A DNA stretch of 64,000 nucleotides, taken from contig NZ_DS022298.1 of NCBI RefSeq assembly GCF_000153805.1, forward strand, positions 70,616 to 134,615, in the 5' to 3' direction. This stretch comes from Synechococcus sp. BL107 (GTDB lineage Bacteria > Cyanobacteriota > Cyanobacteriia > PCC-6307 > Cyanobiaceae). The notes under the pieces were generated by a model. That model saw only the letters and a list, made by a program, of their open reading frames with translations. It searched no databases and was not told the DNA's origin. Both the position numbers and the translations under genes were made by a program. Positions 1 through 64,000 of this stretch are shown here, one piece after another (within the stretch, counting starts at the first letter, position 1; the number at the start of each line of letters is the position of its first letter).

Positions 1-1
1 T

Positions 2-634
2 GTTCTTGGAAGCAGCGGCGCGATGTTGCAGATGATCAGCCATGGGTTGATCGGTGCCAGCCTGTTCTTCCTCGTCGGAGCGACCTACGACCGCACCCAC
101 ACGTTGCTACTGGATGAGATGGGCGGCATTGGCCAAAAAATGCGAATCATGTTCGCCCTTTGGACCGTTTGCGCCCTTGCCTCCCTTGCCCTGCCAGGGA
201 TGAGCGGTTTCGTCAGCGAGCTGATGATTTTTGCAGGGTTCGCAACCGACGAGGCCTACACCCTTCCTTTCCGCGTGGTGATTTGCGGCCTAGCCGCTGT
301 GGGCGTTGTTCTCACACCCGTTTACCTGCTCTCGATGCTGCGTGAAATCTTCTTTGGAAAAGAGAAAGCTGAACTGGTTTCCCACACCAACCTGGTAGAT
401 GCCGAGCCTCGCGAGGTCTACATCATTGGCTGCTTGCTGGTTCCGATTATCGGCATCGGTTTGTATCCACGCCTGATGACCGATAGCTTCAGCAGCTCCA
501 TCGAAGCTTTGGTGAGCCGTGATGTGACCGCTATGGAGCAACTCACGAAACCCACCGCCCCTTTAATTCGAGGTCAATCAGCGGTTCCAGCCATCTTGCG
601 CGCTCCGAACCTCGGCACGCCAACTCCTAAGTGA
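2..634 (+). CDS. ndhD: NAD(P)H-quinone oxidoreductase subunit 4 (NdhD), C-terminal part
   Basis: Partial gene: the reading frame is open from base 2, so the 5' end lies outside the window. The visible 210 residues hold several hydrophobic segments and the antiporter-like signature around LPGMSGFVSELMIF, typical of the proton-pumping NdhD/NuoM subunit of the thylakoid NDH-1 complex, which moves electrons from ferredoxin to plastoquinone. Which NdhD paralogue (respiratory or CO2-uptake type) it is cannot be settled from this fragment. It ends with TGA shortly before a LapA-like gene on the same strand. Confidence 0.93.
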   Translation, partial: VLGSSGAMLQMISHGLIGASLFFLVGATYDRTHTLLLDEMGGIGQKMRIMFALWTVCALASLALPGMSGFVSELMIFAGFATDEAYTLPFRVVICGLAAVGVVLTPVYLLSMLREIFFGKEKAELVSHTNLVDAEPREVYIIGCLLVPIIGIGLYPRLMTDSFSSSIEALVSRDVTAMEQLTKPTAPLIRGQSAVPAILRAPNLGTPTPK

Positions 635-698
635 CGTATCGATGCGGTGGCCTTATCGCTGGAACTTCTTAAGTTCGTTCGGCCGAGACGCCACATCC

Positions 699-1070
699 AT
701 GCGCCAGATCAATTTCGGACTGATCTTCGTTTTCGGGCTGATCACCGTGTTTTTCACCCTTGAAAACACAGCTCCCACCACTGTTCATGTCTTACCAGGG
801 ATGCAATACACCCTGCCTTTGGCCGGTCTGTTGCTGATGGTCGCCGGGATCGGTGCCGTATCCGCTTGGTTTTTCGCCACATGGACGGGGATGTTGAACA
901 ACGTTGATCAGCTGAGCAAAGCCACTGAATTTGAAGCTCAACAGGTTCGCATTCAAGAGCTGGAAACCGATCTCAATCGATATCGTTCCACGGTCGAGAC
1001 GCAGCTCGGTCTGCTCCCCGCCACCACCGTGAGCAGCAGCGAAGCTGACACACCAACAGGAGACACCTGA
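699..1070 (+). CDS. LapA-like (DUF1049) small membrane protein
   Basis: A 123-residue protein with two hydrophobic segments near residues 5-20 and 35-60, followed by a polar, coiled-coil-prone tail (about 70-105) rich in Glu, Gln and Leu and an acidic end. This layout matches LapA/DUF1049 inner-membrane proteins, whose role is poorly known outside lipopolysaccharide assembly in enterobacteria. I chose ATG 699; an in-frame ATG at 642 would add 19 residues without membrane character. It follows ndhD by 64 bases and precedes scpA, so co-transcription is possible. Confidence 0.6.
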   Translation: MRQINFGLIFVFGLITVFFTLENTAPTTVHVLPGMQYTLPLAGLLLMVAGIGAVSAWFFATWTGMLNNVDQLSKATEFEAQQVRIQELETDLNRYRSTVETQLGLLPATTVSSSEADTPTGDT

Positions 1071-1140
1071 AGGAGATCGTCATGCAGGGCTAGCCGAGCA
1101 GCGATGGGATCGATACCTTTCGCCTAGTGAAGGGGTTCCA

Positions 1141-2043
1141 TTGCATCAGGCGGTCCCCAACGACGGTGCTGATGCCGGTGCCCGCCTCGCGATCCGTCTT
1201 CTTCAAGATGCTGCCGAGCGGGGCGATCTGGATCCTTGGGATGTGGATGTGATTGCCGTCGTCGACGGCTTTCTTGATCAACTCAGGCAACGCATTGAAG
1301 TGCCGCGTCAAATCGCAGCGGCTTTGGCGGGACGCGGTGGCAGCTATGAACGCGATCTTGCAGAAAGCAGCGAAGCCTTCCTGGCCGCCTCAGTGCTCGT
1401 AGGCCTGAAAGCAGAAGTTCTAGAAGCGAGCATGCTTCCACCGCCCCCAGACGTGGAGGAGTATTTCGAGGGCGACTTTGATGATCAGGGATGGCTGGAT
1501 CCCAGCTTCGATTTACCCCGACGACCTGAACGTCATCTCCTACGGCGTCCGGTGGCACCTCCACCGCTGAGGCGTCCAGTGACGCTCGGGGAACTCATTG
1601 AACAACTCGAGAGCATTGCCGGGCAGCTTGAATCCGATGAATTAGAGATGCGCCGCCGTCAACGGCGGAAACGGTTCAGCACCCGTGACGCCATCGCTCA
1701 GGTGGCCAACTTGGCGCACCGCGAAAAGTTACCGGAAACCACGGCCGCCCTCGGCGTGTTTCTGAATGGCTGGGAAGACGCCCTGGATTGGGTGGATTTT
1801 GAAGGCCTCGTTCAGCGCTGGGGCCAGGTGGCTGCAGCTGATCTGGATCAAGACAGGGTGGGCGTGTTCTGGGCCCTTCTATTTCTGTCCTCGCAAGGCA
1901 GTGTGGAGCTCGAACAATCGCAATGGCTGCACGGACCACTACGGCTCAAACGAATCCCCGCAGCTGGCATCCCAACGCAATTACCGATTAGCAGCCTCCA
2001 GGTTGCGACCCCAATACCAGCGCCAACAGCCGTTGCTGCCTAA
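1141..2043 (+). CDS. scpA: Segregation and condensation protein A
   Basis: A 300-residue ScpA/kleisin-like protein. The N-terminal part has the family pattern with a helix-rich AIRLLQDAAERGDLDPWDVDVI block (about residues 17-40), and a conserved C-terminal winged-helix-like region near 175-265. ScpA bridges SMC heads in the condensin complex that organises the chromosome. The start is TTG 1141: a purine-rich site GAAGGGG lies six bases upstream, the frame is closed at 1030, and no ATG or GTG occurs between. The region near 110-160 is acidic and Pro-rich. scpB is not in the window. Confidence 0.85.
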   Translation: MHQAVPNDGADAGARLAIRLLQDAAERGDLDPWDVDVIAVVDGFLDQLRQRIEVPRQIAAALAGRGGSYERDLAESSEAFLAASVLVGLKAEVLEASMLPPPPDVEEYFEGDFDDQGWLDPSFDLPRRPERHLLRRPVAPPPLRRPVTLGELIEQLESIAGQLESDELEMRRRQRRKRFSTRDAIAQVANLAHREKLPETTAALGVFLNGWEDALDWVDFEGLVQRWGQVAAADLDQDRVGVFWALLFLSSQGSVELEQSQWLHGPLRLKRIPAAGIPTQLPISSLQVATPIPAPTAVAA

Positions 2044-2085
2044 AATTGGTCTAATGTGCTGCCAATTCAGGAGCCCGAAACGCCA

Positions 2086-3264
2086 ATGAAGGCGATGATT
2101 CTGGCGGCTGGCAAGGGGACAAGGGTGCAGCCGATCACACATGTGATCCCCAAGCCGATGATTCCAATCCTGCAAAAGCCAGTGATGGAATTCCTACTGG
2201 AACTCTTAAAGGAGCACGGTTTCACCGAAGTGATGGTGAACGTGTCTCATCTGGCTGAGGAAATTGAAAACTATTTCCGTGATGGTCAACGTTTTGGCGT
2301 TGAACTGGCCTACAGCTTCGAAGGACGGATTGAAGATGGAGAACTCATTGGAAATGCGATGGGTTCTGCCGGTGGCTTGAAAAAAATCCAAGATTTTCAA
2401 CATTTTTTTGACGACACCTTTGTTGTGCTCTGTGGTGATGCGCTGATCGATCTCGATCTCACTGAAGCCCTGAAGCGGCACCGAGAGAAAGGAGCCATCG
2501 CCAGCTTGGTCACCAAGCGCGTTCCCAAAGATCAGGTGAGCAGCTACGGCGTTGTGGTGACGGATGACGAAGGTCGAATTTCCTCGTTCCAAGAAAAGCC
2601 AAGTATCGATGAGGCCCTGAGCGACACAATTAATACTGGTATTTACATTTTTGAGCCTGATATTTTTGAGCACATTCCTTCAGGGGTGTCCTTCGATATC
2701 GGCTCCGATTTGTTTCCAAAATTGGCAGCCTCCGGAGCTCCCTTTTATGCCATTCCGATGGATTTTGAATGGGTAGATATTGGCAAAGTTCCCGATTATT
2801 GGCAGGCAATTCGCAGTGTTTTATCCGGTGATGTGCGCCAAGTGGGCATCCCTGGCAAAGAGATCCGTCCTGGCGTGTATACCGGTTTAAACGTTGCCGC
2901 TAACTGGGACAAAATCAATGTGACTGGGCCCGTCTACGTTGGAGGGATGACCAAAATCGAAGACGGTGCAACGATTATTGGCCCCTCAATGATTGGGCCT
3001 AGTTGTCACATTTGCGAAGGCGCCACGGTTGATAATTCAATTATTTTCGACTATTCCCGCATTGGAGCCGGCGTTCAACTCGTTGAAAAACTTGTGTTCG
3101 GTCGTTATTGCGTTGGCAAAGACGGAGACCACTTCGACCTTCAGGAAGCCTCACTGGATTGGTTGATCACCGATGCACGACGCCAAGATCTTGTGGAGCC
3201 ATCACCTCAACAAAAAGCGATGGCGGAGCTTCTCGGCACAGATCTCATGTCGTCAGTGAACTGA
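2086..3264 (+). CDS. NDP-sugar pyrophosphorylase (mannose-1-P guanylyltransferase/glucose-1-P nucleotidyltransferase type)
   Basis: The 392-residue protein starts with the nucleotidyltransferase signature MILAAGKGTRVQPIT (about residues 4-18), has a catalytic-type CGDALIDLDL segment near 115-125 and continues past residue 240 into a left-handed beta-helix-like part with repeated Gly/Val/Ile triplets (GPVYVGG, GATIIGP, GATVDNS). It should couple a hexose-1-phosphate to a nucleoside triphosphate for polysaccharide or glycolipid synthesis; sugar and base are not decidable here. ATG 2086 begins exactly at the family motif. Its end overlaps the convergent metF by 20 bases. Confidence 0.88.
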   Translation: MKAMILAAGKGTRVQPITHVIPKPMIPILQKPVMEFLLELLKEHGFTEVMVNVSHLAEEIENYFRDGQRFGVELAYSFEGRIEDGELIGNAMGSAGGLKKIQDFQHFFDDTFVVLCGDALIDLDLTEALKRHREKGAIASLVTKRVPKDQVSSYGVVVTDDEGRISSFQEKPSIDEALSDTINTGIYIFEPDIFEHIPSGVSFDIGSDLFPKLAASGAPFYAIPMDFEWVDIGKVPDYWQAIRSVLSGDVRQVGIPGKEIRPGVYTGLNVAANWDKINVTGPVYVGGMTKIEDGATIIGPSMIGPSCHICEGATVDNSIIFDYSRIGAGVQLVEKLVFGRYCVGKDGDHFDLQEASLDWLITDARRQDLVEPSPQQKAMAELLGTDLMSSVN

Positions 3265-4201
3265 TATTGGCTTGATCGAGGATTAAGGGGATCCGCTCCT
3301 CTGCCTTAATCGCCATGAGATGCACACCCTGCACAATCCCTAAGTAGGTGCGCACCTGCTCAGCAGCAATGGCAACGCCTTCCATCGCGGGATCAGATGC
3401 AGCGTCTAATCGCTGAATCAGGTGGTCTGGAATGCAAGCTCCTGGCACCACACGGTTGATAAACAGTGCATTTTTGGCCGACTTCAACAAAAACACCCCT
3501 GCCAAAACTGGAAGCTGAAGCGGCCCCGCCAGCTCCCGCTGGAACCGGTCCAACACCTGAGGGGCCATCACCATTTGGGTTTGGACGAATCGAGCGCCGG
3601 CGCCCGCCTTCCGCTGCAATCGACGCTGTAAACCACTCCAACTTCGAGAGTGAGGGTCGGCTGCACACCCTGCAAAAAGAGCCGTGGCTCCATCGGGAAG
3701 GTTGCCCTTAACGGGATCTTCACCCTGGTTCAGAGCCTCAACTTGCTGCAGTAATTTCACAGACTCAAACTCATTCACAGGTCTCGCCAAAGGCTGGTCG
3801 CCACTGCGGACGGGATCGCCAGTGAGACAAAGAAGATTGCGAATCCCCAGAGCATGGGCACCGAGCAAATCCGCCTGCAGCGCAATCCGATTGCGATCGC
3901 GACAGGCCAACTGCAACACAGGTTCAGCACCAGCCTCGATCAGGAGTTTGCAAGCAGCCACGCTGCTCATTCGCATCACGGCACGGCTGCCATCTGTGAC
4001 GTTCAAAGCATGCACACGCCCCTGCAGATAAGCCGCCATGGCAAGCATGTGAGCAGGATCAGCTCCTCTTGGGGGCATAACCTCTGCCGTGAGTGCCTGC
4101 TTTCCGGCCTCAATTGCGCACTGGAGCGCCGTCGTCAAAGCCTTGTATCGCTTCAGCGCACCACTATGCAGGATTGGACTTCGGTCGGGACTAACATGCA
4201 T
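3245..4201 (-). CDS. metF: Methylenetetrahydrofolate reductase
   Basis: The protein of up to 318 residues belongs to the MTHFR family (TAEVMPPRG near the start, LLCLTGDPVRSGD in the middle, QTQMVM strand later). The enzyme reduces 5,10-methylene-THF to 5-methyl-THF, the methyl donor for methionine and hence for S-adenosylmethionine. The annotated start is ATG 4201; a TTG at 4138 would place the start nearer the usual family N-terminus, so the first 21 residues are uncertain. The gene is divergent from pedR; if it starts at 4201 only 16 bases separate the two. Confidence 0.92.
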   Translation of the reverse strand: MHVSPDRSPILHSGALKRYKALTTALQCAIEAGKQALTAEVMPPRGADPAHMLAMAAYLQGRVHALNVTDGSRAVMRMSSVAACKLLIEAGAEPVLQLACRDRNRIALQADLLGAHALGIRNLLCLTGDPVRSGDQPLARPVNEFESVKLLQQVEALNQGEDPVKGNLPDGATALFAGCAADPHSRSWSGLQRRLQRKAGAGARFVQTQMVMAPQVLDRFQRELAGPLQLPVLAGVFLLKSAKNALFINRVVPGACIPDHLIQRLDAASDPAMEGVAIAAEQVRTYLGIVQGVHLMAIKAEERIPLILDQANISSLTT

Positions 4202-4217
4202 CTAAAGAGGGTTGACT

Positions 4218-4496
4218 ATGTCATCCGTCGATACAACTGATCCCTTGGACATTTCTCTGTCTGCCAGGGAGATCGAGATCATTCAGTTGGTGGCAGAGGG
4301 ACTCACCAATCAAGAAATCGCGGATCGTTTGACCATCAGCAAACGCACCGTGGACAACCATGTGAGCAATGTATTCACCAAAACAGGTTCAAAAAACCGG
4401 GTGGCTTTGCTGAATTGGTCGATGGACAACGGAAAGATTTGTCGCGACGGTTTTAATTGCTGTGCGCTTCCAGATGCCGATCCCCACGAACCTTGA
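4218..4496 (+). CDS. pedR: Small LuxR-type response regulator, PedR-like
   Basis: A 92-residue protein that is almost entirely a LuxR/GerE helix-turn-helix (SAREIEIIQLVAEGLTNQEI, then ISKRTVDNHVSNVF), without a receiver domain. The C-terminal tail has three Cys (KICRDGFNCCALP). This layout matches PedR (ssl0564 of Synechocystis), a redox-dependent regulator of photosynthesis genes that senses electron transport through thioredoxin and a conserved Cys. That the Cys here do the same is inference. ATG 4218 has AGAGG seven bases upstream; TTG 4212 would be too close to it. Its end overlaps the convergent small gene by 44 bases. Confidence 0.72.
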   Translation: MSSVDTTDPLDISLSAREIEIIQLVAEGLTNQEIADRLTISKRTVDNHVSNVFTKTGSKNRVALLNWSMDNGKICRDGFNCCALPDADPHEP

Positions 4497-4737
4497 TCGA
4501 TGCAACGACGGGTTCCGGCAAAGCTTGAAGCGAGGAGGGAAGCAAGGCAAGATCGAATAAATTGGCGTATTCCATACAAGCTTCGATACTGCTTCCAACG
4601 AAGCGAAGCATTCCGGTTGCGTCGTAAAGACCGACCATGACTGGAGCTCTGCCCGTCTCGCTTAAATCTAAAGGAAATCTATAAATTGGTCCAGGGTTTA
4701 CGCCAATCCATGCTGCAGCCGTTCCTCCAACGGCCAT
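4453..4737 (-). CDS. Small conserved-looking protein of unknown function
   Basis: A 94-residue protein with a Gly/Ala-rich beginning followed by a compact soluble-looking domain (APVMVGLYDATGMLRFVGSS, then IEACMEYANLFDL). I do not recognise a family. ATG 4737 is the first plausible start, but it lies inside the end of the CYTH gene (40-base overlap); an alternative ATG at 4638 avoids that. No strong ribosome site is seen at either. The codon pattern reads like a real gene and it is the last member of the minus-strand run starting at gltA. It overlaps the 3' end of pedR on the other strand. Confidence 0.5.
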   Translation of the reverse strand: MAVGGTAAAWIGVNPGPIYRFPLDLSETGRAPVMVGLYDATGMLRFVGSSIEACMEYANLFDLALLPSSLQALPEPVVASIKVRGDRHLEAHSN

Positions 4738-5204
4738 GACTGCACAGGATGTTGGGCTAAAACCGCGTTGGACCAAATCGATTCACCGGTGATTTCAAGG
4801 CCACACCAAGGCGGTATCACCACAGATTGATCCACCTGAGGGAGCTCCACTTCGGCCAAAACCAAAGGAGCATTCGCCCCAGCAAAACAATCCACAACCC
4901 ATTCCCCCCCAGGGAGATCAAGAAGCCAACGGCTCTTCTCCAAGCGATGCGGTGCCAGTTGCCACATGGCCTCGGCATCATCCATAGGAATGGAATATTC
5001 AAACTCGTGCCGCACCAAGCCACTCTCACCAGCAGGAGCTTTCAGGGTGAGCCAGGCCTGGTCATTGCCCTTAATGCGCAAACGCACCGTGACCCCTTCA
5101 GCACTGGCTGCCAAGTAACCCTGCCGCAGAGGCTGCGCACTCCCCGCATGAGCTCGCCAAGTGTCTCCACACACCAAGAACCGTCGCTCAATCTCGAGAG
5201 CCAT
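4698..5204 (-). CDS. CYTH-domain protein (tripolyphosphatase / adenylate-cyclase-like fold)
   Basis: A 168-residue CYTH protein. The diagnostic ExE signature is at residues 4-6 (EIERRFLV), followed by basic and acidic strands of the triphosphate tunnel (VRLRIKG, WLTLKAP, RHEFEYSIP, LAEVELP). Bacterial members bind triphosphates with a metal and usually act as inorganic tripolyphosphatases; the substrate cannot be read from sequence. The usual ExExK becomes ExERR here, so Arg replaces the last Lys. It follows nadK after seven bases, so the two are probably co-transcribed. Confidence 0.82.
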   Translation of the reverse strand: MALEIERRFLVCGDTWRAHAGSAQPLRQGYLAASAEGVTVRLRIKGNDQAWLTLKAPAGESGLVRHEFEYSIPMDDAEAMWQLAPHRLEKSRWLLDLPGGEWVVDCFAGANAPLVLAEVELPQVDQSVVIPPWCGLEITGESIWSNAVLAQHPVQSWPLEERLQHGLA

Positions 5205-5211
5205 AGATCCG

Positions 5212-6162
5212 TCAGTTTGGTGAAGGCTGACTCGCCGTCAGGCTGCCTGCCCAATGGAGCTTATGGGTCAAAGTTCTGTAATACGAGGGACTTTGGTTCA
5301 ACAACACCATCTGCGCATGATGGCGAGCTTGTTGAACAACACAGCACTCTCCCGGTTGCAAAACCGTGCATCCCACGCCATCTTTCCAAAGTTTGATTTG
5401 ATGGCCTGCATCCCCTAATGGCCACAGCACAAGCCTGGAACGGGGTGGCACCACCACGGTGCGGCTTGAGAGGCTCATCGGACAAATCGGCGTAACAATG
5501 ATGGCGTCGATGCCTGGATGCAAGATCGGCCCTCCAGCCGCCATCACATAACCCGTCGACCCCGTTGGGGTCGCCAAGATCAGTCCATCGCCCCGCACCT
5601 GATCCACCACCTCTCCATCAATCTCGAGCTCGAGCGTGCAAGTCGGAGAAATTTCGTCGCGGTAAGCCCGCAGATAAAAATCATTCAGAGCCCAATGGTG
5701 TTCCTCATCATCTTCAACATCGGGCTGCTGCAACACCGCCGGCCCCTCAGCACGCTCCGCGGCACAACGACGATCCACCATGGCCTGCAACATCATCCGC
5801 CGCTCAATCGCAAATTGATCGTCAAGCAAACGCTGCCAAACCTCATCACCCCGCAACACCCGTCGGTCGTGGGTAAGGAAGCCGAGATGACCACCCACAT
5901 TGATGCTGAGGAGAGGAATGTCGTGGACGGCCAAGTGGCGGGCAGCACCAAGAACCGTGCCGTCTCCTCCTAATACAACCGCCAAATTGGGAAGTTCCCC
6001 CTCCACAGCGAGGAGCCCTGGGAAGGGATTGGCACGGGGGCCAGACATCGCCGAAACGACCTTGACACCTAAAGCCTCTAACTGTTTTGCACAGTGGCGA
6101 GCTTCACGTTGGGCCGGTTGACTGTCAGCCCGATAGATCACCCAGACCCGATCGAGACGCAT
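5212..6162 (-). CDS. nadK: NAD kinase
   Basis: A 316-residue ATP-NAD kinase, making NADP from NAD. The GGDGT catalytic motif is at residues 65-69 and the Gly-rich NAD-binding motif TPTGSTGY at 198-205, both intact. An acidic loop (about 148-155) sits between them. It lies 18 bases downstream of ndhE and seven bases upstream of the CYTH gene; its position behind NDH-1 subunits makes sense as both touch the pyridine nucleotide pool, though the complex itself uses ferredoxin. Confidence 0.95.
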
Positions 6163-6180
6163 GACCCATTAGGGGAGCAA

Positions 6181-6510
6181 CTACCAGCGCAGCAGGTTGA
6201 ACTGCTCCATATCGACGGTAACTCGGTTGCGGTAAAGCGACAGCAAAATGGCCAAACCAACGGCAGCCTCTGCAGCCGCAACGGTGATCACAAACACTGC
6301 AAACACCTGGCCGCGAATGAGATCGCCATCGACATAGGAGGAAAACGCCATCAAATTGATATTCACCCCATTGAGCATGAGCTCAATGCTCATCAGCACC
6401 CTGACGGCGTTTCGGCTGTTGATTAACCCCCAAACACCGATGCAAAACAACATCGCCGCCACCAAGAGGTAAGCCTGAAGGGAAGGAAGTGTGGAAAGAA
6501 GATCGTTCAT
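6181..6510 (-). CDS. ndhE: NAD(P)H-quinone oxidoreductase subunit 4L (NdhE)
   Basis: A 109-residue NuoK/NdhE subunit with three transmembrane helices. The membrane Glu of helix 2 is present in the [13 protein letters not shown] block. The protein contributes to the proton-pumping membrane arm of NDH-1. I chose ATG 6510, 11 bases after the ndhG stop; a TTG at 6525 would overlap ndhG by four bases and is possible. It is the last ndh gene of the A-I-G-E series. Confidence 0.93.
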
Positions 6511-6521
6511 GGGTATGGCAA

Positions 6522-7124
6522 TCAAGACGAGCGGCGCTCGAGGAGAAGGGGAGTTCGTGCTTTTTCGATCAAGCCCTGATCGGCAGCTTCACCAGTGACC
6601 ACGTCATTCGCCAACACATCGCGGCGGGCCAAAACGATGGCTCCAATCATGGCCATGAGCAACAGCACAGACGCCAACTCAAACGGCAGCAAGTAATCCG
6701 TGAAGAGGTGTTCTCCAATGCGAGCAGTGGCTTCTTCTCCCACCGCAGCTGGCCCAGGTAGGGACCAGGGTGTTGTCACGACCACGCGGACCAAGAGAGC
6801 TAGAAGGCCTAAGCAAACTCCCCCCGACACAATCCGACGGGTGGTGAGGTTGGCGATTGCTTTGAGATCTTCCCGCTTGTTCACGAGCATGATTGCGAAC
6901 AAGATCAATACGTTGATGGCCCCGACGTAGATCATCACTTGAGCCGCCGCAACGAAACTGGCGTTCAAGAGCAGATAAAGACCAGCCACCGCCATAAACA
7001 CTCCACCAAGGAGGAAAGCGGAATAAACAATGTTGCTGAGAAGAACAACACCAAGCGCGCCGGTCACGACGACAGCGGACAGCACCAGAAAACAAATCAG
7101 TTCCGTGCTTGTCGCAATAGTCAT
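6522..7124 (-). CDS. ndhG: NAD(P)H-quinone oxidoreductase subunit 6 (NdhG)
   Basis: A 200-residue NuoJ/NdhG membrane subunit with five predicted hydrophobic segments (for example [20 protein letters not shown] near the start and the Tyr-containing [18 protein letters not shown] helix around 63-80). It belongs to the membrane arm of thylakoid NDH-1. The start overlaps the ndhI stop by four bases, indicating translational coupling within the operon. Confidence 0.94.
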
Positions 7125-7753
7125 GCGTCCTCCTTCGAGACAGCCTTGGAGGATTGTCCCTCATCCTTGACTGGAGCAAGGGTTTCCAAGACTTCAGCAG
7201 GAAGCTTGCCAGCACGTGGACGATCAGCTGGAACGGTGTGGGGGTCCATTTCCCCAGCGGGCAGATACACAAGCTCCCGCAAGGGCTGGACTGATGGGTC
7301 TGTCGTCACGCTCGTGGGCAAACGACCAAGAGCAACGTTGTCGTAATTGAGACTATGGCGATCAAAGGCCGCCAATTCATATTCTTCAGTCATCGACAAG
7401 CAATTGGTCGGGCAGTACTCAACGCAATTTCCACAGAAAATACAAACACCAAAGTCGATGGAGTAATTCCGCAACTCTTTCTTCTTCGTGGCCTTATTCA
7501 TCACCCAATCGACCACTGGAAGGTTGATCGGGCAAACCCTGACGCACACCTCACAGGCAATGCACTTATCGAACTCGTAGTGAATCCTGCCCCTATAACG
7601 CTCCGAAGGGATGAGCTTTTCGTAGGGGTATTGCACCGTGACGGGACGACGCTGCATGTGGTCGAAGGTGACCGCAAATCCCTGCGCCAAATTCCGGGCT
7701 GCATCCACAGCATCCCGGGTGTAGTCACCAACCTGTTTGAGGAATCCGAACAT
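7121..7753 (-). CDS. ndhI: NAD(P)H-quinone oxidoreductase subunit I (NdhI), 2x[4Fe-4S]
   Basis: A 210-residue ferredoxin-like NdhI/NuoI subunit. Two CxxCxxCxxxC clusters are complete: Cys 64, 67, 70, 74 and Cys 104, 107, 110, 114, so both [4Fe-4S] centres N6a and N6b should form. It links the peripheral electron-input arm to plastoquinone. The Lys/Glu-rich C-terminal 40 residues after about 160 are a low-complexity extension. The gene sits 73 bases after ndhA and overlaps ndhG by four bases. Confidence 0.95.
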
Positions 7754-7826
7754 CGACAGGAACCAGGGGAAGGGTGATAACAGTCCTCAACTCCATGATG
7801 GCGGAGTCGGGGCGGGGAAGGCGGAT

Positions 7827-8948
7827 TCAGCCGCCAAATGCCACAGGGAATGCCAACTTGAGAGCTGCCGTAACCAGCAGATTGACAAGCGCTAGGGGAA
7901 GCAGAAACTTCCAGCCCAGATCCAGCAGCTGGTCGATCCGAACCCGAGGCGTGGTCCACCGCAGCAGGATCGCAACGAAAACCAGAAGGTAAGCCTTCAG
8001 GATGGTCATCATGATGCCGACAGATCCTGTGATCACCTGAACAACAGGGGCATCAATGGGTTGATGGAGCCAGTCCGCCAGCCACTCAACAGGAATGGGG
8101 AAGCCCCAACCCCCCAGATAAAGCACCGACACCAAGACGGCCGAGAGCACCAAGTTGATGTAACCCGCCAAGTAAAACAGGGCAAACTTCATCCCGGCGT
8201 ATTCGGTTTGGTAGCCAGCCACAAGTTCTTCCTCAGCCTCCGGTAGATCGAAGGGAAGACGTTCGCATTCGGCTAAAGCGCAAATCCAAAAAATCAGAAA
8301 CCCAACCGGTTGACGCCAAATGTTCCAGCTCAGGATGCCGGCGCCGGTTTGCTGGTTGACGATGTCGACGGTGCTAAGCGAGTTACTCATCATCACGATG
8401 GCCAGCACGGCCAAAGCCAGAGGAATTTCGTAGCTGATCGACTGCGCTGCAGCGCGAAGCCCCCCTAGGAGCGAATACTTGTTGTTGGAGGCATATCCAC
8501 TCATCAACAAACCAATCGGCTGCACGCTGCTAAAGGCGATCCAAAGAAAGATCCCAACACCAACGTTGCTGATTAAAAGGTTCTGACCAAAGGGAATAAT
8601 CAGCCAAGACACGATCACCGGCACGACCACCAGGATCGGACCAAGGGTGAACAAAATGCTGTCAGCTCGCGCAGGAATGATGTCTTCCTTGACGAGCAAC
8701 TTCAGGCCATCGGCCAAAGGCTGAAGAACGCCTAAGGCGCCGGCGTATTCGGGACCAACACGCTGCTGTACGGCAGCAGAAATTTTTCGTTCCAGCCACA
8801 CCGACACCAACACACCAACAACCGCCGCCACAAGGACAAGCAGCATCGGCAGCGGCAACCAGAGCAACCGAGCGACCTCTGGGGAGAGGCCAAAACCCTG
8901 CATCGCTTGGCTAAAACTCAGTTCCAGGTCCAGTCCTGGGCTCACCAT
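7827..8948 (-). CDS. ndhA: NAD(P)H-quinone oxidoreductase subunit 1 (NdhA)
   Basis: A 373-residue NuoH/NdhA membrane subunit with eight or so hydrophobic helices. The conserved [21 protein letters not shown] stretch (about 52-72) and the acidic quinone-site loop [21 protein letters not shown] (about 226-246) are intact. It forms the plastoquinone entry channel at the junction of the arms. It starts 24 bases downstream of gltA and is followed by ndhI-G-E, the standard cyanobacterial order. Confidence 0.96.
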
Positions 8949-8972
8949 GGTGTCGACTGAAGTTTCCTCAAC

Positions 8973-10163
8973 TTAATCGGCCGGAGACGCAGCTCGCTTC
9001 TCCATCGGGGTCCAACCACGCGGTTGGGCTCCCGAATAAATCTGAGATGGGCGAAAGATTCGGTTCGCTCCCAGTTGTTCTCGCCAATGGGCAAGCCAAC
9101 CAGCCACGCGAGCGATCGCAAACACAGGCGTGAATAGATCGCGCGGAATACCGAGTTTTCGATACACCAACCCGGAATAGAAATCCACATTCGGATAAAT
9201 GCCCTTCGGCCCGAGGCGAGCCATCGCTTCCTGTTCAATCGCCCGCGCAACGTCATACAAGTCGTCGTGGCCGAAGTCGTTAAACATTTCCTCCACAAGC
9301 GATTGAAGGATGACCGCCCGGGGGTCTTTCACCTTGTATTCGCGATGACCAAATCCCATGATCTTGCGCTTGGCAGCAATCGCCTCATCAAGGAAAGGAC
9401 CCGCCTGCGCGGGGGATCCCACCTCCTCGAGCATGGCCAACACATCCTCATTTGCTCCACCGTGCAATGGGCCCGCCAAGGTGCCAACGGCAGATGCAAT
9501 CACCGCATAAGGGTCGGTGAGGGTACTAGCCGTAACCCGGGCACTGAAGGTACTGGCATTCAAGCTGTGCTCCGCATGGAGCATCAAGCAGCGATCAAAA
9601 ATCCGTGCCGCACGGGGATCAGGCTCCCGCTCAGTGAGCATGTATAAGAAATTGGCTGAATAGGCCAAATCATCTCGAGGCTGGATCGGATCCTGACCCT
9701 TCCGAATCAACTGAAACGCCGCAACCATCGTGGGGATTTTGGCGATTAATCGAACAACGGCTTTATAGATGTAGCCAGGGTCATCAATGGCCCTCCTGGA
9801 ATAAAACAACCCCAGGGATGCAGCACTGGACTGCAGGGCATCCATCGGATGACCACTGGCTGGGAAGCACTTCATCATGTCCCGCACCCGGAAGCTCACC
9901 CTGCGATGCATTTGAACTTCATGCTCAAAGGCTTGAAGCTGATCAGCGGTGGGCAACTCACCCCAAATGAGCAAGTACGCCGTCTCTAAAAAACTGCTGT
10001 TAACGGCCAGATCCTCCATCGGATAGCCGCGGTAGGTGAGAAGCCCCTGCTCACCGTCGATATCGCAAATCGCAGACTTGGTGGCGGGCACACCATCCAA
10101 ACCAGGTCTCAATTCGATTCCAGTCCGCGCATGGCGCAGGTCGCCACCTTGCTGCTGAGCCAA
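8973..10163 (-). CDS. gltA: Citrate synthase
   Basis: A 396-residue type II-like citrate synthase condensing acetyl-CoA and oxaloacetate. Active-site elements are visible: HAEHSLNAS near 196-204, GPLHGGAN at 231-238 (catalytic His 234), GFGHREYK at 270-277 (His 273) and the NVDFYSG block carrying the catalytic Asp. In cyanobacteria it feeds 2-oxoglutarate for nitrogen assimilation. The start codon is TTG 10163 (MAQQQGG); no in-frame ATG is nearby. It directly precedes ndhA on the same strand. Confidence 0.94.
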   Translation of the reverse strand: MAQQQGGDLRHARTGIELRPGLDGVPATKSAICDIDGEQGLLTYRGYPMEDLAVNSSFLETAYLLIWGELPTADQLQAFEHEVQMHRRVSFRVRDMMKCFPASGHPMDALQSSAASLGLFYSRRAIDDPGYIYKAVVRLIAKIPTMVAAFQLIRKGQDPIQPRDDLAYSANFLYMLTEREPDPRAARIFDRCLMLHAEHSLNASTFSARVTASTLTDPYAVIASAVGTLAGPLHGGANEDVLAMLEEVGSPAQAGPFLDEAIAAKRKIMGFGHREYKVKDPRAVILQSLVEEMFNDFGHDDLYDVARAIEQEAMARLGPKGIYPNVDFYSGLVYRKLGIPRDLFTPVFAIARVAGWLAHWREQLGANRIFRPSQIYSGAQPRGWTPMEKRAASPAD

Positions 10164-10274
10164 CGCCTCGATGCCACTACAGGCAACCTAAGCGGCAGGA
10201 TCGAACGGCCTGAATCTGTTGAGACCCATCGCCCCCAATGGCCTAACCCACAGGCCAAATCCATAGGGGAGAAC

Positions 10275-11882
10275 TCAACGCAATCGCATGCGTCGAAGCA
10301 CCATCGTTCCGATCTCCTGCACCTCCGCGACCCCGAACGCCGAACCCATGAGGCCAAAGAAGGCCAAACCCAACAGGCTTGGTATTCCGACGCGGGCTAA
10401 CAAACCAAACCAACCCAAGGGCCAGTCCACCCCAAGGGACATCCCCCAAACGATGCAGCCGGTCAGAACACCCGCTAGAAGCAATCGCGTTATATCCATC
10501 CCCCAGGGGATCAGCGTCATCGCGGGCATGCGGCGTTTGAGCACCAGCAACAACATCAAGCAGGTCAGAACGTTGATGGCAACGGTGGCCAACACCAGGC
10601 CTGATGCACCGAAATTAAAGGGCGACTGATTCCCCCATGGGGTAGGACCACCCACCAACACCCAATCAAAGATCACATTGAGGCCGATTCCCGCCAGAGA
10701 CAGACGGAATGGTGTTGTGCCATCTCCTAGGGCATAGAACACCCTGACCAACACATCACGTCCGAGATAGGCGGGCATCCCCAGCCCGTAAGCCATCAGT
10801 AATGCCGCCACCAACTGTGCAGCAGAGGAATCAAACGCGCCGCGTTCGTACACCAGGGCCACGATTGGAGTGCCCAGTGCGATGAATAAAGCTCCGATCG
10901 GAACCATGGAAGCGGTCGAGAGCATCAACCCCTGGCGAATGCGGGCCAGCAACTGGGGCTGATCCTCGGGAGCAGTCAAGCGCGCAAATGTAGGCAGCAA
11001 GGGCACCAACAACGCGTTAGAGATCAGGCCGAGCGGTGTCTGCACCAACAGGTTCGCGTAACCAAGACCCGCTGCCGCACCAACGATGCCTGAGGCAAAG
11101 AAAAGATCGGTGAACACATTGATTTGCAACATCCCGGACGACAACGTTGCAGGCCCCATCACCCGCCAAACCTCACGAACGCCAGGATGGTTCCAGTCCC
11201 ACACCAACTTGAAACGAGCCAATCCTTGCCGCATCAACGCCGGCAGCTGGATGAGCCACTGCGCGAGGGCTCCAACCAGCGTTGCAGCCGCCAAGACAAG
11301 GCCACCAAGCATGGCGAAGGACGGTGCACCGATCTGTCCTCCGAGTTGCCACCAAAGGAGGCCAACACCAAGCATCAGCGCAAGGCTCGACATCAGCGGT
11401 GAAATCGCTGGGATCCAAAACTCATCGGCGGCATTGAGCGAACCAAAACCCAGACCAATCAGCCCGGCCAAGAACGCCATCGGTGCCATGACTTGCAACT
11501 GCACAACCGCAATCTCATGCAATTGCGGACTCAGGCCGGGGCCGACCAACGTGATCAAGGGATCAGCTGCGAGCACCAACAAAACAGTGACCACAAGAAG
11601 AAGCGCGCTAACCGTGGTGTTCAGAGCAGCAAGAATGTGCGCACCCTCCTCCCGTGGTCGCCGACTGAGAACACTCACCATGGCGCTATGAAACGGCCCA
11701 TTGATGCCCCCGAGGAGGATCAATAAAAAGCCCGGCAAGACGTAGGCGTAGTTGTAGGCGTCATAAGCAGCACCCACACCAAAAGCGGCTGCAATCACAA
11801 GCTGTCGGACCAACCCTCCCGCCTTGCTGAGCAGGGTGCCAAGGGTGACCACCAATGCAATGCCCTTCAGTGAACGCGCCAT
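10275..11882 (-). CDS. murJ: Lipid II flippase MurJ (MviN family)
   Basis: A 535-residue polytopic membrane protein of the MviN/MurJ family with about 14 hydrophobic helices; the family-typical start RSLKGIALVVTLGTLLSKAGGL is followed by conserved RQLVIAAAFG. It translocates lipid-linked peptidoglycan precursor across the plasma membrane. I chose ATG 11882, where the family homology begins; an in-frame ATG at 11939 would add 19 polar residues and leave 11 bases to the divergent sfsA. A 111-base gap without obvious features separates it from gltA. Confidence 0.9.
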   Translation of the reverse strand: MARSLKGIALVVTLGTLLSKAGGLVRQLVIAAAFGVGAAYDAYNYAYVLPGFLLILLGGINGPFHSAMVSVLSRRPREEGAHILAALNTTVSALLLVVTVLLVLAADPLITLVGPGLSPQLHEIAVVQLQVMAPMAFLAGLIGLGFGSLNAADEFWIPAISPLMSSLALMLGVGLLWWQLGGQIGAPSFAMLGGLVLAAATLVGALAQWLIQLPALMRQGLARFKLVWDWNHPGVREVWRVMGPATLSSGMLQINVFTDLFFASGIVGAAAGLGYANLLVQTPLGLISNALLVPLLPTFARLTAPEDQPQLLARIRQGLMLSTASMVPIGALFIALGTPIVALVYERGAFDSSAAQLVAALLMAYGLGMPAYLGRDVLVRVFYALGDGTTPFRLSLAGIGLNVIFDWVLVGGPTPWGNQSPFNFGASGLVLATVAINVLTCLMLLLVLKRRMPAMTLIPWGMDITRLLLAGVLTGCIVWGMSLGVDWPLGWFGLLARVGIPSLLGLAFFGLMGSAFGVAEVQEIGTMVLRRMRLR

Positions 11883-11950
11883 TGAGGCCTTAGCGATGGC
11901 CGCATTGTGGGGGCGTATCGGGGCAGCATGGGGAGACATCGGCTAGCGCC

Positions 11951-12724
11951 ATGACCGGCCTTCCCCCCTTGGGCATGCCCTTGCTGGAGTTCGAAACGCT
12001 GCAAGAGGGTGTTCTTATCAAGCGATACAAACGGTTTCTGGCAGACATTGAACTCAGCAATGGAGAGCTCGTAACCGCCCACTGCGCGAACACAGGCCCG
12101 ATGACGGGCGTTCTTATCCCAGGGCAACGGGTACGCCTAAGGCATGCGCCATCACCCAAGCGCAAGCTGGCCTGGACCTGGGAGCAAGCGGAGGTTCCTG
12201 GCGCTGATGGTCAGCCGTGCTGGGCCGGTATCAACACAGCCCTCCCGAATCGATTGATCCGAGCCACGGTCGAAGCCGGATGCCTATCCGAGCAGTTGGG
12301 AGCCATCGGCAACATCCGTGCTGAGGTGCCCTATGGGACCAACCGTCGAAGCCGGATTGATTTGTTGCTGACTCCAGCTGAGAACAATCCCGATCAGCGC
12401 CTGATCTACCTCGAAGTGAAAAACACAACCTGGACCGACGGAACCACGGCCCTGTTTCCAGACACCGTGACGGAGCGCGGCCAAAAACATTTGGTGGAAT
12501 TGATGGGTGTGATTCCAAACGCAAGAGCCGTTTTGGTTCCTTGTTTAAGTCGTCCTGATGTGATGGATTTCGCACCAGGCGACGAGGCAGACCCGCGCTA
12601 TGGCTCGCTATTTCGCGATGCATTAGTCGCAGGCGTTGAAGTTCTTCCCTGCTGTTTTCGTTACCAATCCAACGAAATCAGCTGGCAAGGAATCCGTCCG
12701 GTCAAGAAATTTCAGAATCTGTAG
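11951..12724 (+). CDS. sfsA: Sugar fermentation stimulation protein SfsA homologue
   Basis: A 257-residue SfsA-family protein, with the N-terminal OB-like part (IKRYKRFLADIELSNGE, about 19-35, then AHCANTGPM) and a C-terminal PD-(D/E)xK nuclease-like core (RIDLLL near 135, YLEVKNTTW near 153-161). The family binds DNA and has a nuclease fold, but its physiological role is unclear; the E. coli name reflects a maltose phenotype. The catalytic-type Asp and ExK residues are present. It is divergent from murJ and 95 bases upstream of amt1. Confidence 0.9.
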   Translation: MTGLPPLGMPLLEFETLQEGVLIKRYKRFLADIELSNGELVTAHCANTGPMTGVLIPGQRVRLRHAPSPKRKLAWTWEQAEVPGADGQPCWAGINTALPNRLIRATVEAGCLSEQLGAIGNIRAEVPYGTNRRSRIDLLLTPAENNPDQRLIYLEVKNTTWTDGTTALFPDTVTERGQKHLVELMGVIPNARAVLVPCLSRPDVMDFAPGDEADPRYGSLFRDALVAGVEVLPCCFRYQSNEISWQGIRPVKKFQNL

Positions 12725-12819
12725 CAATAGGAACACTTATTGGCGAAAGCAGGCGACAACTTGTACAAGTTCGTGGGGATACACCTCCACGTTTTTCCGC
12801 AGTTTTTGCTCTCTCGCTC

Positions 12820-14289
12820 ATGACAACTGCCTATCAATCGCCACCGTTGCGAAAGCGTAAAACGCTTCAAGAAGCAAGTCTTTTGAACGGTCCCATGCTG
12901 CTGCTTAACAGCATCAGGGGATTCAGCTCCAACCGCGCCGCCATCTGGCTCGCTTGCGCACCGCTGGCATTGCTTGGCCTCGGCATCTTTACCTTGTCGG
13001 CCAAGGCTGAAGAGCTTCCTGAACTATCAGCAGCTTTTCTCGCTAACAATCTTTGGCTGTTGGTCGCCACAATCCTGGTGATCTTCATGAATGCCGGCTT
13101 CGCCATGGTCGAAGCCGGCATGTGTCGTCAGAAAAACGCCGTCAATATCCTCGCCAAAAACCTGTTCGTATTTGCCCTCGCGGTGACCGCCTATTGGTTT
13201 GTGGGCTACTCCTTCATGTATGGCGATGCTGCGATCGACGGCTGGCTGTACTTCGCAGGATTCTTCTTCGATCCAGCCGTTACCGCTGAAACCATCAGTG
13301 AAGCTGGCCTTGTGCCAACGGTTGATTTCCTCTTTCAAGCCGCGTTTGCTGGCACAGCTGCCACCATCGTTTCCGGCCTGGTAGCCGAGCGAATCAAGTT
13401 CGGCGAGTTTGTGATCTTTGCCCTCGTGCTCACCGCCTTCATTTATCCAGTTGCCGGCAGCTGGGAATGGAACGGTGGTTGGCTCAACAGCATCGGCAAC
13501 AAGGAATTCATCGATTTCGCCGGTTCCTCAATCGTGCACTCCGTGGGTGCCTGGGCTGGTTTGGTAGGCGCCATGTTGCTTGGTCCCCGCATCGGTAAAT
13601 ACGTCGGCGGAAAAGCGCAAGCCATTCCCGGCCACAACATGTCGATTGCGACACTTGGTTGCCTGATCCTTTGGATTGGTTGGTATGGCTTCAATCCTGG
13701 ATCCCAACTCGCGATGGACCAGTGGGTGCCTTACGTCGCTGTTACCACCACCCTGGGTGCAGCTGGTGGTGCCATTGGCGCCACGGTGATCTCCACGATC
13801 ACCTCTAAAAAGCCTGATCTCACCATGATCATCAATGGCATCTTGGCCGGTCTCGTCAGCGTGACCGCCGGTTGCGGCAACCTCACACTGGCGGGCTCAT
13901 GGGTGGCTGGATTGGTGGGCGGCATCATCGTGGTGTTCGCCGTTTCGGCCCTCGACAACGCTGGAATTGACGATCCTGTCGGCGCCTTCTCCGTCCACGG
14001 CGTGTGTGGCGTGTGGGGCACTGTGGTGATCGGCCTTTGGGGCTTTGATGTTCAGGGCGACGGTTCCCCTCTCGGCCTTCTCGTTGGTGGTGGCATTGAG
14101 CAGCTCGGCATCCAGGCCTTGGGCGCTGGTGCTTACGCCATCTGGACCGTGGTTACCTGCTTCATTGCTTGGAAGATCATCGGCGCCCTCTTCGGCGGCA
14201 TTCGTGTCACCGAACAGGAAGAAACCGAAGGCCTCGACATCGGCGAACACGGAATGGAGGCCTACGCAGGTTTCTCCACCACGAATTAA
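12820..14289 (+). CDS. amt1: Ammonium transporter (Amt1 type)
   Basis: A 489-residue Amt/MEP transporter. A polar leader of about 40 residues precedes a hydrophobic, signal-like segment ending ALA/AKA (near 52-67), then eleven transmembrane helices with the family hallmarks (FMNAGFAMVEAGMCRQKN, DFAGSSIVHSVGAWAGLVGA with the first pore His, and DDPVGAFSVHGVCGVWGT with the second). It imports ammonium, the preferred nitrogen source. The 95-base upstream gap contains only a half match to the NtcA site (GTA-N8-AAC at 12721), so NtcA control is plausible but not shown. It ends before a strong terminator. Confidence 0.95.
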   Translation: MTTAYQSPPLRKRKTLQEASLLNGPMLLLNSIRGFSSNRAAIWLACAPLALLGLGIFTLSAKAEELPELSAAFLANNLWLLVATILVIFMNAGFAMVEAGMCRQKNAVNILAKNLFVFALAVTAYWFVGYSFMYGDAAIDGWLYFAGFFFDPAVTAETISEAGLVPTVDFLFQAAFAGTAATIVSGLVAERIKFGEFVIFALVLTAFIYPVAGSWEWNGGWLNSIGNKEFIDFAGSSIVHSVGAWAGLVGAMLLGPRIGKYVGGKAQAIPGHNMSIATLGCLILWIGWYGFNPGSQLAMDQWVPYVAVTTTLGAAGGAIGATVISTITSKKPDLTMIINGILAGLVSVTAGCGNLTLAGSWVAGLVGGIIVVFAVSALDNAGIDDPVGAFSVHGVCGVWGTVVIGLWGFDVQGDGSPLGLLVGGGIEQLGIQALGAGAYAIWTVVTCFIAWKIIGALFGGIRVTEQEETEGLDIGEHGMEAYAGFSTTN

Positions 14290-14312
14290 GTCCTCAAGAA
14301 GGATTTCCTTCA

Positions 14313-14338
14313 GCCCGGCCCACCGGCCGGGCTTTTTT
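14313..14338 (+). terminator. Rho-independent terminator after amt1
   Basis: Perfect 8-bp GC stem GCCCGGCC/GGCCGGGC around a CACC loop, followed directly by six T. It lies 23 bases after the amt1 stop and 54 bases before ispH, so it separates these two same-strand genes. Confidence 0.9.
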
Positions 14339-14391
14339 ATGCCCTGAATCCCCCGCAGGCCCCATAGAGTTAGTTCATCACAGCGCCCGCC

Positions 14392-15591
14392 ATGGACACC
14401 CACGCCTTCAAGCGCTCCCTCCACCACTCAGAGCGATACAACCGGCGCGGGTTCGGGCGAGCCGAAGAAGTAGCCGAAAACCTTGAGCAGGCCTATCAAA
14501 GCGGACTCATCGGCACGATTCGCGATAACGGCTACAAGCTCACCCATGGACGCCTCAATGTTCACTTGGCCGAAGCATTTGGCTTCTGCTGGGGCGTCGA
14601 ACGGGCCGTCGCGATGGCCTACGAGACGCGGCGCCATTACCCAAGCGAGCGGTTGTGGATCACCAACGAAATCATCCACAACCCCTCCGTCAACGATCAT
14701 CTGCGCGAGATGGACGTTTTGTTTATTCCGGTTGAGAAGGGGGTGAAAGATTTTTCAGGAGTCACGTCCGGCGACGTTGTGATTCTTCCCGCCTTCGGGG
14801 CCACCGTTCAGGAAATGCAACTGCTCAATGAACGGGGTTGCCACATCGTGGACACCACTTGTCCATGGGTCTCCAAAGTGTGGAACACCGTGGAGAAGCA
14901 CAAGAAGCACACCTTCACCTCCGTCATCCACGGCAAGGTGAAGCACGAAGAGACCCTGGCGACCAGCTCATTTGCCGGAACCTACCTCGTGGTTCTGGAT
15001 CTCGAAGAAGCCCAGATCGTTGTTGATTACATCCTCGGCAAAGGAGATCGCGAAGCATTCATGCAGCGTTTCGCCAAAGCATGTTCAGAAGGATTTGATC
15101 CAGACCGTGACCTGGAGCGACTCGGTGTCGCTAACCAAACCACCATGTTGAAGAGTGAAACCGAAGAGATCGGCCGCATGTTCGAGCGCACCATGCTCAG
15201 CAAGTACGGCCCCACTGATCTAAACGAGCATTTCTTGGCGTACAACACCATTTGTGATGCCACACAAGAGCGGCAAGACGCCATGTTCTCCCTCGTTGAC
15301 GAGCCCTTAGACCTGTTAGTGGTGATCGGGGGCTTCAATTCGTCTAACACCACCCATCTGCAGGAAATCGCCGTCAGTCGTGGCATCCGATCGTTCCATA
15401 TCGATACGCCTGACAGGATCGACGAAACAATCAACTCCATTGAACACAAACCTCTGTCCGAGGATTTGAAACGCGATCAAGTCTTTCTGCCAGCTGGGCC
15501 TGTGACCGTAGGAATTACGTCTGGAGCATCTACTCCAGATCGAGCGGTGGAAGCCGTCATCGAAAAGTTGATGCGCCTCAGCGAAAACTGA
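14392..15591 (+). CDS. ispH: 4-hydroxy-3-methylbut-2-enyl diphosphate reductase
   Basis: A 399-residue IspH/LytB enzyme, the last step of the MEP isoprenoid pathway (HMBPP to IPP and DMAPP), using a [4Fe-4S] cluster and ferredoxin electrons. The three cluster Cys are visible at 66 (FGFCWGVE), 157 (DTTCPWV) and 288 (NTICDATQ), with the catalytic-type TNEIIHNP at 91-98. It is longer than E. coli IspH (about 316) because of an N-terminal extension typical of cyanobacteria and plastids. Confidence 0.96.
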
Positions 15592-15651
15592 CGCCAATCA
15601 GCTTTACATTGGTTCATCTTTCCCTGGTCTTGCACCAGCCAACTCTCGATT

Positions 15652-16293
15652 TTGTTGCTCTTGTCGCGCACCGACACCGTCAATTTGCGTCATGAAAATG
15701 ACCCCCAGGTGCGCTGCTACCGGAGCGAGTTCTCCGATCAGATGGAGATGATGTCGGCAAGCGACCAAGTCGAGGAGTACTTAGATCGCCACCAGGGCTG
15801 GTTCGAACGCTGTGCCGCTCCGATGCGAGTGCATCCGATCGACGCCCAGTCCTACGACCTCACCCTCGGAAAATTTGGGAACTTCGGGTTCGAAGTTGAG
15901 CCCACCATTGCCCTACGACTCCTGCCCCAACACAAGGGCATCTATCGAATCGAAACCATCCCATCGACCCCCAAAGCGCAAGACCTAAGAGAGCACTACG
16001 ACGTTGACTTTCAAGCCAGCATGCACCTCATACCCCTGGAGGAGAGTGGTGATGAACCCAATCCCAAGGGGCAAGTCGGTACGTCGGTTCAATGGGATCT
16101 TGATTTGTCCGTTTGGATACGTCTGCCAAAAGTGATCACCATGCTTCCGGACAATCTTGTGCAATCCAGCGGTGACCACCTGCTCAAGCAGATCGTGCGT
16201 CAGATCTCGCGGCGACTGACCTGGAAAGTGCAAGAAGACTTCCACGCTTCCCATGACTTGAGCTGCCCGCCTCGACGACGAGCAGCGTTCTAA
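15652..16293 (+). CDS. DUF1997 family protein
   Basis: A protein of up to 213 residues matching the cyanobacterial and plastid DUF1997 family: alternating hydrophobic strands (YDLTLGKFGNFGFEVEPTIAL, then IYRIETI) and a helical end with SSGDHLLKQIVRQISRRLTWKV. The family resembles lipid- or pigment-binding START-like folds, but function is unknown. The start is uncertain: TTG 15652 gives the full length, ATG 15742 the shorter form starting MEMMSASD. The C-terminal 15 residues are basic. It faces the convergent DUF4079 gene. Confidence 0.72.
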   Translation: MLLLSRTDTVNLRHENDPQVRCYRSEFSDQMEMMSASDQVEEYLDRHQGWFERCAAPMRVHPIDAQSYDLTLGKFGNFGFEVEPTIALRLLPQHKGIYRIETIPSTPKAQDLREHYDVDFQASMHLIPLEESGDEPNPKGQVGTSVQWDLDLSVWIRLPKVITMLPDNLVQSSGDHLLKQIVRQISRRLTWKVQEDFHASHDLSCPPRRRAAF

Positions 16294-16326
16294 CCACAAA
16301 CAGGACTCAACGAACGCAAAGGTTTT

Positions 16327-16785
16327 TTAACGGCTCGTCCAAATCTTGTTGACGATCTCCATACCACTGAAGGCCTGCCAAAGAAACAGGGTGAGCATTC
16401 CCATGTTCAGGCCAACGTGGACCTTGCGAGCAATCACATTTCCCCGCTGCATCAGTGGGGAAAGCGAGGCCGCGACTGCCAGCATTCCTGTCATCGCTAA
16501 GCCCACCAGGAGGTGAGGGCCAACAAACAACTTGTCGTTGTTGAGGTAAGTCACCGCCATTCCACCCAGGGTTGCGAGCGTCATCAACGCCAAAAGGATG
16601 CTTCCCCAGAGGTAATGGCGCTGAGCGAATTTCTTGGGCACAAGAAGCTTGCGCTGCTCGGGAGTCCCGGTTCGAGTTCTCTTGACCTTGATGCCGAGAT
16701 AGAGCGCCCAACCACCGGTTGCCAACAAACTCCACTCCATCAATGGGTGGGCGAAATTCAACGTGAATGGGAGGGTGGCCAGCAT
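16327..16785 (-). CDS. DUF4079 family membrane protein
   Basis: A 152-residue protein with four predicted transmembrane helices (near 14-32, 58-80, 86-108 and 120-142) and His at several helix ends (AHPLMEW, QRHYLWG, GPHLLVG, KVHVGLN), reminiscent of b-type haem or quinone-reactive membrane proteins. It fits the cyanobacterial DUF4079 family of unknown function. It lies downstream of purH on the same strand, 53 bases from its end. Confidence 0.75.
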   Translation of the reverse strand: MLATLPFTLNFAHPLMEWSLLATGGWALYLGIKVKRTRTGTPEQRKLLVPKKFAQRHYLWGSILLALMTLATLGGMAVTYLNNDKLFVGPHLLVGLAMTGMLAVAASLSPLMQRGNVIARKVHVGLNMGMLTLFLWQAFSGMEIVNKIWTSR

Positions 16786-16838
16786 TGAAGGTGTAACGGC
16801 TCTGCCGCGAGGCTAAGAGTCCACGGGACCCCCCCACC

Positions 16839-18401
16839 TCAGTGGAGGAAGTGTCGACGGCCTGTTAAGAGCATTGCGAGCCCAAGTTCGTCACAGGCCT
16901 TGATCGAATCCGCGTCGCGCAAGCTGCCACCTGGATGAATCACAGCCGTGATTCCATGGCTGGCTGCCAAACGAACGGTGTCGTCAAACGGGAAGAATCC
17001 ATCACTGGCCAGCACTGCCCCTGTGGCTTGATCCCCAGCCGCATCAAGCGCGAGGCGCGCCGAACCAACCCGGTTCATTTGACCAGCCCCTATACCCAAG
17101 CTCTGTCCCTTGGAGGCGACCACGATGGCGTTAGACCGCACATGACGCACCAGTCGCCAAGCAAACTCCAAATCCAGCTGCTCTTGGGAAGAGGGAGGCC
17201 GCTGACTCGCCACGGTCCACTCGCTTGGTGTAATCGCTTGATCGTCGAGGTCTTGAACCAGTAATCCACCGAGAATGCTGCGGACGTGGTCTGGGCCCGC
17301 CGCATCGATCGCTGCAGGCTGGAGCTCTAACAAACGCAAATTCGCTTTGGCGGAAAGAATCTCTCTGGCTTCTGGAGAAAAGCTTGGCGCCACGACGCAT
17401 TCCAAAAACAAGCTTTTCAATTCCCCTGCCGCTGCAGCGCTCACCAGGCCATTGATGGCGACAATTCCCCCAAAGGCACTGACGCGATCAGCATCCAAGG
17501 CCCTTGTGAGTGCGGTCGACACATCCGAACCGATGGCAACACCGCAGGGGTTGGTGTGTTTCACCACCACCGCGGCTGGCTGAACAGCCGGCTCAGCTCC
17601 ATCAGAGCCGTAGCCGAACTCCCGCACCATGGCGAGAGCAGCTTCGAGATCCAACAGATTGTTCGTGCTCAGTTCCTTACCTTGCAGCTGAATCGCACCG
17701 CCCCAACCCTGCTCGGCATGGCTGAACCAACGAGCTTTCTGATGAGGGTTCTCGCCATAGCGGAGGGCTTGACGCAAAGGGACTGCCTCAAGCCAAGGTG
17801 ATGCTTCCGCGGCCACCGCCTGAGCCATCCAGCGGCTGATAGCGGTGTCGTAAGCCGCGGTGTGCTGGAAGGCTTCAAGGGCAAGTTGACGGCGTAATGC
17901 AGCCGGCACTTCACCACCGGCCTGAGCCATCGCTTCAAGCAAACGGTCGTACTGATCTGGGCTGGTCAGAACAGCAACGTCTGCATGATTTTTTGCGGCA
18001 GAACGCACCATGGTGGGCCCACCAATATCAATGTTCTCGATCGCTTGATCCCAGGTGACATCAGCCTTGGCCACTGTTTCCCGGAAGGGATACAGATTCA
18101 CGACCACCACATCAATCAACTTGATCTTTTGTTGTTCAAGATCTTCTTGATGGGCCGCATCACCACGCTTGGCCAAAATTCCACCGTGAACACGGGGATG
18201 CAGTGTTTTGACGCGGCCACCCAAAATCTCAGGGGCCCCGGTGTACTCGGAAACACGGGTAACCGGAAGACCAGCCTGCTCAAGCACCTTGGCGGTGCCA
18301 CCACTGGAGAGCAATTGATAGCCATGGATTCGATGCAGAGCCTCGGCCAACGGCAAAAGCCCAGATTTGTCGGACACACTCAGCAGAGCGACAGGAGCCA
18401 T
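16839..18401 (-). CDS. purH: Bifunctional AICAR formyltransferase / IMP cyclohydrolase
   Basis: A 520-residue PurH carrying out the last two steps of IMP synthesis. The N-terminal IMPCH domain (about 1-195) shows [27 protein letters not shown] and [18 protein letters not shown]; the C-terminal AICARFT domain has the catalytic [10 protein letters not shown] motif (near 280) and ends GRRHFLH. Length is as usual for the family. It is divergent from the esterase gene with 56 bases between starts. Confidence 0.96.
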
Positions 18402-18457
18402 CAGGCGACATGACTAAGTCTTGAGCCAACCTACGCATGAGTTGATCAAACATCCGG

Positions 18458-19027
18458 ATGCCTCAACGCCTTGTGCTGCTGCATGGATGGGGCGCAGCAG
18501 CCGCTGACCTACAACCCTTAGGCGAGCAGTTAGCAGCCCAACACCCAGAACCACTGGACATTGTTTGCCTCGAAGCACCAGAACCACACCCGTCACCAGG
18601 CGGGCGTCAGTGGTATGGACTCTTTCCATCGGACTGGGATGCAGTCCCCACCGCTGTTCAACAGCTCACATCACGCTTACTCGACGTCGCGAGGGATGGC
18701 ATTCCGCTCGAGCGCACCGTTTTATTTGGCTTTTCGCAAGGTGGAGCGATGGCCCTCAGCTGCGGCTGCAGGCTTCCCCTCGCTGGCGTGATCACTTGCA
18801 GCGGCTACCCCCATCCCGATTGGCAGCCACCCCTTGATCATCCCCCCGTTCTCGCCATGCACGGCAGTGAAGATGAGATCGTGCCGCCCGGTGCACTCGA
18901 GATGATCAAGGGGCGTCTTCATCCTGAGCGCTGCCAAGGCCTCCTATTCAAAAACGGCCACACCATCCCATTGGAGGTGATGCAGCCGTTAAGAGACACA
19001 CTTCAAACGATGTTGAAGTCGCCTTAA
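18458..19027 (+). CDS. Alpha/beta hydrolase, carboxylesterase/phospholipase family
   Basis: A 189-residue small alpha/beta hydrolase. The oxyanion region is LLHGWGAAAADL (near 6-17), the nucleophile elbow GFSQGG near 91-96 and the final His in KNGHTIP near 167-173; the acidic residue is probably in HGSEDEIVP. The size and arrangement fit the YpfH/acyl-protein thioesterase-like group; substrate unknown. Its stop is immediately adjacent to the stop of the convergent DUF3155 gene. Confidence 0.8.
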   Translation: MPQRLVLLHGWGAAAADLQPLGEQLAAQHPEPLDIVCLEAPEPHPSPGGRQWYGLFPSDWDAVPTAVQQLTSRLLDVARDGIPLERTVLFGFSQGGAMALSCGCRLPLAGVITCSGYPHPDWQPPLDHPPVLAMHGSEDEIVPPGALEMIKGRLHPERCQGLLFKNGHTIPLEVMQPLRDTLQTMLKSP

Positions 19028-19396
19028 TCAAACGAAGGCGTATTCGTACTCTTCCATTTCCTCCCAGTCATCGGAGGTGAGATCCAGACCCTCGAACAAC
19101 GTGTCCTCGCCAACGGAGTCGACGATAATTTTCAGGGAAGGAAAGAGAAAGTGGTTCTCTTCTGCGTACTGAGCACTAAACAAACCTTTCTCACCCCAGA
19201 AGAAACGGTCTGTGGTGTGCTCGTTACGACGCACATTCAACAAAGCCGGTGGTACGAGACCGCCTTCAGCGATATAACGGCGTGCGGCGGTAACAGGTTT
19301 GTATTCGCCAGTCTCTAAATGGTGCGTTTGAACATGCGCAAGAACTCTTTGTCCAGCAAGCCTGCGACGGCTAATGCGCTTTCTTTTCTTTGACAT
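19028..19396 (-). CDS. DUF3155 family protein
   Basis: A 122-residue protein with a very basic beginning (KKRKRISRRRLAGQR) and a strongly acidic end (DWEEMEEYEYAF). It matches the cyanobacterial DUF3155 family, which has no assigned function; the basic start suggests nucleic-acid or ribosome contact, but this is inference. I chose ATG 19396, preceded by AGGGGA at a fitting distance; an upstream extension to 19459 has no support. Confidence 0.72.
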   Translation of the reverse strand: MSKKRKRISRRRLAGQRVLAHVQTHHLETGEYKPVTAARRYIAEGGLVPPALLNVRRNEHTTDRFFWGEKGLFSAQYAEENHFLFPSLKIIVDSVGEDTLFEGLDLTSDDWEEMEEYEYAFV

Positions 19397-19787
19397 AGAG
19401 AAATCCCCTGAAGGAGAACGATTTAGGGATGGACGCAATGGCAGACGGAAATCGAGCAAGTGGAATCACCGTTTCGATCTCTTCGCCGCAAGTGGGTCGA
19501 CGGGAAACGTCGGACGCTGGGGGTGGACCGCATCAGGACAGAGAGGCAAAGCCCCAACCGTCAAAAGGACACCAACACCTCAGCAATGCCAAAGTGGATA
19601 TCCAGCGGAGAACTCATCTGTCTCTGCTGTAGCCGCGATTGCATCAAGAGTGCAACTTTTATGCGCGTTGGCGGGCATTCGCTCTTGACGAGCTGCGCCT
19701 CGGTCGATAACCAGATCTTAAGACTTTTCTCAGATTTATCAAGTCAGTCAGCGCGATGGGCCTGACTCATTTCACCGTCAGAAGCCC
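19397..19787. other. 391-base intergenic region between divergent DUF3155 and histidine kinase genes
   Basis: The longest gene-free stretch in the window. It must hold promoters for both flanking genes. Two structured elements are visible: a 7-bp stem with one bulged G at 19496-19515 (GTCGACG/CGTCGGAC around GGAAA) and a 7-bp stem 19646-19652/19680-19686 (AAGAGTG/CGCTCTT) enclosing a smaller hairpin. Several short open frames exist but have no ribosome site or convincing composition. It becomes AT-rich just upstream of 19788 (TTAAGACTTTTCTCAGATTTAT), probably promoter DNA. Confidence 0.5.
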
Positions 19788-20912
19788 ATGCAACTCACTG
19801 ATCGGTTCCTCGACTTCGCAGACCAGCAGCTGAATCCTGTGGTGTCGCTCATGGGTTTTACCCATCTCGGGTTGTACCTAAGCGCGCCACCAGACCAAGA
19901 GGGGCCTCCGCTCATCCTGATCAAGCAATGGTCGTCAACGAGCCGTGCCTTGCCCGCAGCAGATCTGGATCCAGAACTCAGGCAAGCCAGTGAAGAGCGC
20001 CGCTGGTACCCGCTTCAGGATGGTGGATTGATTCTTGGTGCCCTTCGCGCCGAACTCGCGCCAGGCCTCAGCTGGACTGCAGACCTCGAAGAGGAGATGC
20101 GGCGATGCGCCCTAGCGATCAGCCACGCCCTCGGACGCGATCTGGAGTGCGTTCAGCTGCAGGAGGAGCTCCACCAGCAACGCAATCAACTCAAAACTCT
20201 GGTGCACCAGCTCCGCAACCCTTTAGCAGCACTGCGCACCTATGCCCAGTTGATGATGCGCCGCCTGGAACCTGATAGCGCCCACATCTCCCTCGTGGAC
20301 GGCATCCTGACGGAGCAGCATCAACTGGGGCGTTACATCGATGCGATCGAAAACCTAGGGCAACAACGCCTCCCGAATGGTCCTGAGACTTCAACGGCTT
20401 ACTTGCTCCCTCCTGGCGCAGCACCGCAGCGGGAAAGCCTGAAAGAACTCCTGTTGCCTCTCATCGAGCGGGCCAGTGCAACAGCCAGCCTTCAGGGCCG
20501 TCCCTGGCATGGTCCCTCAGAGTGGCCGACCTGGAGCACCCACTCCGCTGGAGATGGCAGCACGGCTGAGATCGTTGCCAACCTGCTCGAGAACGCTTTC
20601 CGCTACAGCCCGCCGGGATGTTCCATCGGTCTCGCCTTACTGCCCGATGGTCTTTGCGTTTGGGATGACGGTCCTCCGATTTCAAGCGAAGAACGAAAGC
20701 TGATTTTCCAACGTGGCGAACGGGGCACCACCAGCCGCGATCGCCCTGGTACCGGCCTTGGATTGGCATTAGCTCGAGCCTTGGCTGAGCGCAATGGTGG
20801 CCATCTCACTCTGAGCGTTGAGCCATGGCGGGTCCAAACCAACCTGCCGTCAAAGGGCAATGCATTTCAGCTCAGTTGGCCGCAGCCAGCCCTGCCAGCA
20901 GCAACAGCGTGA
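19788..20912 (+). CDS. Soluble two-component sensor histidine kinase
   Basis: A 374-residue kinase without transmembrane segments. Residues 1-115 form a sensor-like part (GAF-like at best, not assigned), followed by a coiled coil and the HisKA H-box LVHQLRNPLAALR with His 140. The HATPase core has the N box (EIVANLLENAFRYSPP, 261-276), G1 (VWDDGPP, 291-297) and G2 (GTGLGLALA, 321-329). No response regulator is adjacent, so it is an orphan kinase. ATG 19788 starts the frame after a long upstream region. Its end overlaps the convergent cobS by 41 bases. Confidence 0.88.
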   Translation: MQLTDRFLDFADQQLNPVVSLMGFTHLGLYLSAPPDQEGPPLILIKQWSSTSRALPAADLDPELRQASEERRWYPLQDGGLILGALRAELAPGLSWTADLEEEMRRCALAISHALGRDLECVQLQEELHQQRNQLKTLVHQLRNPLAALRTYAQLMMRRLEPDSAHISLVDGILTEQHQLGRYIDAIENLGQQRLPNGPETSTAYLLPPGAAPQRESLKELLLPLIERASATASLQGRPWHGPSEWPTWSTHSAGDGSTAEIVANLLENAFRYSPPGCSIGLALLPDGLCVWDDGPPISSEERKLIFQRGERGTTSRDRPGTGLGLALARALAERNGGHLTLSVEPWRVQTNLPSKGNAFQLSWPQPALPAATA

Positions 20913-21627
20913 TCACCTCGGTCACCACCTCCACGGCGCCATAGCTATCGCCGGTATGGCCGCCAAGACGACGCCCCAAACGCTCTGCAACGCCGACCGC
21001 GACTGGAGCGCCAATCAGCAGGAGCAGGGGAGTGACGAAAGGAGCGAAGGCCAAACAAGCAACCACCGTTGGCACCACATCCCACCACGGTTGTCCATAA
21101 CGCCGATGAAAACCCGCGGTGCCATCCGAGCGGAGATAGTCGAATCGGGCCATCGCCCACAGGGGCGAAACACGCCCCCAAAACCCCGCCAGGATCAAAG
21201 CCAAAGGCGCTTGCTCGTGGAGCTGGAGCAAGGCGGCGAGCTGAAGCAACAGCACAACAGCTAAGGCCAACGCACCACTCGCTCCCACCCGGCTGTCTTC
21301 CATGGCCTCAAGGCGTCTCGCGGCCCCAGCAGCCAAGCCATCGGCGGTATCCATCAATCCGTCGTGATGCAGACCACCACCAAGCCAAATACCGCCTGCG
21401 ATCACGACTGGTGCCAAGGCAACATCACTCCAACCCAGTCCACTCAAGCCCCACCACAGCAGGGCCTGCAGCACTCCGATCCACAGCCCAATCCATGGAG
21501 CAAAGCGGGCTATGCGTTCAAAGCGGGGCCTCGGCCAAGGCCAGGCCGGCAACACCGAATAAAAAATCCAGGCCCCCGCCAAATCCGACAACCAAGGGAA
21601 AACAATCCTGACGATCCCAGCCTTCAT
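20872..21627 (-). CDS. cobS: Adenosylcobinamide-GDP ribazoletransferase
   Basis: A 251-residue hydrophobic enzyme joining adenosylcobinamide-GDP and alpha-ribazole in the last part of cobamide assembly. The Asp-rich motif GGGLHHDGLMDTADGLAAG (near 81-99) binds metal as in other members of the family. Marine Synechococcus make pseudocobalamin, so the natural lower ligand may be adenine-based; this is family knowledge, not visible here. I chose ATG 21627 (MKAGIVRIV); longer starts reach 21666 and would abut the tgt gene. Confidence 0.9.
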   Translation of the reverse strand: MKAGIVRIVFPWLSDLAGAWIFYSVLPAWPWPRPRFERIARFAPWIGLWIGVLQALLWWGLSGLGWSDVALAPVVIAGGIWLGGGLHHDGLMDTADGLAAGAARRLEAMEDSRVGASGALALAVVLLLQLAALLQLHEQAPLALILAGFWGRVSPLWAMARFDYLRSDGTAGFHRRYGQPWWDVVPTVVACLAFAPFVTPLLLLIGAPVAVGVAERLGRRLGGHTGDSYGAVEVVTEVITLLLLAGLAAAN

Positions 21628-21713
21628 GCGATAAATCCGTTGTTTTGCCATGACGTGCAGCGGCAAGCTTGGATCGGCTGAACCTTAGGTTCAGCAAAAG
21701 CGGGATAACCGCC

Positions 21714-22832
21714 GTGTTCAACTTCGAGATCAGCGCCCATTGCCCCCACACGAAGGGCCGCTGTGGATGCTTTCACACCCCGCATGGCCCGGTACAAACC
21801 CCGCGGTTCATGCCTGTGGGCACCCTGGCCACAGTGAAAGGGATCAGCACAGAGCAACTGGCCCGCACGGGGGCCCAGATGGTGCTGTCAAACACTTATC
21901 ACCTACATCTCCAACCAGGCGAACAGGTCGTCGCAGAGGCTGGAGGCCTACACCGGTTTATGGGGTGGGATGGGCCCATGCTCACCGACTCAGGCGGATT
22001 CCAAGTGTTCAGCCTCGGGAAACTAAACAAGATTGATGAACGGGGGGTGGTGTTTCGCAACCCGCGGGATGGGCGCACCATCGACATGACGCCAGAGCAC
22101 GCCACCAACATCCAAATGTCCCTTGGCGCTGATGTGGCGATGGCCTTTGACCAATGTCCGCCCTATCCAGCCACAGAAAACGATGTGAAAGATGCCTGTC
22201 GACGCACCCATGCCTGGCTTGAACGCTGCGTGAATGCCCATACCCGAACCGACCAAGCCCTATTCGGCATCGTTCAAGGAGGTTGCTTTCCCCACCTCCG
22301 TCGCGAAAGTGCCCGAGCCGTGGCCGCCTTCGACCTCCCTGGCATCGCGATCGGCGGCGTCAGCGTGGGCGAACCAACGGACGACATGCATCGAATTGTG
22401 CGCGACATCGGTCCACTTTTGCCGCAGGATCGGCCCCGATACCTCATGGGGATTGGCACGTTGCGTGAGATGGCCGTTGCCGTTGCCAACGGGATCGATT
22501 TGTTCGATTGCGTACTCCCCACTCGCCTAGGCCGCCATGGCACAGCACTGGTGGGTGGAGAACGCTGGAACCTCCGCAATGCCCGCTTCAGGAATGACCA
22601 CACGCCCCTTGATCCCACCTGTTCGTGTTTGGCCTGTACGAGCCATAGCCGCGCTTACATCCACCATTTGATTCGCAGCGACGAGCTCCTAGGACTCACA
22701 TTGCTAAGCCTGCACAACATCACGCATCTAGTGCGATTCACCAATGCCATGGCTCAAGCCATTCAAGAGGGCTGTTTTTCAGAGGATTTCGCTCCCTGGC
22801 AAGAGGACTCACCAGCCCATCACACGTGGTAG
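21714..22832 (+). CDS. tgt: Queuine tRNA-ribosyltransferase
   Basis: A 372-residue TGT enzyme exchanging guanine 34 for a 7-deazaguanine base in GUN-anticodon tRNAs. Family motifs include [27 protein letters not shown] (Asp general acid), [14 protein letters not shown] and the zinc ligands C-x-C-x2-C (CSCLAC) followed by His. I place the start at GTG 21714 (MFNFEISA), where the family N-terminus begins; the frame is open from TTG 21669. psbK follows 32 bases later, an arrangement I recall from other cyanobacteria. Confidence 0.93.
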
Positions 22833-22864
22833 CGTCCAATCTCAATGCCTGTTTAACGCTAGGG

Positions 22865-23008
22865 ATGGCCGCCTTTACCCTCGATTTGATGGCTCAGCTG
22901 CCCGAGGCCTATCAGGCCTTTTCGCCGCTGATCGACATCCTTCCCTTGATCCCGGTGTTTTTCCTGCTGCTTGCCTTTGTCTGGCAAGCATCCGTTGGTT
23001 TCCGCTGA
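22865..23008 (+). CDS. psbK: Photosystem II reaction centre protein K
   Basis: A 47-residue single-helix PSII subunit. After a short cleavable leader ([11 protein letters not shown]) comes the mature part [21 protein letters not shown], then [14 protein letters not shown], the classic PsbK sequence. It associates with CP43 and helps dimer stability and plastoquinone exchange. ATG 22865 gives the standard length; an in-frame extension to 22826 would overlap tgt and is not needed. Confidence 0.95.
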
Positions 23009-23012
23009 TTCT

Positions 23013-23753
23013 TCAGCCAGTTTTGACAACCTGCCAAACGAAGGCCGGTAACGCCAACATGCGTTTCCATCGGCTTGGTTCTTGGACCAGTCGATAGAGC
23101 CACTCGATTTGCATCCGACACATCCAGTTGGGTGCTCTTTTTTTGGCACCGGCCCAAACATCAAAGCTTCCGCCAACGCCCATCCACAACCCGGCTTGTC
23201 CTTGCTGGACCCGTTGTGACCAGATTTCTTGGCGCGGCACGCCCAGCGCAATGAGGACCAAATCGGGTTGCAGGGTCTTGAGCTCTGATTCCAAACCGGG
23301 CCATGCCTCATCCGATTGATATCCATCCACGGCGAGAATCAGGTTGAGGCCTGGAAACGTCTGAGGCAAGGATGTTCTGATCGACTCCATCACCGCGGGG
23401 GATGCACCGATTAAGGCCACGCGCCAGCCATGGGATGCCGCGTAGCTCAACAGGCTCCAAGCCAATTCAATCCCTGCACTCTTGACGACACGCACGCCTT
23501 GTTTGGAGAGGGCCCAAACCACGCCTGCGCCATCAGGAATTACGAGCTGAGCGGTTTGAATCGCAGCACCAAGCTGCTCATCATCCCTAGCTGCCATCGT
23601 CATCTCAGCATTGAGGGTGACAATGCGTCCACCTCCATTGGCATGGAGACCTAAGGCAGCCGCTTGCACATCGCGGCAAGCATCCACCGGAACACCAAGC
23701 ACATCACAACGCCGATGGTCATAAGGACTTGTCGTGACTGAATCCATGGTCAT
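23013..23753 (-). CDS. WecG/TagA/CpsF family glycosyltransferase
   Basis: A 246-residue GT26-family enzyme (N-acetylmannosaminyl- or hexosyl-transferase to a lipid-linked sugar). Family blocks are seen: GGGRIVTLNAEMTMAA (near 40-55), LVIPDGAGVVWAL (about 70-82), PDLVLIALGVPRQEIW (about 168-183) and GVGGSFDVWAGAKKRAPNWM (197-216). It probably acts in surface polysaccharide or teichoic-acid-like glycolipid synthesis at the membrane face. Its stop lies five bases from the psbK stop (convergent). Confidence 0.87.
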   Translation of the reverse strand: MTMDSVTTSPYDHRRCDVLGVPVDACRDVQAAALGLHANGGGRIVTLNAEMTMAARDDEQLGAAIQTAQLVIPDGAGVVWALSKQGVRVVKSAGIELAWSLLSYAASHGWRVALIGASPAVMESIRTSLPQTFPGLNLILAVDGYQSDEAWPGLESELKTLQPDLVLIALGVPRQEIWSQRVQQGQAGLWMGVGGSFDVWAGAKKRAPNWMCRMQIEWLYRLVQEPSRWKRMLALPAFVWQVVKTG

Positions 23754-23795
23754 CCGTCCGCGTTGGAGAATTTAGGAGTGGTGATCGAGCCAGGC

Positions 23796-26700
23796 ATGGT
23801 TGTGTCGACGACGGAACTCCCCCAAGACAACAGCCGTCGCGATGAGGTTCTTAAGCGACTCGATCGAGCCATCGAGAGGGTGGTCCTTGAACGACAGGAT
23901 CCCATTAGTGGCTTGTTGCCCGCGAGTACGGCACACACCATCCATGGCAACTACGGCGATGCCTGGGTTCGCGACTGTGTGTACTCCATCCAGTGCGTCT
24001 GGGGGCTCACCCTCGCCCATCGTCGGCGTGATGGGAGCAGCAGCCCCAGAGCCTGGGAATTGGAGCAACACGTCGTCGCACTCATGCGCGGTCTGTTGCG
24101 CTCCATGCTGCGCCAGGCGAACAAGGTGGAACGCTTCAAAACCAGTCTGAATCCGCTGGATGCTCTTCATGCGAAATACGACGGATGCTCGGGGGACCCC
24201 GTCGTCGACGACGACGCTTGGGGTCACCTGCAGCTCGATGCCACTTCGTTATTTCTTCTCCAGCTTGGTCAGCTGACACGGGGTGGATGTGCCGTGATCC
24301 GGAGTCGGGACGAAGCCGACTTCATTCAGAACTTGATCCACTACATCGCTCGGGCATACCGCATCCCGGATTACGGCATTTGGGAGCGGGGTGATAAAGC
24401 GAACCATGGTTGTCCCGAGCGCAATGCCAGCTCGATCGGCATGGCCAAAGCCGCTCTAGAAGCCCTCGACGGGCTCGATCTTTATGGACCCCATGGGAAT
24501 GGGTCTTGCCGCGTTTTGATTCCACAAGGGGCGATCGTGCGGCTACGGCGGGCCTTGGTGGGCTTGCTACCCAGGGAATCCGCCAGCAAAGAAGCCGATA
24601 GCGCCTGCTTATCGGTGGTGGGCTATCCGGCATGGGCCGTGGAGGACTCCGACTTGGTGGAGCGGACCCTGCGGCGGATCCGACGGGAACTTGGGGGCCA
24701 TTACGGCTACAAACGCTTTCTCAGAGACGGACATCAAACCGTCGTGGAAGATGCGAGCCGACTGCACTACGAACCTGAAGAGCTGTCCAAGTTCGAAGGG
24801 ATCGAATCGGAATGGCCCCTATTCCTCGCCTTCGAACTGGTCACAGCTTGCTGTGAACAGCGGTGGGATGAAGCTCAAAGCTGGCACACCAAATTGAAAA
24901 GGCTGGCCGTTCAGACCAACGGTGACGCGCTGTATCCCGAGCTTTATTTGGTGGAGAGGGATGCGATCGAGAACGAGAGACGCAACCCTGGCAGCCAACG
25001 CCGTATTGCCAACACCAACCTTCCGTTGATCTGGACCCAGAGCTTGGCCTGGCTCGGAGAAATGCTGCTGGAACGACTGATCACCCCAGCCGATATCGAT
25101 CCCTGCAACCGACGCACACCCGCAGCGCTCGGTGCGGACTCAGTGCTGGTGGCCTTTGCACCTCAAACAGACGATGTACGGGAGGCGCTGATCGCCGCTG
25201 GCTGCCCCGTCGATGCAGAGGAAACAATCAGCGTCCACTCCTCCTCCTCCCTCAAAAACCATCTGAAATCAGCCGGCAACAACACACGCCTCGGCCTCAG
25301 CGGCCGCCCAGGACATCGAGTCGAAACCGAAGAAACCGCTCGGTTTTATCGACACAACGGACAACAACTGGTGTTTACACCCACCGTTTTAGAGGACAGC
25401 AACAGCTACCTCGCGGACGACACGCAGCAACTGCTCGACAGCGTTGTCGATGAACTGCACTTACTCCAACGTCACTGGAGAGGAAGCGGACTGCCTCTGC
25501 TTGTGATTCCCGTTAACAGCGCACTCTTTCAACAAAATCCTGAGATTTACATCCAACTCAGTCGACAGCTCGAGAGCGGCTCCCTCCAGACCATTTCAGT
25601 GCAATGCGATTACCTCAGTCGACTAGCAGCACAGGGGCAATGGGCCGATCTGCCAAACAATCAAACGCCCCTACGCGACATCAACGCCACTCCAGCCATC
25701 GTGCTCCGCGATGCCACGGATCTTCGTGATCTCACCGCTGCCGAAGAGCAAGAACTCGATGACATCTCGATTGAACAACTCACGCAGCGGTTATGGAGCA
25801 GTTCCTTGTTGCACGAACAAGCGGAGGTTTTGGAACTTCTCCAGCGCCGTTTGGGCTCACAAAAAGTTCAGCTCAGTCGTGGAAAGCGCCCGATCGAGCT
25901 TCGACAGCTGTTAGCGGAGGTGTATCAACACGGCTTGCGCTGCCAAGACTGGAATGTGGTGCGTCGTTGTGCGGGCGCTATGGGAATGGTGCACCCCCAG
26001 CTCGAAGATGCCCTAACCGATTTGCTTGTCCGCCAAAAACAGGTGGTGGTGGGCCGCAATTACACCGGTGAGTCCCGTTTAAACCAACCGCAAGACAGCA
26101 CCGCGATCGCTGAGCGGATCGAACGCACCAGCGGGATTGATGCCCGCGAGCGGATGCTGGAACAAGAGCTGTTGCTCGCCCTAGACAGCATGGTCCGACG
26201 CGAGCCATCGCTGCTCGACGGGAGCCTCACCCTCCAGCTCGGGCAACTCCTGTTGCTGCTCACATCCGAACTGTCAGGGGAACAAGGCTTGAGTCAGGAC
26301 GAGGCTTTTGAAGTCCTCTGCTGCGAACCTCCCCACAGGATTCGCAGCCGTCTTCGCACCGTACTTACCGATGTTGACCATGCCAAAGCCGCTCTGAAAC
26401 GCAGTGAGCAGCTGCATGTGAGCGGGCGTGTGCAGTGGACGGTGCCGGATCCCCTGGAACGCCGTCCGGGCAACGGTGATTGGCTGCAACACCGAATTCG
26501 CCTTGGCTCACTCCAACAAGTGCCGCGTGATTTCTATGCGGGGATTTGGTCCTTGCTGCAGCACTGCCGCGGCCTCGTAATCGGCGACAAATTGGAACGC
26601 CGCAACCGACTGAATAGCCGTCTTGTCCTTGAAAAGACCCCAGGGGAACGTAATTTTGCGACTCTGGTCGATCACCTCTTAAGCCGAATCGAGGCTCCGG

Positions 26701-26978
26701 AATACCGCCAATTGTGTTGTGAGTGTTTGCTGTCACTCATGGCTTTCGTTGAGACCAATGCCGATGTGCGCTTCGACGATGATCTGGCACTCGATGTGGT
26801 GATTGGCCATGCAGTGCGGGTGGGATGGCAACACACCCACCCATCGATGCATGTGGATGACTACGCGAGGCACAAAGCCCAAGCTTGGGGGCAGTTCTAC
26901 CTGGCCTCACCCGGGGATTGTCGGCGCTGGCAGGTGATTGCCCTCAAAGAGCTCGCTGAGCAAAATGGCCTAGTCTGA
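23796..26978 (+). CDS. GH15 / phosphorylase-kinase-alpha-like large protein
   Basis: A protein of 1060 residues or slightly more. The N-terminal half has the glycoside hydrolase 15 (alpha/alpha barrel) pattern shared with phosphorylase b kinase alpha/beta subunits: GNYGDAWVRDCVYS, YDGCSGDPVVDDDAWGHLQLDATS, DYGIWERGDKANHGCPERNASSIGMAK. The C-terminal half has no domain I recognise. The first part could hydrolyse or bind glucans; the eukaryotic kinase subunits use it as a regulatory platform. ATG 23796 is chosen; GTG 23781 or TTG 23763 are also in frame and an AGGAG lies at 23774. Glycogen metabolism is the likely setting, by inference only. Confidence 0.8.
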   Translation: MVVSTTELPQDNSRRDEVLKRLDRAIERVVLERQDPISGLLPASTAHTIHGNYGDAWVRDCVYSIQCVWGLTLAHRRRDGSSSPRAWELEQHVVALMRGLLRSMLRQANKVERFKTSLNPLDALHAKYDGCSGDPVVDDDAWGHLQLDATSLFLLQLGQLTRGGCAVIRSRDEADFIQNLIHYIARAYRIPDYGIWERGDKANHGCPERNASSIGMAKAALEALDGLDLYGPHGNGSCRVLIPQGAIVRLRRALVGLLPRESASKEADSACLSVVGYPAWAVEDSDLVERTLRRIRRELGGHYGYKRFLRDGHQTVVEDASRLHYEPEELSKFEGIESEWPLFLAFELVTACCEQRWDEAQSWHTKLKRLAVQTNGDALYPELYLVERDAIENERRNPGSQRRIANTNLPLIWTQSLAWLGEMLLERLITPADIDPCNRRTPAALGADSVLVAFAPQTDDVREALIAAGCPVDAEETISVHSSSSLKNHLKSAGNNTRLGLSGRPGHRVETEETARFYRHNGQQLVFTPTVLEDSNSYLADDTQQLLDSVVDELHLLQRHWRGSGLPLLVIPVNSALFQQNPEIYIQLSRQLESGSLQTISVQCDYLSRLAAQGQWADLPNNQTPLRDINATPAIVLRDATDLRDLTAAEEQELDDISIEQLTQRLWSSSLLHEQAEVLELLQRRLGSQKVQLSRGKRPIELRQLLAEVYQHGLRCQDWNVVRRCAGAMGMVHPQLEDALTDLLVRQKQVVVGRNYTGESRLNQPQDSTAIAERIERTSGIDARERMLEQELLLALDSMVRREPSLLDGSLTLQLGQLLLLLTSELSGEQGLSQDEAFEVLCCEPPHRIRSRLRTVLTDVDHAKAALKRSEQLHVSGRVQWTVPDPLERRPGNGDWLQHRIRLGSLQQVPRDFYAGIWSLLQHCRGLVIGDKLERRNRLNSRLVLEKTPGERNFATLVDHLLSRIEAPEYRQLCCECLLSLMAFVETNADVRFDDDLALDVVIGHAVRVGWQHTHPSMHVDDYARHKAQAWGQFYLASPGDCRRWQVIALKELAEQNGLV

Positions 26979-26999
26979 GTCAGGGCCATCAAGCTCGCA

Positions 27000-28007
27000 T
27001 CAAATTGGTGCGGTCAGCGGATGACCAGAGTCGGGGTGTTCAACAGCCTGCTCGATCAAATCAGCCAGCTTGAGCGCTCTTGAGGCCTGAAGACCATCCA
27101 CCGCTGGAGTCTCCCGTCCTCGAACGCATTGGAGAAAATGTTCTAGTTCGGCGTACAAGGGTTCGATCGACGTGGTGCTGACCTCTTCGATGAATCCATC
27201 GTTTCGATACAGCAGTTCTCCATGATCGGCAGAGACCCACTCATGGGCACGACGATGAATGTGCAGGGTGTGATTGAGAAAATCCGTTTCCACCAAGCTG
27301 GAACGGCAGTGCGCACTCAGACTGCGAATCTTGCGATGGCTCATCTTGCTGGCCGTCAGGCTTGCCACCACCCCGTTTTCAAAACCAAGTGTTGCGTTCA
27401 CATAATCGATGGGTCCCTCAGCACTACGTCCTCCAGCAGCCGCTAGTCGCACCACCGGAGCTTGGGCCAACTCCAAGACCAAATCAATGTCGTGAATCAT
27501 TAGATCAAGCACCACCGAAACGTCGTTAGCCCGATCGGAGTGTGGGCTATGACGACGGCCTTCCAACACCACAACCTCTTCATTCGCCACCACCTTGATG
27601 AGTTCTCGGAAGGCGGGATTAAACCGTTCGATATGCCCCACCTGTAAAAGGCGGTGAGCCTGATGGGCCGCATTGATCAGTGCCGTGGCTTCGTCTTGGC
27701 TGGCAGCAATCGGTTTTTCGATCAAAACGTGAAGACCAGCTTGGAGACAGGCCAAACCAACCGGGTGATGCAGCAAGGTCGGCACTGCAATACAGACCGC
27801 TTCAACCTCAGACAACATCTCGCGGTAATCCGCAAACCAACGGCAACCGAATTGTTCGGTGGCCATGCGGCCGCGTTCAGGATCTGGATCAGCAACGCCA
27901 ATGAGATCAGCGTCGCGTAGAAGGCTCAGCACCCTGGCGTGATGCCAGCCCATATTGCCGATGCCGATCACCCCGACCTTTACCGGAACGATGGGGTCGG
28001 CAGACAT
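27000..28007 (-). CDS. Gfo/Idh/MocA family oxidoreductase
   Basis: A 335-residue NAD(P)-dependent sugar dehydrogenase-like protein. The Rossmann motif GVIGIGNMG (12-20) and the EKP signature at residues 97-99 are intact, followed by GHIERFNPA and a catalytic-type DLMIHDIDL segment. The family acts on sugars, inositols and UDP-sugars; many members carry the H-x4-N... motif used in UDP-N-acetylglucosamine 3-dehydrogenation. Substrate is undecided. It is convergent with the GH15-like gene and 37 bases downstream of the CorC-like gene. Confidence 0.88.
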   Translation of the reverse strand: MSADPIVPVKVGVIGIGNMGWHHARVLSLLRDADLIGVADPDPERGRMATEQFGCRWFADYREMLSEVEAVCIAVPTLLHHPVGLACLQAGLHVLIEKPIAASQDEATALINAAHQAHRLLQVGHIERFNPAFRELIKVVANEEVVVLEGRRHSPHSDRANDVSVVLDLMIHDIDLVLELAQAPVVRLAAAGGRSAEGPIDYVNATLGFENGVVASLTASKMSHRKIRSLSAHCRSSLVETDFLNHTLHIHRRAHEWVSADHGELLYRNDGFIEEVSTTSIEPLYAELEHFLQCVRGRETPAVDGLQASRALKLADLIEQAVEHPDSGHPLTAPI

Positions 28008-28044
28008 CGGCTAGCCATTAAAGATGTGGGAAGACTATCGGCCT

Positions 28045-29331
28045 TCAGTCAGAAACCTCGTCCAAGTTCGGCAGAATCAGCCGAACACGATCAATTCGTG
28101 GCCCTGCCATCACGGTGATTTCAAACTGCAGACCCTGAAAACTTAGGGCTTCTCCTGCTGCAGGAATGTGCTGAAGCCTTTCCAACAGAAAGCCCGCCAA
28201 GGTGTGGTGGTCATCCGCTTCAGGCAGGTCTAAGTCGAGCTGCCGATTCAACTCAAAGATCTCAAGTTCTCCAGCCACTAACCAGGAACCAGGTCGACTC
28301 TCTTCCGCCTGCAATTCCGGTTCATCGGCATCGTCTTGAACCTCGTCACCAACAATTTCCCCCGTGAGATCAGCGGCCGTCACAAGGCCCTCCGTACCAC
28401 CGTGCTCATCTACCACCAGCAGCAGGGGCTGACCGCTACGGATCATGGGAAGCAATTCGGCCAGCGTGGAGGTTTCCAAAACCCGAACCGCAGGTTGGAG
28501 ATAGGGCTCCAAGGGCGAATTGGACTCCAGCTGTCCACGCGCAATCGGTTCAGCCATCTGCCGTAAATCCAGCACCCCGAGCACATCGTCGAGGGATTCA
28601 CCGATCACAGGAAAACGAGCATGCCGAGTGTGGTGCACCGCCTCCATTAATTCTGCAAAGCAAACGCTGGCGGGGAGCGTCACCATGCCGGAACGCGGCA
28701 CCATCACCTCTCGCACTTGCGTATCTCGAAGAGCAAACACCCCTTCAAGGATGTTGCGCTCATCCGGAAACAAGCCCGTAACCCGACCGGACTCGACCAA
28801 GGTTTCCAACTCACCAGCCGATAGGGCGGGCACCAAAACATCCCATTGGGGCGCTAGTCCTAGAAGCCGCATCAGCAAGCCAGCAAAAGCCTCCAGCAGA
28901 TTGAGCAAAGGCGCGAGACAGCGCATCACCACCTCGAGCAACGGCGCCAGACGCAAAGCCGCTTGTTCTGGACGATTCAGCACCCACGCCTTCGGCAACA
29001 ATCCCCCGAGGAATGTGGCCAGCAACACAATCAGCACAAACAACGAGGCGTCCCGCCAAGCCACACCGAGCGATCCATCGGACCAAAGACGCCCACCCAA
29101 GCCTCGACCGGCCCAGCCAAGGGAGACCAACGCCAAAGTGGCGCCAAGTTGGGACGCCATAAGCGCTCGCCGCAGCCTTCTCTGCAAACGCTGGATCGCC
29201 TGGGCTCCGGTATGGCCTTCTTCAACGAGCAACTCGACCCGACTGGGCCGTAAGCGCAATAACGACACCTCCGCCGCAGCGAAGAATGCCGGCAAAACCA
29301 ACAAAACAGCTAGTAGAAAAAGCCGCATCAA
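28045..29331 (-). CDS. HlyC/CorC-family protein (DUF21 + CBS pair + CorC_HlyC)
   Basis: A 428-residue membrane protein. Residues 1-170 form the DUF21/CNNM membrane domain with about four hydrophobic segments (start LFLLAVLLVLPAFFAAAEVSLLRLR). A tandem CBS domain follows near 205-325 (REVMVPRSGMVTLP, then PLLLVVDEHGGTEGLVTAADL), then a small CorC_HlyC domain rich in Glu/Asp. Members are linked to magnesium or cobalt efflux and to regulation by nucleotides; haemolysin is a historic label. It ends 37 bases before the oxidoreductase start. Confidence 0.87.
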   Translation of the reverse strand: MMRLFLLAVLLVLPAFFAAAEVSLLRLRPSRVELLVEEGHTGAQAIQRLQRRLRRALMASQLGATLALVSLGWAGRGLGGRLWSDGSLGVAWRDASLFVLIVLLATFLGGLLPKAWVLNRPEQAALRLAPLLEVVMRCLAPLLNLLEAFAGLLMRLLGLAPQWDVLVPALSAGELETLVESGRVTGLFPDERNILEGVFALRDTQVREVMVPRSGMVTLPASVCFAELMEAVHHTRHARFPVIGESLDDVLGVLDLRQMAEPIARGQLESNSPLEPYLQPAVRVLETSTLAELLPMIRSGQPLLLVVDEHGGTEGLVTAADLTGEIVGDEVQDDADEPELQAEESRPGSWLVAGELEIFELNRQLDLDLPEADDHHTLAGFLLERLQHIPAAGEALSFQGLQFEITVMAGPRIDRVRLILPNLDEVSD

Positions 29332-29341
29332 GTGACGTCAA

Positions 29342-29414
29342 TGGGGGTCGCGGGGATCGAACCCGCCTTAGGCGAATTATGAGTTCGCTGCATTCACCAG
29401 ATTGCTAGACCCCC
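29342..29414 (-). tRNA. tRNA with CAU anticodon (Met elongator or Ile2)
   Basis: A 73-base cloverleaf: 7-bp acceptor GGGGGTC/GACCCCC, anticodon stem GCGAA/TTCGC enclosing CTCATAA (anticodon CAU), T arm GCGGG-TTCGATC-CCCGC and discriminator A. The D arm is short (GCA/TGC). The three G-C pairs of initiator tRNA are absent from the anticodon stem, so it is either elongator Met or the lysidine-modified Ile2 species; sequence alone does not decide. The CCA end is not encoded. It sits between the CorC-like gene and a hypothetical exported protein. Confidence 0.93.
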
Positions 29415-29426
29415 CTCTCACGAGTG

Positions 29427-29963
29427 TTACCACAAGGGGGTAACCAAGGGAATCTCCAGTTGTGCCGGAGGTTGCCCCTGCTCCAACGAAAGACTGGAGC
29501 CAAAGCCATTGGCAATGTCTTGGGTGCGCCACGGGCCGGGAGGGCTCTGCTCTTCGATCAAGGCCTCAACGGTGTTCTCAATCGCGGAAGCGTCCCAAAC
29601 AATCGTTTGATCAGGGAAGCCAAAGCCCATCAGCTGGTTACCACCCTTGCCAGCCACTGCAATCCCCAAAAGGTCGGTGATTTGATGGGTCACATCAATG
29701 CCCCGGACAAAGGGCGCTGTCCAGGTGTACATCCGCCGGTTGAGCAATGCGGAGCTGGTTTCCCTAGGGCCACAGGTGGTGACTTCAACAGGCACCAAGC
29801 CAGACCCTGCAGATGGATCCGGCGCCTCAAGGGTGGTCGTGCACACCACAGGACCAGCCTTGACAGGGGCAGCCATCTGCGAAAGCGCCATCTCCGAAAC
29901 CGCCGTGGCCATGAAGGCCGTCAGCAAAGCTGAAAATTTCCTCATACCCAGCGGCACAAACAT
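29427..29963 (-). CDS. Exported protein of unknown function
   Basis: A 178-residue protein with a signal peptide (basic MFVPLGMRK start, then hydrophobic FSALLTAFMATAVSEMA) and two Cys in the mature part near 39 and 64 that could pair. I do not recognise a family. ATG 29963 has AGAGGGG four bases upstream and is preferred over ATG 29945. Further extension upstream runs into pyrE. The gene begins divergently from pyrE, leaving about 50 bases for two promoters. Confidence 0.68.
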   Translation of the reverse strand: MFVPLGMRKFSALLTAFMATAVSEMALSQMAAPVKAGPVVCTTTLEAPDPSAGSGLVPVEVTTCGPRETSSALLNRRMYTWTAPFVRGIDVTHQITDLLGIAVAGKGGNQLMGFGFPDQTIVWDASAIENTVEALIEEQSPPGPWRTQDIANGFGSSLSLEQGQPPAQLEIPLVTPLW

Positions 29964-30014
29964 CTGTCCCCTCTCAGCGCAAACTAAGGACATCTGTGAC
30001 CACTGGCCAGTCCC

Positions 30015-30599
30015 ATGTCCACCTCGCCCGGACTCACCGAGGAGCAGCGCAGCGACTTGATGCGGCGCTTGGCCACATCGGCCTACAAACGTGGCAATTT
30101 CACCCTCGCCTCTGGACGCCAGAGCGAGCACTACGTGAATTGCAAGCCGGTGAGCCTCAGTGGGGCAGGGCTACTCCTGATCAGCACGGCAATGCTCAGC
30201 CACGTGGAGGACCAGTCCGTTGCGGTGGCTGGCCTCACCCTTGGAGCGGACCCTCTCGTGAGCGGAGTGGCCATGGCGGCCTCCTTGGCCCACCACAACT
30301 TGGACGCATTGATCGTGCGGAAAGCCGCGAAAGGACATGGAACTGGGGCCTGGCTTGAGGGGCCTCTCCCACAGCCCGGCGCTCTGATCACGGTGCTGGA
30401 AGACGTTGTGACGACCGGTGGGTCATCCCTCAAAGCCGTGAACCAACTGCGCGAAGCTGGTTACGTCGTGAACCGTGTGATCACGATCGTGGATCGCGAG
30501 GAGGGAGGAGCGGCAGCCATGGACGCCGCGGAACTCGAGCTCATCAGCTTGTTCCGGCTATCCGAAATTTCAGCCTTTGCATCCACACTCAACCAATGA
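30015..30599 (+). CDS. pyrE: Orotate phosphoribosyltransferase
   Basis: A 194-residue OPRTase of pyrimidine synthesis, adding PRPP to orotate to give OMP. The PRPP motif [12 protein letters not shown] is at residues 127-138, the flexible-loop region [10 protein letters not shown] near 96-105. The gene overlaps the following ygfZ by four bases (ATGA), which suggests coupled translation. Confidence 0.95.
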
Positions 30600-31393
30600 C
30601 TGGGGCTCTTCACTGGGATTCAGCCTTCCCATTGCTAAGGCTCGAAGGGGAAGGAACCCGCAACTTTCTTCAAGGACAAACCAGCGCAGATATGACCGAT
30701 ACCCCTGAGGGGGCTTTGGTTCAAACCTGCTGGCTCAGCGCGACTGGTCGATTGCGAGCCCTCTTGGAAGTTCGCCTTCGGGCCAACGGTGCGGATGTGC
30801 TTGTTCTTGCTGGCGACGCGACGGCCGTAGCGAAGGGATTCGACCAAGTGATTTTTCCGGCAGATCGGGTGCGCTTGCAACCCATCACAGAACAGCGCCG
30901 CGTTCAACCCCTCAGCAAAACCATTACCGCGCTGTGGCTCGACCATGACTCACCATTACCGCCGAGCTGGACCAGCAATCCTGCTGATTCAAAGCAATTG
31001 GAGCGCTGGCGTATTGAACAAAGACTGGCTTTTGGCGCTGGCGAGTTGAACGCTGATGCCAATCCCTTCGAGCTGGGATTGACGGATCTCGTAAGCCTTA
31101 GCAAGGGGTGTTTTCTCGGACAGGAAACAGTTGCCAAGCTCGCCAACCTCGGCGGAACGAAGCAGGAGCTCAGGGGATGGATCTGCAACCACGTGCCTTC
31201 GGTCGGCGACACCTTGCGCGCCAACGGCGAACGAGCAGGAACAATCACCAGTGTCCTCGACACACCGGAAGGGTCCATCGGTCTTGCTTTGGTGCGGCGT
31301 CTGCATCTTGGGGCGGAAACCCTGGATGGCTCAGACGGCCAGACCGTGCACATGAACCCCTTGCCAGCGGATCAGCGTCCAGCGGTCGGCTGA
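30596..31393 (+). CDS. ygfZ: Folate-binding YgfZ/GcvT-like protein
   Basis: A 265-residue member of the YgfZ family, related to the aminomethyltransferase fold of GcvT. The diagnostic motif KGCFLGQE (Cys near 171) is present, preceded by GLTDLVSLS. In bacteria it helps maturation or repair of certain Fe-S enzymes through tetrahydrofolate. It overlaps pyrE by four bases and its end overlaps the convergent RecB-like gene by 22 bases. Confidence 0.9.
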
Positions 31394-32880
31394 TCCAAAA
31401 CCGGCCCTGATTTGAGCAAATGATCTTCCTTCAGGATCCATTCCGCCACAGCCCAAGTGGCTCGGCAATCGTCTTGATTGTATTGAAAAATCCAGGCCAA
31501 ACCATGACGGGAACCTCGACGCTTCGGACCTTCCCCCAACCATTGCCGCCACCAGAGCAAAGCCCGCGCACCATCCACGCCAGGCTGGCTCCAATGAAAC
31601 CCACGCCAAGCCGCAACCGACTTGAGCCCATAGCTGCCGAGTGGCAATCGCCAGTGGCTCCGAATCCTGGAGTGCACATCCACTAAACGTCGCTTCAATC
31701 GACGCAATTGCGCATCAGACGCACCCTGTCGTTGGGCCAAACGACGAAGTGACAGGGTTTCCGTTTCGCCGTAATGCAGGATCGGCCAACCGTCGTATCG
31801 ACTCAACAAACGTTGCAGTCGAAGCCAACTGCGCTGTTCTCCATGCTCAGCCATCACAAGTAACGGGTGGTAGGTGGCTGCCGCAAGATCCCAACGACCA
31901 TCGCTTTGACGCGGCAATCGCAGAAAACCATGCAAGAAATCATGGCGTGCATCGGGGTCGGACTCGATGTCGTAGAGCAGAACCCCAGGCGCTCCCTGCA
32001 GTTCAGGCAAAGCGGGGGTGCCATCCAACCGTTCGACCAGGCCATCACGCTGGGCCATGGCCTGGGCAACCAGAGCTCGAGCAACGTCCCCATGCTGCTC
32101 ACCAAACCGTTCCATCTCAACGGCCAACCGTTCTGGATTAGCCGATGCGAGGTCGTTGAGGCCATGAATCCCAAGCTCCTGCAGCATGTCGCGCCGCTTT
32201 GCACCGATGCCACTCACCTCGCTGAGATGGCCATCCGCCGCCGCAACGCGGCTACAACTCTCACGCCAACTACATAGCGTGCACTTGCGACGATCCGCAG
32301 CCAAGGATGGTGGTTGAGGTCGTTCTAAATCGGCCTTGAGTTTCCGAAGCGCCTCGCTGAGCTGCTTTCGCAGCCCACTCGTCAGCCTGATCCGTTCCCG
32401 CTCCAGGCGACGTCCACCGCCACCCAACACCAAAAGCTCGGGTACGGGGCTCGCCTGATAGGCCTCTAACAAATGGCCCATTAGGGCAAGGGGCAGTTGA
32501 TGCTCCCTCGTGATCCGCCTGCCTTGGCGCGCCAAAACAGGTTGATAAGCAAACGAACCCCAGCGGCTTTGACCTGTCACCCGAAGCAACAGCGGTGGAT
32601 GGGCCTCTACGCGCTCACCAGAGGGTCCTGCCCCTTTAAGACGCAACCCCACTATCCCTTCTTCACCAGCAGCACAGGCGGCTACGCCATGGCCTGGCTT
32701 ATGCGGAAGCAACGCAACAAATGATCGTTGCTGATCATCAAGCAGCAGGTTGCGATGGGCGGTCCATCGCCGCTGATTGACATCTCCATGGCGATCCAGC
32801 CATGCCTTTCGGCGGCAACGCAACCAGCTGCGCAGCAGCCGATCCGTGAGGACGTTGTCGGCGAGCGGGGTGGCACCCAT
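31372..32880 (-). CDS. TM0106-family RecB-like Fe-S protein with HhH and RNase H-like domains
   Basis: A 502-residue protein. N-terminal part: RecB/Cas4-like region with Cys 22 and a Cys 200, 203, 209 triad (KCTLCSWRESC), the pattern of an iron-sulfur nuclease; but the expected (D/E)xK catalytic position seems to read VLAR near 115-118. Middle: helix-hairpin-helix (LSEVSGIGAKRRDMLQELGI, 219-238). C-terminal: RNase H-like DEDD exonuclease signs, D304-x-E306 (YDIESD) and YNQDDC (467-472). It probably acts on nucleic acid; no partner genes are adjacent. Confidence 0.82.
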   Translation of the reverse strand: MGATPLADNVLTDRLLRSWLRCRRKAWLDRHGDVNQRRWTAHRNLLLDDQQRSFVALLPHKPGHGVAACAAGEEGIVGLRLKGAGPSGERVEAHPPLLLRVTGQSRWGSFAYQPVLARQGRRITREHQLPLALMGHLLEAYQASPVPELLVLGGGGRRLERERIRLTSGLRKQLSEALRKLKADLERPQPPSLAADRRKCTLCSWRESCSRVAAADGHLSEVSGIGAKRRDMLQELGIHGLNDLASANPERLAVEMERFGEQHGDVARALVAQAMAQRDGLVERLDGTPALPELQGAPGVLLYDIESDPDARHDFLHGFLRLPRQSDGRWDLAAATYHPLLVMAEHGEQRSWLRLQRLLSRYDGWPILHYGETETLSLRRLAQRQGASDAQLRRLKRRLVDVHSRIRSHWRLPLGSYGLKSVAAWRGFHWSQPGVDGARALLWWRQWLGEGPKRRGSRHGLAWIFQYNQDDCRATWAVAEWILKEDHLLKSGPVLDQPTAGR

Positions 32881-32934
32881 ACGCTGACCTTACGGCCATG
32901 GGCTGCTAAATCCATTCCACTGCAGGGTGTCCCC

Positions 32935-34398
32935 ATGGCATCGGCTCCATTACCGCTCGGCCCAGCTCCAATTCAATTCGGCACGGATGGTTGGCGCGGC
33001 GTGCTGGGGGTCGACATCACGGTGGAGCGTCTGCTTCCCGTGGCGGCGGCCGCCGCCCAAGAACTCGCGCACCGCGCCCCCGAAGGCCTCGACAGCCGCA
33101 CCGTGGTGATCGGCTATGACCGCCGGTTTCTTGCCCCTGAACTGGCGGAAGCCATCGCTGCCGCTGTCCGTGGATGTGAGTTAGAGCCGCTGTTAACGGA
33201 CACACCCGTTCCAACCCCAGCGTGCAGCTGGGCCGTCGTCGAGCGTCGGGCTCTTGGAGCCCTTGTGATCACTGCGAGCCATAACCCTCCGGAATGGCTC
33301 GGGCTGAAAATCAAAGGCCCCTTCGGAGGCTCCGTGGAGGGGGATTTCACCGCGGCAGTGGAACGCCGGCTTGCTGCCGGCGGAATCACGATCCCGATCC
33401 AGGGCGAGGTTGCGCGGTTCCCTGGGCGAGACGAGCACCTCAATGGGCTTCGCACAAAACTGGATCTAGCCCCAATCATGGCGGGGCTTAAAGCGATGAA
33501 GCTCAAGGTGATCGTTGATCCCATGCATGGCTCCGCGGCGGGCTGCATCTCGGATTTATTCGGACCGGCTGGCGCGGGATGGATTGAAGAAATCCGCAGT
33601 GAACGCAACCCTCTCTTTGGTGGAAATCCCCCGGAACCTTTAGCGCCTTATCTGCAGGAGTTAATTGCAGCGGTCCGCGCCTCCACCGCGGCTGGCACTC
33701 CTGCGGTTGGGCTCGTGTTCGATGGCGATGGAGATCGCATCGCCGCCGTTGACGAAACGGGACGGTTTTGCAGCACCCAGCTGTTAATGCCCTTACTCAT
33801 CGATCATCTGGCCCGTGCCCGTGCGCTACCCGGTTCGATTGTGAAAACCGTCAGCGGATCGGACCTCATGCGATTGGTGGCCGAGGCGCAAGGTCGAGAC
33901 GTCCTTGAATTAGCTGTGGGTTTCAAATACATCGCGGCGGAAATGCTGACCGGAGATGTCTTGATCGGGGGCGAAGAATCTGGGGGCGTGGGCTTTGGCA
34001 TGCACCTTCCCGAGCGGGATGCGCTCTATGCCGCTGTTCTGGTTTTGGAAGCTTTGGTGGAAGGCGGACAACCGCTTGGTGCGCGACTCACCGGTCTTCA
34101 AGATCAACATGGTGGAGCGAGTCATTACGACCGCCTGGATTTAAGACTCGCCAACATGGAAGCCCGCAAACGCCTCGAGCAGATCCTTGAGAAAGCCACT
34201 CCAACGGCAGTGGCTGGTGAAGAGGTGCAAGAGGTGATTCGGACCGATGGCATCAAACTTCGGATGGGACCAAGCCACTGGCTGATGCTGCGTTTCTCCG
34301 GGACAGAGCCCTTACTCCGTTTGTATTGCGAAGGACCCGATGCAGACCGCGTGCACGCCGTACTGACTTGGGCAGAACACTTTGCTGAGGCGGCATGA
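32935..34398 (+). CDS. Phosphoglucomutase/phosphomannomutase
   Basis: A 487-residue alpha-D-phosphohexomutase. The substrate-entry FGTDGWRG is at 15-22, the active-site phosphoserine loop ITASHNPP has Ser 115, the metal loop is VFDGDGDR near 262-269, and the phosphate-binding RFSGTEP lies near the C-terminus (about 459-465). It interconverts hexose 1- and 6-phosphates; glucose, mannose or glucosamine specificity is not settled. ATG 32935 is chosen because homology begins just after it; the frame is open 69 codons further upstream across the divergent RecB-like gene. Its stop overlaps rdgB by four bases. Confidence 0.92.
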   Translation: MASAPLPLGPAPIQFGTDGWRGVLGVDITVERLLPVAAAAAQELAHRAPEGLDSRTVVIGYDRRFLAPELAEAIAAAVRGCELEPLLTDTPVPTPACSWAVVERRALGALVITASHNPPEWLGLKIKGPFGGSVEGDFTAAVERRLAAGGITIPIQGEVARFPGRDEHLNGLRTKLDLAPIMAGLKAMKLKVIVDPMHGSAAGCISDLFGPAGAGWIEEIRSERNPLFGGNPPEPLAPYLQELIAAVRASTAAGTPAVGLVFDGDGDRIAAVDETGRFCSTQLLMPLLIDHLARARALPGSIVKTVSGSDLMRLVAEAQGRDVLELAVGFKYIAAEMLTGDVLIGGEESGGVGFGMHLPERDALYAAVLVLEALVEGGQPLGARLTGLQDQHGGASHYDRLDLRLANMEARKRLEQILEKATPTAVAGEEVQEVIRTDGIKLRMGPSHWLMLRFSGTEPLLRLYCEGPDADRVHAVLTWAEHFAEAA

Positions 34399-34985
34399 CG
34401 AAGAACCGGGTGCTCGTGATCGCTAGTGGCAATCAAGGCAAAATTCTTGAATTTCAAGGGTTGCTGAACGGACTACCCCTGCTGGTAGAGCCGCAGCCGG
34501 AGGGTCTTGATGTGGAAGAAACGGGCACCACATTCGCTGCAAATGCCCGAATCAAAGCCCTTGCCGTGGCGCAAGCCACGGGACATTGGGCCCTCGCCGA
34601 CGACTCGGGCCTGAGCGTTTCAGCCCTGAATGGCGCGCCAGGGGTGCACTCGGCGCGTTATGCCCCAACAGACCCTGAGCGCATCAAGAAATTGCTCGAA
34701 GCATTACGCCCCTGCCATGAGCGCTCCGCCTATTTCAGTGCAGCGCTGTGTATTGCCGCTCCGGATGGTGAGGTGTTGGTCGAAGTGGAGGGTCGCTGTG
34801 AAGGCCAAATCACCAAGGCCCCCCGCGGCGACCAAGGCTTTGGGTACGACCCAATTTTCGAGGTCAACAACACGGGCCGCACATTTGCAGAAATGGCCTT
34901 GTCCGAAAAGAAAAGCTATGGCCATCGAGGCCGGGCTTTCACCCTCCTGGAACCACTGCTGAAAAACCTCATTTCCACGGATTAA
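34395..34985 (+). CDS. rdgB: Non-canonical purine NTP pyrophosphatase (RdgB/HAM1)
   Basis: A 196-residue ITPase-family enzyme that removes dITP and XTP from the nucleotide pool. Motifs: VIASGNQGKILEF (7-19), ADDSGLSVSALNGAPGVHSARYA (near 72-94) and GDQGFGYDPIF with catalytic-type Asp near 144-154. Length is typical. It begins inside the stop of the phosphohexomutase gene (ATGA overlap), and the SABATH methyltransferase operon follows after 72 bases. Confidence 0.95.
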   Translation: MTKNRVLVIASGNQGKILEFQGLLNGLPLLVEPQPEGLDVEETGTTFAANARIKALAVAQATGHWALADDSGLSVSALNGAPGVHSARYAPTDPERIKKLLEALRPCHERSAYFSAALCIAAPDGEVLVEVEGRCEGQITKAPRGDQGFGYDPIFEVNNTGRTFAEMALSEKKSYGHRGRAFTLLEPLLKNLISTD

Positions 34986-35057
34986 CAACGAGCGCACATC
35001 ACATCAGGACGCCAAGGGTGAAACCCTGTACGGTGCGATCTGACGCTGACGAGGTCG

Positions 35058-36095
35058 ATGGCCATTGCCATGACCACGGGTTACAGCGCACAGACCGAAG
35101 GCGCACTGCTTTGCATCAATGCCGCCTCGGACTGGGCCCTGACTTGTGTAGACCAACTTTCTGCCCAGACCAGCTACGTGCTGATTGATTACGGCGCTGC
35201 CGATGGAGGCACTGCAGTTGGTCTTTGGAGCCAGGTACTGGATCGGTTGCACGCCAATCAACCCAAGGCCCATCTCACGCTGATCGGCAACGACCTGCCA
35301 AGCAACGACAACGTCGCTCTGGCTGAAAACTTGGCCCAACAAATTCCACGCACACCAAAACCAACGGTTTTAGTGAGCGCACGCAGCTTTTACGAACCCT
35401 CCGTCGCACCGGACACGGTGAGCTTTGGCTTCTCAGCTACGGCAATGCACTGGCTGAGCGAATCTCCGGGACCGCTCGAGACTCACACGCATGTGCTGGC
35501 ATCAGGGGATTCAGAAGCCCTTGCACGATTCACAAACCAAGCACTCAAGGATTGGGCCTACATCCTGGAATTGCGCAGCTTGGAACTCAAAGTTGGTGGC
35601 CGACTCCTCACGGTGAACCTCTCCCGGGATGAGCAAGGTCGCTACCTGGGCCATAACGGCGGTGAAACCCGCAATGTGCACGACCAGCTCCATCAGATCT
35701 GGCGTGGCCTTGCAGATGAGGGAGTCATCACTGAAGAGATTTATAAAAAAGGCACTGTCCTGAATTTCTACAAATCCCCGGAAGAATTCATGACACCGCT
35801 GAAGGACACCAATTCAGCGGCTTATCGCAATGGCCTGCGTTTGGTGGACGAACGCACGGTGTATGTGAAGTGCCCCTACCGCCGTCGCTGGAATGAAGAC
35901 GGCGACACGGCAACCTTCGCGGCTGGCCTGATGGCCACCATCCGGAGTTGGAGCCGGCACAGCTTTGCCTCCGTCGCAGGGGACACAATCGCGGATCAGG
36001 TGTATGACCGTCTTGAACAGCGCATTGCCGCTGCCCCAGATGAGTGGAGCCTGGATTACGTGGAGCATCACCAGATGATGGAGAAAGTTGCTTAA
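35058..36095 (+). CDS. SABATH-family S-adenosylmethionine methyltransferase
   Basis: A 345-residue protein with clear plant-type SABATH signatures: SAM site VLIDYGAADGG (41-51), NDLPSND (78-84), ARSFYEPS (108-115) and a substrate-pocket MHWLS (130-134). Plant members methylate carboxyl groups (salicylate, jasmonate) or ring nitrogens (caffeine, theobromine). Substrate here is unknown; as first gene of a four-gene set with an amino acid dehydrogenase, an amine-oxidising flavoenzyme and a betaine transporter, N-methylation of a small amino or pyridine carboxylate is my inference. ATG 35058 has GAGG close upstream. Its TAA shares one base with the next ATG. Confidence 0.87.
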   Translation: MAIAMTTGYSAQTEGALLCINAASDWALTCVDQLSAQTSYVLIDYGAADGGTAVGLWSQVLDRLHANQPKAHLTLIGNDLPSNDNVALAENLAQQIPRTPKPTVLVSARSFYEPSVAPDTVSFGFSATAMHWLSESPGPLETHTHVLASGDSEALARFTNQALKDWAYILELRSLELKVGGRLLTVNLSRDEQGRYLGHNGGETRNVHDQLHQIWRGLADEGVITEEIYKKGTVLNFYKSPEEFMTPLKDTNSAAYRNGLRLVDERTVYVKCPYRRRWNEDGDTATFAAGLMATIRSWSRHSFASVAGDTIADQVYDRLEQRIAAAPDEWSLDYVEHHQMMEKVA

Positions 36096-37147
36096 TGGCC
36101 AATGCAACCAAGCCAGAGCCGACGGTGTCGGTTCTGGCTCAACACGTCTCAGCGCATCTCTCAGTCTTTGTCGTCGCAGAAAACACCGATTCGAAACGCC
36201 CAGCCAATGGTGGGTTAAGGCTTCTGAATTACCCAAGCGATGAAGCCTGCATTGCGGACGGTCAACGGTTAGCGGGTTTGATGACCCACAAGCACGACCT
36301 GTATGGCACCGGGTTTGCCGGCGGAAAAATTGTGGCGCGTGCCCAGGAACCCGCAGCGGTTAAGGACGAACTAATCAGCGTGACCGCAGGGCTGCTGGAG
36401 TCACTCGATGGCTCGATGATCACAGGATGTGACCTGAATACAAGTTTGGAAGACATGGAGCGACTGATGTCGCTCACACCCCATGTTCTTGCTGCCGTTG
36501 GAAGCCCTGTGGATGCCAGTGCTGCCACAGCCCACGGCACGCTCGGAGCCGTCGAAGCTGTGCTCAGCAGCGACCTGAAAGATGCACCCCCCGGAAGGGC
36601 CCTTGTCCACGGATGTGGGGCCGTAGGGGGCACCGTCGCAAAAACCCTTGTGGATCAAGGCTGGACCGTCTTCACCGTGGATCTCAACAGGGAGCGTGCT
36701 GGCTTGGCCGGTGCCACTCCACTGCCTCCCAGCTGCCCCTGGTGGGAAGTGAAAGTGGATCTGATGCTTCCTTGCTCAATCTCCGGTTTGATCAACTCAG
36801 AGATTGCAGAAGGAATGCGCACCAAGGCCGTGGTACCAGCGGCCAATGCTCCGTTTCAGAACCCTCAACTTGCCGACGAGCTCCGTCAGCGTGGGATCCC
36901 CGTCTTACCCGATCCCCTCGTAAATGCTGGAGCGGTGATTGCGGATTCAATTGAACGTTTTTCACCGCAAGCTTGGAAAGGTGCCGGTGCTGAAGACGTT
37001 TACGCCTTCGTTCGTGGCGAAGTGCGCCGAAGGGCCACGGAATACTTGTCGCAACGCGAACAAGGGCTATCAGTAGGGGATGCGCTCACCGAAGTCGCAG
37101 CAGACACCACCGATCCAATCGGCCTGAGCTTTAAAGACACCCCATGA
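36095..37147 (+). CDS. Glu/Leu/Phe/Val-type amino acid dehydrogenase
   Basis: A 350-residue oxidative-deamination enzyme, sized like leucine/phenylalanine dehydrogenase. Conserved residues are in place: THK (Lys 66), GGK (Lys 78, catalytic), Asp 113 in ITGCDLNTSLEDM, Rossmann GCGAVGG (173-179) with Asp 196 ending strand 2 (NAD preference likely), PAANAPF, and LPDPLVNAGAV. It should convert an L-amino acid to its 2-oxo acid plus ammonia. Specificity is open; lysine would give a product that cyclises to piperideine-2-carboxylate. Start and stop overlap both neighbours (TAATG before, ATGA after), so translation is coupled. Confidence 0.87.
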   Translation: MANATKPEPTVSVLAQHVSAHLSVFVVAENTDSKRPANGGLRLLNYPSDEACIADGQRLAGLMTHKHDLYGTGFAGGKIVARAQEPAAVKDELISVTAGLLESLDGSMITGCDLNTSLEDMERLMSLTPHVLAAVGSPVDASAATAHGTLGAVEAVLSSDLKDAPPGRALVHGCGAVGGTVAKTLVDQGWTVFTVDLNRERAGLAGATPLPPSCPWWEVKVDLMLPCSISGLINSEIAEGMRTKAVVPAANAPFQNPQLADELRQRGIPVLPDPLVNAGAVIADSIERFSPQAWKGAGAEDVYAFVRGEVRRRATEYLSQREQGLSVGDALTEVAADTTDPIGLSFKDTP

Positions 37148-38337
37148 GCAACAACCTTTCATCCCTCCCCAATCAAGCCTCCGTGGTGATCATTGGCGGA
37201 GGAATGGCCGGCTTAAGTTGCGCCGCTTCGCTGGCCCGGCAGGGCGTTTCAGATGTTGTGCTGTTAGAGGCCAAAACTCTGGCCCACGCCCAAGCCAGCA
37301 GCTTTGGCGAAACCCGGATGTTCCGGGAAATGTATTCCGACCCAGTGCTCTGCAAGCTGGCCCAAGAAGCGAATCGACTCTGGCGCGAAGAAGAAGTTCT
37401 CTCCGGGGAAACTCTGCGCGAAACCCACGGCTTGCTCTTTTACGGGGAAAGCTGGGATGAGGAAACCATCGAGGGATCAATTCCGGGCGCCCGGCGCGTC
37501 ATGGACGACCAAGGCATTCCCTATGAAGCGTTGAATGCTGGTGAGATTTCAGCGCGGTTTCCTTTGAAGCCAAAAGCAGACTTCACTGGACTGTTTGAAC
37601 CCACTGCCGGTGCCGTTCGCAGTGACAAAGTCATTGCCCATTGGAGAAAAACGGCTGAGCAAGCCGGCCACCTGTTGGTTGAACACGCTGCGGTGCGCAG
37701 CTTGGATGACGACGGCGGTGGTGTTCTCCTGGAATCCGGTCAGCACATTGCGGCCGACCAAGTTGTTGTGGCTTGCGGTGTTTGGAGCCAGTTGCTGTTA
37801 GCACCTTTAGGGCTGGCGCCCAAACTTGAGGTGTGGCCGATGCTTTGGGCCCATTACACCGTGGATCCAGCCTTGGCCGATCGGTATCCCCAATGGTTCT
37901 GCTTCCAAAAGGAACGGGGTGATGACGGTGGCCTGTACTACGGCTTCCCTGTCCTCAGCACCACGAGCGATGGTCGTCCACGCATCAAAGCTGGTATCGA
38001 TTGGGCCCCCCAAGAGTTGCGGGTGAGAGAACCCAATGCCATGTGCAGCGAACCACCGGCACGGCTAGTCGAATTGCTCGACCATTTTCTGTTCAACAAT
38101 GTGAGTGGCATTCAGGAACGCGTCGAAACTGTCATCAGCCCGTATTCGATGACCAGCGATGTGAACTTCGTTCTTGATCGCCTCAGCCCCAAGTTGAGTT
38201 TGTTCTGTGGCGGATCTGGGCAATCGTTCAAATTTGCACCCTTAATTGGAGACTCCCTCGCGCGATTAGCCAGAGGAGAATCACCCGCCGTCGATATTTC
38301 CTGCTGGAACCACAAACGGGCTGCCGTCTGCGCCTAA
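37144..38337 (+). CDS. FAD amine oxidase of the monomeric sarcosine oxidase family
   Basis: A 397-residue DAO-type flavoprotein: FAD-binding IIGGGMAG (16-23) with Glu 42, SSFGETRMFR (52-61, matching the MSOX Arg pair), GLYYGFP, RIKAGID (Lys 282, Asp 286) and FKFAPLIG (362-369). At the position of the covalent-flavin Cys of sarcosine oxidase it has Ser 332 (SPYSMTSD), so FAD is probably not bound through that Cys. The family includes sarcosine, pipecolate and N-methyltryptophan oxidases and NikD, which aromatises piperideine-2-carboxylate to picolinate. Substrate is inferred from context. It overlaps the dehydrogenase gene by four bases. Confidence 0.87.
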   Translation: MSNNLSSLPNQASVVIIGGGMAGLSCAASLARQGVSDVVLLEAKTLAHAQASSFGETRMFREMYSDPVLCKLAQEANRLWREEEVLSGETLRETHGLLFYGESWDEETIEGSIPGARRVMDDQGIPYEALNAGEISARFPLKPKADFTGLFEPTAGAVRSDKVIAHWRKTAEQAGHLLVEHAAVRSLDDDGGGVLLESGQHIAADQVVVACGVWSQLLLAPLGLAPKLEVWPMLWAHYTVDPALADRYPQWFCFQKERGDDGGLYYGFPVLSTTSDGRPRIKAGIDWAPQELRVREPNAMCSEPPARLVELLDHFLFNNVSGIQERVETVISPYSMTSDVNFVLDRLSPKLSLFCGGSGQSFKFAPLIGDSLARLARGESPAVDISCWNHKRAAVCA

Positions 38338-38382
38338 GTCTGCGCCGAAATCCGCACTGAAGAATCCATCGTTTTTGAACCT

Positions 38383-39933
38383 GTGTCTGAAATTCCAACA
38401 ACGTCTCGCTCCTGGTGGAAACAACCCCCGCTCTGGGTGGGTGCTGGACCACTTCTGATCTTCCTGGTGGTCTCCGCTATCGATTTAGCTCTGGCAAAGC
38501 ACTTCACCGAGACAGGTAAGGCGATTGTTAGCAATGCGCTTGGAGGAATCTGGCAATGGATGGTGTTGCTGCTGTTTCTCATCGCAATCGCGATTGCAAT
38601 CAGTCCGATTGGCCGCCTCCGCCTCGGCGGAGAGGATGCGAAACCAAGCCTGAAATTCTTTGACTGGTGTGCAGTGTTGATCTGCACGCTTTTGGCAGGA
38701 GGTGGGGTGTTTTGGTCGGCAGCTGAGCCGCTCTTTCACTTCCAAACGCCGTCACCAACCTTCGAGGGGGTGACGGGAGGAACTGCCGCGGCGGTCGACC
38801 CAGCACTAGCCGTGAGCTTCCTGCGCTGGGGCTTTTTGGCTTGGGCCTTAGTGGCAACCACCACGACGATTACCTATTCAATTTTGGAACGACGCGGAGA
38901 GCCACTCCGGCCTCGCACCCTGCTGGTCAATATCCTCCCGAGACAACTCGTTGATGGTCCTCTAGGTGACTTGGCAGATGGCCTATCGGTGGTGGCTGCC
39001 ATTGCAGGAACTGTTGGCCCCTTGGGCTTCCTGTCCCTACAGCTGAGCAATGCCGCAGGTCAGCTCCCCTGGTTAAGCGACAGCGCTGGATTGCAATCCG
39101 TCGTGGTGCTCATGCTCACCGCTGTTTTCGCGACATCAACAGTGAGCGGAATACAAAAGGGCATCAAATGGCTCTCGGAGTTAAACGTTTGGCTCACCAT
39201 CGGGATGGCGGCCGCACTACTTCTGCTTGGTCCTGGCCTCTGGTTGATTCAGCATTTTTTCAGCGGCTTCCTCACCTATTTGATCCATCTGCCTGAGATG
39301 GCCCTGGCTCAGAACGATTCCGCAAACAATTGGGTGAATGGCTGGACCGTGTTCTATTGGGGCTGGTTTCTAGGTTATGCGCCCCTCATGGGGCTGTTTA
39401 CCGCGGGAGTGAGCCGTGGGCGCAGCCTTAGGGAACTGGTGTTGGCCGTTGCAATCCTCTGCCCGATCGTGACGAACCTTTGGTTCACATTGCTCGGCGG
39501 AACGGGCATGCAACTTGAACTTGCTGGGGCAGGAATTACGGATGCCCTTGCCCAGAACGGTGCGGCAGCTGCTTTGCTCGCCATCCTCAGCGCTTTACCA
39601 CTCGCAGCTCTGCTGATCCCAGTGGGCCTCATCCTGGTGGTGCTTTTTATGTGCACCAGTGCCGATTCGATGAGCTACGCCGCCGCCATGGTGGTGAGTG
39701 GGAAAAACGAGCCACCTCCAGCCTTGCGCTTGTTCTGGGCCCTGATGATCGGCAGCCTCACCCTGGTATTACTGCGCATCGGCACCGGACTCGGTGACAG
39801 CACCTCGATTGACGCACTGCAAGCCTTCATTGTGATTACAGCGGTTCCTGTGACCCCCTTAGTGCTGTTCACACTTTGGAGCGCTCCGCGCCTCGCCTGG
39901 AAAGAATCTTTGAGACAAAACAAGTTGAATTAA
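38383..39933 (+). CDS. BCCT-family betaine/choline/carnitine-type transporter
   Basis: A 516-residue membrane protein with about twelve helices. BCCT marks are GVFWSAAEPLFHF (near 108-120) and the aromatic helix-8 motif WTVFYWGWFLGYAPLMG (near 317-333) followed by GVSRGRSLREL. The aromatic cage binds quaternary ammonium groups in BetP, CaiT and relatives, so the cargo is probably a betaine or related zwitterion; ion coupling and direction are not shown. It lies 45 bases after the flavoenzyme on the same strand and closes the set. The C-terminal tail is short and basic. Confidence 0.9.
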   Translation: MSEIPTTSRSWWKQPPLWVGAGPLLIFLVVSAIDLALAKHFTETGKAIVSNALGGIWQWMVLLLFLIAIAIAISPIGRLRLGGEDAKPSLKFFDWCAVLICTLLAGGGVFWSAAEPLFHFQTPSPTFEGVTGGTAAAVDPALAVSFLRWGFLAWALVATTTTITYSILERRGEPLRPRTLLVNILPRQLVDGPLGDLADGLSVVAAIAGTVGPLGFLSLQLSNAAGQLPWLSDSAGLQSVVVLMLTAVFATSTVSGIQKGIKWLSELNVWLTIGMAAALLLLGPGLWLIQHFFSGFLTYLIHLPEMALAQNDSANNWVNGWTVFYWGWFLGYAPLMGLFTAGVSRGRSLRELVLAVAILCPIVTNLWFTLLGGTGMQLELAGAGITDALAQNGAAAALLAILSALPLAALLIPVGLILVVLFMCTSADSMSYAAAMVVSGKNEPPPALRLFWALMIGSLTLVLLRIGTGLGDSTSIDALQAFIVITAVPVTPLVLFTLWSAPRLAWKESLRQNKLN

Positions 39934-40124
39934 ACTGATCCTTAACTCTTAAAAAGCCGACCAAATTAAATACATCCAAAACCACCAACTATAAACATAT
40001 AGCAAGTCAGTATTCAGTAAAATATTTTCAATAAATCACGCCGGAACACGGATTCATCCTGGCTTAGTCCATATAATCTTGCATGACTAACACCATGTGA
40101 GCATTTAGCTCGTGTTTCAGCTTT
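39934..40124. other. AT-rich 191-base intergenic region
   Basis: Convergent gap between the BCCT gene and the sulfotransferase-like gene, clearly richer in A and T than the surroundings (for instance AATATTTTCAATAAATCACG). No classic hairpin-plus-T terminator, no repeat and no open frame worth calling. Its composition continues into the next gene, suggesting one acquired segment. Confidence 0.5.
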
Positions 40125-41186
40125 TCAAGCAACCATGGCGTCATAGTCCTTAAAAAATCGCTTGCGCAAAGTCCAAGGGAAGTGGAGCTCTCGTAAAACG
40201 CGAACCATCAAACGACGCATTTCCCTCTTCTCCAATTCAGACTCCGGCCCTGGATAGATAAGCGGTGAGGCCGGCTTCGCTGGAAACAACGCATTCCAAG
40301 AAACACCCCAATGCTGGCGCGCAAACGCATCATTTGATGATGCATAAAAACCTGATACACGATCCAAAAGTGGCTGATCAAACCCATCAAACTTGTCCTG
40401 ATCCCAGCCTCGCTCAATTGCAAGATCACGAATCACTTTTCCTTTGCGGTTCAACACATCAGGATCAAAACCAAGAGATTCCATGAGCTGATAACAAACC
40501 CGAGACATCCAAATTCCTTTCGCACCTGGCTGAATATTCTTCTTCGATGGCTCTCCCTTCAGCCATCCATTTCCAGCTGGCTCTTGCAAACCCAAAGCTG
40601 ATGTCAACGCCAGAAAGGGATCTTTAGTTGCGACTTCGCGAGACAACGGTAGAAACATTTTTATAGTTTCTGGAGATTCCATTAAAACACTAAACTTAGA
40701 GGGATAACTAATATCCCAAGACGTAGAATTATGCATAATATATTGACAGTAATCTGGAAAATCTTGCGTTGAACGAAACCGCCTAATACGGTGACAATAT
40801 ACTGAATTTAACCAGGACTGCTGATCTCTAACGAAATAACTAATTCCAAGCTTAAATCCATAGGACGATGCCATTTCTTGCAGAATAGTCAGAACGCCCC
40901 GTTTCAGAATCCGCGTATCCAGGGATGAACTACTAATCAAAATACGCTTAAAATCACTCGACAATCCTGAAAGAGCCTGCTCCAAAGGCTGATAATTTTT
41001 CTCGGCAATAGAATTAGCGAGGAGATTATTATCTCCATCCATTAATACTCTTTGTTTCGCCAAGGTGGTGCGATTTTTACGCAACCGTTCAGTTACATAA
41101 CTGCTGGCTGCCTTATGAGGTCCAGCATGGATCCACAACATCCGCTCATCGCTATTGATCTGCGGAAGAGCAAATGGCGTGGCCAC
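40125..41186 (-). CDS. Sulfotransferase-like protein
   Basis: A 353-residue protein with an N-terminal 5'-phosphosulfate-type loop LWIHAGPHKAASSYV (18-31), resembling the I-H-x-G-x-H-K-T-G-T-T pattern of bacterial PAPS sulfotransferases, and a 3'-phosphate-type motif GISYFVRDQQSWLNSVY (near 113-130). It may sulfate a surface glycan or small molecule; two Ala replace the usual Thr/Gly in the loop, so activity is not certain. Codon and base composition are AT-richer than the neighbours, pointing to transfer. No glycosyltransferase lies beside it. Confidence 0.6.
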   Translation of the reverse strand: MATPFALPQINSDERMLWIHAGPHKAASSYVTERLRKNRTTLAKQRVLMDGDNNLLANSIAEKNYQPLEQALSGLSSDFKRILISSSSLDTRILKRGVLTILQEMASSYGFKLGISYFVRDQQSWLNSVYCHRIRRFRSTQDFPDYCQYIMHNSTSWDISYPSKFSVLMESPETIKMFLPLSREVATKDPFLALTSALGLQEPAGNGWLKGEPSKKNIQPGAKGIWMSRVCYQLMESLGFDPDVLNRKGKVIRDLAIERGWDQDKFDGFDQPLLDRVSGFYASSNDAFARQHWGVSWNALFPAKPASPLIYPGPESELEKREMRRLMVRVLRELHFPWTLRKRFFKDYDAMVA

Positions 41187-41281
41187 AAAGAACGATCAGT
41201 GGTGATCAAATTATCACGCTTGAAATATGGTCATCACGGACGAATCCCTTCCGCTCAACAGTCACAACAAAGTCGCAGGGA

Positions 41282-41971
41282 TCAGTTCAAGCAATAGTCG
41301 AGATTGAGTCGAATGGATTGACGGGGTTTGGGTGCTTCAGATGGATCAAAACTCTTTTCCGAGCGAGACAGGGCACTCGTACGAAGAAGACCTCCCCCAC
41401 TGCGCTGATCAATCCGGATCAACCGAAGTTGGCTCAATCCCAACAGCTGCTGTGTGGACTCCGCTTGACGCCGCCCTCTGGCGAGGGCTCTCTCCAGTAA
41501 TTGCTGTTGCAGAGAACGTGCACCATCCGTGGAGGACAGCGACGTCATCCCCTGAAGACTGACGCCCGGCAAACGTCCAGCCTGCTGAATCAAGGGGTCG
41601 TAGTTGGAACGGCTCACCTCACCTGTGATGCGAGAGGTGGCCTGATGACGCTGCGGAGATGCCGTTGTGTTGCCAACCGTGTAGGTGCGTGGGGCCGACA
41701 CGATGAGTCCCCCACTCGCCAAGCCAGACATCTTGCGGCGAACCGTGCCGAGCCGACGATTCAATTCAGTCAAAGCAGCTTTCTTCGACGTGGCTTGCAC
41801 TTCCAGACGCAAGGCGAATTGAAAACGGTCTGTTTCGCTCGTGCTCTCTTCGACAACGGCGAGTTCCAACAGAGTGCCATCACACCTGACGTTCTGCGCA
41901 TGCATCGGAGTGACTGCTCCCAACAGCAAGCCAACGATCACAACAACACCACAACGCCGCATCACAATCAC
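41282..41971 (-). CDS. SIMPL-domain (DUF541) exported protein
   Basis: A 229-residue protein with a signal peptide (MRRCGVVVIVGLLLGAVTPMHA) and a SIMPL/DUF541 pattern: ELAVVEESTSETDRFQFALRLEV early, a central strand-helix repeat, then ALARGRRQAESTQQLLGLS. Family members occur in envelopes and periplasm with no clear enzymatic role. The C-terminus is variable and basic. ATG at 41971 or 41962 are both possible starts. Confidence 0.7.
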   Translation of the reverse strand: MIVMRRCGVVVIVGLLLGAVTPMHAQNVRCDGTLLELAVVEESTSETDRFQFALRLEVQATSKKAALTELNRRLGTVRRKMSGLASGGLIVSAPRTYTVGNTTASPQRHQATSRITGEVSRSNYDPLIQQAGRLPGVSLQGMTSLSSTDGARSLQQQLLERALARGRRQAESTQQLLGLSQLRLIRIDQRSGGGLLRTSALSRSEKSFDPSEAPKPRQSIRLNLDYCLN

Positions 41972-42058
41972 CGATCAGTCTCACCAGCTTGAAACTGATC
42001 AGATTCAAATCGGCGACTAGATGCGAACTGAAATCTGCCTAGATGTGACTCACCACAA

Positions 42059-43528
42059 TCAAACCGATTCGGACCAACTGCCATGCAGTCCATGGGGAAT
42101 CGCCAAGGGCAATTCGAGTACGGCCACTTCCGAGAGGTCAGCCGCATTGAGGATCACCAAGTCGGATGCTCCGCGCGCTCCGTTCCAGACCAAATCCAGC
42201 ACCCAGCCATCATCCTCTGCGGAAGCCCCAGGACGAGCAACCATTAAAGGCTCGCTGACGAAGCCACGGGGGGCAGCACTCCAAGTCCTGGTATCGCCCG
42301 TGTTCAGATCGAGCTTCTGGATGGCCTGCAGCGGATCATTCCCGATCTCCCGTTCGGCCACCGCCATCCATGCATATTGCGCTGAAAGTCCCTGGCGCTG
42401 CGGATTCACCATGGCGAACTCACAGGTGCGATGAGCAATGCGCTCGGTTTGAACAATCTCACGGCTCAAATCAAGACGACAGCGATGCAGGATCCCCTCT
42501 GGAATGCTGTCGAAATCGACCTGAGCAAAATCATCGTCTGGACCAATCGCAGGGAAGTCGTCGTAGACGATGCTCTCGACAACCACGTGATCACCATCCT
42601 CAAAGGCATTGAGGTGATGAAACACAAAACCATCTGGAGCCTCGAGAATGCGGGGCTTTTGACCAGCGAAACGACCACAATCTCGAGGTATTAACCAAAA
42701 GCGCCCTTTCCCACCCGGCTGGGACGCCAAACATTGGGCAGCACCTTTTTCTCCGGTGACAAACGGCAGCGGATTAAACGAGACCGCGTTTTGGAGGAAG
42801 ACCGCCCAATTTGGGGTAATCGCGAAGTCGTGCAAAAAGGCAAATCCCGAGAAACTGTCGGAACGATCGTTCAAAAGCACACCAGCATCGGGACCATCCG
42901 TGGCGAATTCCATGAGCCGAATGGTGCTGCGGGGGCCAGTTTTCACCCCAAATGTGACCATCCGCGGGCGATCGTGATGCCCAGCATCAAAACGTGGGTG
43001 AGCACTAAACGCTTCTCCCTTCTTCAACACACCATCCAGCCGTGACAACCCACGGGTTTCCAAGTTGACGGGGTCAAGGGCATGGGGCTCTGCCGCCTCC
43101 CAGAGCGCCAAAAGCTGATCACCAAGCCTCACCACATTGGTGTTGGCGATGTTTTTCAGCCGTAAATCAAAAGCATTGGCAAGCCGCCCCCCCGGCTTCT
43201 GACTGCCAAAGACTCCGCGATAGAGGACTTTGTTGGCTTTTTCTTCCGCTAGCCAACCTTCCGTACGGACGAAGCGATTGGTGAGGGAAACTGCTCCCTT
43301 CTCAAACCGCATCGCAGCGATCATTCCATCACCGTCGAAGGGATGGTGAACACGATGACCGTCGCGTTCTAAGCGTCCAGGACCATTGCGATAAAGCGTG
43401 CCCTGAAGTTCGGATGGGATAGACCCACGCACAGGGATAAGGGCCACATTGGTGAGTTCGTCGTCCACATTGACGAAGGCGCTCGACCAGTCCTCGCGGT
43501 TGTAGGGACGGGTAGGTGCAACGGTCAC
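42059..43528 (-). CDS. Carotenoid cleavage oxygenase family protein
   Basis: A roughly 490-residue member of the carotenoid oxygenase (RPE65/CCD) family, a seven-bladed propeller with a four-His iron centre. Candidate ligands are in SAHPRFD, FLHDFAI, FHHLNAF and the C-terminal HGLHGSW; the start has the family line GTLYRNGPGRLERDG and HPFDGDGMIAAM. It probably cleaves an apocarotenoid or carotenoid double bond with oxygen. The start is uncertain: GTG 43528 (MTVAPTRPYN) fits the family better than the TTG/ATG further upstream near 43588, which would approach hisB. Confidence 0.87.
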   Translation of the reverse strand: MTVAPTRPYNREDWSSAFVNVDDELTNVALIPVRGSIPSELQGTLYRNGPGRLERDGHRVHHPFDGDGMIAAMRFEKGAVSLTNRFVRTEGWLAEEKANKVLYRGVFGSQKPGGRLANAFDLRLKNIANTNVVRLGDQLLALWEAAEPHALDPVNLETRGLSRLDGVLKKGEAFSAHPRFDAGHHDRPRMVTFGVKTGPRSTIRLMEFATDGPDAGVLLNDRSDSFSGFAFLHDFAITPNWAVFLQNAVSFNPLPFVTGEKGAAQCLASQPGGKGRFWLIPRDCGRFAGQKPRILEAPDGFVFHHLNAFEDGDHVVVESIVYDDFPAIGPDDDFAQVDFDSIPEGILHRCRLDLSREIVQTERIAHRTCEFAMVNPQRQGLSAQYAWMAVAEREIGNDPLQAIQKLDLNTGDTRTWSAAPRGFVSEPLMVARPGASAEDDGWVLDLVWNGARGASDLVILNAADLSEVAVLELPLAIPHGLHGSWSESV

Positions 43529-43595
43529 GAACAAGGACTGTGATGAAACCCATCTTCTCGTAATCCACCGTGAAACGCGGCAGATCAATCAGGCA

Positions 43596-44201
43596 TCAGT
43601 TAGCGCCGGCCTGCTCTAGAACACCCTTACTACTTGGAATCGCACCAGCGCGACGGGGATCGATTTCGGTGGCCATGCGCAGCGCACGGGCAAAAGCCTT
43701 AAAACAAGCCTCGACGATGTGATGGGAATTCACACCATCCAACTGGCGAAGATGCAAGGTGAGCCCACTGTTATTCGCGACTGCTACGAAAAATTCTTTG
43801 ACCAATTCTGTGTCGTAGGTACCGATTTTTTGGGTTGGGATGGTTAGCCCATAGCTGATATGAGGCCGGCCAGAGCAATCCAAGGCCACCTGCACCAGGG
43901 CTTCATCGAGGGGCGCTACAAAGTGACCGAAGCGATGAATGCCTTTTCGATCTCCCAGGGCTTGGCTGAGGGCCTGTCCCACCGCAATGCCGACGTCTTC
44001 GTTGGTGTGGTGGTCATCGATGTGGGTATCACCTACCGCAGTAATCGTCAGATCGATTAATCCATGGCTGCTGATCTGATTCAGCATGTGATCGAGGAAG
44101 GGCACACCGGTGGAAGCCTCGCAACGGCCAGTGCCATCGAGGTCGAGCTTGACCTTGACATCGGTCTCGCCGGTATGGCGGTGAACTTCACCCGTGCGCA
44201 T
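43596..44201 (-). CDS. hisB: Imidazoleglycerol-phosphate dehydratase
   Basis: A 201-residue monofunctional HisB of histidine synthesis. The metal-binding motifs [13 protein letters not shown] (near 66-78) and the second set [16 protein letters not shown] (around 165-180) are intact, as is FLDHMLNQ near 31-38. It removes water from imidazole glycerol phosphate. It lies 166 bases downstream of fabI on the same strand. Confidence 0.96.
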
Positions 44202-44367
44202 GCTCCTGAGTTCCCGCCGACCATTGCTGTGCGCTGATCATGGCGAACATTGGCCCATCCGCCAAACCAGTGAATCCAAACCCCTATACGAGGGGATGTT
44301 TCGCTCGGACCAATCTGTTGTCGTTCAACGGCCAAGCCAACGATCCCCATGGGCTAAGAATCGGGAA

Positions 44368-45150
44368 TCACATCCCGGTCACGCAGTAGCCGGCATCGAC
44401 GTAAATGGTTTGGCCCGAAATGCCACTGGCCAGGTCACTCAAGAGGAACGCAGCAGTGCCACCCACTTCCATCTGGGTGACAGTGCGACGTAAGGGAGCT
44501 CTCTCCTCCACGTGGTGAATCATGTCGAGGATGCCGCCGATGGCTGAACTGGCCAGCGTTCGGATCGGGCCGGCACTGATGGCATTGACGCGAACCTGCT
44601 TCTCAGGACCAAGCTCAGCAGCCAAGTAGCGCACCGAAGCTTCTAGAGCTGCTTTGGCAACGCCCATCACGTTGTAGTTGGGGATCGCGCGCTCAGCGCC
44701 CAGGTACGAGAGGGTGATCACACCGGCCTTCTCGCTAAACAACGGCTTGGCATGGGCACAAAGTGGCGCCAGGGAATAGGCGGAGATATCTAAAGAGCGT
44801 GCGAAACCTTCAGCCGTGGTGGCACTGTAGTCACCAATCAATTCCTCTTTGCCAGCGAAAGCCAGACAGTGGACCAACCCGTCAAGAACGCCCCACTTGT
44901 CTTTGATCTCGCCAAACACACTCGCCATCTGCTCTGGATCTTGAACATTCAGGGGCAAGAACAAGCTGGGCTCAAGAGGAGCTGTGAGCTCACGCACCTT
45001 GGACTCAAAACGGCCTTTGTCGTCGGGGAGGTAGGTGATGCCAAGGTCAGCACCTGCCGCTTTGAGTTGCTGAGCGATGCCCCAGGCAATCGAGCGGTTG
45101 TTGGCAATGCCGGTAACCAAGATTTTTTTGCCGGTGAGATCGAGCAGCAT
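44368..45150 (-). CDS. fabI: Enoyl-[acyl-carrier-protein] reductase (NADH)
   Basis: A 260-residue short-chain dehydrogenase-like FabI of type II fatty acid synthesis. The start LLDLTGKKILVTGIANNRSIAWGIA carries the FabI-type nucleotide loop; the catalytic Y-x6-K is in NYNVMGVAKAALEA, and the end ISGQTIYVDAGYCVTGM is typical. It reduces the trans-2-enoyl-ACP. ATG 45150 is chosen; in-frame upstream sequence to 45195 does not match the family. Confidence 0.96.
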   Translation of the reverse strand: MLLDLTGKKILVTGIANNRSIAWGIAQQLKAAGADLGITYLPDDKGRFESKVRELTAPLEPSLFLPLNVQDPEQMASVFGEIKDKWGVLDGLVHCLAFAGKEELIGDYSATTAEGFARSLDISAYSLAPLCAHAKPLFSEKAGVITLSYLGAERAIPNYNVMGVAKAALEASVRYLAAELGPEKQVRVNAISAGPIRTLASSAIGGILDMIHHVEERAPLRRTVTQMEVGGTAAFLLSDLASGISGQTIYVDAGYCVTGM

Positions 45151-45234
45151 CAGAACGAACCGGAACAGGGTTGAATTCGCGCGATTCTCCCCCATCCCCC
45201 GCCAAGATCAAACGCCCGATGCTTCAAAAAGCCG

Positions 45235-46131
45235 GTGCCAGCCCCTGCTTCGCCTCCAATCGCCGGTGATTTGCCAAGAGATATCAGCTCTCGCGAAGCT
45301 CTAAATACCCTGCTGGAACAAGAGTTTCCAGAAGCAAGCGGTGCGATCAGCCCGATCCGTGGCGGTCGGACAGCAGCCGAAAAGCAAATCCAAAAAATGG
45401 ATGGGAAGCGGTATGCCCGCAGCCGCAATCACCTCAACGGCGCCGTCACCCGTCTGTCTCCTTACATTCGCCACGGTGTTTTCACCCTGGCGGAGGTGCG
45501 CGATGCGGTGTTTCGAGGCATCAGCAAACGCGATGACGGGAGCAAGTTGATCAATGAGTTGGGCTGGCGCGACTTTTGGCAACGCATGTGGCAAAACCTG
45601 GGTGATCGCATCAACGACGACCAAGAAGAGTTGAAAACCGGCCACAGCGCAGCCAGTTACAGCCGAGAGCTCCCAGACGACGTCCGCGATGGATGCACAG
45701 GTTTGGCCTGCATGGATGGATTTCGCAACGAACTGGTCAGCACGGGCTGGCTCCATAACCACGCCCGGATGTGGATGGCCGCATGGCTGGTGCACTGGCG
45801 ACATGTGCATTGGAAAGCCGGCGCGGATTGGTTCCTCGAGCATTTGCTCGATGGAGATCCCGCCAGCAACCATTTGAGTTGGCAATGGATCGCCAGCACC
45901 TTCAGCCACAAGCCCTACTTTTTCAATCGCGACAACCTTGAGCGCTACAGCGAAGGACGTTTCTGCAAGACCTGTTCCAGCGCAAATCAGTGCCCCTTCG
46001 ACGCCAGCTACGAGCAACTCGAGAGCACCCTGTTCGCCCAGCGGTCCCCAATACGTGACGTTCCTCCCCGTCGACAAAACCATCGCAACAAGTCGACGGC
46101 TCGCCCAAACCCCAGCACTCAGCGCTTCTGA
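45235..46131 (+). CDS. Photolyase/cryptochrome FAD-binding domain protein lacking the antenna domain
   Basis: A 298-residue protein formed only by the helical FAD domain of the photolyase/cryptochrome superfamily: LGWRDFWQRMW, TGLACMDGFRNELVSTGWLH, then NHARMWMAAWL, HLLDGDPASNHLSWQWIAS. The N-terminal alpha/beta domain is missing. Cys 159, 244, 247 and 253 form a pattern reminiscent of Fe-S bacterial photolyases, but spacing of the last Cys differs. Its stop overlaps by one base (TGATG) the next gene, which resembles the missing domain. Function (DNA repair or light sensing) is unknown. Confidence 0.78.
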   Translation: MPAPASPPIAGDLPRDISSREALNTLLEQEFPEASGAISPIRGGRTAAEKQIQKMDGKRYARSRNHLNGAVTRLSPYIRHGVFTLAEVRDAVFRGISKRDDGSKLINELGWRDFWQRMWQNLGDRINDDQEELKTGHSAASYSRELPDDVRDGCTGLACMDGFRNELVSTGWLHNHARMWMAAWLVHWRHVHWKAGADWFLEHLLDGDPASNHLSWQWIASTFSHKPYFFNRDNLERYSEGRFCKTCSSANQCPFDASYEQLESTLFAQRSPIRDVPPRRQNHRNKSTARPNPSTQRF

Positions 46132-46571
46132 TGGATCTAAAACGACCGATTGTTTGGGTGCATGAGGAATCGCTCGGCATCACCAACCCAGCCCTCGAGG
46201 ATTACCCAGACGCCCCGGCTCTGTTTGTTTTCGATCAAGACTGGATTCGTAACAAGCACATCAGCCGCAAGCGCCTGGGCTTTCTCTATGAATGCTGTTT
46301 GGATCTTCCGGTGACCCTTCGTAAGGGTGATGTCGTCGCGGAAGTGTTGGCGTTTGCCGAACGTCATGGAGCTGATGGCGTGATCAGTAGTGGTGCCATT
46401 GAGCCGCGATTGCAACGCCATGGGGCGGCCATCAACCGCGACTGCCCCCTTTGGATTCTCGATGGGGAGCCCTTTGTGGACTTACCGCGTCCCCCTCGTC
46501 TCGGGCGATTCAGTCGCTATTGGCGCGAAGCCGAGCCGGTGGTCTGGGAGCTCTACAAGGCCTCGGGTTGA
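46131..46571 (+). CDS. Photolyase N-terminal alpha/beta (antenna-like) domain protein
   Basis: A 146-residue protein that reads like the Rossmann-type N-terminal domain of photolyases: RPIVWVHEESLGITNPALEDY, PALFVFDQDWI, FLYECCLDLP, LRKGDVVAEVLAFAERHGADGV. The usual first strand VxWFRRDLRLxDNPAL is diverged (HEESLGITNPAL). It is coupled by a one-base TGATG overlap to the FAD-domain gene directly upstream, so the two probably form one enzyme from two chains. Its 3' end overlaps a convergent lipoprotein gene by 19 bases. Confidence 0.66.
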   Translation: MDLKRPIVWVHEESLGITNPALEDYPDAPALFVFDQDWIRNKHISRKRLGFLYECCLDLPVTLRKGDVVAEVLAFAERHGADGVISSGAIEPRLQRHGAAINRDCPLWILDGEPFVDLPRPPRLGRFSRYWREAEPVVWELYKASG

Positions 46572-47071
46572 TTCATTATCAGTTGCTTCAGCCGTTTCAG
46601 CTCCTCCACGGGATTCGTCAGGAGGTCCTCCTCCTCCAAAGCCGGCAGCTCCACCGGAATCACCTCCGCTTCTGACCGCGGAGGCTTCGTCCACGTCCAC
46701 CGAGATTCTGGTGCACGCAGGGCACACAATTGCTTGAGCTCACCCTGGAGCGCCCTCAAGACGTCGCGGCGGGTGACGGCCTGAAAAAATTCACCGCGAC
46801 TTGCGAGGCCAGAGCTGAAGGGGGTGGTTCCATTGCCATTGAACAAACGAGCCGCGTCCGGCAACCAACGGGGCTGGCAGACCTCTCGATTACTGGTGTC
46901 GGTTTCTAAGACGATGTGGATGCCGTAGCCATCCGGTTGATTCACGACGGCCAAGCCGTCGTGGGCACCATGCCGCTGCAAGGCAAAAATCCGCCAACTT
47001 GGCGGTTCAGATGAAACACCGCAGCTCATCAGGCCGATGACGAGGCCTGAGAGCAACAAGACCCGCCGCAT
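46553..47071 (-). CDS. Lipoprotein of unknown function
   Basis: A 172-residue protein with a lipoprotein signal (RRVLLLSGLVIGLMSCGVSS, acylated Cys near 17), so probably anchored in a membrane facing the periplasm. The mature part has no family I recognise; it contains a C-terminal, Glu- and Leu-rich helix (ELPALEEEDLLTNPVEELKRLK). It starts divergently from the redoxin gene. Confidence 0.62.
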   Translation of the reverse strand: MRRVLLLSGLVIGLMSCGVSSEPPSWRIFALQRHGAHDGLAVVNQPDGYGIHIVLETDTSNREVCQPRWLPDAARLFNGNGTTPFSSGLASRGEFFQAVTRRDVLRALQGELKQLCALRAPESRWTWTKPPRSEAEVIPVELPALEEEDLLTNPVEELKRLKQLIMNQPEAL

Positions 47072-47128
47072 CCATCCATGCCGTCTGGCGTCATCCTGAT
47101 GGAGACCATTTGGATCTGCAGCGCTGCG

Positions 47129-47746
47129 ATGGCTCGTACAGCTTCAACAATGCTGGCCCTGGGAACACCTCTACCAGCGTTTCGTTTGGCCAGGGTCAAC
47201 GGAGACCAGGTCAACGGAGTCAAGGTCCAAGGCGGAACGTTCGCCTCAACGGACTTTGAGCAACAGCCAATCCTGCTCATGGTGCTTTGTGCCCATTGCC
47301 CCTTCGTGAAGCACATCGAACCTGAGATCACTCGGCTGGAGAACGACTTTGGTTCTCGGGTCCAATTCGTTGGCGTCAGCAGCAACAGTTTGATCACCCA
47401 TCCTCAGGACGGACCAGCACAACTGGCAGAGCAGGCCCAACGCCATGACTGGGCATTTCCGTATCTATTAGACGATCAACAGGTGCTGGCGAAATCGCTC
47501 CAAGCCGCCTGTACACCTGAGTTTTATCTCTTCAGCCAAGACAGCAAGGGCAGCAGTCCAACCCTGCAATACCGGGGTCAACTGGATTCCAGTCGGCCCG
47601 GCAACGACCAACCCTTGGATGGATACGACCTCCGGGCCGCTCTCAATGCGGTGCTGACGGGAACATCTGTCAGCCAAAACCAGGTGGCCTCAGTGGGATG
47701 CAACGTGAAGTGGAACCCCGGCCAAGAGCCCGAATGGTTCGGCTGA
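47129..47746 (+). CDS. Thioredoxin-fold redoxin / AhpC-TSA-like protein
   Basis: A 205-residue thioredoxin-fold protein with a CAHC motif (Cys 54 and 57 in VLCAHCPFVKHIE), sequence FVGVSSN and the cis-Pro region CTPEFYLF (near 129-136). This matches the cyanobacterial peroxiredoxin-like or thioredoxin family proteins whose first Cys sits in CxxCPF. It could act as a thiol reductant or peroxidase; partner unknown. ATG 47129 is chosen over ATG 47078, as the fold begins shortly after it. Confidence 0.78.
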   Translation: MARTASTMLALGTPLPAFRLARVNGDQVNGVKVQGGTFASTDFEQQPILLMVLCAHCPFVKHIEPEITRLENDFGSRVQFVGVSSNSLITHPQDGPAQLAEQAQRHDWAFPYLLDDQQVLAKSLQAACTPEFYLFSQDSKGSSPTLQYRGQLDSSRPGNDQPLDGYDLRAALNAVLTGTSVSQNQVASVGCNVKWNPGQEPEWFG

Positions 47747-47765
47747 ACCGCTTAAGATTTCCTAT

Positions 47766-48992
47766 ATGCAGGTTCCTCCGTTCAGCCTCAGCCAACAGAT
47801 CGATGATCTGCGCGGCGATCTTGAGAAGGCCGTGCTGTCGGTGCTGCAGAGCGGTCAATACATCGGCGGCGCTCAAATCCAACACTTCGAAACCGCATTT
47901 GCAGCCGCCACCGGTGTCGAATTTGCTGTGGGCTGCAACAGCGGTACCGATGCATTGATCCTGGCCCTCAGGGCCCTAGGCATCGGAGCTGGCGACGAGG
48001 TGATCACCTGCTCCTTCAGTTTTTTCGCTACGGCAGAAGCGATCAGTGCCGTTGGCGCCACCCCCGTGTTTGTGGATGTCGACCCAACCACGTATCTCAT
48101 CGACTTCGATCAGATCGAAGCGGTGATCACACCACGCAGTAAGGCGCTGATTCCAGTGCATCTTTTCGGTCGTCCGGTGGACATGACCCGATGCATGGCC
48201 ATTGCCAACACCCACAACCTCAAAGTGGTCGAAGACTGTGCCCAGGCGACTGGAGCCACCTGGGCTGGTCAGCCTGTAGGAAGCTTCGGTGATGTGGGCT
48301 GCTTTAGCTTCTTCCCCACCAAAAACCTCGGTGCGGCTGGTGATGGAGGTGCGGTCACCACCAACGACGCTGGGCTCGCCCAAACCATGCGCGAGCTTGC
48401 TGTGCATGGCATGCCCCAGCGTTATCTCCACACAGCCCTTGGATACAACAGCCGCCTCGATGCGATCCAGGCAGCGGTGCTCAATGTGAAATTGCCAAAA
48501 CTGTCGGGTTGGATCAAGAACCGCAGCAGCATTGCAAACTGCTATTTAGAGCGGCTGGCCGCATTGCCAGGCATCGTTTTGCCAAAGGGAGACAACGGGC
48601 ACAGCTGGAATCAATTCGTGGTGCGTGTGGGGCCATGTGCCAATGCTTCCCGACTCTGTGCAGGTAGCTGCCCAACGTCCGCCACCAGCGCCACCCACGG
48701 CTTACCCGAGAGCCGTTGCCGTGATTGGCTCAAGCAAGCACTTCAAGATGCGGGGGTGAGCACGATTATTTACTACCCAATTCCAATTCATCGCCAACCC
48801 GCTTACGCCCACCTGGGCTATGGAGAAGGCACATTTCCTGTGACGGAACGGTTGTGCAGTGAAGTGCTGAGTTTGCCGATTTTTCCTGAATTAACTGCCA
48901 CACAACAAGATCAAGTCGTCTCGGCACTCGAGACGCTCCTCAATCAAAGCTCCTCCAGCGGCAGCCCAGGTCAAGAACGGATGGTGGCGTAA
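47766..48992 (+). CDS. DegT/DnrJ/EryC1/StrS family sugar aminotransferase
   Basis: A 408-residue PLP-dependent aminotransferase for nucleotide-linked keto-sugars. The catalytic Lys 186 is in FFPTKNLG, with GCNSGTDAL (57-65) and VEDCAQATGA (155-164) of the cofactor site. It makes an amino sugar for surface glycans; the partner dehydratase is not here. An insertion of about 30 residues (289-318, bases 48630-48719) rich in Cys, Ser and Thr interrupts the usual VVRV...RDWL region. The end overlaps the convergent photolyase by 22 bases. Confidence 0.88.
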   Translation: MQVPPFSLSQQIDDLRGDLEKAVLSVLQSGQYIGGAQIQHFETAFAAATGVEFAVGCNSGTDALILALRALGIGAGDEVITCSFSFFATAEAISAVGATPVFVDVDPTTYLIDFDQIEAVITPRSKALIPVHLFGRPVDMTRCMAIANTHNLKVVEDCAQATGATWAGQPVGSFGDVGCFSFFPTKNLGAAGDGGAVTTNDAGLAQTMRELAVHGMPQRYLHTALGYNSRLDAIQAAVLNVKLPKLSGWIKNRSSIANCYLERLAALPGIVLPKGDNGHSWNQFVVRVGPCANASRLCAGSCPTSATSATHGLPESRCRDWLKQALQDAGVSTIIYYPIPIHRQPAYAHLGYGEGTFPVTERLCSEVLSLPIFPELTATQQDQVVSALETLLNQSSSSGSPGQERMVA

Positions 48993-50404
48993 AGGGATTT
49001 GAATAGAGCCTGCTGATTTTTGTGATTGATCAGCGGTTCTGGATAACCCCGGCGCTCCAAACCACCAATCTCCCCGGTGAGGAGATCTTTTGTGTTCACA
49101 TGACGCAGCTCCGGTAGCCAACGGCGGATGTAGTCCCCATCGGCATCGAATTTTGTGGCCTGCGTGGCGGGGTTAAAAATCCGCAGCGGCTTGGGGTCCA
49201 TGCCACTGCTGGCACTCCACTGCCAACCACCGTTATTAGCGGCTAGATCGCCATCCACCTCCAATTCCATAAAGGCGCGTTCGCCCCAACGCCAATCACA
49301 AATCAGATCCTTCACCAGGAAAGACGCCACGATCATGCGACAACGGTTGTGCATCCAACCGCTCTCATTGAGCTGACGCATCGCCGCATCAATGATCGGC
49401 ATGCCGGTCATCCCGTCCCGCCAAGAGGAAAACCACGCTTCGTTGTTCTCCCACGGGAAACGTCGCCATTGCTCCCGATAAGGACCATCCGCCAGCTCAG
49501 GGAAGTGAAACAAGGCTTGTTGGTAAAACTCACGCCAGCCCAGTTCTTGCTCCCACACAGCAATCGCCGTGCGCTGCTCATCGCTGCGGGCATGATCACG
49601 ACCCTGTTGCGCCGCACACCACGCCTGACGGGGACTCAAGGTGCCAACGCTCAATGCCGCACTGAGATACGACGTACCAACAACGTTGGGAAAATTCCGA
49701 TCAGGCTCATAGGCCGAGAGAGCTCCATCCGCAAAACAGGTGAGCTGCTCCAGGGCTGCCGATTCGCCAGGCCTGCAGGGGCAGATCTCCGTGCCTTGAA
49801 ATCCATGGTCATGGCGAAGCGCAGCTAGGGGATCCCCTTCCGGCACCAAGCTTGAATCCAAATCAACAAGGCCTGAAGGAGCCTCAATGGTGGTGGGCTG
49901 TTGGGCCTGCACCTTGCCCCGCCAGTTGCGCAAGAAAGGGCCATACACCCGATAGGGATCTCCAGCACCTGTTTTGAGTAACTCCGGGGCAATCAGCAGC
50001 TGATCCCAATCCACCACCACCTGTCGGCCATCAGCCTGCAACCGCTTCGCCACCTGACGATCCCGTTCGCGGCTATAGGGCTCTACATCTCTATTCCAGA
50101 CCACAGCCTCGGCACTGAGTCGTTCTGCCAACGGCGGCAGCATTTGCACCGGATCACCCTCCAGGATCAGCAACCGGCTTCCGGCAGCACGCCAACGCTG
50201 CTGCAGTTCAATCAGGCTCTCCAACAAAAACCACAACCGGGCCGGTGCCATGGGTGGCAACGCTTGAGGTGGATGGATCAAGGCTGGATCCAGCACATAC
50301 ACACCGGTCACCGCAGGGCTGATCTCAACAGCGGCCTGAATGCCGAGGTTGTCGGCCAAGCGCAAATCGCGGCGATGCCAAAAGAGAACGCGGGACGCTG
50401 CCAT
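48971..50404 (-). CDS. phr: Deoxyribodipyrimidine photolyase, canonical two-domain form
   Basis: A 477-residue class I-type photolyase. N-terminal alpha/beta domain: ASRVLFWHRRDLRLADN; C-terminal FAD domain: LGWREFYQQALFHFPE, TGMPIIDAAMRQLNESGWMHNRCRM, DLAANNGGWQWSASSGMDPKPLRIFNP. The Trp electron-transfer residues lie in the expected region. It repairs UV-induced pyrimidine dimers using blue light. ATG 50404 is chosen; it overlaps the nudix stop by one base. It lies 2.4 kb from the split photolyase-like pair. Confidence 0.94.
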   Translation of the reverse strand: MAASRVLFWHRRDLRLADNLGIQAAVEISPAVTGVYVLDPALIHPPQALPPMAPARLWFLLESLIELQQRWRAAGSRLLILEGDPVQMLPPLAERLSAEAVVWNRDVEPYSRERDRQVAKRLQADGRQVVVDWDQLLIAPELLKTGAGDPYRVYGPFLRNWRGKVQAQQPTTIEAPSGLVDLDSSLVPEGDPLAALRHDHGFQGTEICPCRPGESAALEQLTCFADGALSAYEPDRNFPNVVGTSYLSAALSVGTLSPRQAWCAAQQGRDHARSDEQRTAIAVWEQELGWREFYQQALFHFPELADGPYREQWRRFPWENNEAWFSSWRDGMTGMPIIDAAMRQLNESGWMHNRCRMIVASFLVKDLICDWRWGERAFMELEVDGDLAANNGGWQWSASSGMDPKPLRIFNPATQATKFDADGDYIRRWLPELRHVNTKDLLTGEIGGLERRGYPEPLINHKNQQALFKSLYATIRS

Positions 50405-50964
50405 CAGAGACCCAACAGCTGTTTGGCTCGAAACCAAGCCGTGACGGACTTGCCATCTAGCCACTCATCTCCCGACGCCAGTGCTTCATCCAATTGAGCG
50501 GAGGTCATGGTGACCACCTCAAGATCCTCGTCGTCATCCCCAGCCGGTGGATTCTCTAAAGCCGTGAGCTCCCGGGCCAAGAAACAATGGATCACCTCAT
50601 CGGAATATCCGGGACAAGGAAGCATCGGCCCAAGGGCATCCCAACGGGCAGCGCTAAAGCCGGCTTCCTCCCCAAGCTCCCGTTGCATCGATTCGAGCGG
50701 ATCTTCCCCAGCTTCAAGGGTGCCGGCGGGGAACTCCAACAAGCGTGCCTGCACCGCAAAGCGGTATTGCCGCAACAGCACGACGTGGCCGTCGTCAGTA
50801 ATCGGTACCGCCAAGGATGCACCGGGGTGACGAATCATGCCGAAGGTGCTCTCCACCCCCATGGGCAGCCTGATCTTGTTGCGTTCGAACCGCAGCTTGC
50901 GCACGTCTACCGTTTCGACGGTTTCGAGCAACTCAAAAGGCTCCGGAGCTGGCAACGGTGCCAT
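50404..50964 (-). CDS. Nudix hydrolase, ADP-ribose pyrophosphatase-like
   Basis: A 186-residue Nudix protein; the Nudix box runs from Gly 81 to Phe 103 (GTLEAGEDPLESMQ, RELGEEAGF) with the REL-x-EE metal residues intact, and the upstream LLRQYRFAVQARLLEFPAG is the ADPRase-type segment. It probably cleaves ADP-ribose or similar nucleoside diphosphate derivatives. Its stop overlaps the photolyase start by one base (TGATG), so the two are translated together. Confidence 0.88.
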   Translation of the reverse strand: MAPLPAPEPFELLETVETVDVRKLRFERNKIRLPMGVESTFGMIRHPGASLAVPITDDGHVVLLRQYRFAVQARLLEFPAGTLEAGEDPLESMQRELGEEAGFSAARWDALGPMLPCPGYSDEVIHCFLARELTALENPPAGDDDEDLEVVTMTSAQLDEALASGDEWLDGKSVTAWFRAKQLLGL

Positions 50965-51019
50965 CGGATCAGGATTGACAAGTCACCAGCATGGCGGGTC
51001 ATTGCATGCATCCGGGGGG

Positions 51020-51511
51020 TCAGTCGATCCAAGCCGCGGATTGATTCATGGCAGCCAAAAGCGGCTCAAGCACAAAGCTGCGGAGGTGAAGACGCGGATG
51101 GGGGAGGACCAAACGGGCATGCTCCATCCGGTGCTCTCCCCAAAACAACAAATCAAGGTCCAAGGTTCGCGGCCCCCAACGTTGCTCCAAGGAGCGCTGC
51201 CGACCAAATTGCGATTCCAACTGGTGCAATGCATCCAACAATCTCAACGCCGCCCCATTCGATGGAGTCGCAAGCAGCCCATGAACGACCACTACAGCGT
51301 TCCAGTAGCGCGGCTGATCAGGAGGGCCACCGACAGGGGTTGTGTCGATTAACGGCGACCAACACAACCGCAGGGGTACACCGGCCCAATCCTTGATCAA
51401 AACGTCCAGCAGTGGACGCACCGCCTGCAGGGTTTGACGCGGTCCAAGACCCGCGTTCGGCAGGTTGGCACCGAGGGCGATTGCGAGAGGAACATCATCA
51501 CTGCGGAGCAT
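51020..51511 (-). CDS. folK: 6-hydroxymethyl-7,8-dihydropterin pyrophosphokinase
   Basis: A 163-residue HPPK of folate synthesis. Signatures: AIALGANL near the start, YWNAVVVV, the [21 protein letters not shown] block (about 104-124) with catalytic Arg and the DLDLL metal pair, and [16 protein letters not shown]. It transfers pyrophosphate from ATP to 6-hydroxymethyl-dihydropterin. ATG 51511 is chosen; the frame extends to 51823 but that part overlaps chlD on the other strand. Confidence 0.92.
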
Positions 51512-51550
51512 CAGCGAGACTGGCGTGGACGAGCGGGAAGAGAAGCCTCC

Positions 51551-53686
51551 ATGGTGGCAAGCGGTGTAGTTGCAAAAAACGACCAAGCCACCCGTGCCTT
51601 CCCCCTGGCGGCGATCACCGGGCATGGAACGCTCAAGCTTGCGCTTCTCTTGGCAGCAGTCGACCCAGGCCTCGGTGGCGTGGTGATTGCGGGAGGTCGC
51701 GGCACCGGTAAATCCGTGTTGGCCCGTGGACTTCACACCCTGCTGCCACCCATCGACATCCTCGACATTGCGGGGGGAATCGGCCGCAACCTCGACCCTC
51801 ACAACAGAGATGAATGGGACCAAACCACCCGAGAGCAGATCTCAGGAGAGGCCCCCTCCAAGGTGATTTCGGCTCCATTCGTACAAATTCCGCTCGGCAT
51901 CACCGAAGACCGTCTGGTGGGCGCTGTGGATGTGGCCGCCTCGCTATCCAGCGGAAGTGCCGTTTTTCAACCAGGCCTCTTGGCCGATGCGCATCGGGGG
52001 GTGCTCTACGTCGACGAACTCAATCTTCTCGATGACGGCATCGTGAATTTGATGCTGGCAGCCGTTGGAAGCGGAGACAACCGAGTGGAACGGGAAGGCC
52101 TCAGCCTCAGCCACCCTTGCCGGCCGCTACTGATCGCCACTTACAACCCAGAAGAAGGCAACATTCGTGATCACCTGCTTGATCGCTTTGCGATCGCCCT
52201 CTCGGCCAATCAGTTGGTCAGCACAGAGCAACGGGTGGAGATCACCAACGCGGTACTGGCCCACGGCCAATGCAGCCGAAGCTTCGCCGACACCTGGAAG
52301 GAAGAAACCGACGCTCTCGCCACCCAACTGCTGCTCGCCCGTCAATGGTTACCGGATGTGCAGATCAGCCGCGAACAAATCGAATACCTCGTCACTGAAG
52401 CGATCCGCGGTGGCGTCGAAGGGCACCGCTCTGAGCTGTACGCCGTTCGCGTCGCTCGCGCCCATGCCGCCCTGAGCGGTCGCGACCATGTTGAAGCAGA
52501 CGATCTGCAAGTGGCGGTTGCTCTTGTGATCGCCCCACGGGCATCGCAATTGCCTCCACCGGATCAGCAGATGGAGCCCCCACCACCAGAAGAGCAAGAG
52601 CCGCCACCATCCCAAGGGGATCAGCAGAGCCAGGAGGACAATCCGCCTCCCCCGCCGGAGGGATCTGGAGAAGAGGACGACACCCCAGACGACAACAACT
52701 CGGACGAGGACAACGCCGACGACGACAACAGCGACAACAGCGACGACGAGGACAGTGATGACGACAATCCGGAGGACCAAGCCCCTCCAGCGGTGCCCGA
52801 AGAATTCATGCTCGATCCAGAAGCGATTGATGTGGACCCAGATCTCCTTTTGTTCAATGCAGCAAAAAGCAAAGCCGGCAACAGCGGCAGTCGCTCGGTG
52901 GTGTTGAGCGATAGCCGAGGCCGCTACGTCAAGCCGATGCTGCCCCGGGGACCCGTCCGCCGGATAGCAGTGGATGCAACGCTGCGGGCCGCGGCCCCGT
53001 ACCAAAAAGTGCGGCGTGAACGACAGCCCGGACGCGCTGTGATCGTGGAGGAGGGCGATTTGCGCGCCAAGCTTTTGCAGCGCAAAGCTGGTGCCCTGGT
53101 GGTGTTTCTCGTGGATGCCAGTGGTTCGATGGCGCTCAACCGCATGCAAAGCGCCAAGGGCGCTGTGATTCGGCTGCTCACCGAGGCCTATGAAAACCGT
53201 GATGAAGTGGCGCTAATCCCCTTCCGAGGCGAGCAAGCCGAGGTGTTGTTGCCGCCAACGCGTTCAATCACCGCCGCACGGCGACGGCTTGAATCCATGC
53301 CCTGCGGGGGCGGTTCACCGCTCGCCCACGGACTTACCCAAGCAGCCAGGGTGGGGGCCAATGCTCTGGCTACAGGGGACCTTGGCCAAGTCGTGGTGGT
53401 CGCCATTACCGACGGCAGAGGCAACGTACCGCTCAGTAAGTCGCTGGGCCAACCCGAACTGGACGGTGAGGAGAAGCCCGATTTGAAGCAGGAGGTGCTG
53501 GATGTGGCGGCCCGCTATCGGATGCTCGGTATCAAATTGCTGGTGATCGACACCGAACGCAAATTCATCGGCAGCGGGATGGGCAAAGACCTCGCTGAAG
53601 CTGCCGGCGGCAAATACGTCCAACTACCAAAGGCCAGCGATCAAGCCATCGCCTCGATTGCCATGGAGGCGATTAGCACGATATAG
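51551..53686 (+). CDS. chlD: Magnesium chelatase subunit D
   Basis: A 711-residue ChlD: N-terminal AAA+ domain with Walker A-like GGRGTGKS (48-55), a Pro-rich then strongly acidic linker (about 332-416, long runs of Asp and Glu between Pro tracts), and a C-terminal von Willebrand A domain with MIDAS DASGS at 522-526. ChlD with ChlI and ChlH inserts Mg into protoporphyrin IX, the first chlorophyll-specific step. ATG 51551 is chosen where homology begins; longer frames upstream overlap folK. Confidence 0.95.
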
Positions 53687-53700
53687 ACACTTTAATTATT

Positions 53701-53719
53701 CAATATTGAAACAATATTG
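53701..53719. repeat. Small palindromic hairpin CAATATTG-AAA-CAATATTG
   Basis: Two identical 8-base self-complementary blocks separated by three A lie between the convergent chlD and mlaD-like genes. Folded, they give an 8-bp AT-rich stem; stability is modest and no T run follows, so terminator function is possible but weak. Confidence 0.4.
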
Positions 53720-53722
53720 GTC

Positions 53723-54583
53723 CTAAGGATTCATTTTGGCTGGGTATACCTCTGAGAACAAAGCTCCGAGGCCAATGGTCACATTGCGCAGACCGTCCAT
53801 AAAAGCTGGATCGGACGTAAGAGTCTCGACGTCACCTCCCACGGCATCCAATTTGGCGGTGAGCTCAGCCGCATTCGCCGCCGTTTGTCGCAAACTCGAC
53901 AATGTTTCCGGGTTGTCCAACGACGCCACAATGTTGTTGGCGTGGGCCGTCGCTGCTTGGAGATTGCGCAACACGGGATCCACTTTTGATAACTCGGCTT
54001 GCAGCTGAACCGTCAGGTCTTCAAAAGATTTGGCGGTGGCATCGATCTGCTCAATCGAAGCGGCCGCATTGGGGATCAAATTCTCGGCTTTGGCTTGTGT
54101 CAACAACTCCTGAAGGGTGTCGGTGACCGTGGCGAGGCTGGACGTTTCCCGACCCACAACAGTGGCGCCATTACACAACTGAACTTTGGCTTGGCAATTA
54201 GCGGCCTTCGGCAACGGTGCGTTTTGCGGCAAGGGTTTGCCACGACTCATCAATGCCACCTGGGCATCTCCTCCAAGCAACGACGCTGAACCAATGGTGG
54301 CCGTAACCGGCAAAGGCAGACGCAGGTCACCCTTGGTGATTTCCAACTCAGCAACCACCGCACTCGAAGTGACTTTGATCGAGCGCACCGATCCAACCAA
54401 AATGCCGCGGTAGGTCACCGGCGAACGCTCGGCCAGTCCTGCCGCATCATTGAAATTCGCCGTGAGTCTCCAGTCGCTCGAGCCCAAGCGAATCCCACGC
54501 ATCCACAACCCCGTTGCAGCAAAACCAGCAAGACCGCCAAGAATCGTGAATCCGACGATGGCATCACGAACACTGCGACGCAT
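53723..54583 (-). CDS. MlaD/MCE-domain lipid transport protein
   Basis: A 286-residue protein with one N-terminal membrane anchor (near 7-28) and an MCE domain: TANFNDAAGLAERSPVTYRGILVGSVRSI, then VVAELEITKG, GSASLLGGDAQVAL. A helical C-terminal part follows with long Ala/Asn/Gln-rich stretches. It should bind lipid substrate in the envelope for an ABC transporter of the Mla/TGD type. It lies five bases downstream of its probable ATPase; the permease is not in this window. Confidence 0.86.
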   Translation of the reverse strand: MRRSVRDAIVGFTILGGLAGFAATGLWMRGIRLGSSDWRLTANFNDAAGLAERSPVTYRGILVGSVRSIKVTSSAVVAELEITKGDLRLPLPVTATIGSASLLGGDAQVALMSRGKPLPQNAPLPKAANCQAKVQLCNGATVVGRETSSLATVTDTLQELLTQAKAENLIPNAAASIEQIDATAKSFEDLTVQLQAELSKVDPVLRNLQAATAHANNIVASLDNPETLSSLRQTAANAAELTAKLDAVGGDVETLTSDPAFMDGLRNVTIGLGALFSEVYPAKMNP

Positions 54584-54588
54584 GGTGA

Positions 54589-55374
54589 TCAGTGCTCCGC
54601 AGGCTGCATGGGCCCGCGCAGGCTACCCGTCCTGAACTGTTCCACATAGGAATTCGAGGAACTGCGGAATTCATCCACTGAGCCCTGCCACTGAAAATGG
54701 CCCTCGTAGAGCATCAAGACGCGCTCCGCCGAGCGCTCAATCGTGCTGCGGACATGACTCACCACAACAGAACAGCCCCGCGCCACCGTTGTGGTTTTCA
54801 CAATCAAGTCTTCAATGCGCGTACACGCCACGGGATCAAGCCCCGCGGTGGGCTCGTCGTACAGCAGGAGAGGCATCGACTGATCTCCCCGCTGGGGGTC
54901 ATCGATCAAGGCGCGGGCAAAGCTCACCCGTTTCTGCATCCCACCGCTCAATTCCCCGGGATAGAGATGCGCCACGTCGTATAAGCCCACAGCCTCCAGG
55001 CACGTTTCAACACGCTCGCGGATCTCCTGACTGGTCAGGTTCCCTTTTTCCCGAAGCAAGAAACCAACGTTTTCCTCCACTGTGAGGGACGCCAACAGCG
55101 CGGGATTCTGAAACACCAAGCGCACGTCCGGGGGGTTGGTTTGATCCAGCCGCAGATAATCCTGAGACTCGCCAAATAAGTGCAACTGTCCGCTTGTTGG
55201 CAACTGCAAGCCGGCCAGGAGTCGCAGCACCGTCGATTTCCCTGCTCCAGAGGGGCCCACCACAGCGAGACGTTCACCGGGCTGCATGGTCAAGCTCACC
55301 CTGTCCAGTACAGGTCTTGACCCCCACTGCATGGTGAGGTTGTCCATCTCCACCACCGCCTGGGGCTGAGGCAC
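54589..55374 (-). CDS. ABC transporter ATPase, MlaF/TGD3-like
   Basis: An ATPase of about 262 residues with Walker A VGPSGAGKST (39-48), signature LSGGMQKR, Walker B LLLYDEPTAGLDP and the switch His in VVSHV. This arrangement matches the MlaF-like ATPase of lipid importers. Start is uncertain: GTG 55374 (MPQPQAVVEMDNL) fits best; the frame is open further upstream to 55653 but that overlaps the yvcK-like gene. It precedes the MCE gene by five bases. Confidence 0.86.
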   Translation of the reverse strand: MPQPQAVVEMDNLTMQWGSRPVLDRVSLTMQPGERLAVVGPSGAGKSTVLRLLAGLQLPTSGQLHLFGESQDYLRLDQTNPPDVRLVFQNPALLASLTVEENVGFLLREKGNLTSQEIRERVETCLEAVGLYDVAHLYPGELSGGMQKRVSFARALIDDPQRGDQSMPLLLYDEPTAGLDPVACTRIEDLIVKTTTVARGCSVVVSHVRSTIERSAERVLMLYEGHFQWQGSVDEFRSSSNSYVEQFRTGSLRGPMQPAEH

Positions 55375-55528
55375 ATCAGAGTCCGGAACATGTCGCCATC
55401 CTGCCGCGCTTGGAAAGGCTCCGTACAGTTCATGACATGACTTGGTGAGTCGCCCCTTGGCGCGCAAACGCCCTAAAAGCAGACGCCAGAAGGCCAGAGC
55501 CAACCGGGGGCACCGGCGACAAGAGCTC

Positions 55529-56857
55529 ATGACGCGTTCCCAGCGCGCCGTGCGCTGGTTACAACCTGGCTTGGTGGTGAAGCGTTGGGTTCTCACCTCT
55601 GGCCTGGGCTTACTGATGGCCTTAATCGGTGGTGCCGTTTGGGCCGACCTCAAACCGATTTATTGGATTCTTGAAACCCTGAGCTGGCTCCTGGGAGCAC
55701 TCACCACCATCCTTCCAAGAGAGTTCACTGGGCCCTTGGTGGTGCTTGTGGGCGTTGCCCTCGTTTTATGGGGACAAAGCCGAAGCTTCGGCTCGATTCA
55801 ACAGGCCTTAGCCCCCGACAAAGACACGGTGCTCATTGATGCACTACGAGCCAAAAGCCGCTTAAACCGTGGCCCAAACATCGTTGCCATCGGTGGAGGC
55901 ACCGGTTTATCGACCTTGTTGAGCGGCCTAAAGCGATATAGCAGCCACATCACTGCCATCGTCACAGTGGCTGATGACGGAGGCAGTAGCGGTGTTTTGA
56001 GGCGTGAACTGGGCGTCTTACCTCCCGGCGACATCCGCAACTGCCTCGCAGCTCTTTCTACGGAAGAACCTCTACTAACCCGTCTTTTTCAGTACCGGTT
56101 CTCCGCTGGAAGCGGACTTGAGGGCCACAGCTTCGGCAACCTCTTCCTGTCAGCGCTGACGGCCATTACCGGCAATCTGGAAACAGCGATCACCGCATCC
56201 AGTCGCGTCTTAGCCGTGCAAGGCCAGGTGGTGCCAGCCACCAACGTCGACGTACGTCTGTGGGCAGAACTCGAAAACGGTCAACGCATCGAAGGCGAAA
56301 GCAACATTGGTCGTGCCCCCAGTCCAATCGTGAGGCTGGGTTGTGTCCCAGAGCGCCCCCCAGCCCTCCCCCGAGCCCTAGAAGCCATTGCCAACGCAGA
56401 CTTAATTGTGTTGGGCCCGGGGAGTCTTTACACCTCGCTGCTTCCAAATTTGCTAGTGCCAGAATTGGTTTCAGCGATCCAACGCAGCCGCACCCCTCGG
56501 CTCTACATCTGCAACTTGATGACTCAGCCGGGAGAAACGGATGGCCTTGATGTGCGCGGTCATCTCCGGGCGATCGAAGCCCAACTCGCCAGCCTTGGTC
56601 TTAGTCAACGTCTTTTTACTGCCGTTCTCGCCCAGGACGATCTACCCAGCTCAGCCCTGATCAAGCATTACCAATCCCGTGGAGCCGAACCGGTGCTCTG
56701 CGATTCCATAGGTCTTAAAAGAGATGGCTACGACATCACCCAAGCCCCTCTCCAAGGGATACGTCCTACCTCAACATTGCGCCATGACCCTCGCAGCCTT
56801 GCCTTAGCTGTTATGCGCTTTTACCGAAAGCACAAAGGAGAGTCATCCCAAAATTAG
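55529..56857 (+). CDS. YvcK/GlmR-like protein with N-terminal membrane helices
   Basis: A protein of about 442 residues: two hydrophobic segments near 19-36 and 65-83, then the YvcK (CofD-like) core with NIVAIGGGTGLSTLLSGLK, VTVADDGGSSGVLR, LPPGDIRNCL and LIVLGPGSLYTSL. In Bacillus YvcK binds UDP-sugars and steers carbon to the cell wall; membrane-anchored forms are usual in cyanobacteria. Start choice between ATG 55529 and GTG 55445 or TTG 55442 is uncertain; the first has AAGAG nearby. It is divergent from the ATPase gene. Confidence 0.87.
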   Translation: MTRSQRAVRWLQPGLVVKRWVLTSGLGLLMALIGGAVWADLKPIYWILETLSWLLGALTTILPREFTGPLVVLVGVALVLWGQSRSFGSIQQALAPDKDTVLIDALRAKSRLNRGPNIVAIGGGTGLSTLLSGLKRYSSHITAIVTVADDGGSSGVLRRELGVLPPGDIRNCLAALSTEEPLLTRLFQYRFSAGSGLEGHSFGNLFLSALTAITGNLETAITASSRVLAVQGQVVPATNVDVRLWAELENGQRIEGESNIGRAPSPIVRLGCVPERPPALPRALEAIANADLIVLGPGSLYTSLLPNLLVPELVSAIQRSRTPRLYICNLMTQPGETDGLDVRGHLRAIEAQLASLGLSQRLFTAVLAQDDLPSSALIKHYQSRGAEPVLCDSIGLKRDGYDITQAPLQGIRPTSTLRHDPRSLALAVMRFYRKHKGESSQN

Positions 56858-56880
56858 ATCGTCTCCACAAGCAGCACGCC

Positions 56881-57447
56881 TTAAAAAGCATCCTGCATTT
56901 CATAAAAGTCGGGCTGAACATAATCTTTTCGAAGTGGCCAACCTTTCCAATCTTCCGGCATTAACAAACGCTTGGGATGGGGATGGCCTTCAAACTCGAT
57001 TCCGTACATATCGAAGGTTTCACGCTCTTGCCAATCAGCACCCCGAAACAATCCATAAATCGACGGCAATGATGGCGTTCCTTCCCTGCTGAGGAACACT
57101 TTGAGGCGCACTTCGCGTAGCTCGTGGGGCAGACCTGCGGTCATCGCTTCCACTTGCTCGGCCATGGCAATGAAGTGATAGAAGCAAACGAGCCTTTCTC
57201 CAGGCCCTTCGTCGTAACCGCCTTGGCACTGCAGATAATCAAAACCATGGCTTTTAATCGCGGCAGCAATGATCGGCAACACGGCCGACTCAACACCAAT
57301 CTGTTCGACCCCAACATGGTCGGGTTCGAGAACGTCGTGATCGAAGCCCTGAGTGTTTAACCATTGGCTGACCGGACCAGGTTCGAGAGTCGCTACCGCC
57401 GACGATGACTCCTCTGAAGCGGGATTGGTTGGAGCTGAATCACTCAT
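56881..57447 (-). CDS. ndhJ: NAD(P)H-quinone oxidoreductase subunit J
   Basis: A 188-residue NdhJ/NuoC subunit of the peripheral arm of NDH-1. An N-terminal Ser/Ala-rich leader (about 30 residues) precedes the conserved domain; the C-terminal signature [32 protein letters not shown] is complete. It overlaps ndhK by four bases at its start and ends the ndhC-K-J operon. Confidence 0.95.
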
Positions 57448-58178
57448 GGCTGAACCATTTCAGGAGCAGGGTTTAAAACAGCTGCATCCGTGGCCAAAGT
57501 CTGCCCTGCTGGGGCTGCCGCCAATGCTGCTTGCTGACTTTCAGCGCGCAAGTATGCGCCGGTGACTTGAGGTTCTACAGCTTTCATCTGATGGGTCACC
57601 GTGAAGTAACGATGAGTCTGTTGATGCTTACTCCGTTCTGCCAAAGACTCATCGCCAACCTTTTTACGCAGTTTGATTACGGCATCAAAAATGGCTTCCG
57701 GACGGGGAGGACAACCGGGGAGATAGAGGTCAACTGGAATCAACTTGTCAACGCCACGGACAGCTGTCGTGGAATCCGCGCTGAACATGCCACCTGTGAT
57801 TGTGCATGCACCCATGGCGATCACGTACTTCGGCTCTGGCATTTGCTCGTAGAGACGAACAAGTGCAGGAGCCATCTTCATCGTGACCGTTCCAGCGACG
57901 ATTAATAAATCCGCTTGACGGGGCGAACTGCGCGGCACCAAACCAAATCGATCGAAGTCGAATCTTGAGCCAAGCAAGGCCGCAAATTCGATGAAACAGC
58001 AAGCAGTTCCATAAAGCAGAGGCCAGAGGCTGCTGAGCCGAGCCCAATTGTGGAGATCATCAAGACTGGTGAGGATGATGTTTTCACTCAGCTCATTGGT
58101 CACCGCTGGAGTACCAATGGGGCCACAGGTGGCCTCCCGAAGATCGCGTACAGCGGAAATGGATGGTGATTCAGGCAT
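57444..58178 (-). CDS. ndhK: NAD(P)H-quinone oxidoreductase subunit K
   Basis: A 244-residue NdhK/NuoB subunit that carries the terminal [4Fe-4S] cluster N2. The ligands Cys 60, 61, 125 and 156 are in [20 protein letters not shown] and LPGCPPRPE. The first 30 or so and last 50 residues are variable. It accepts electrons from NdhI and passes them to plastoquinone. It starts three bases after the ndhC stop and overlaps ndhJ by four. Confidence 0.96.
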
Positions 58179-58181
58179 AAC

Positions 58182-58544
58182 TCAGCTCCACTCGAGGGCG
58201 CCTTTACGCCAGGCGTAGGCAAGGGCTACCAACAGGATGGCAATAAAAATGAGCGCTTCGATGAACGCCAACAAACCGAGCCGATGGAAAGCCACAGCCC
58301 ATGGATAAAGAAACACTGTTTCAACATCGAAAATGACGAAGACCAGCGCAAACATGTAATAGCGAATATTGAACTGAATCCATGCACCACCAATCGGCTC
58401 CATGCCTGATTCGTAGGTGAGTTGACGCTCACCAGCACGACTTTTGGGGGCCAGAAGCTTGTTGGTGACCAGCGCCAGCACCGGAACAGCAGCCGCAATC
58501 AGCAGAAACCCTAGAAAGGCGTCATAGCCGGGCAGGGCGAACAT
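58182..58544 (-). CDS. ndhC: NAD(P)H-quinone oxidoreductase subunit 3
   Basis: A 120-residue NdhC/NuoA membrane subunit with three helices and the conserved loop [24 protein letters not shown] 58544 ([10 protein letters not shown]) gives the standard cyanobacterial length. The in-frame sequence further upstream is a mirror of the repeat in rubA and is not coding. It heads the ndhC-K-J operon; the 83 bases to rubA hold two divergent promoters. Confidence 0.95.
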
Positions 58545-58627
58545 GAACGTCCAAGTACGTAACAACAGTCTGGCATTCGCCGTGGGGAGTTGTCGCCGAT
58601 AGAGTCGTGCAGCCCAGCAGTAGAGCG

Positions 58628-58777
58628 GTGAGCGACGAACTTGAGTCCGTCGAACAGAGCAAACCTGTCGCTGAAGCGGCCGAATCACCTGTGGAAGCAG
58701 CTGTGAGCCACGAACTTGAGTCCGTCGAGCAAAGCGAACCTGCCGCTGAAGCGGCCGAATCGCCTGTGGAAGCAGCG
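58628..58777 (+). repeat. 75-base tandem duplication in the rubA leader
   Basis: Two near-identical 75-base units in frame (25 codons each; the second differs by a few substitutions, such as Asp to His and Lys to Glu). They encode the acidic linker before the rubredoxin domain; copy number may vary between strains. Confidence 0.9.
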
Positions 58778-59104
58778 GCTGAAACCGACCCAAGAACCCA
58801 CCGATTTGAATGCCGCAGCTGCGGCTACGTCTACGACCCGGAAGAAGGGGTCAAAAAAGTGGGCATTGATGCGGGCACAGCGTTCAGCGATCTCGATCCC
58901 CTCAGTTTTCGTTGTCCCGTTTGTCGCAGCAAAGTTGCTGCGTTTCGAGATATTGGTCCTCGCACGAAAGCCAGTGGTTTTGAGGAAAACCTCAATTACG
59001 GTCTCGGCGTTAACCGCATGACCCCCGGCCAGAAGAACGTGCTGATCTTTGGAAGCCTTGCCTTGGGCTTTGCCTTCTTCCTCTCTCTTTATTCCCTGCG
59101 CTGA
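58628..59104 (+). CDS. rubA: Membrane-anchored rubredoxin
   Basis: A 158-residue rubredoxin with Cys 62, 65, 96 and 99 binding one iron ([23 protein letters not shown]) and a C-terminal transmembrane helix (about 136-155). RubA is required for early PSII assembly in cyanobacteria and plants. The N-terminal 50 residues are two copies of a 25-residue acidic/Ala-Pro repeat (75-base tandem duplication, 58628-58702 and 58703-58777). I chose GTG 58628 at the repeat start; GTG 58607 is also in frame. ycf48 follows 11 bases later. Confidence 0.92.
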
Positions 59105-59115
59105 GCCAATTCGTC

Positions 59116-60117
59116 ATGAATCGACTGCTGTCATCCGCCGTCAATCTTGTCCTTGTCGTTGTACTCGGCGTTGGCCTGAGTGGATGCGTATCCACTCGCG
59201 TTCCAACAGCCGACACTAGCCCTTGGCAAGCGATCGATCTGGAAACCCAGGCGAATCCCCTTGATGTGTCGTTCACCGATCCAAACCATGGATTCCTGGT
59301 TGGAAGCAACCGGATGATTCGGGAAACTGACGATGGCGGTTCCCATTGGAACGATCGCAGTCTTGATTTACCTGATGAAGAAAACTTCAGGTTGATCAGC
59401 ATCGATTTTGAAGGGCAGGAAGGCTGGATTGCCGGGCAACCTGGCTTGCTGATGCACAGCACCGACGGTGGGCAAAATTGGACCCGTCTTTTCCTTGACA
59501 CCAAGCTTCCTGGGGAGCCCTACCTAATTACAGCTCTGGGCAAGGACACCGCCGAACTGGCGACGAATGTGGGAGCTGTTTACAAAACCAACGATGGCGG
59601 AGAGAGCTGGGAAGCCAGCGTGACCGACGCTGCTGGTGCGGTGCGTGATCTACGCCGAAGCAGCAACGGCAGCTATGTGAGCGTGAGTGGTCTTGGCAAT
59701 TTCTACGCCACTTGGGAGCCAGGAGAGACGGTTTGGAAAGTCCATCAGCGCGTGAGCAGCCAACGCCTGCAGAGCATCGGCTATCAACCCGATGGGAATC
59801 TCTGGATGGTGGCCCGCGGCGCACAGATTCGTCTCAACGACGGCGACGGCAACGTTGAGGAGTGGAGCAAGGCGATTATTCCGATCACCAATGGCTATGG
59901 CTACATGGACCTGGCTTGGGATGACGACGGTGGCATTTGGGCTGGCGGTGGTAATGGCACCCTCCTGGTAAGCCATGACGGTGGCGACAGCTGGGAGACC
60001 GATCCCGTTGGCGACCAGCAACCCAGCAACTTCACACGCTTCGTCTTTGACGACGACCATGCCTTCGTCTTGGGAGAGCGCGGCAATCTGCTGCGCTGGG
60101 TCGGCAACGCTGTGTAA
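59116..60117 (+). CDS. ycf48: Photosystem II assembly factor Ycf48 (HCF136-like)
   Basis: A 333-residue lipoprotein: signal with Cys 24 (GVGLSGCVST) then a seven-bladed propeller of BNR-like repeats (F-x-D-x-x-H-G-F/W, DDGG-x-x-W at intervals). Ycf48 sits at the thylakoid lumen side and helps insertion of D1 into PSII reaction-centre complexes. Order rubA-ycf48-psbEFLJ is conserved in cyanobacteria. A hairpin lies before psbE. Confidence 0.94.
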   Translation: MNRLLSSAVNLVLVVVLGVGLSGCVSTRVPTADTSPWQAIDLETQANPLDVSFTDPNHGFLVGSNRMIRETDDGGSHWNDRSLDLPDEENFRLISIDFEGQEGWIAGQPGLLMHSTDGGQNWTRLFLDTKLPGEPYLITALGKDTAELATNVGAVYKTNDGGESWEASVTDAAGAVRDLRRSSNGSYVSVSGLGNFYATWEPGETVWKVHQRVSSQRLQSIGYQPDGNLWMVARGAQIRLNDGDGNVEEWSKAIIPITNGYGYMDLAWDDDGGIWAGGGNGTLLVSHDGGDSWETDPVGDQQPSNFTRFVFDDDHAFVLGERGNLLRWVGNAV

Positions 60118-60127
60118 CCGAGATGAA

Positions 60128-60151
60128 ACGACGGGCTCAGCAACCCGTCGT
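60128..60151 (+). other. Hairpin between ycf48 and psbE
   Basis: An 8-bp perfect stem ACGACGGG/CCCGTCGT with an 8-base loop, starting 10 bases after the ycf48 stop. There is no T run after it, so it looks more like a processing or stabilising element, or a partial terminator, than a full terminator. The psbE start lies 36 bases on. Confidence 0.55.
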
Positions 60152-60187
60152 CACCTCTTAAGATCACTTATCTGAAACGCCGAAGCC

Positions 60188-60436
60188 ATGGCCGCAGGCT
60201 CTACCGGGGAACGCCCGTTCTTCGAAATCATCACCAGCATCCGTTATTGGGTGATTCACGCAGTGACGCTGCCGTCAATCTTCCTTGCCGGTTTCCTCTT
60301 CGTCAACACAGGCCTTGCCTACGACGCATTTGGAACACCTCGTCCTGATGCTTACTTCCAAGCCACAGACACCAAAGCTCCTGTCGTCAGCCAGCGCTAC
60401 GAAGGAAAATCTCAACTTGACGTTCGCCTGAAATAA
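60188..60436 (+). CDS. psbE: Cytochrome b559 alpha subunit
   Basis: An 82-residue PSII core subunit with one transmembrane helix; the haem ligand is His 24 (RYWVIHAV). With PsbF it forms cytochrome b559. First gene of the psbE-F-L-J operon, 70 bases downstream of ycf48. Confidence 0.98.
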
Positions 60437-60439
60437 CCA

Positions 60440-60577
60440 ATGTCACAAACTCCAATGGCTACAACGCCGCGCAATTACCCGATCTTCACGGTGCGCTGGC
60501 TCGCTTTACACACACTTGGCATTCCCACTGTGTTTTTCCTCGGCGCTCTTGCCGCGATGCAGTTCATCCGCCGCTGA
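60440..60577 (+). CDS. psbF: Cytochrome b559 beta subunit
   Basis: A 45-residue single-helix protein with haem ligand His 24 ([10 protein letters not shown]) and the ending AAMQFIRR. It pairs with PsbE. It begins three bases after the psbE stop, so the two are co-translated. Confidence 0.97.
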
Positions 60578-60586
60578 TCCTTAATC

Positions 60587-60706
60587 ATGGAACGCAACAC
60601 CAACCCCAACAATCTTCCGGTCGAACTCAACCGCACCAGCTTGTACCTGGGGTTGTTATTTGTTTTTGTCACGGGAGTTCTGATGTCCAGCTACTTCTTC
60701 AACTAA
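60587..60706 (+). CDS. psbL: Photosystem II protein L
   Basis: A 39-residue single-helix PSII subunit ([20 protein letters not shown], then [18 protein letters not shown]), needed for QA function and dimerisation. Exact standard length; nine bases after psbF. Confidence 0.97.
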
Positions 60707-60717
60707 GCGCCTGAATC

Positions 60718-60918
60718 ATGAGCAGTAAGAAATCTCTCTATCCAGACGGTCGAATTCCAGATCGTTTACCCGACGGACGTCCTGCAGTCGCTTGGCGCTC
60801 CCGCTGGACTGAAGGTGTTTTGCCACTTTGGCTTGTTGCCACGGCTGGTGGCATGGCAGTATTTTTTGTCGTCGGCTTGTTCTTTTTCGGGGCCTACACC
60901 GGAGTTGGTTCCGCCTGA
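60718..60918 (+). CDS. psbJ: Photosystem II protein J
   Basis: A 66-residue PSII subunit: a polar start ([20 protein letters not shown]) and one helix with [23 protein letters not shown]. It influences electron flow between QA and the plastoquinone pool. Last gene of the operon, followed by a terminator. Confidence 0.96.
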
Positions 60919-60940
60919 ATCAAACAATTCAATCCATTAG

Positions 60941-60968
60941 AAAAGCTGGCATTAAGGCCGGCTTTTTT
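60941..60968 (+). terminator. Rho-independent terminator after psbJ
   Basis: Stem GCTGGC/GCCGGC (one G-T pair), extended by A4/T4, around ATTAAG and followed by a run of six T. It ends the psbEFLJ transcript and, read from the other side, could also end the convergent epimerase gene. Confidence 0.88.
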
Positions 60969-60985
60969 AATGAGCTTCATAGCGG

Positions 60986-62011
60986 TTAAACGCTGTAAAA
61001 AGATCGATACCACTGGGCAAAACGGTCGACTCCAACCTCAATCGGCATCGAGGGACGAAAGCCGACCCAGTCTTCAAGGGCAGAGGTATTCGCTGCTGTG
61101 GCCACCACATCCCCAAGCTGCATTGGCTGGAAATTTTTAATGGCTTCACACCCCAGTGCTTGCTCCATCACCTCGATGAAGCGCAACAACTCAGTGGGTT
61201 GGCTGTTTCCAATATTGAACACTCGATGCGGTGCTGCTGCCGTTGCAGGATCAGGTTGAAGAGGATCGAAATCAGGATTGGTCGTGGCGGGCTTATCACA
61301 GCAGCGCATCACCCCTTCGACAATGTCGTCGATATAGGTGAAATCGCGCTGCATTTTGCCGTGGTTGAACACCTTGATCGGTTCACCCGCCAAGATTGCC
61401 CGGGCAAACAACATCGGAGCCATATCAGGTCGCCCCCAAGGGCCATACACAGTGAAAAAGCGCAAGCCGGTTGCTGAAAGACCATACAAATGGCTGTAGG
61501 TGTGCGCCATCAACTCATTGGCCTTTTTGCTGGCGGCATAGAGACTCACCGGGTGGTTCACCGGCTGGCGTTCATCAAAAGGCAGGTTGCGGTTACCGCC
61601 ATACACCGAACTACTGGAGGCATACACCAAATTGCCCACGCCGTGATGACGACAACCCTCAAGAATGTGGCCAAATCCCACGAGATTGCTTTGGATGTAA
61701 GCAGCAGGATTTTCAAGCGAATAGCGCACCCCAGCTTGGGCCGCCAAATTCACCACCACTTGGGGCTGTTCAGCTGAAAACAACTCCATCAGAGCTTCAC
61801 CATCTTCAAGAGCAAGGGGCTCAAACCGCCAGTTGCCTTCTTGGGCGACTGCCTCGATCTGGCGCAGACGCGCCTGCTTCAAAGCTGGGTCGTAATAGGT
61901 GTTGAGATTGTCGACACCCACCACGCGGTCGCCCTGTTGAAGAAGGCGCTGGGACAGAGCGGCACCAATAAAGCCCGCCGCACCGGTAACCAAAACAGTG
62001 CGTGTCATCAA
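60986..62011 (-). CDS. NAD-dependent epimerase, UDP-glucuronate 4-epimerase type
   Basis: A 341-residue extended SDR. NAD motif GAAGFIG (10-16), catalytic Ser/Tyr-x3-Lys in SSSSVYGG and SLYAASKKANE (near 156-166), and the UDP-sugar part AQAGVRYSLENP with the family-typical RFFTVYGPWGRPDMA. These are signs of UDP-glucuronate 4-epimerases that make UDP-galacturonate. The gene overlaps ugd by four bases, consistent with using its product. Confidence 0.87.
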   Translation of the reverse strand: MMTRTVLVTGAAGFIGAALSQRLLQQGDRVVGVDNLNTYYDPALKQARLRQIEAVAQEGNWRFEPLALEDGEALMELFSAEQPQVVVNLAAQAGVRYSLENPAAYIQSNLVGFGHILEGCRHHGVGNLVYASSSSVYGGNRNLPFDERQPVNHPVSLYAASKKANELMAHTYSHLYGLSATGLRFFTVYGPWGRPDMAPMLFARAILAGEPIKVFNHGKMQRDFTYIDDIVEGVMRCCDKPATTNPDFDPLQPDPATAAAPHRVFNIGNSQPTELLRFIEVMEQALGCEAIKNFQPMQLGDVVATAANTSALEDWVGFRPSMPIEVGVDRFAQWYRSFYSV

Positions 62012-63411
62012 CTCTCGCCGTCACCAACACGCCACAGCCGGAGTCCAGCCGCTTGCACTGCCGCTGGTTCGACCACAGCCCGGGCATCAAACACCCAAGC
62101 CGGCCGTCGCATCAATGCTGCAAGATCAGACCAGTTCAGATGGCGATAGTCCTGCCATTCCGTGAGAACCAAAACGGCATCAGCACCTCGAACCGCCGCT
62201 TCGATCGAGGTGGCTGGTGTCCAACTACCCGTTCCACTCAAAGTATCAGTTTCGGAAGCTGGTTCCAACTGCAAGTCACGGCTGATCTGTGCCTCAACCA
62301 CCTTGGGATCGTGAATCGAAAGCTGAGCCCCCTCCTCAAGTAGGTCGCGAGCGATGCGGATCGCCGGCGCTTCGCGGGTGTCGTTGGTGTCTGCCTTAAA
62401 GGCAAACCCCAAAATCGCCAACCGTTTGCCCGTCACAGTGCCAAACAGCTGTTGCACCACAAGACGGGCAATGCGGTGTTGTTGCCATGTGTTCAACGTC
62501 ACCACACTTTCCCAATAGTCGGCGACTTCGGGAAGGCCGAAATGACGACAGAGATACACCAAGTTGAGGATGTCTTTTTGAAAGCAACTCCCACCAAAAC
62601 CTGGGCCAGCATTCAAAAACTTTGGACCAATCCGGCTGTCGAACCCGATCGCCCGAGCAACTTCTCGGACATCAGCGCCGCTGGCCTCGCAAAACGCAGC
62701 AATCGAATTGATCGAGCTGATGCGCTGAGCCAAAAAAGCATTGGCCGTGAGCTTGGAGAGTTCACTACTCCAGAGGTTGGTTCGCAGGATTTTTTCCGGA
62801 GCAACCCAATGGCCATAAATCTCGGCCAACGCATCGATAGACGCGGTCTCTTCCCCACCAATCAGCACACGGTCCGGGGCTTCCAAATCGCCAATTGCAG
62901 TCCCTTCGGCCAAAAACTCAGGATTCGATAACACCGAGAAGCTGCGCGACGAGCCCTCCTCTTGAGCTGCCTCCAAGATCGTTTTGATCGCAGCCGCCGT
63001 ACGCACCGGAAGGGTGCTTTTTTCAACAACAACCGTGTGGCCTGTCGCCGCCGTTGCCACCTGACGAGCACAGGCTTCCACCCAGCGCAAGTCGCTGGCC
63101 TGACCAGCACCAAGCCCTTTGGTCTTGGTGGGCGTGTTCACTGAAATGAACACCATATCGGCGGAGGCAATCGACTCCTCGACAGCCGTCGAGAACTGCA
63201 AGTTCCGACCGCGCGCTCTGGCTACCACCGCATCGAGCCCAGGTTCATACACCGGCAGCTTGGTGAGATCTGAATCATTCCAAGCATCAATCCGAGCCTG
63301 GTTGAGATCCACCACCGTCACTTGAATCGCAGGGCAGCGGTCAGCAATGACCGCCATGGTCGGACCACCGACATAGCCAGCACCAATACAGCAGATGCGT
63401 TGAACCTTCAC
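62008..63411 (-). CDS. ugd: UDP-glucose 6-dehydrogenase (eukaryote-type)
   Basis: A 467-residue UGDH that oxidises UDP-glucose to UDP-glucuronate with NAD. It starts [23 protein letters not shown] and has the active-site Cys 276 in [13 protein letters not shown], at the same number as in the human enzyme, and a length close to animal UGDH rather than the roughly 390-440 of most bacterial forms. It overlaps the epimerase and the decarboxylase genes by four bases on either side, so the three form one operon. Confidence 0.93.
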
Positions 63412-64000
63412 GCTGCTGCGTCCCCTGGAAGTGCAAGGAGATTACGGAAGGAGTCGATGGTGGGGCCAAGGCCTTGCTCCAGTGACACAGTCGGCTCCCA
63501 GCCCAAGGCGCCCTTGGCAAAACCAATATCGGGCTGACGTTGACGAGGATCGTCTGAAGGCAAAGGCTTTTCAATCAACGGCAGAGCAGGGTTGATGCGT
63601 TGCCGCACCTGATCGGCCAACTCCCGAATCGTGAATTCGTCGGGATTGCCCAGATTCATCGGACCGGTGTGCTCGCCGCCCATGAGCCGCATCAAGCCGT
63701 CCACCAAATCACTCACATAACAAAACGAGCGACTCTGGGAACCATCGCCATAAATGGTGAGGGGCTCACCGCGGAGGGCCTGAACAATGAAATTGCTCAC
63801 AACCCTGCCGTCATCGATCAACATCCGAGGCCCGTAGGTGTTGAAAATGCGCGCCACACGCACCTCAACAGCATTCATCCGCTGGTAATCGAAGCAAAGG
63901 GTTTCAGCGATGCGCTTCCCCTCGTCGTAGCAGCTGCGAATCCCAATCGGATTCACCGAGCCGCGATAGCTCTCCGGCTGTGGATGAATCTCAGGATCGC
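63408..64000 (-). CDS. UDP-glucuronate decarboxylase (UXS-like), partial
   Basis: The gene continues beyond the window end; the visible 196 codons hold the C-terminal two thirds. It has [20 protein letters not shown] with the catalytic Tyr-x3-Lys (CYDEGKR), [12 protein letters not shown] and the UXS-type [14 protein letters not shown]. It converts UDP-glucuronate to UDP-xylose. It precedes ugd (four-base overlap) and the epimerase, so the cluster can make UDP-glucuronate, UDP-galacturonate and UDP-xylose for surface polysaccharide. Confidence 0.9.

Follow-up and report, generated by a model that had tools for sequence, protein, structure and literature searches.

We consider it probable that a block of four genes in Synechococcus sp. 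BL107 is best explained as a route from L-lysine through piperideine-2-carboxylate and picolinate to homarine (N-methylpicolinate), with putative substrates and products at each step. According to this proposal, the four genes would constitute a self-sufficient unit for producing homarine and retaining it. An ELFV-family dehydrogenase would take off the alpha-amino group of lysine, and the resulting 2-keto-6-aminohexanoate would cyclise spontaneously to piperideine-2-carboxylate. A NikD-like flavin oxidase would then use O2 to aromatise this compound, a four-electron oxidation that would yield picolinate and could draw the unfavourable dehydrogenase step forward. Finally, a SABATH enzyme would transfer a methyl group from SAM to the ring nitrogen of picolinate, and a BCCT protein would import or recover the resulting betaine, for which we infer a role as an osmolyte. 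Homarine had been put forward as a candidate product in the earlier note, and the suggestion has since gained some independent, indirect support from sequence for each step. We lean slightly towards the view that these are the first homarine genes identified in any organism, comprising an ELFV-family lysine 2-dehydrogenase, a NikD-like aromatising oxidase with non-covalent flavin, a bacterial SABATH picolinate N-methyltransferase and a BCCT transporter tuned to a flat aromatic betaine.

Organization of the four-gene block

The window, i.e. the whole stretch of 64,000 nucleotides that was analysed, contains the block and its immediate surroundings in the following arrangement.

34395-34985, + strand: RdgB/HAM1 pyrophosphatase, upstream neighbour and left edge, not judged a pathway member
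35026-35057, + strand: leader just 5' of the MT start (CTGTACGGTG ... CGCTGACGAGGTC), possible promoter and ribosome-binding region
35058-36095, + strand: SABATH methyltransferase (MT), proposed picolinate N-methyltransferase, 345 aa, Pfam Methyltransf_7 1.4e-21
36095-37147, + strand: ELFV-family amino-acid dehydrogenase (DH), proposed L-lysine 2-dehydrogenase, Pfam ELFV domains
37144-38337, + strand: NikD/MSOX-family FAD oxidase (OX), proposed to convert piperideine-2-carboxylate to picolinate, 397 aa, Pfam DAO 1.1e-43
38383-39933, + strand: BCCT-family transporter, proposed to take up or retrieve betaine/homarine, 516 aa, Pfam BCCT 4.2e-127
40125-41186, - strand: downstream neighbour on the opposite strand and right edge, no Pfam family

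The open reading frames and their junctions bear out the compact same-strand arrangement claimed at first reading. MT and DH overlap by one base (TAATG), DH and OX by four bases (ATGA), and OX is separated from BCCT by a 45-base gap. The DH start is the ATG at 36095, and the mechanical open reading frame opens earlier, at GTG 36044. Likewise, the initial identification of a SABATH enzyme, an amino-acid dehydrogenase, an MSOX-family oxidase and a BCCT protein holds, as all four assignments lie above the Pfam gathering scores (for instance 77.4 bits against a cut-off of 29.8 for MT and 425 bits against 27 for BCCT). Upstream of MT, CGCTGACG occurs at most 46 bases 5' of the start in 23 of the 26 Synechococcus-type loci checked, and TGTAC[GC]GTG precedes the start in 17 of the 26. 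Both elements were missing from the four Prochlorococcus loci examined and from the Myxococcales locus, and a promoter scan of positions 34300-40300 gave no sigma-70-type match.

Conservation and distribution

Among 400 Cyanobiaceae genomes, MT was detected in 70, and OX in exactly these 70. Of the 42 named loci, 40 have MT-DH-OX contiguous with its order kept, and the remaining two (L058 and L071) are interrupted by contig ends. This co-occurrence together with the conserved order argues that the grouping is not due to chance. BCCT comes next after OX in all 30 Synechococcus-type loci extending beyond OX (L034 ends inside BCCT) and likewise in the Myxococcales locus L069; the block is present in one myxobacterial MAG (Myxococcales contig) at 46-54% identity. 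In Prochlorococcus, the nine loci not cut before MT carry MT-DH-OX and no BCCT match. Within the genus to which the window belongs, 28 of 34 genomes have MT, and OX was found in 11 of 200 genomes of a Prochlorococcus genus. Across the phylum, the MT profile matched 20 of 386 genomes, all of them Cyanobiaceae. It matched two of 235 in the phylum to which the myxobacterial locus belongs, namely the source genome and a weak match (L143, 2e-22). A scan of genome contigs employed patterns for close relatives, by which distant relatives elsewhere may be missed.

For the four block-lacking genomes examined (G216, G261, G071 and G009), the retrieved stretches of 12-18 kb contained none of the four genes, and no four-gene block follows RdgB in G216, G009 and G071. 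In G092, the four-gene block lies about 0.3 Mb away from the PMM gene. The neighbour at 40125-41186 adjoins the block in some loci and is missing beside it in others.

Carriage of the block by phages or plasmids was rejected. Viral contigs contained no MT or OX relative by the patterns used, and phages no MT relative. Plasmid matches were distant, comprising two MTs and eight ELFV dehydrogenases below 32% identity (27.8-31.6% to the DH of the window), with no OX at 1e-35. A Rhizobium plasmid MT (33% identity) was set aside as part of a different system, its neighbouring flavoprotein being glycine-oxidase-like with no real similarity to OX.

The dehydrogenase and the oxidase

DH carries both ELFV domains (ELFV_dehydrog 3.2e-15, ELFV_dehydrog_N 9.4e-7) and matches the leucine dehydrogenase 7vid at 2.2e-31. 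The catalytic residues K68, K80 and D115 of leucine dehydrogenase are kept in all 13 aligned sequences. The same 13 members have Asn and Asp in place of Leu40 and Val294 of leucine dehydrogenase, two positions that we take to form the substrate side-chain pocket and to be equivalent to Lys89 and Ser380 of GDH. Among the named loci, the pocket Asp is found in all 41 that cover the position and the pocket Asn in all 39 that are readable; in the 367-aa open reading frame of the window they are D301 and N55. Such a pair would be expected for a cationic substrate such as lysine, and the pocket appears to be re-charged to suit a cationic side chain. The best NCBIfam model for DH is the tryptophan dehydrogenase ScyB, with a score below its cut-off (97 versus 600 bits); the hydrophobic side-chain pocket of the leucine and tryptophan dehydrogenase (ScyB) equivalogs is replaced by Asn/Asp in DH.

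The nearest solved relative of OX appears to be NikD, judging from profile and predicted fold. NikD ranks first with the family profile (162 bits; 2oln, 1.4e-46), ahead of MSOX (134) and MTOX (116), and the AlphaFold model of OX (pLDDT 83.9) aligns to NikD (2olo) over 374 residues with a Z of 45.0 and an rmsd of 2.2, as compared to a Z of 42.6 for the best MSOX and 38.7 for MTOX in VIA-align. Both lines support the original idea that an MSOX-family oxidase makes picolinate. Sarcosine oxidase (7exs) and NikD tie when the OX sequence of the window is used alone, and the best NCBIfam model, N-methyl-L-tryptophan oxidase, scores below its cut-off (181 versus 257 bits).

At the residue level, OX and NikD have in common an insert bearing Glu101 of NikD, which is missing in MSOX and in a Thermomicrobium sarcosine oxidase, and Glu occupies this position in 13 of 13 aligned OX sequences and in all 42 loci. 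Equivalents of MSOX Arg52 and Lys348 are kept in 13 of 13. Glu101 and Asp276 of NikD are presumably active-site residues; the counterpart of Asp276 depends on the alignment, with phmmer pointing to the invariant Asp286, the profile alignment being shifted and MAFFT placing a gap. The flavin-linking Cys of MSOX and NikD is missing in OX (Ser in 40 and Asn in one of the 41 covering loci), and the position of NikD Trp355 is occupied by Gln. What we propose for OX is a NikD-like reaction, without equating the two enzymes.

These features leave some room for another small N-methylated heterocycle or betaine made by the same three enzymes and carried by BCCT, for instance from ornithine via pyrroline-2-carboxylate or by another order of steps. 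The DH pocket sets only a cationic side chain, which ornithine or arginine would fit too, SABATH substrates are diverse, and OX and NikD share only about 30% identity. However, the methylated oxidation product of pyrroline-2-carboxylate should on chemical grounds not be a quaternary betaine, so that BCCT would be left without explanation, and the compound actually measured in Synechococcus is homarine. We regard such an alternative product as unlikely.

The methyltransferase

The MT family profile matches mycobacterial FAMT (5f2k, 8.5e-26), SAMT (1m6e, 2.1e-16) and the tea N-methyltransferase CkTcS (6lyh, 1.3e-10). Consistent with this, the AlphaFold model (pLDDT 80.2) retrieved 13 SABATH entries with Z values from 32.0 to 27.8, the next fold class reaching 17.1. 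MT is predicted to have a SABATH fold close to O- and N-methyltransferases alike, and which of the two reactions it performs cannot be read from a SABATH sequence.

Instead of an N-methyl betaine, MT could make a methyl ester at the carboxyl group of picolinate or of another acid. Carboxyl O-methylation is the activity of most SABATH enzymes characterised so far, and among solved structures the mycobacterial fatty acid O-methyltransferase comes nearest to the MT model (Z 32.0). On the other hand, plant SABATH N-methyltransferases follow close behind (CkTcS, Z 29.8), and the coffee trigonelline synthase, a SABATH enzyme, N-methylates nicotinate, an isomer of picolinate. An ester would also leave the BCCT gene in the block without explanation. 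We consider this reading quite improbable and favour ring-nitrogen methylation to homarine.

The transporter

All 30 BCCT copies of named loci reaching the region contain the motif F[YF]WGWFLxY. The signature W-x-W-W-x-x-W, which we take to mark the binding helix of glycine betaine transporters of the BetP type, differs from the W-G-W-F-L-x-Y of the block, and W-x-W-W was found in none of the 30 copies. The motif Tyr is likewise seen in the DMSP transporter DddT, so that the Trp-to-Phe change alone is special to the block. The NCBIfam glycine betaine model scores 293 bits, below its cut-off of 650.

BCCT proteins are mostly importers, and the sub-threshold NCBIfam top models of OX and DH could hint at a block that imports and degrades an N-methylated amino acid, with OX demethylating and DH deaminating it. 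This is the least probable of the alternatives and can be largely discounted, since the first gene encodes a SAM methyltransferase, which was found in 70 of 70 OX-bearing genomes (frameshifted in two), the DH pocket changes would suit Trp poorly, the nine Prochlorococcus loci keep MT-DH-OX with no BCCT match, as synthesis would predict, and bacterial homarine catabolism involves Mgd, a different enzyme, as described in the accessible part of the report (PMC13390433).

Homarine in Synechococcus

Homarine was found in both Synechococcus strains grown (PMC8269262, PMC10134881), with corrected values of up to 18 mM (for WH8102, by elimination) as compared to about 0.2 mM in WH7803. The homarine-positive WH7803 has an intact block (locus L036), yet contains about 100-fold less homarine than WH8102, which counts against the homarine reading. 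For WH8102, a published prediction gives a five-gene operon from SYNW0229 (BetT) to SYNW0233 (PMC2874817). This fits the order BCCT-OX-DH-MT-RdgB, and from the order of the locus tags we infer that the block is present. Diatoms and E. huxleyi make homarine too, according to the available sections of PMC8269262, so the route encoded by the block need not be the sole one. The pathway of homarine synthesis was described as uncharacterised as of 2021 in the accessible text of two papers (PMC8269262, PMC8269247). In agreement with the earlier note, no published homarine biosynthesis gene was found within the literature searched, outside of which lie most subscription papers and all preprints.

On a transect of the North Pacific, corrected values put homarine at up to 0.25% of the particulate carbon (PMC10134881). 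If our proposal is true, the four-gene marker would allow metagenomes and transcriptomes to be read for homarine production, and the patchy distribution among picocyanobacteria would be explained, with named predictions. The proposal would also connect a carbon and nitrogen currency that marine bacteria use with one of the places it comes from, and would extend the ELFV dehydrogenases by a lysine-specific member and the SABATH N-methyltransferases by a bacterial one.

Comparison with known systems

Leucine, phenylalanine and tryptophan dehydrogenases have both ELFV domains and the catalytic Lys, Lys and Asp in common with DH. Plant SABATH N-methyltransferases of caffeine and theacrine synthesis share their fold with MT, for which methylation of a ring nitrogen is likewise proposed, whereas MT is bacterial and by sequence nearer to the mycobacterial fatty acid O-methyltransferase. 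In WH8102, genes of the glycine betaine-synthesis methyltransferases GsmT and SdmT adjoin those of a betaine importer, ProVWX (SYNW1913-1917), as is proposed for the block, according to the accessible text of PMC2874817; the enzymes, the transporter class and the proposed product differ.

A close parallel to the proposed route is the formation of picolinate in antibiotic synthesis. In the NikC/NikD route, as outlined in the available part of PMC11446937, lysine sheds its alpha-amino group and cyclises to piperideine-2-carboxylate, which is oxidised by an MSOX-family flavoprotein, and NikC/NikD of nikkomycin and CrmC/CrmD of caerulomycin follow the same scheme as that suggested here. In contrast to the block, where an ELFV dehydrogenase would take the first step, the nikkomycin route employs the aminotransferase NikC, and NikD has the flavin-linking Cys that OX lacks. 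Nikkomycin picolinate goes into an antibiotic, whereas the product of the block would receive an N-methyl group and be retained as a solute.

Organization of the gene block

Four genes on one strand of the window had been proposed in the earlier note to form a betaine-making operon with homarine (N-methylpicolinate) as a candidate product. The open reading frames lie where that proposal had placed them, directly downstream of an RdgB/HAM1 pyrophosphatase gene:

34395-34985 (+), RdgB/HAM1 pyrophosphatase, upstream neighbour
35058-36095 (+), SABATH methyltransferase
36095-37147 (+), ELFV amino-acid dehydrogenase
37144-38337 (+), NikD/MSOX-type FAD oxidase
38383-39933 (+), BCCT transporter

The junctions likewise proved to be a one-base overlap (TAATG), a four-base overlap (ATGA) and a 45-base gap, and the proposed families were recovered by Pfam above the curated scores (Methyltransf_7, i.e. 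SABATH; ELFV dehydrogenase with both domains; DAO oxidase; BCCT). The dehydrogenase starts at the ATG at 36095, the mechanical reading frame running from a GTG at 36044. None of the four genes reached an NCBIfam cut-off. The best models were N-methyl-L-tryptophan oxidase for the oxidase (181 bits vs a cut-off of 257) and ScyB tryptophan dehydrogenase for the dehydrogenase (97 vs 600 bits), and the methyltransferase had no NCBIfam match.

In the leader preceding the methyltransferase start (35026-35057), CGCTGACG occurs in 23 and TGTAC[GC]GTG in 17 of the 26 Synechococcus-type loci checked; neither motif precedes the start in the five other loci checked. A 353-aa protein without a Pfam match (40125-41186, minus strand) flanks the block on its right side in some loci, not in others. 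Elsewhere in the window, 23763-26978 (+) encodes a protein of 1071 aa that combines glycosyl hydrolase 15 and phosphorylase b kinase C-terminal domains. The genome itself is a single contig of 2.285 Mb, and its named relatives place it among marine Synechococcus.

Distribution and integrity of the block

Among 400 Cyanobiaceae genomes, the oxidase (E <= 1e-30) and the methyltransferase (E <= 1e-10) were each found in 70, and the two lists contain identical genomes. The methyltransferase is present in 28 of 34 genomes of the window's genus and in 20 of 386 genomes across the phylum, every one of them Cyanobiaceae. In one Prochlorococcus genus the oxidase occurs in 11 of 200 genomes (4 of 66 good-quality ones). 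Genomes that we take to be MED4, MIT9301, MIT9312, MIT9313, SS120 and MIT9211 are without the methyltransferase, and those presumed to be MIT9515, MIT9215 and CC9605 carry methyltransferase and oxidase alike. A scan with patterns from close relatives yielded 42 loci: 31 of Synechococcus type, 10 from Prochlorococcus (MIT 9401, MIT 9201 and HNLC1 included) and one from a Myxococcales MAG.

The order methyltransferase-dehydrogenase-oxidase on one strand is kept in 40 of these 42 loci, the two exceptions (L058 and L071) being interrupted by contig ends. The transporter comes next wherever a Synechococcus-type locus extends beyond the oxidase (30 of 30, with L034 truncated inside it) and also in the myxobacterial locus. 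The retrieved flanks of the 10 Prochlorococcus loci contained no BCCT match at E <= 1e-8. Four genomes without the block were examined; in all four, the retrieved 12-18 kb held no match to any gene of the block (E <= 1e-3), and in three of them (G216, G009 and G071) the usual downstream genes follow RdgB directly or within about 1.3 kb. A further genome, G092, carries the block roughly 0.3 Mb from the PMM gene that usually precedes it. Because of the block-lacking genomes and the position in G092, we regard the block as present or absent as a whole, with RdgB outside it; thus it seems to be gained or lost as a unit.

The Myxococcales MAG holds a complete four-gene block (L069, 3825-8618). That this copy is stray Synechococcus DNA is unlikely, since its proteins share 46-54% identity (the methyltransferase 46% over its whole length), its G+C content of 71.5% matches the 72% of the surrounding locus and a protein kinase gene lies about 3 kb away.

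Predicted functions of the products

The dehydrogenase was aligned as 13 family sequences against five references, drawn from leucine, phenylalanine, tryptophan and one further ELFV dehydrogenase. K68, K80 and D115, the catalytic residues of leucine dehydrogenase, are kept in 13/13. Positions 40 and 294, which we take to line the substrate side-chain pocket and to equal Lys89 and Ser380 of glutamate dehydrogenase, are Asn and Asp in all 13 sequences; the references have Leu, Ala or Met at the former and, in the four that reach it, Val at the latter. The Asp recurs in all 41 loci covering the position and the Asn in 39/39 readable copies (36 by pattern plus L040, L045 and L047 on inspection, leaving out L043 with a masked codon and L058 and L071, where the position is not covered). 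An invariant carboxylate in the pocket predicts a cationic substrate side chain. Ornithine or arginine would be the rival substrates; lysine is preferred because it is the cationic candidate leading on to a pyridine.

Compared with solved structures, the oxidase family profile ranked NikD first (162 bits; MSOX 134, MTOX 116), and the predicted model (pLDDT 83.9) aligned best with NikD (Z 45.0, rmsd 2.2 over 374 residues, 30% identity; MSOX Z 42.6, MTOX Z 38.7). With the window's sequence alone, NikD and sarcosine oxidase 7exs were equal in rank. A short insert with Glu101 is common to the family and NikD, in contrast to MSOX and the Thermomicrobium enzyme, which have none. The alignment also retains the substrate-carboxylate-binding Arg and Lys, a pair described in PMC6222107 as common to MTOX, MSOX and NikD. 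Asp286, in a K-x-G-x-D stretch, was paired with NikD Asp276 by phmmer, whereas other alignments differ. Unlike NikD, the family has Ser (40/41 covering loci) or Asn (1/41) in place of the flavin-linking Cys, and Gln instead of Trp355 (13/13). From sequence and model together we conclude that the oxidase would function like NikD, but as a distinct and probably non-covalent variant.

The methyltransferase is a SABATH protein by sequence and by predicted model. Nearest to the model is a mycobacterial fatty acid O-methyltransferase (Z 32.0), followed by the N-methyltransferases of tea, mate and coffee (Z 29.8-29.2). The enzyme is a candidate picolinate N-methyltransferase, SABATH sequence by itself being compatible with N- or O-methylation. 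In G234, which we take to be CC9902, the methyltransferase gene lacks four bases that the window has and is thereby frameshifted (L134, 7201-8231); the dehydrogenase, oxidase and transporter there match those of the window over their length, at about 98% identity. G239 likewise has a frameshifted methyltransferase (L138, 3596-4629) beside three partners that match over their length. If they are not sequencing errors, these frameshifts are natural knock-outs. Separately, a Rhizobium sp. CB3171 plasmid carries, among transposases, a four-gene row (L141, 7226-12339) that may be another small-molecule cluster. Its first product matches B12-binding/radical-SAM families weakly and its second is hydrophobic and unannotated; then come a SABATH methyltransferase, 33% identical to that of the window, and a flavoprotein resembling glycine oxidase.

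In the transporter, the motif W-G-W-F-L-x-Y is found in all 30 copies reaching it, including the myxobacterial one, whereas the three solved BCCT relatives compared have W-A-W-W-I-x-W or, in DddT, -Y at that site. Such a conserved alteration of the binding helix is consistent with, though no proof of, transport of something other than glycine betaine.

A proposed route from lysine to homarine

Heal et al. (PMC8269262) detected homarine in both Synechococcus strains grown, as well as in 4 of 6 diatoms and a single strain of E. huxleyi. Corrected concentrations were up to 18 mM in what is by elimination WH8102 and about 0.2 mM in WH7803 (PMC10134881). The block is present in WH7803 (L036). For WH8102, PMC2874817 gives an operon predicted in 2010 from SYNW0229 (BetT) to SYNW0233, with SYNW0230-0233 guessed to be missing transporter subunits; judged by operon length and the order in relatives, these five genes fit transporter, oxidase, dehydrogenase, methyltransferase and RdgB. 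The two strains differ 100-fold in homarine, and both appear to bear the block.

We consider it likely that the dehydrogenase would convert lysine to piperideine-2-carboxylate, with spontaneous ring closure, that the oxidase would carry this on to picolinate and the methyltransferase to homarine, and that the transporter would serve in homarine retrieval. This route is favoured because one product, known in these organisms, accounts for all four genes. A literature search covering sources other than subscription papers and preprints found no homarine biosynthetic gene; PMC8269262 (2021) states that no biosynthetic pathway had been characterised, and PMC9723723 (2022) calls the diatom pathway unknown. 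On balance we incline slightly towards regarding the block as the first identified homarine biosynthesis genes, encoding an ELFV lysine 2-dehydrogenase, a non-covalent NikD-like oxidase, a SABATH picolinate N-methyltransferase and a BCCT transporter, our reserve reflecting possible earlier publication in subscription papers or preprints. The proposed steps resemble those of the NikC/NikD route, from which they would differ in the type of the first enzyme, in flavin attachment and in the end product.
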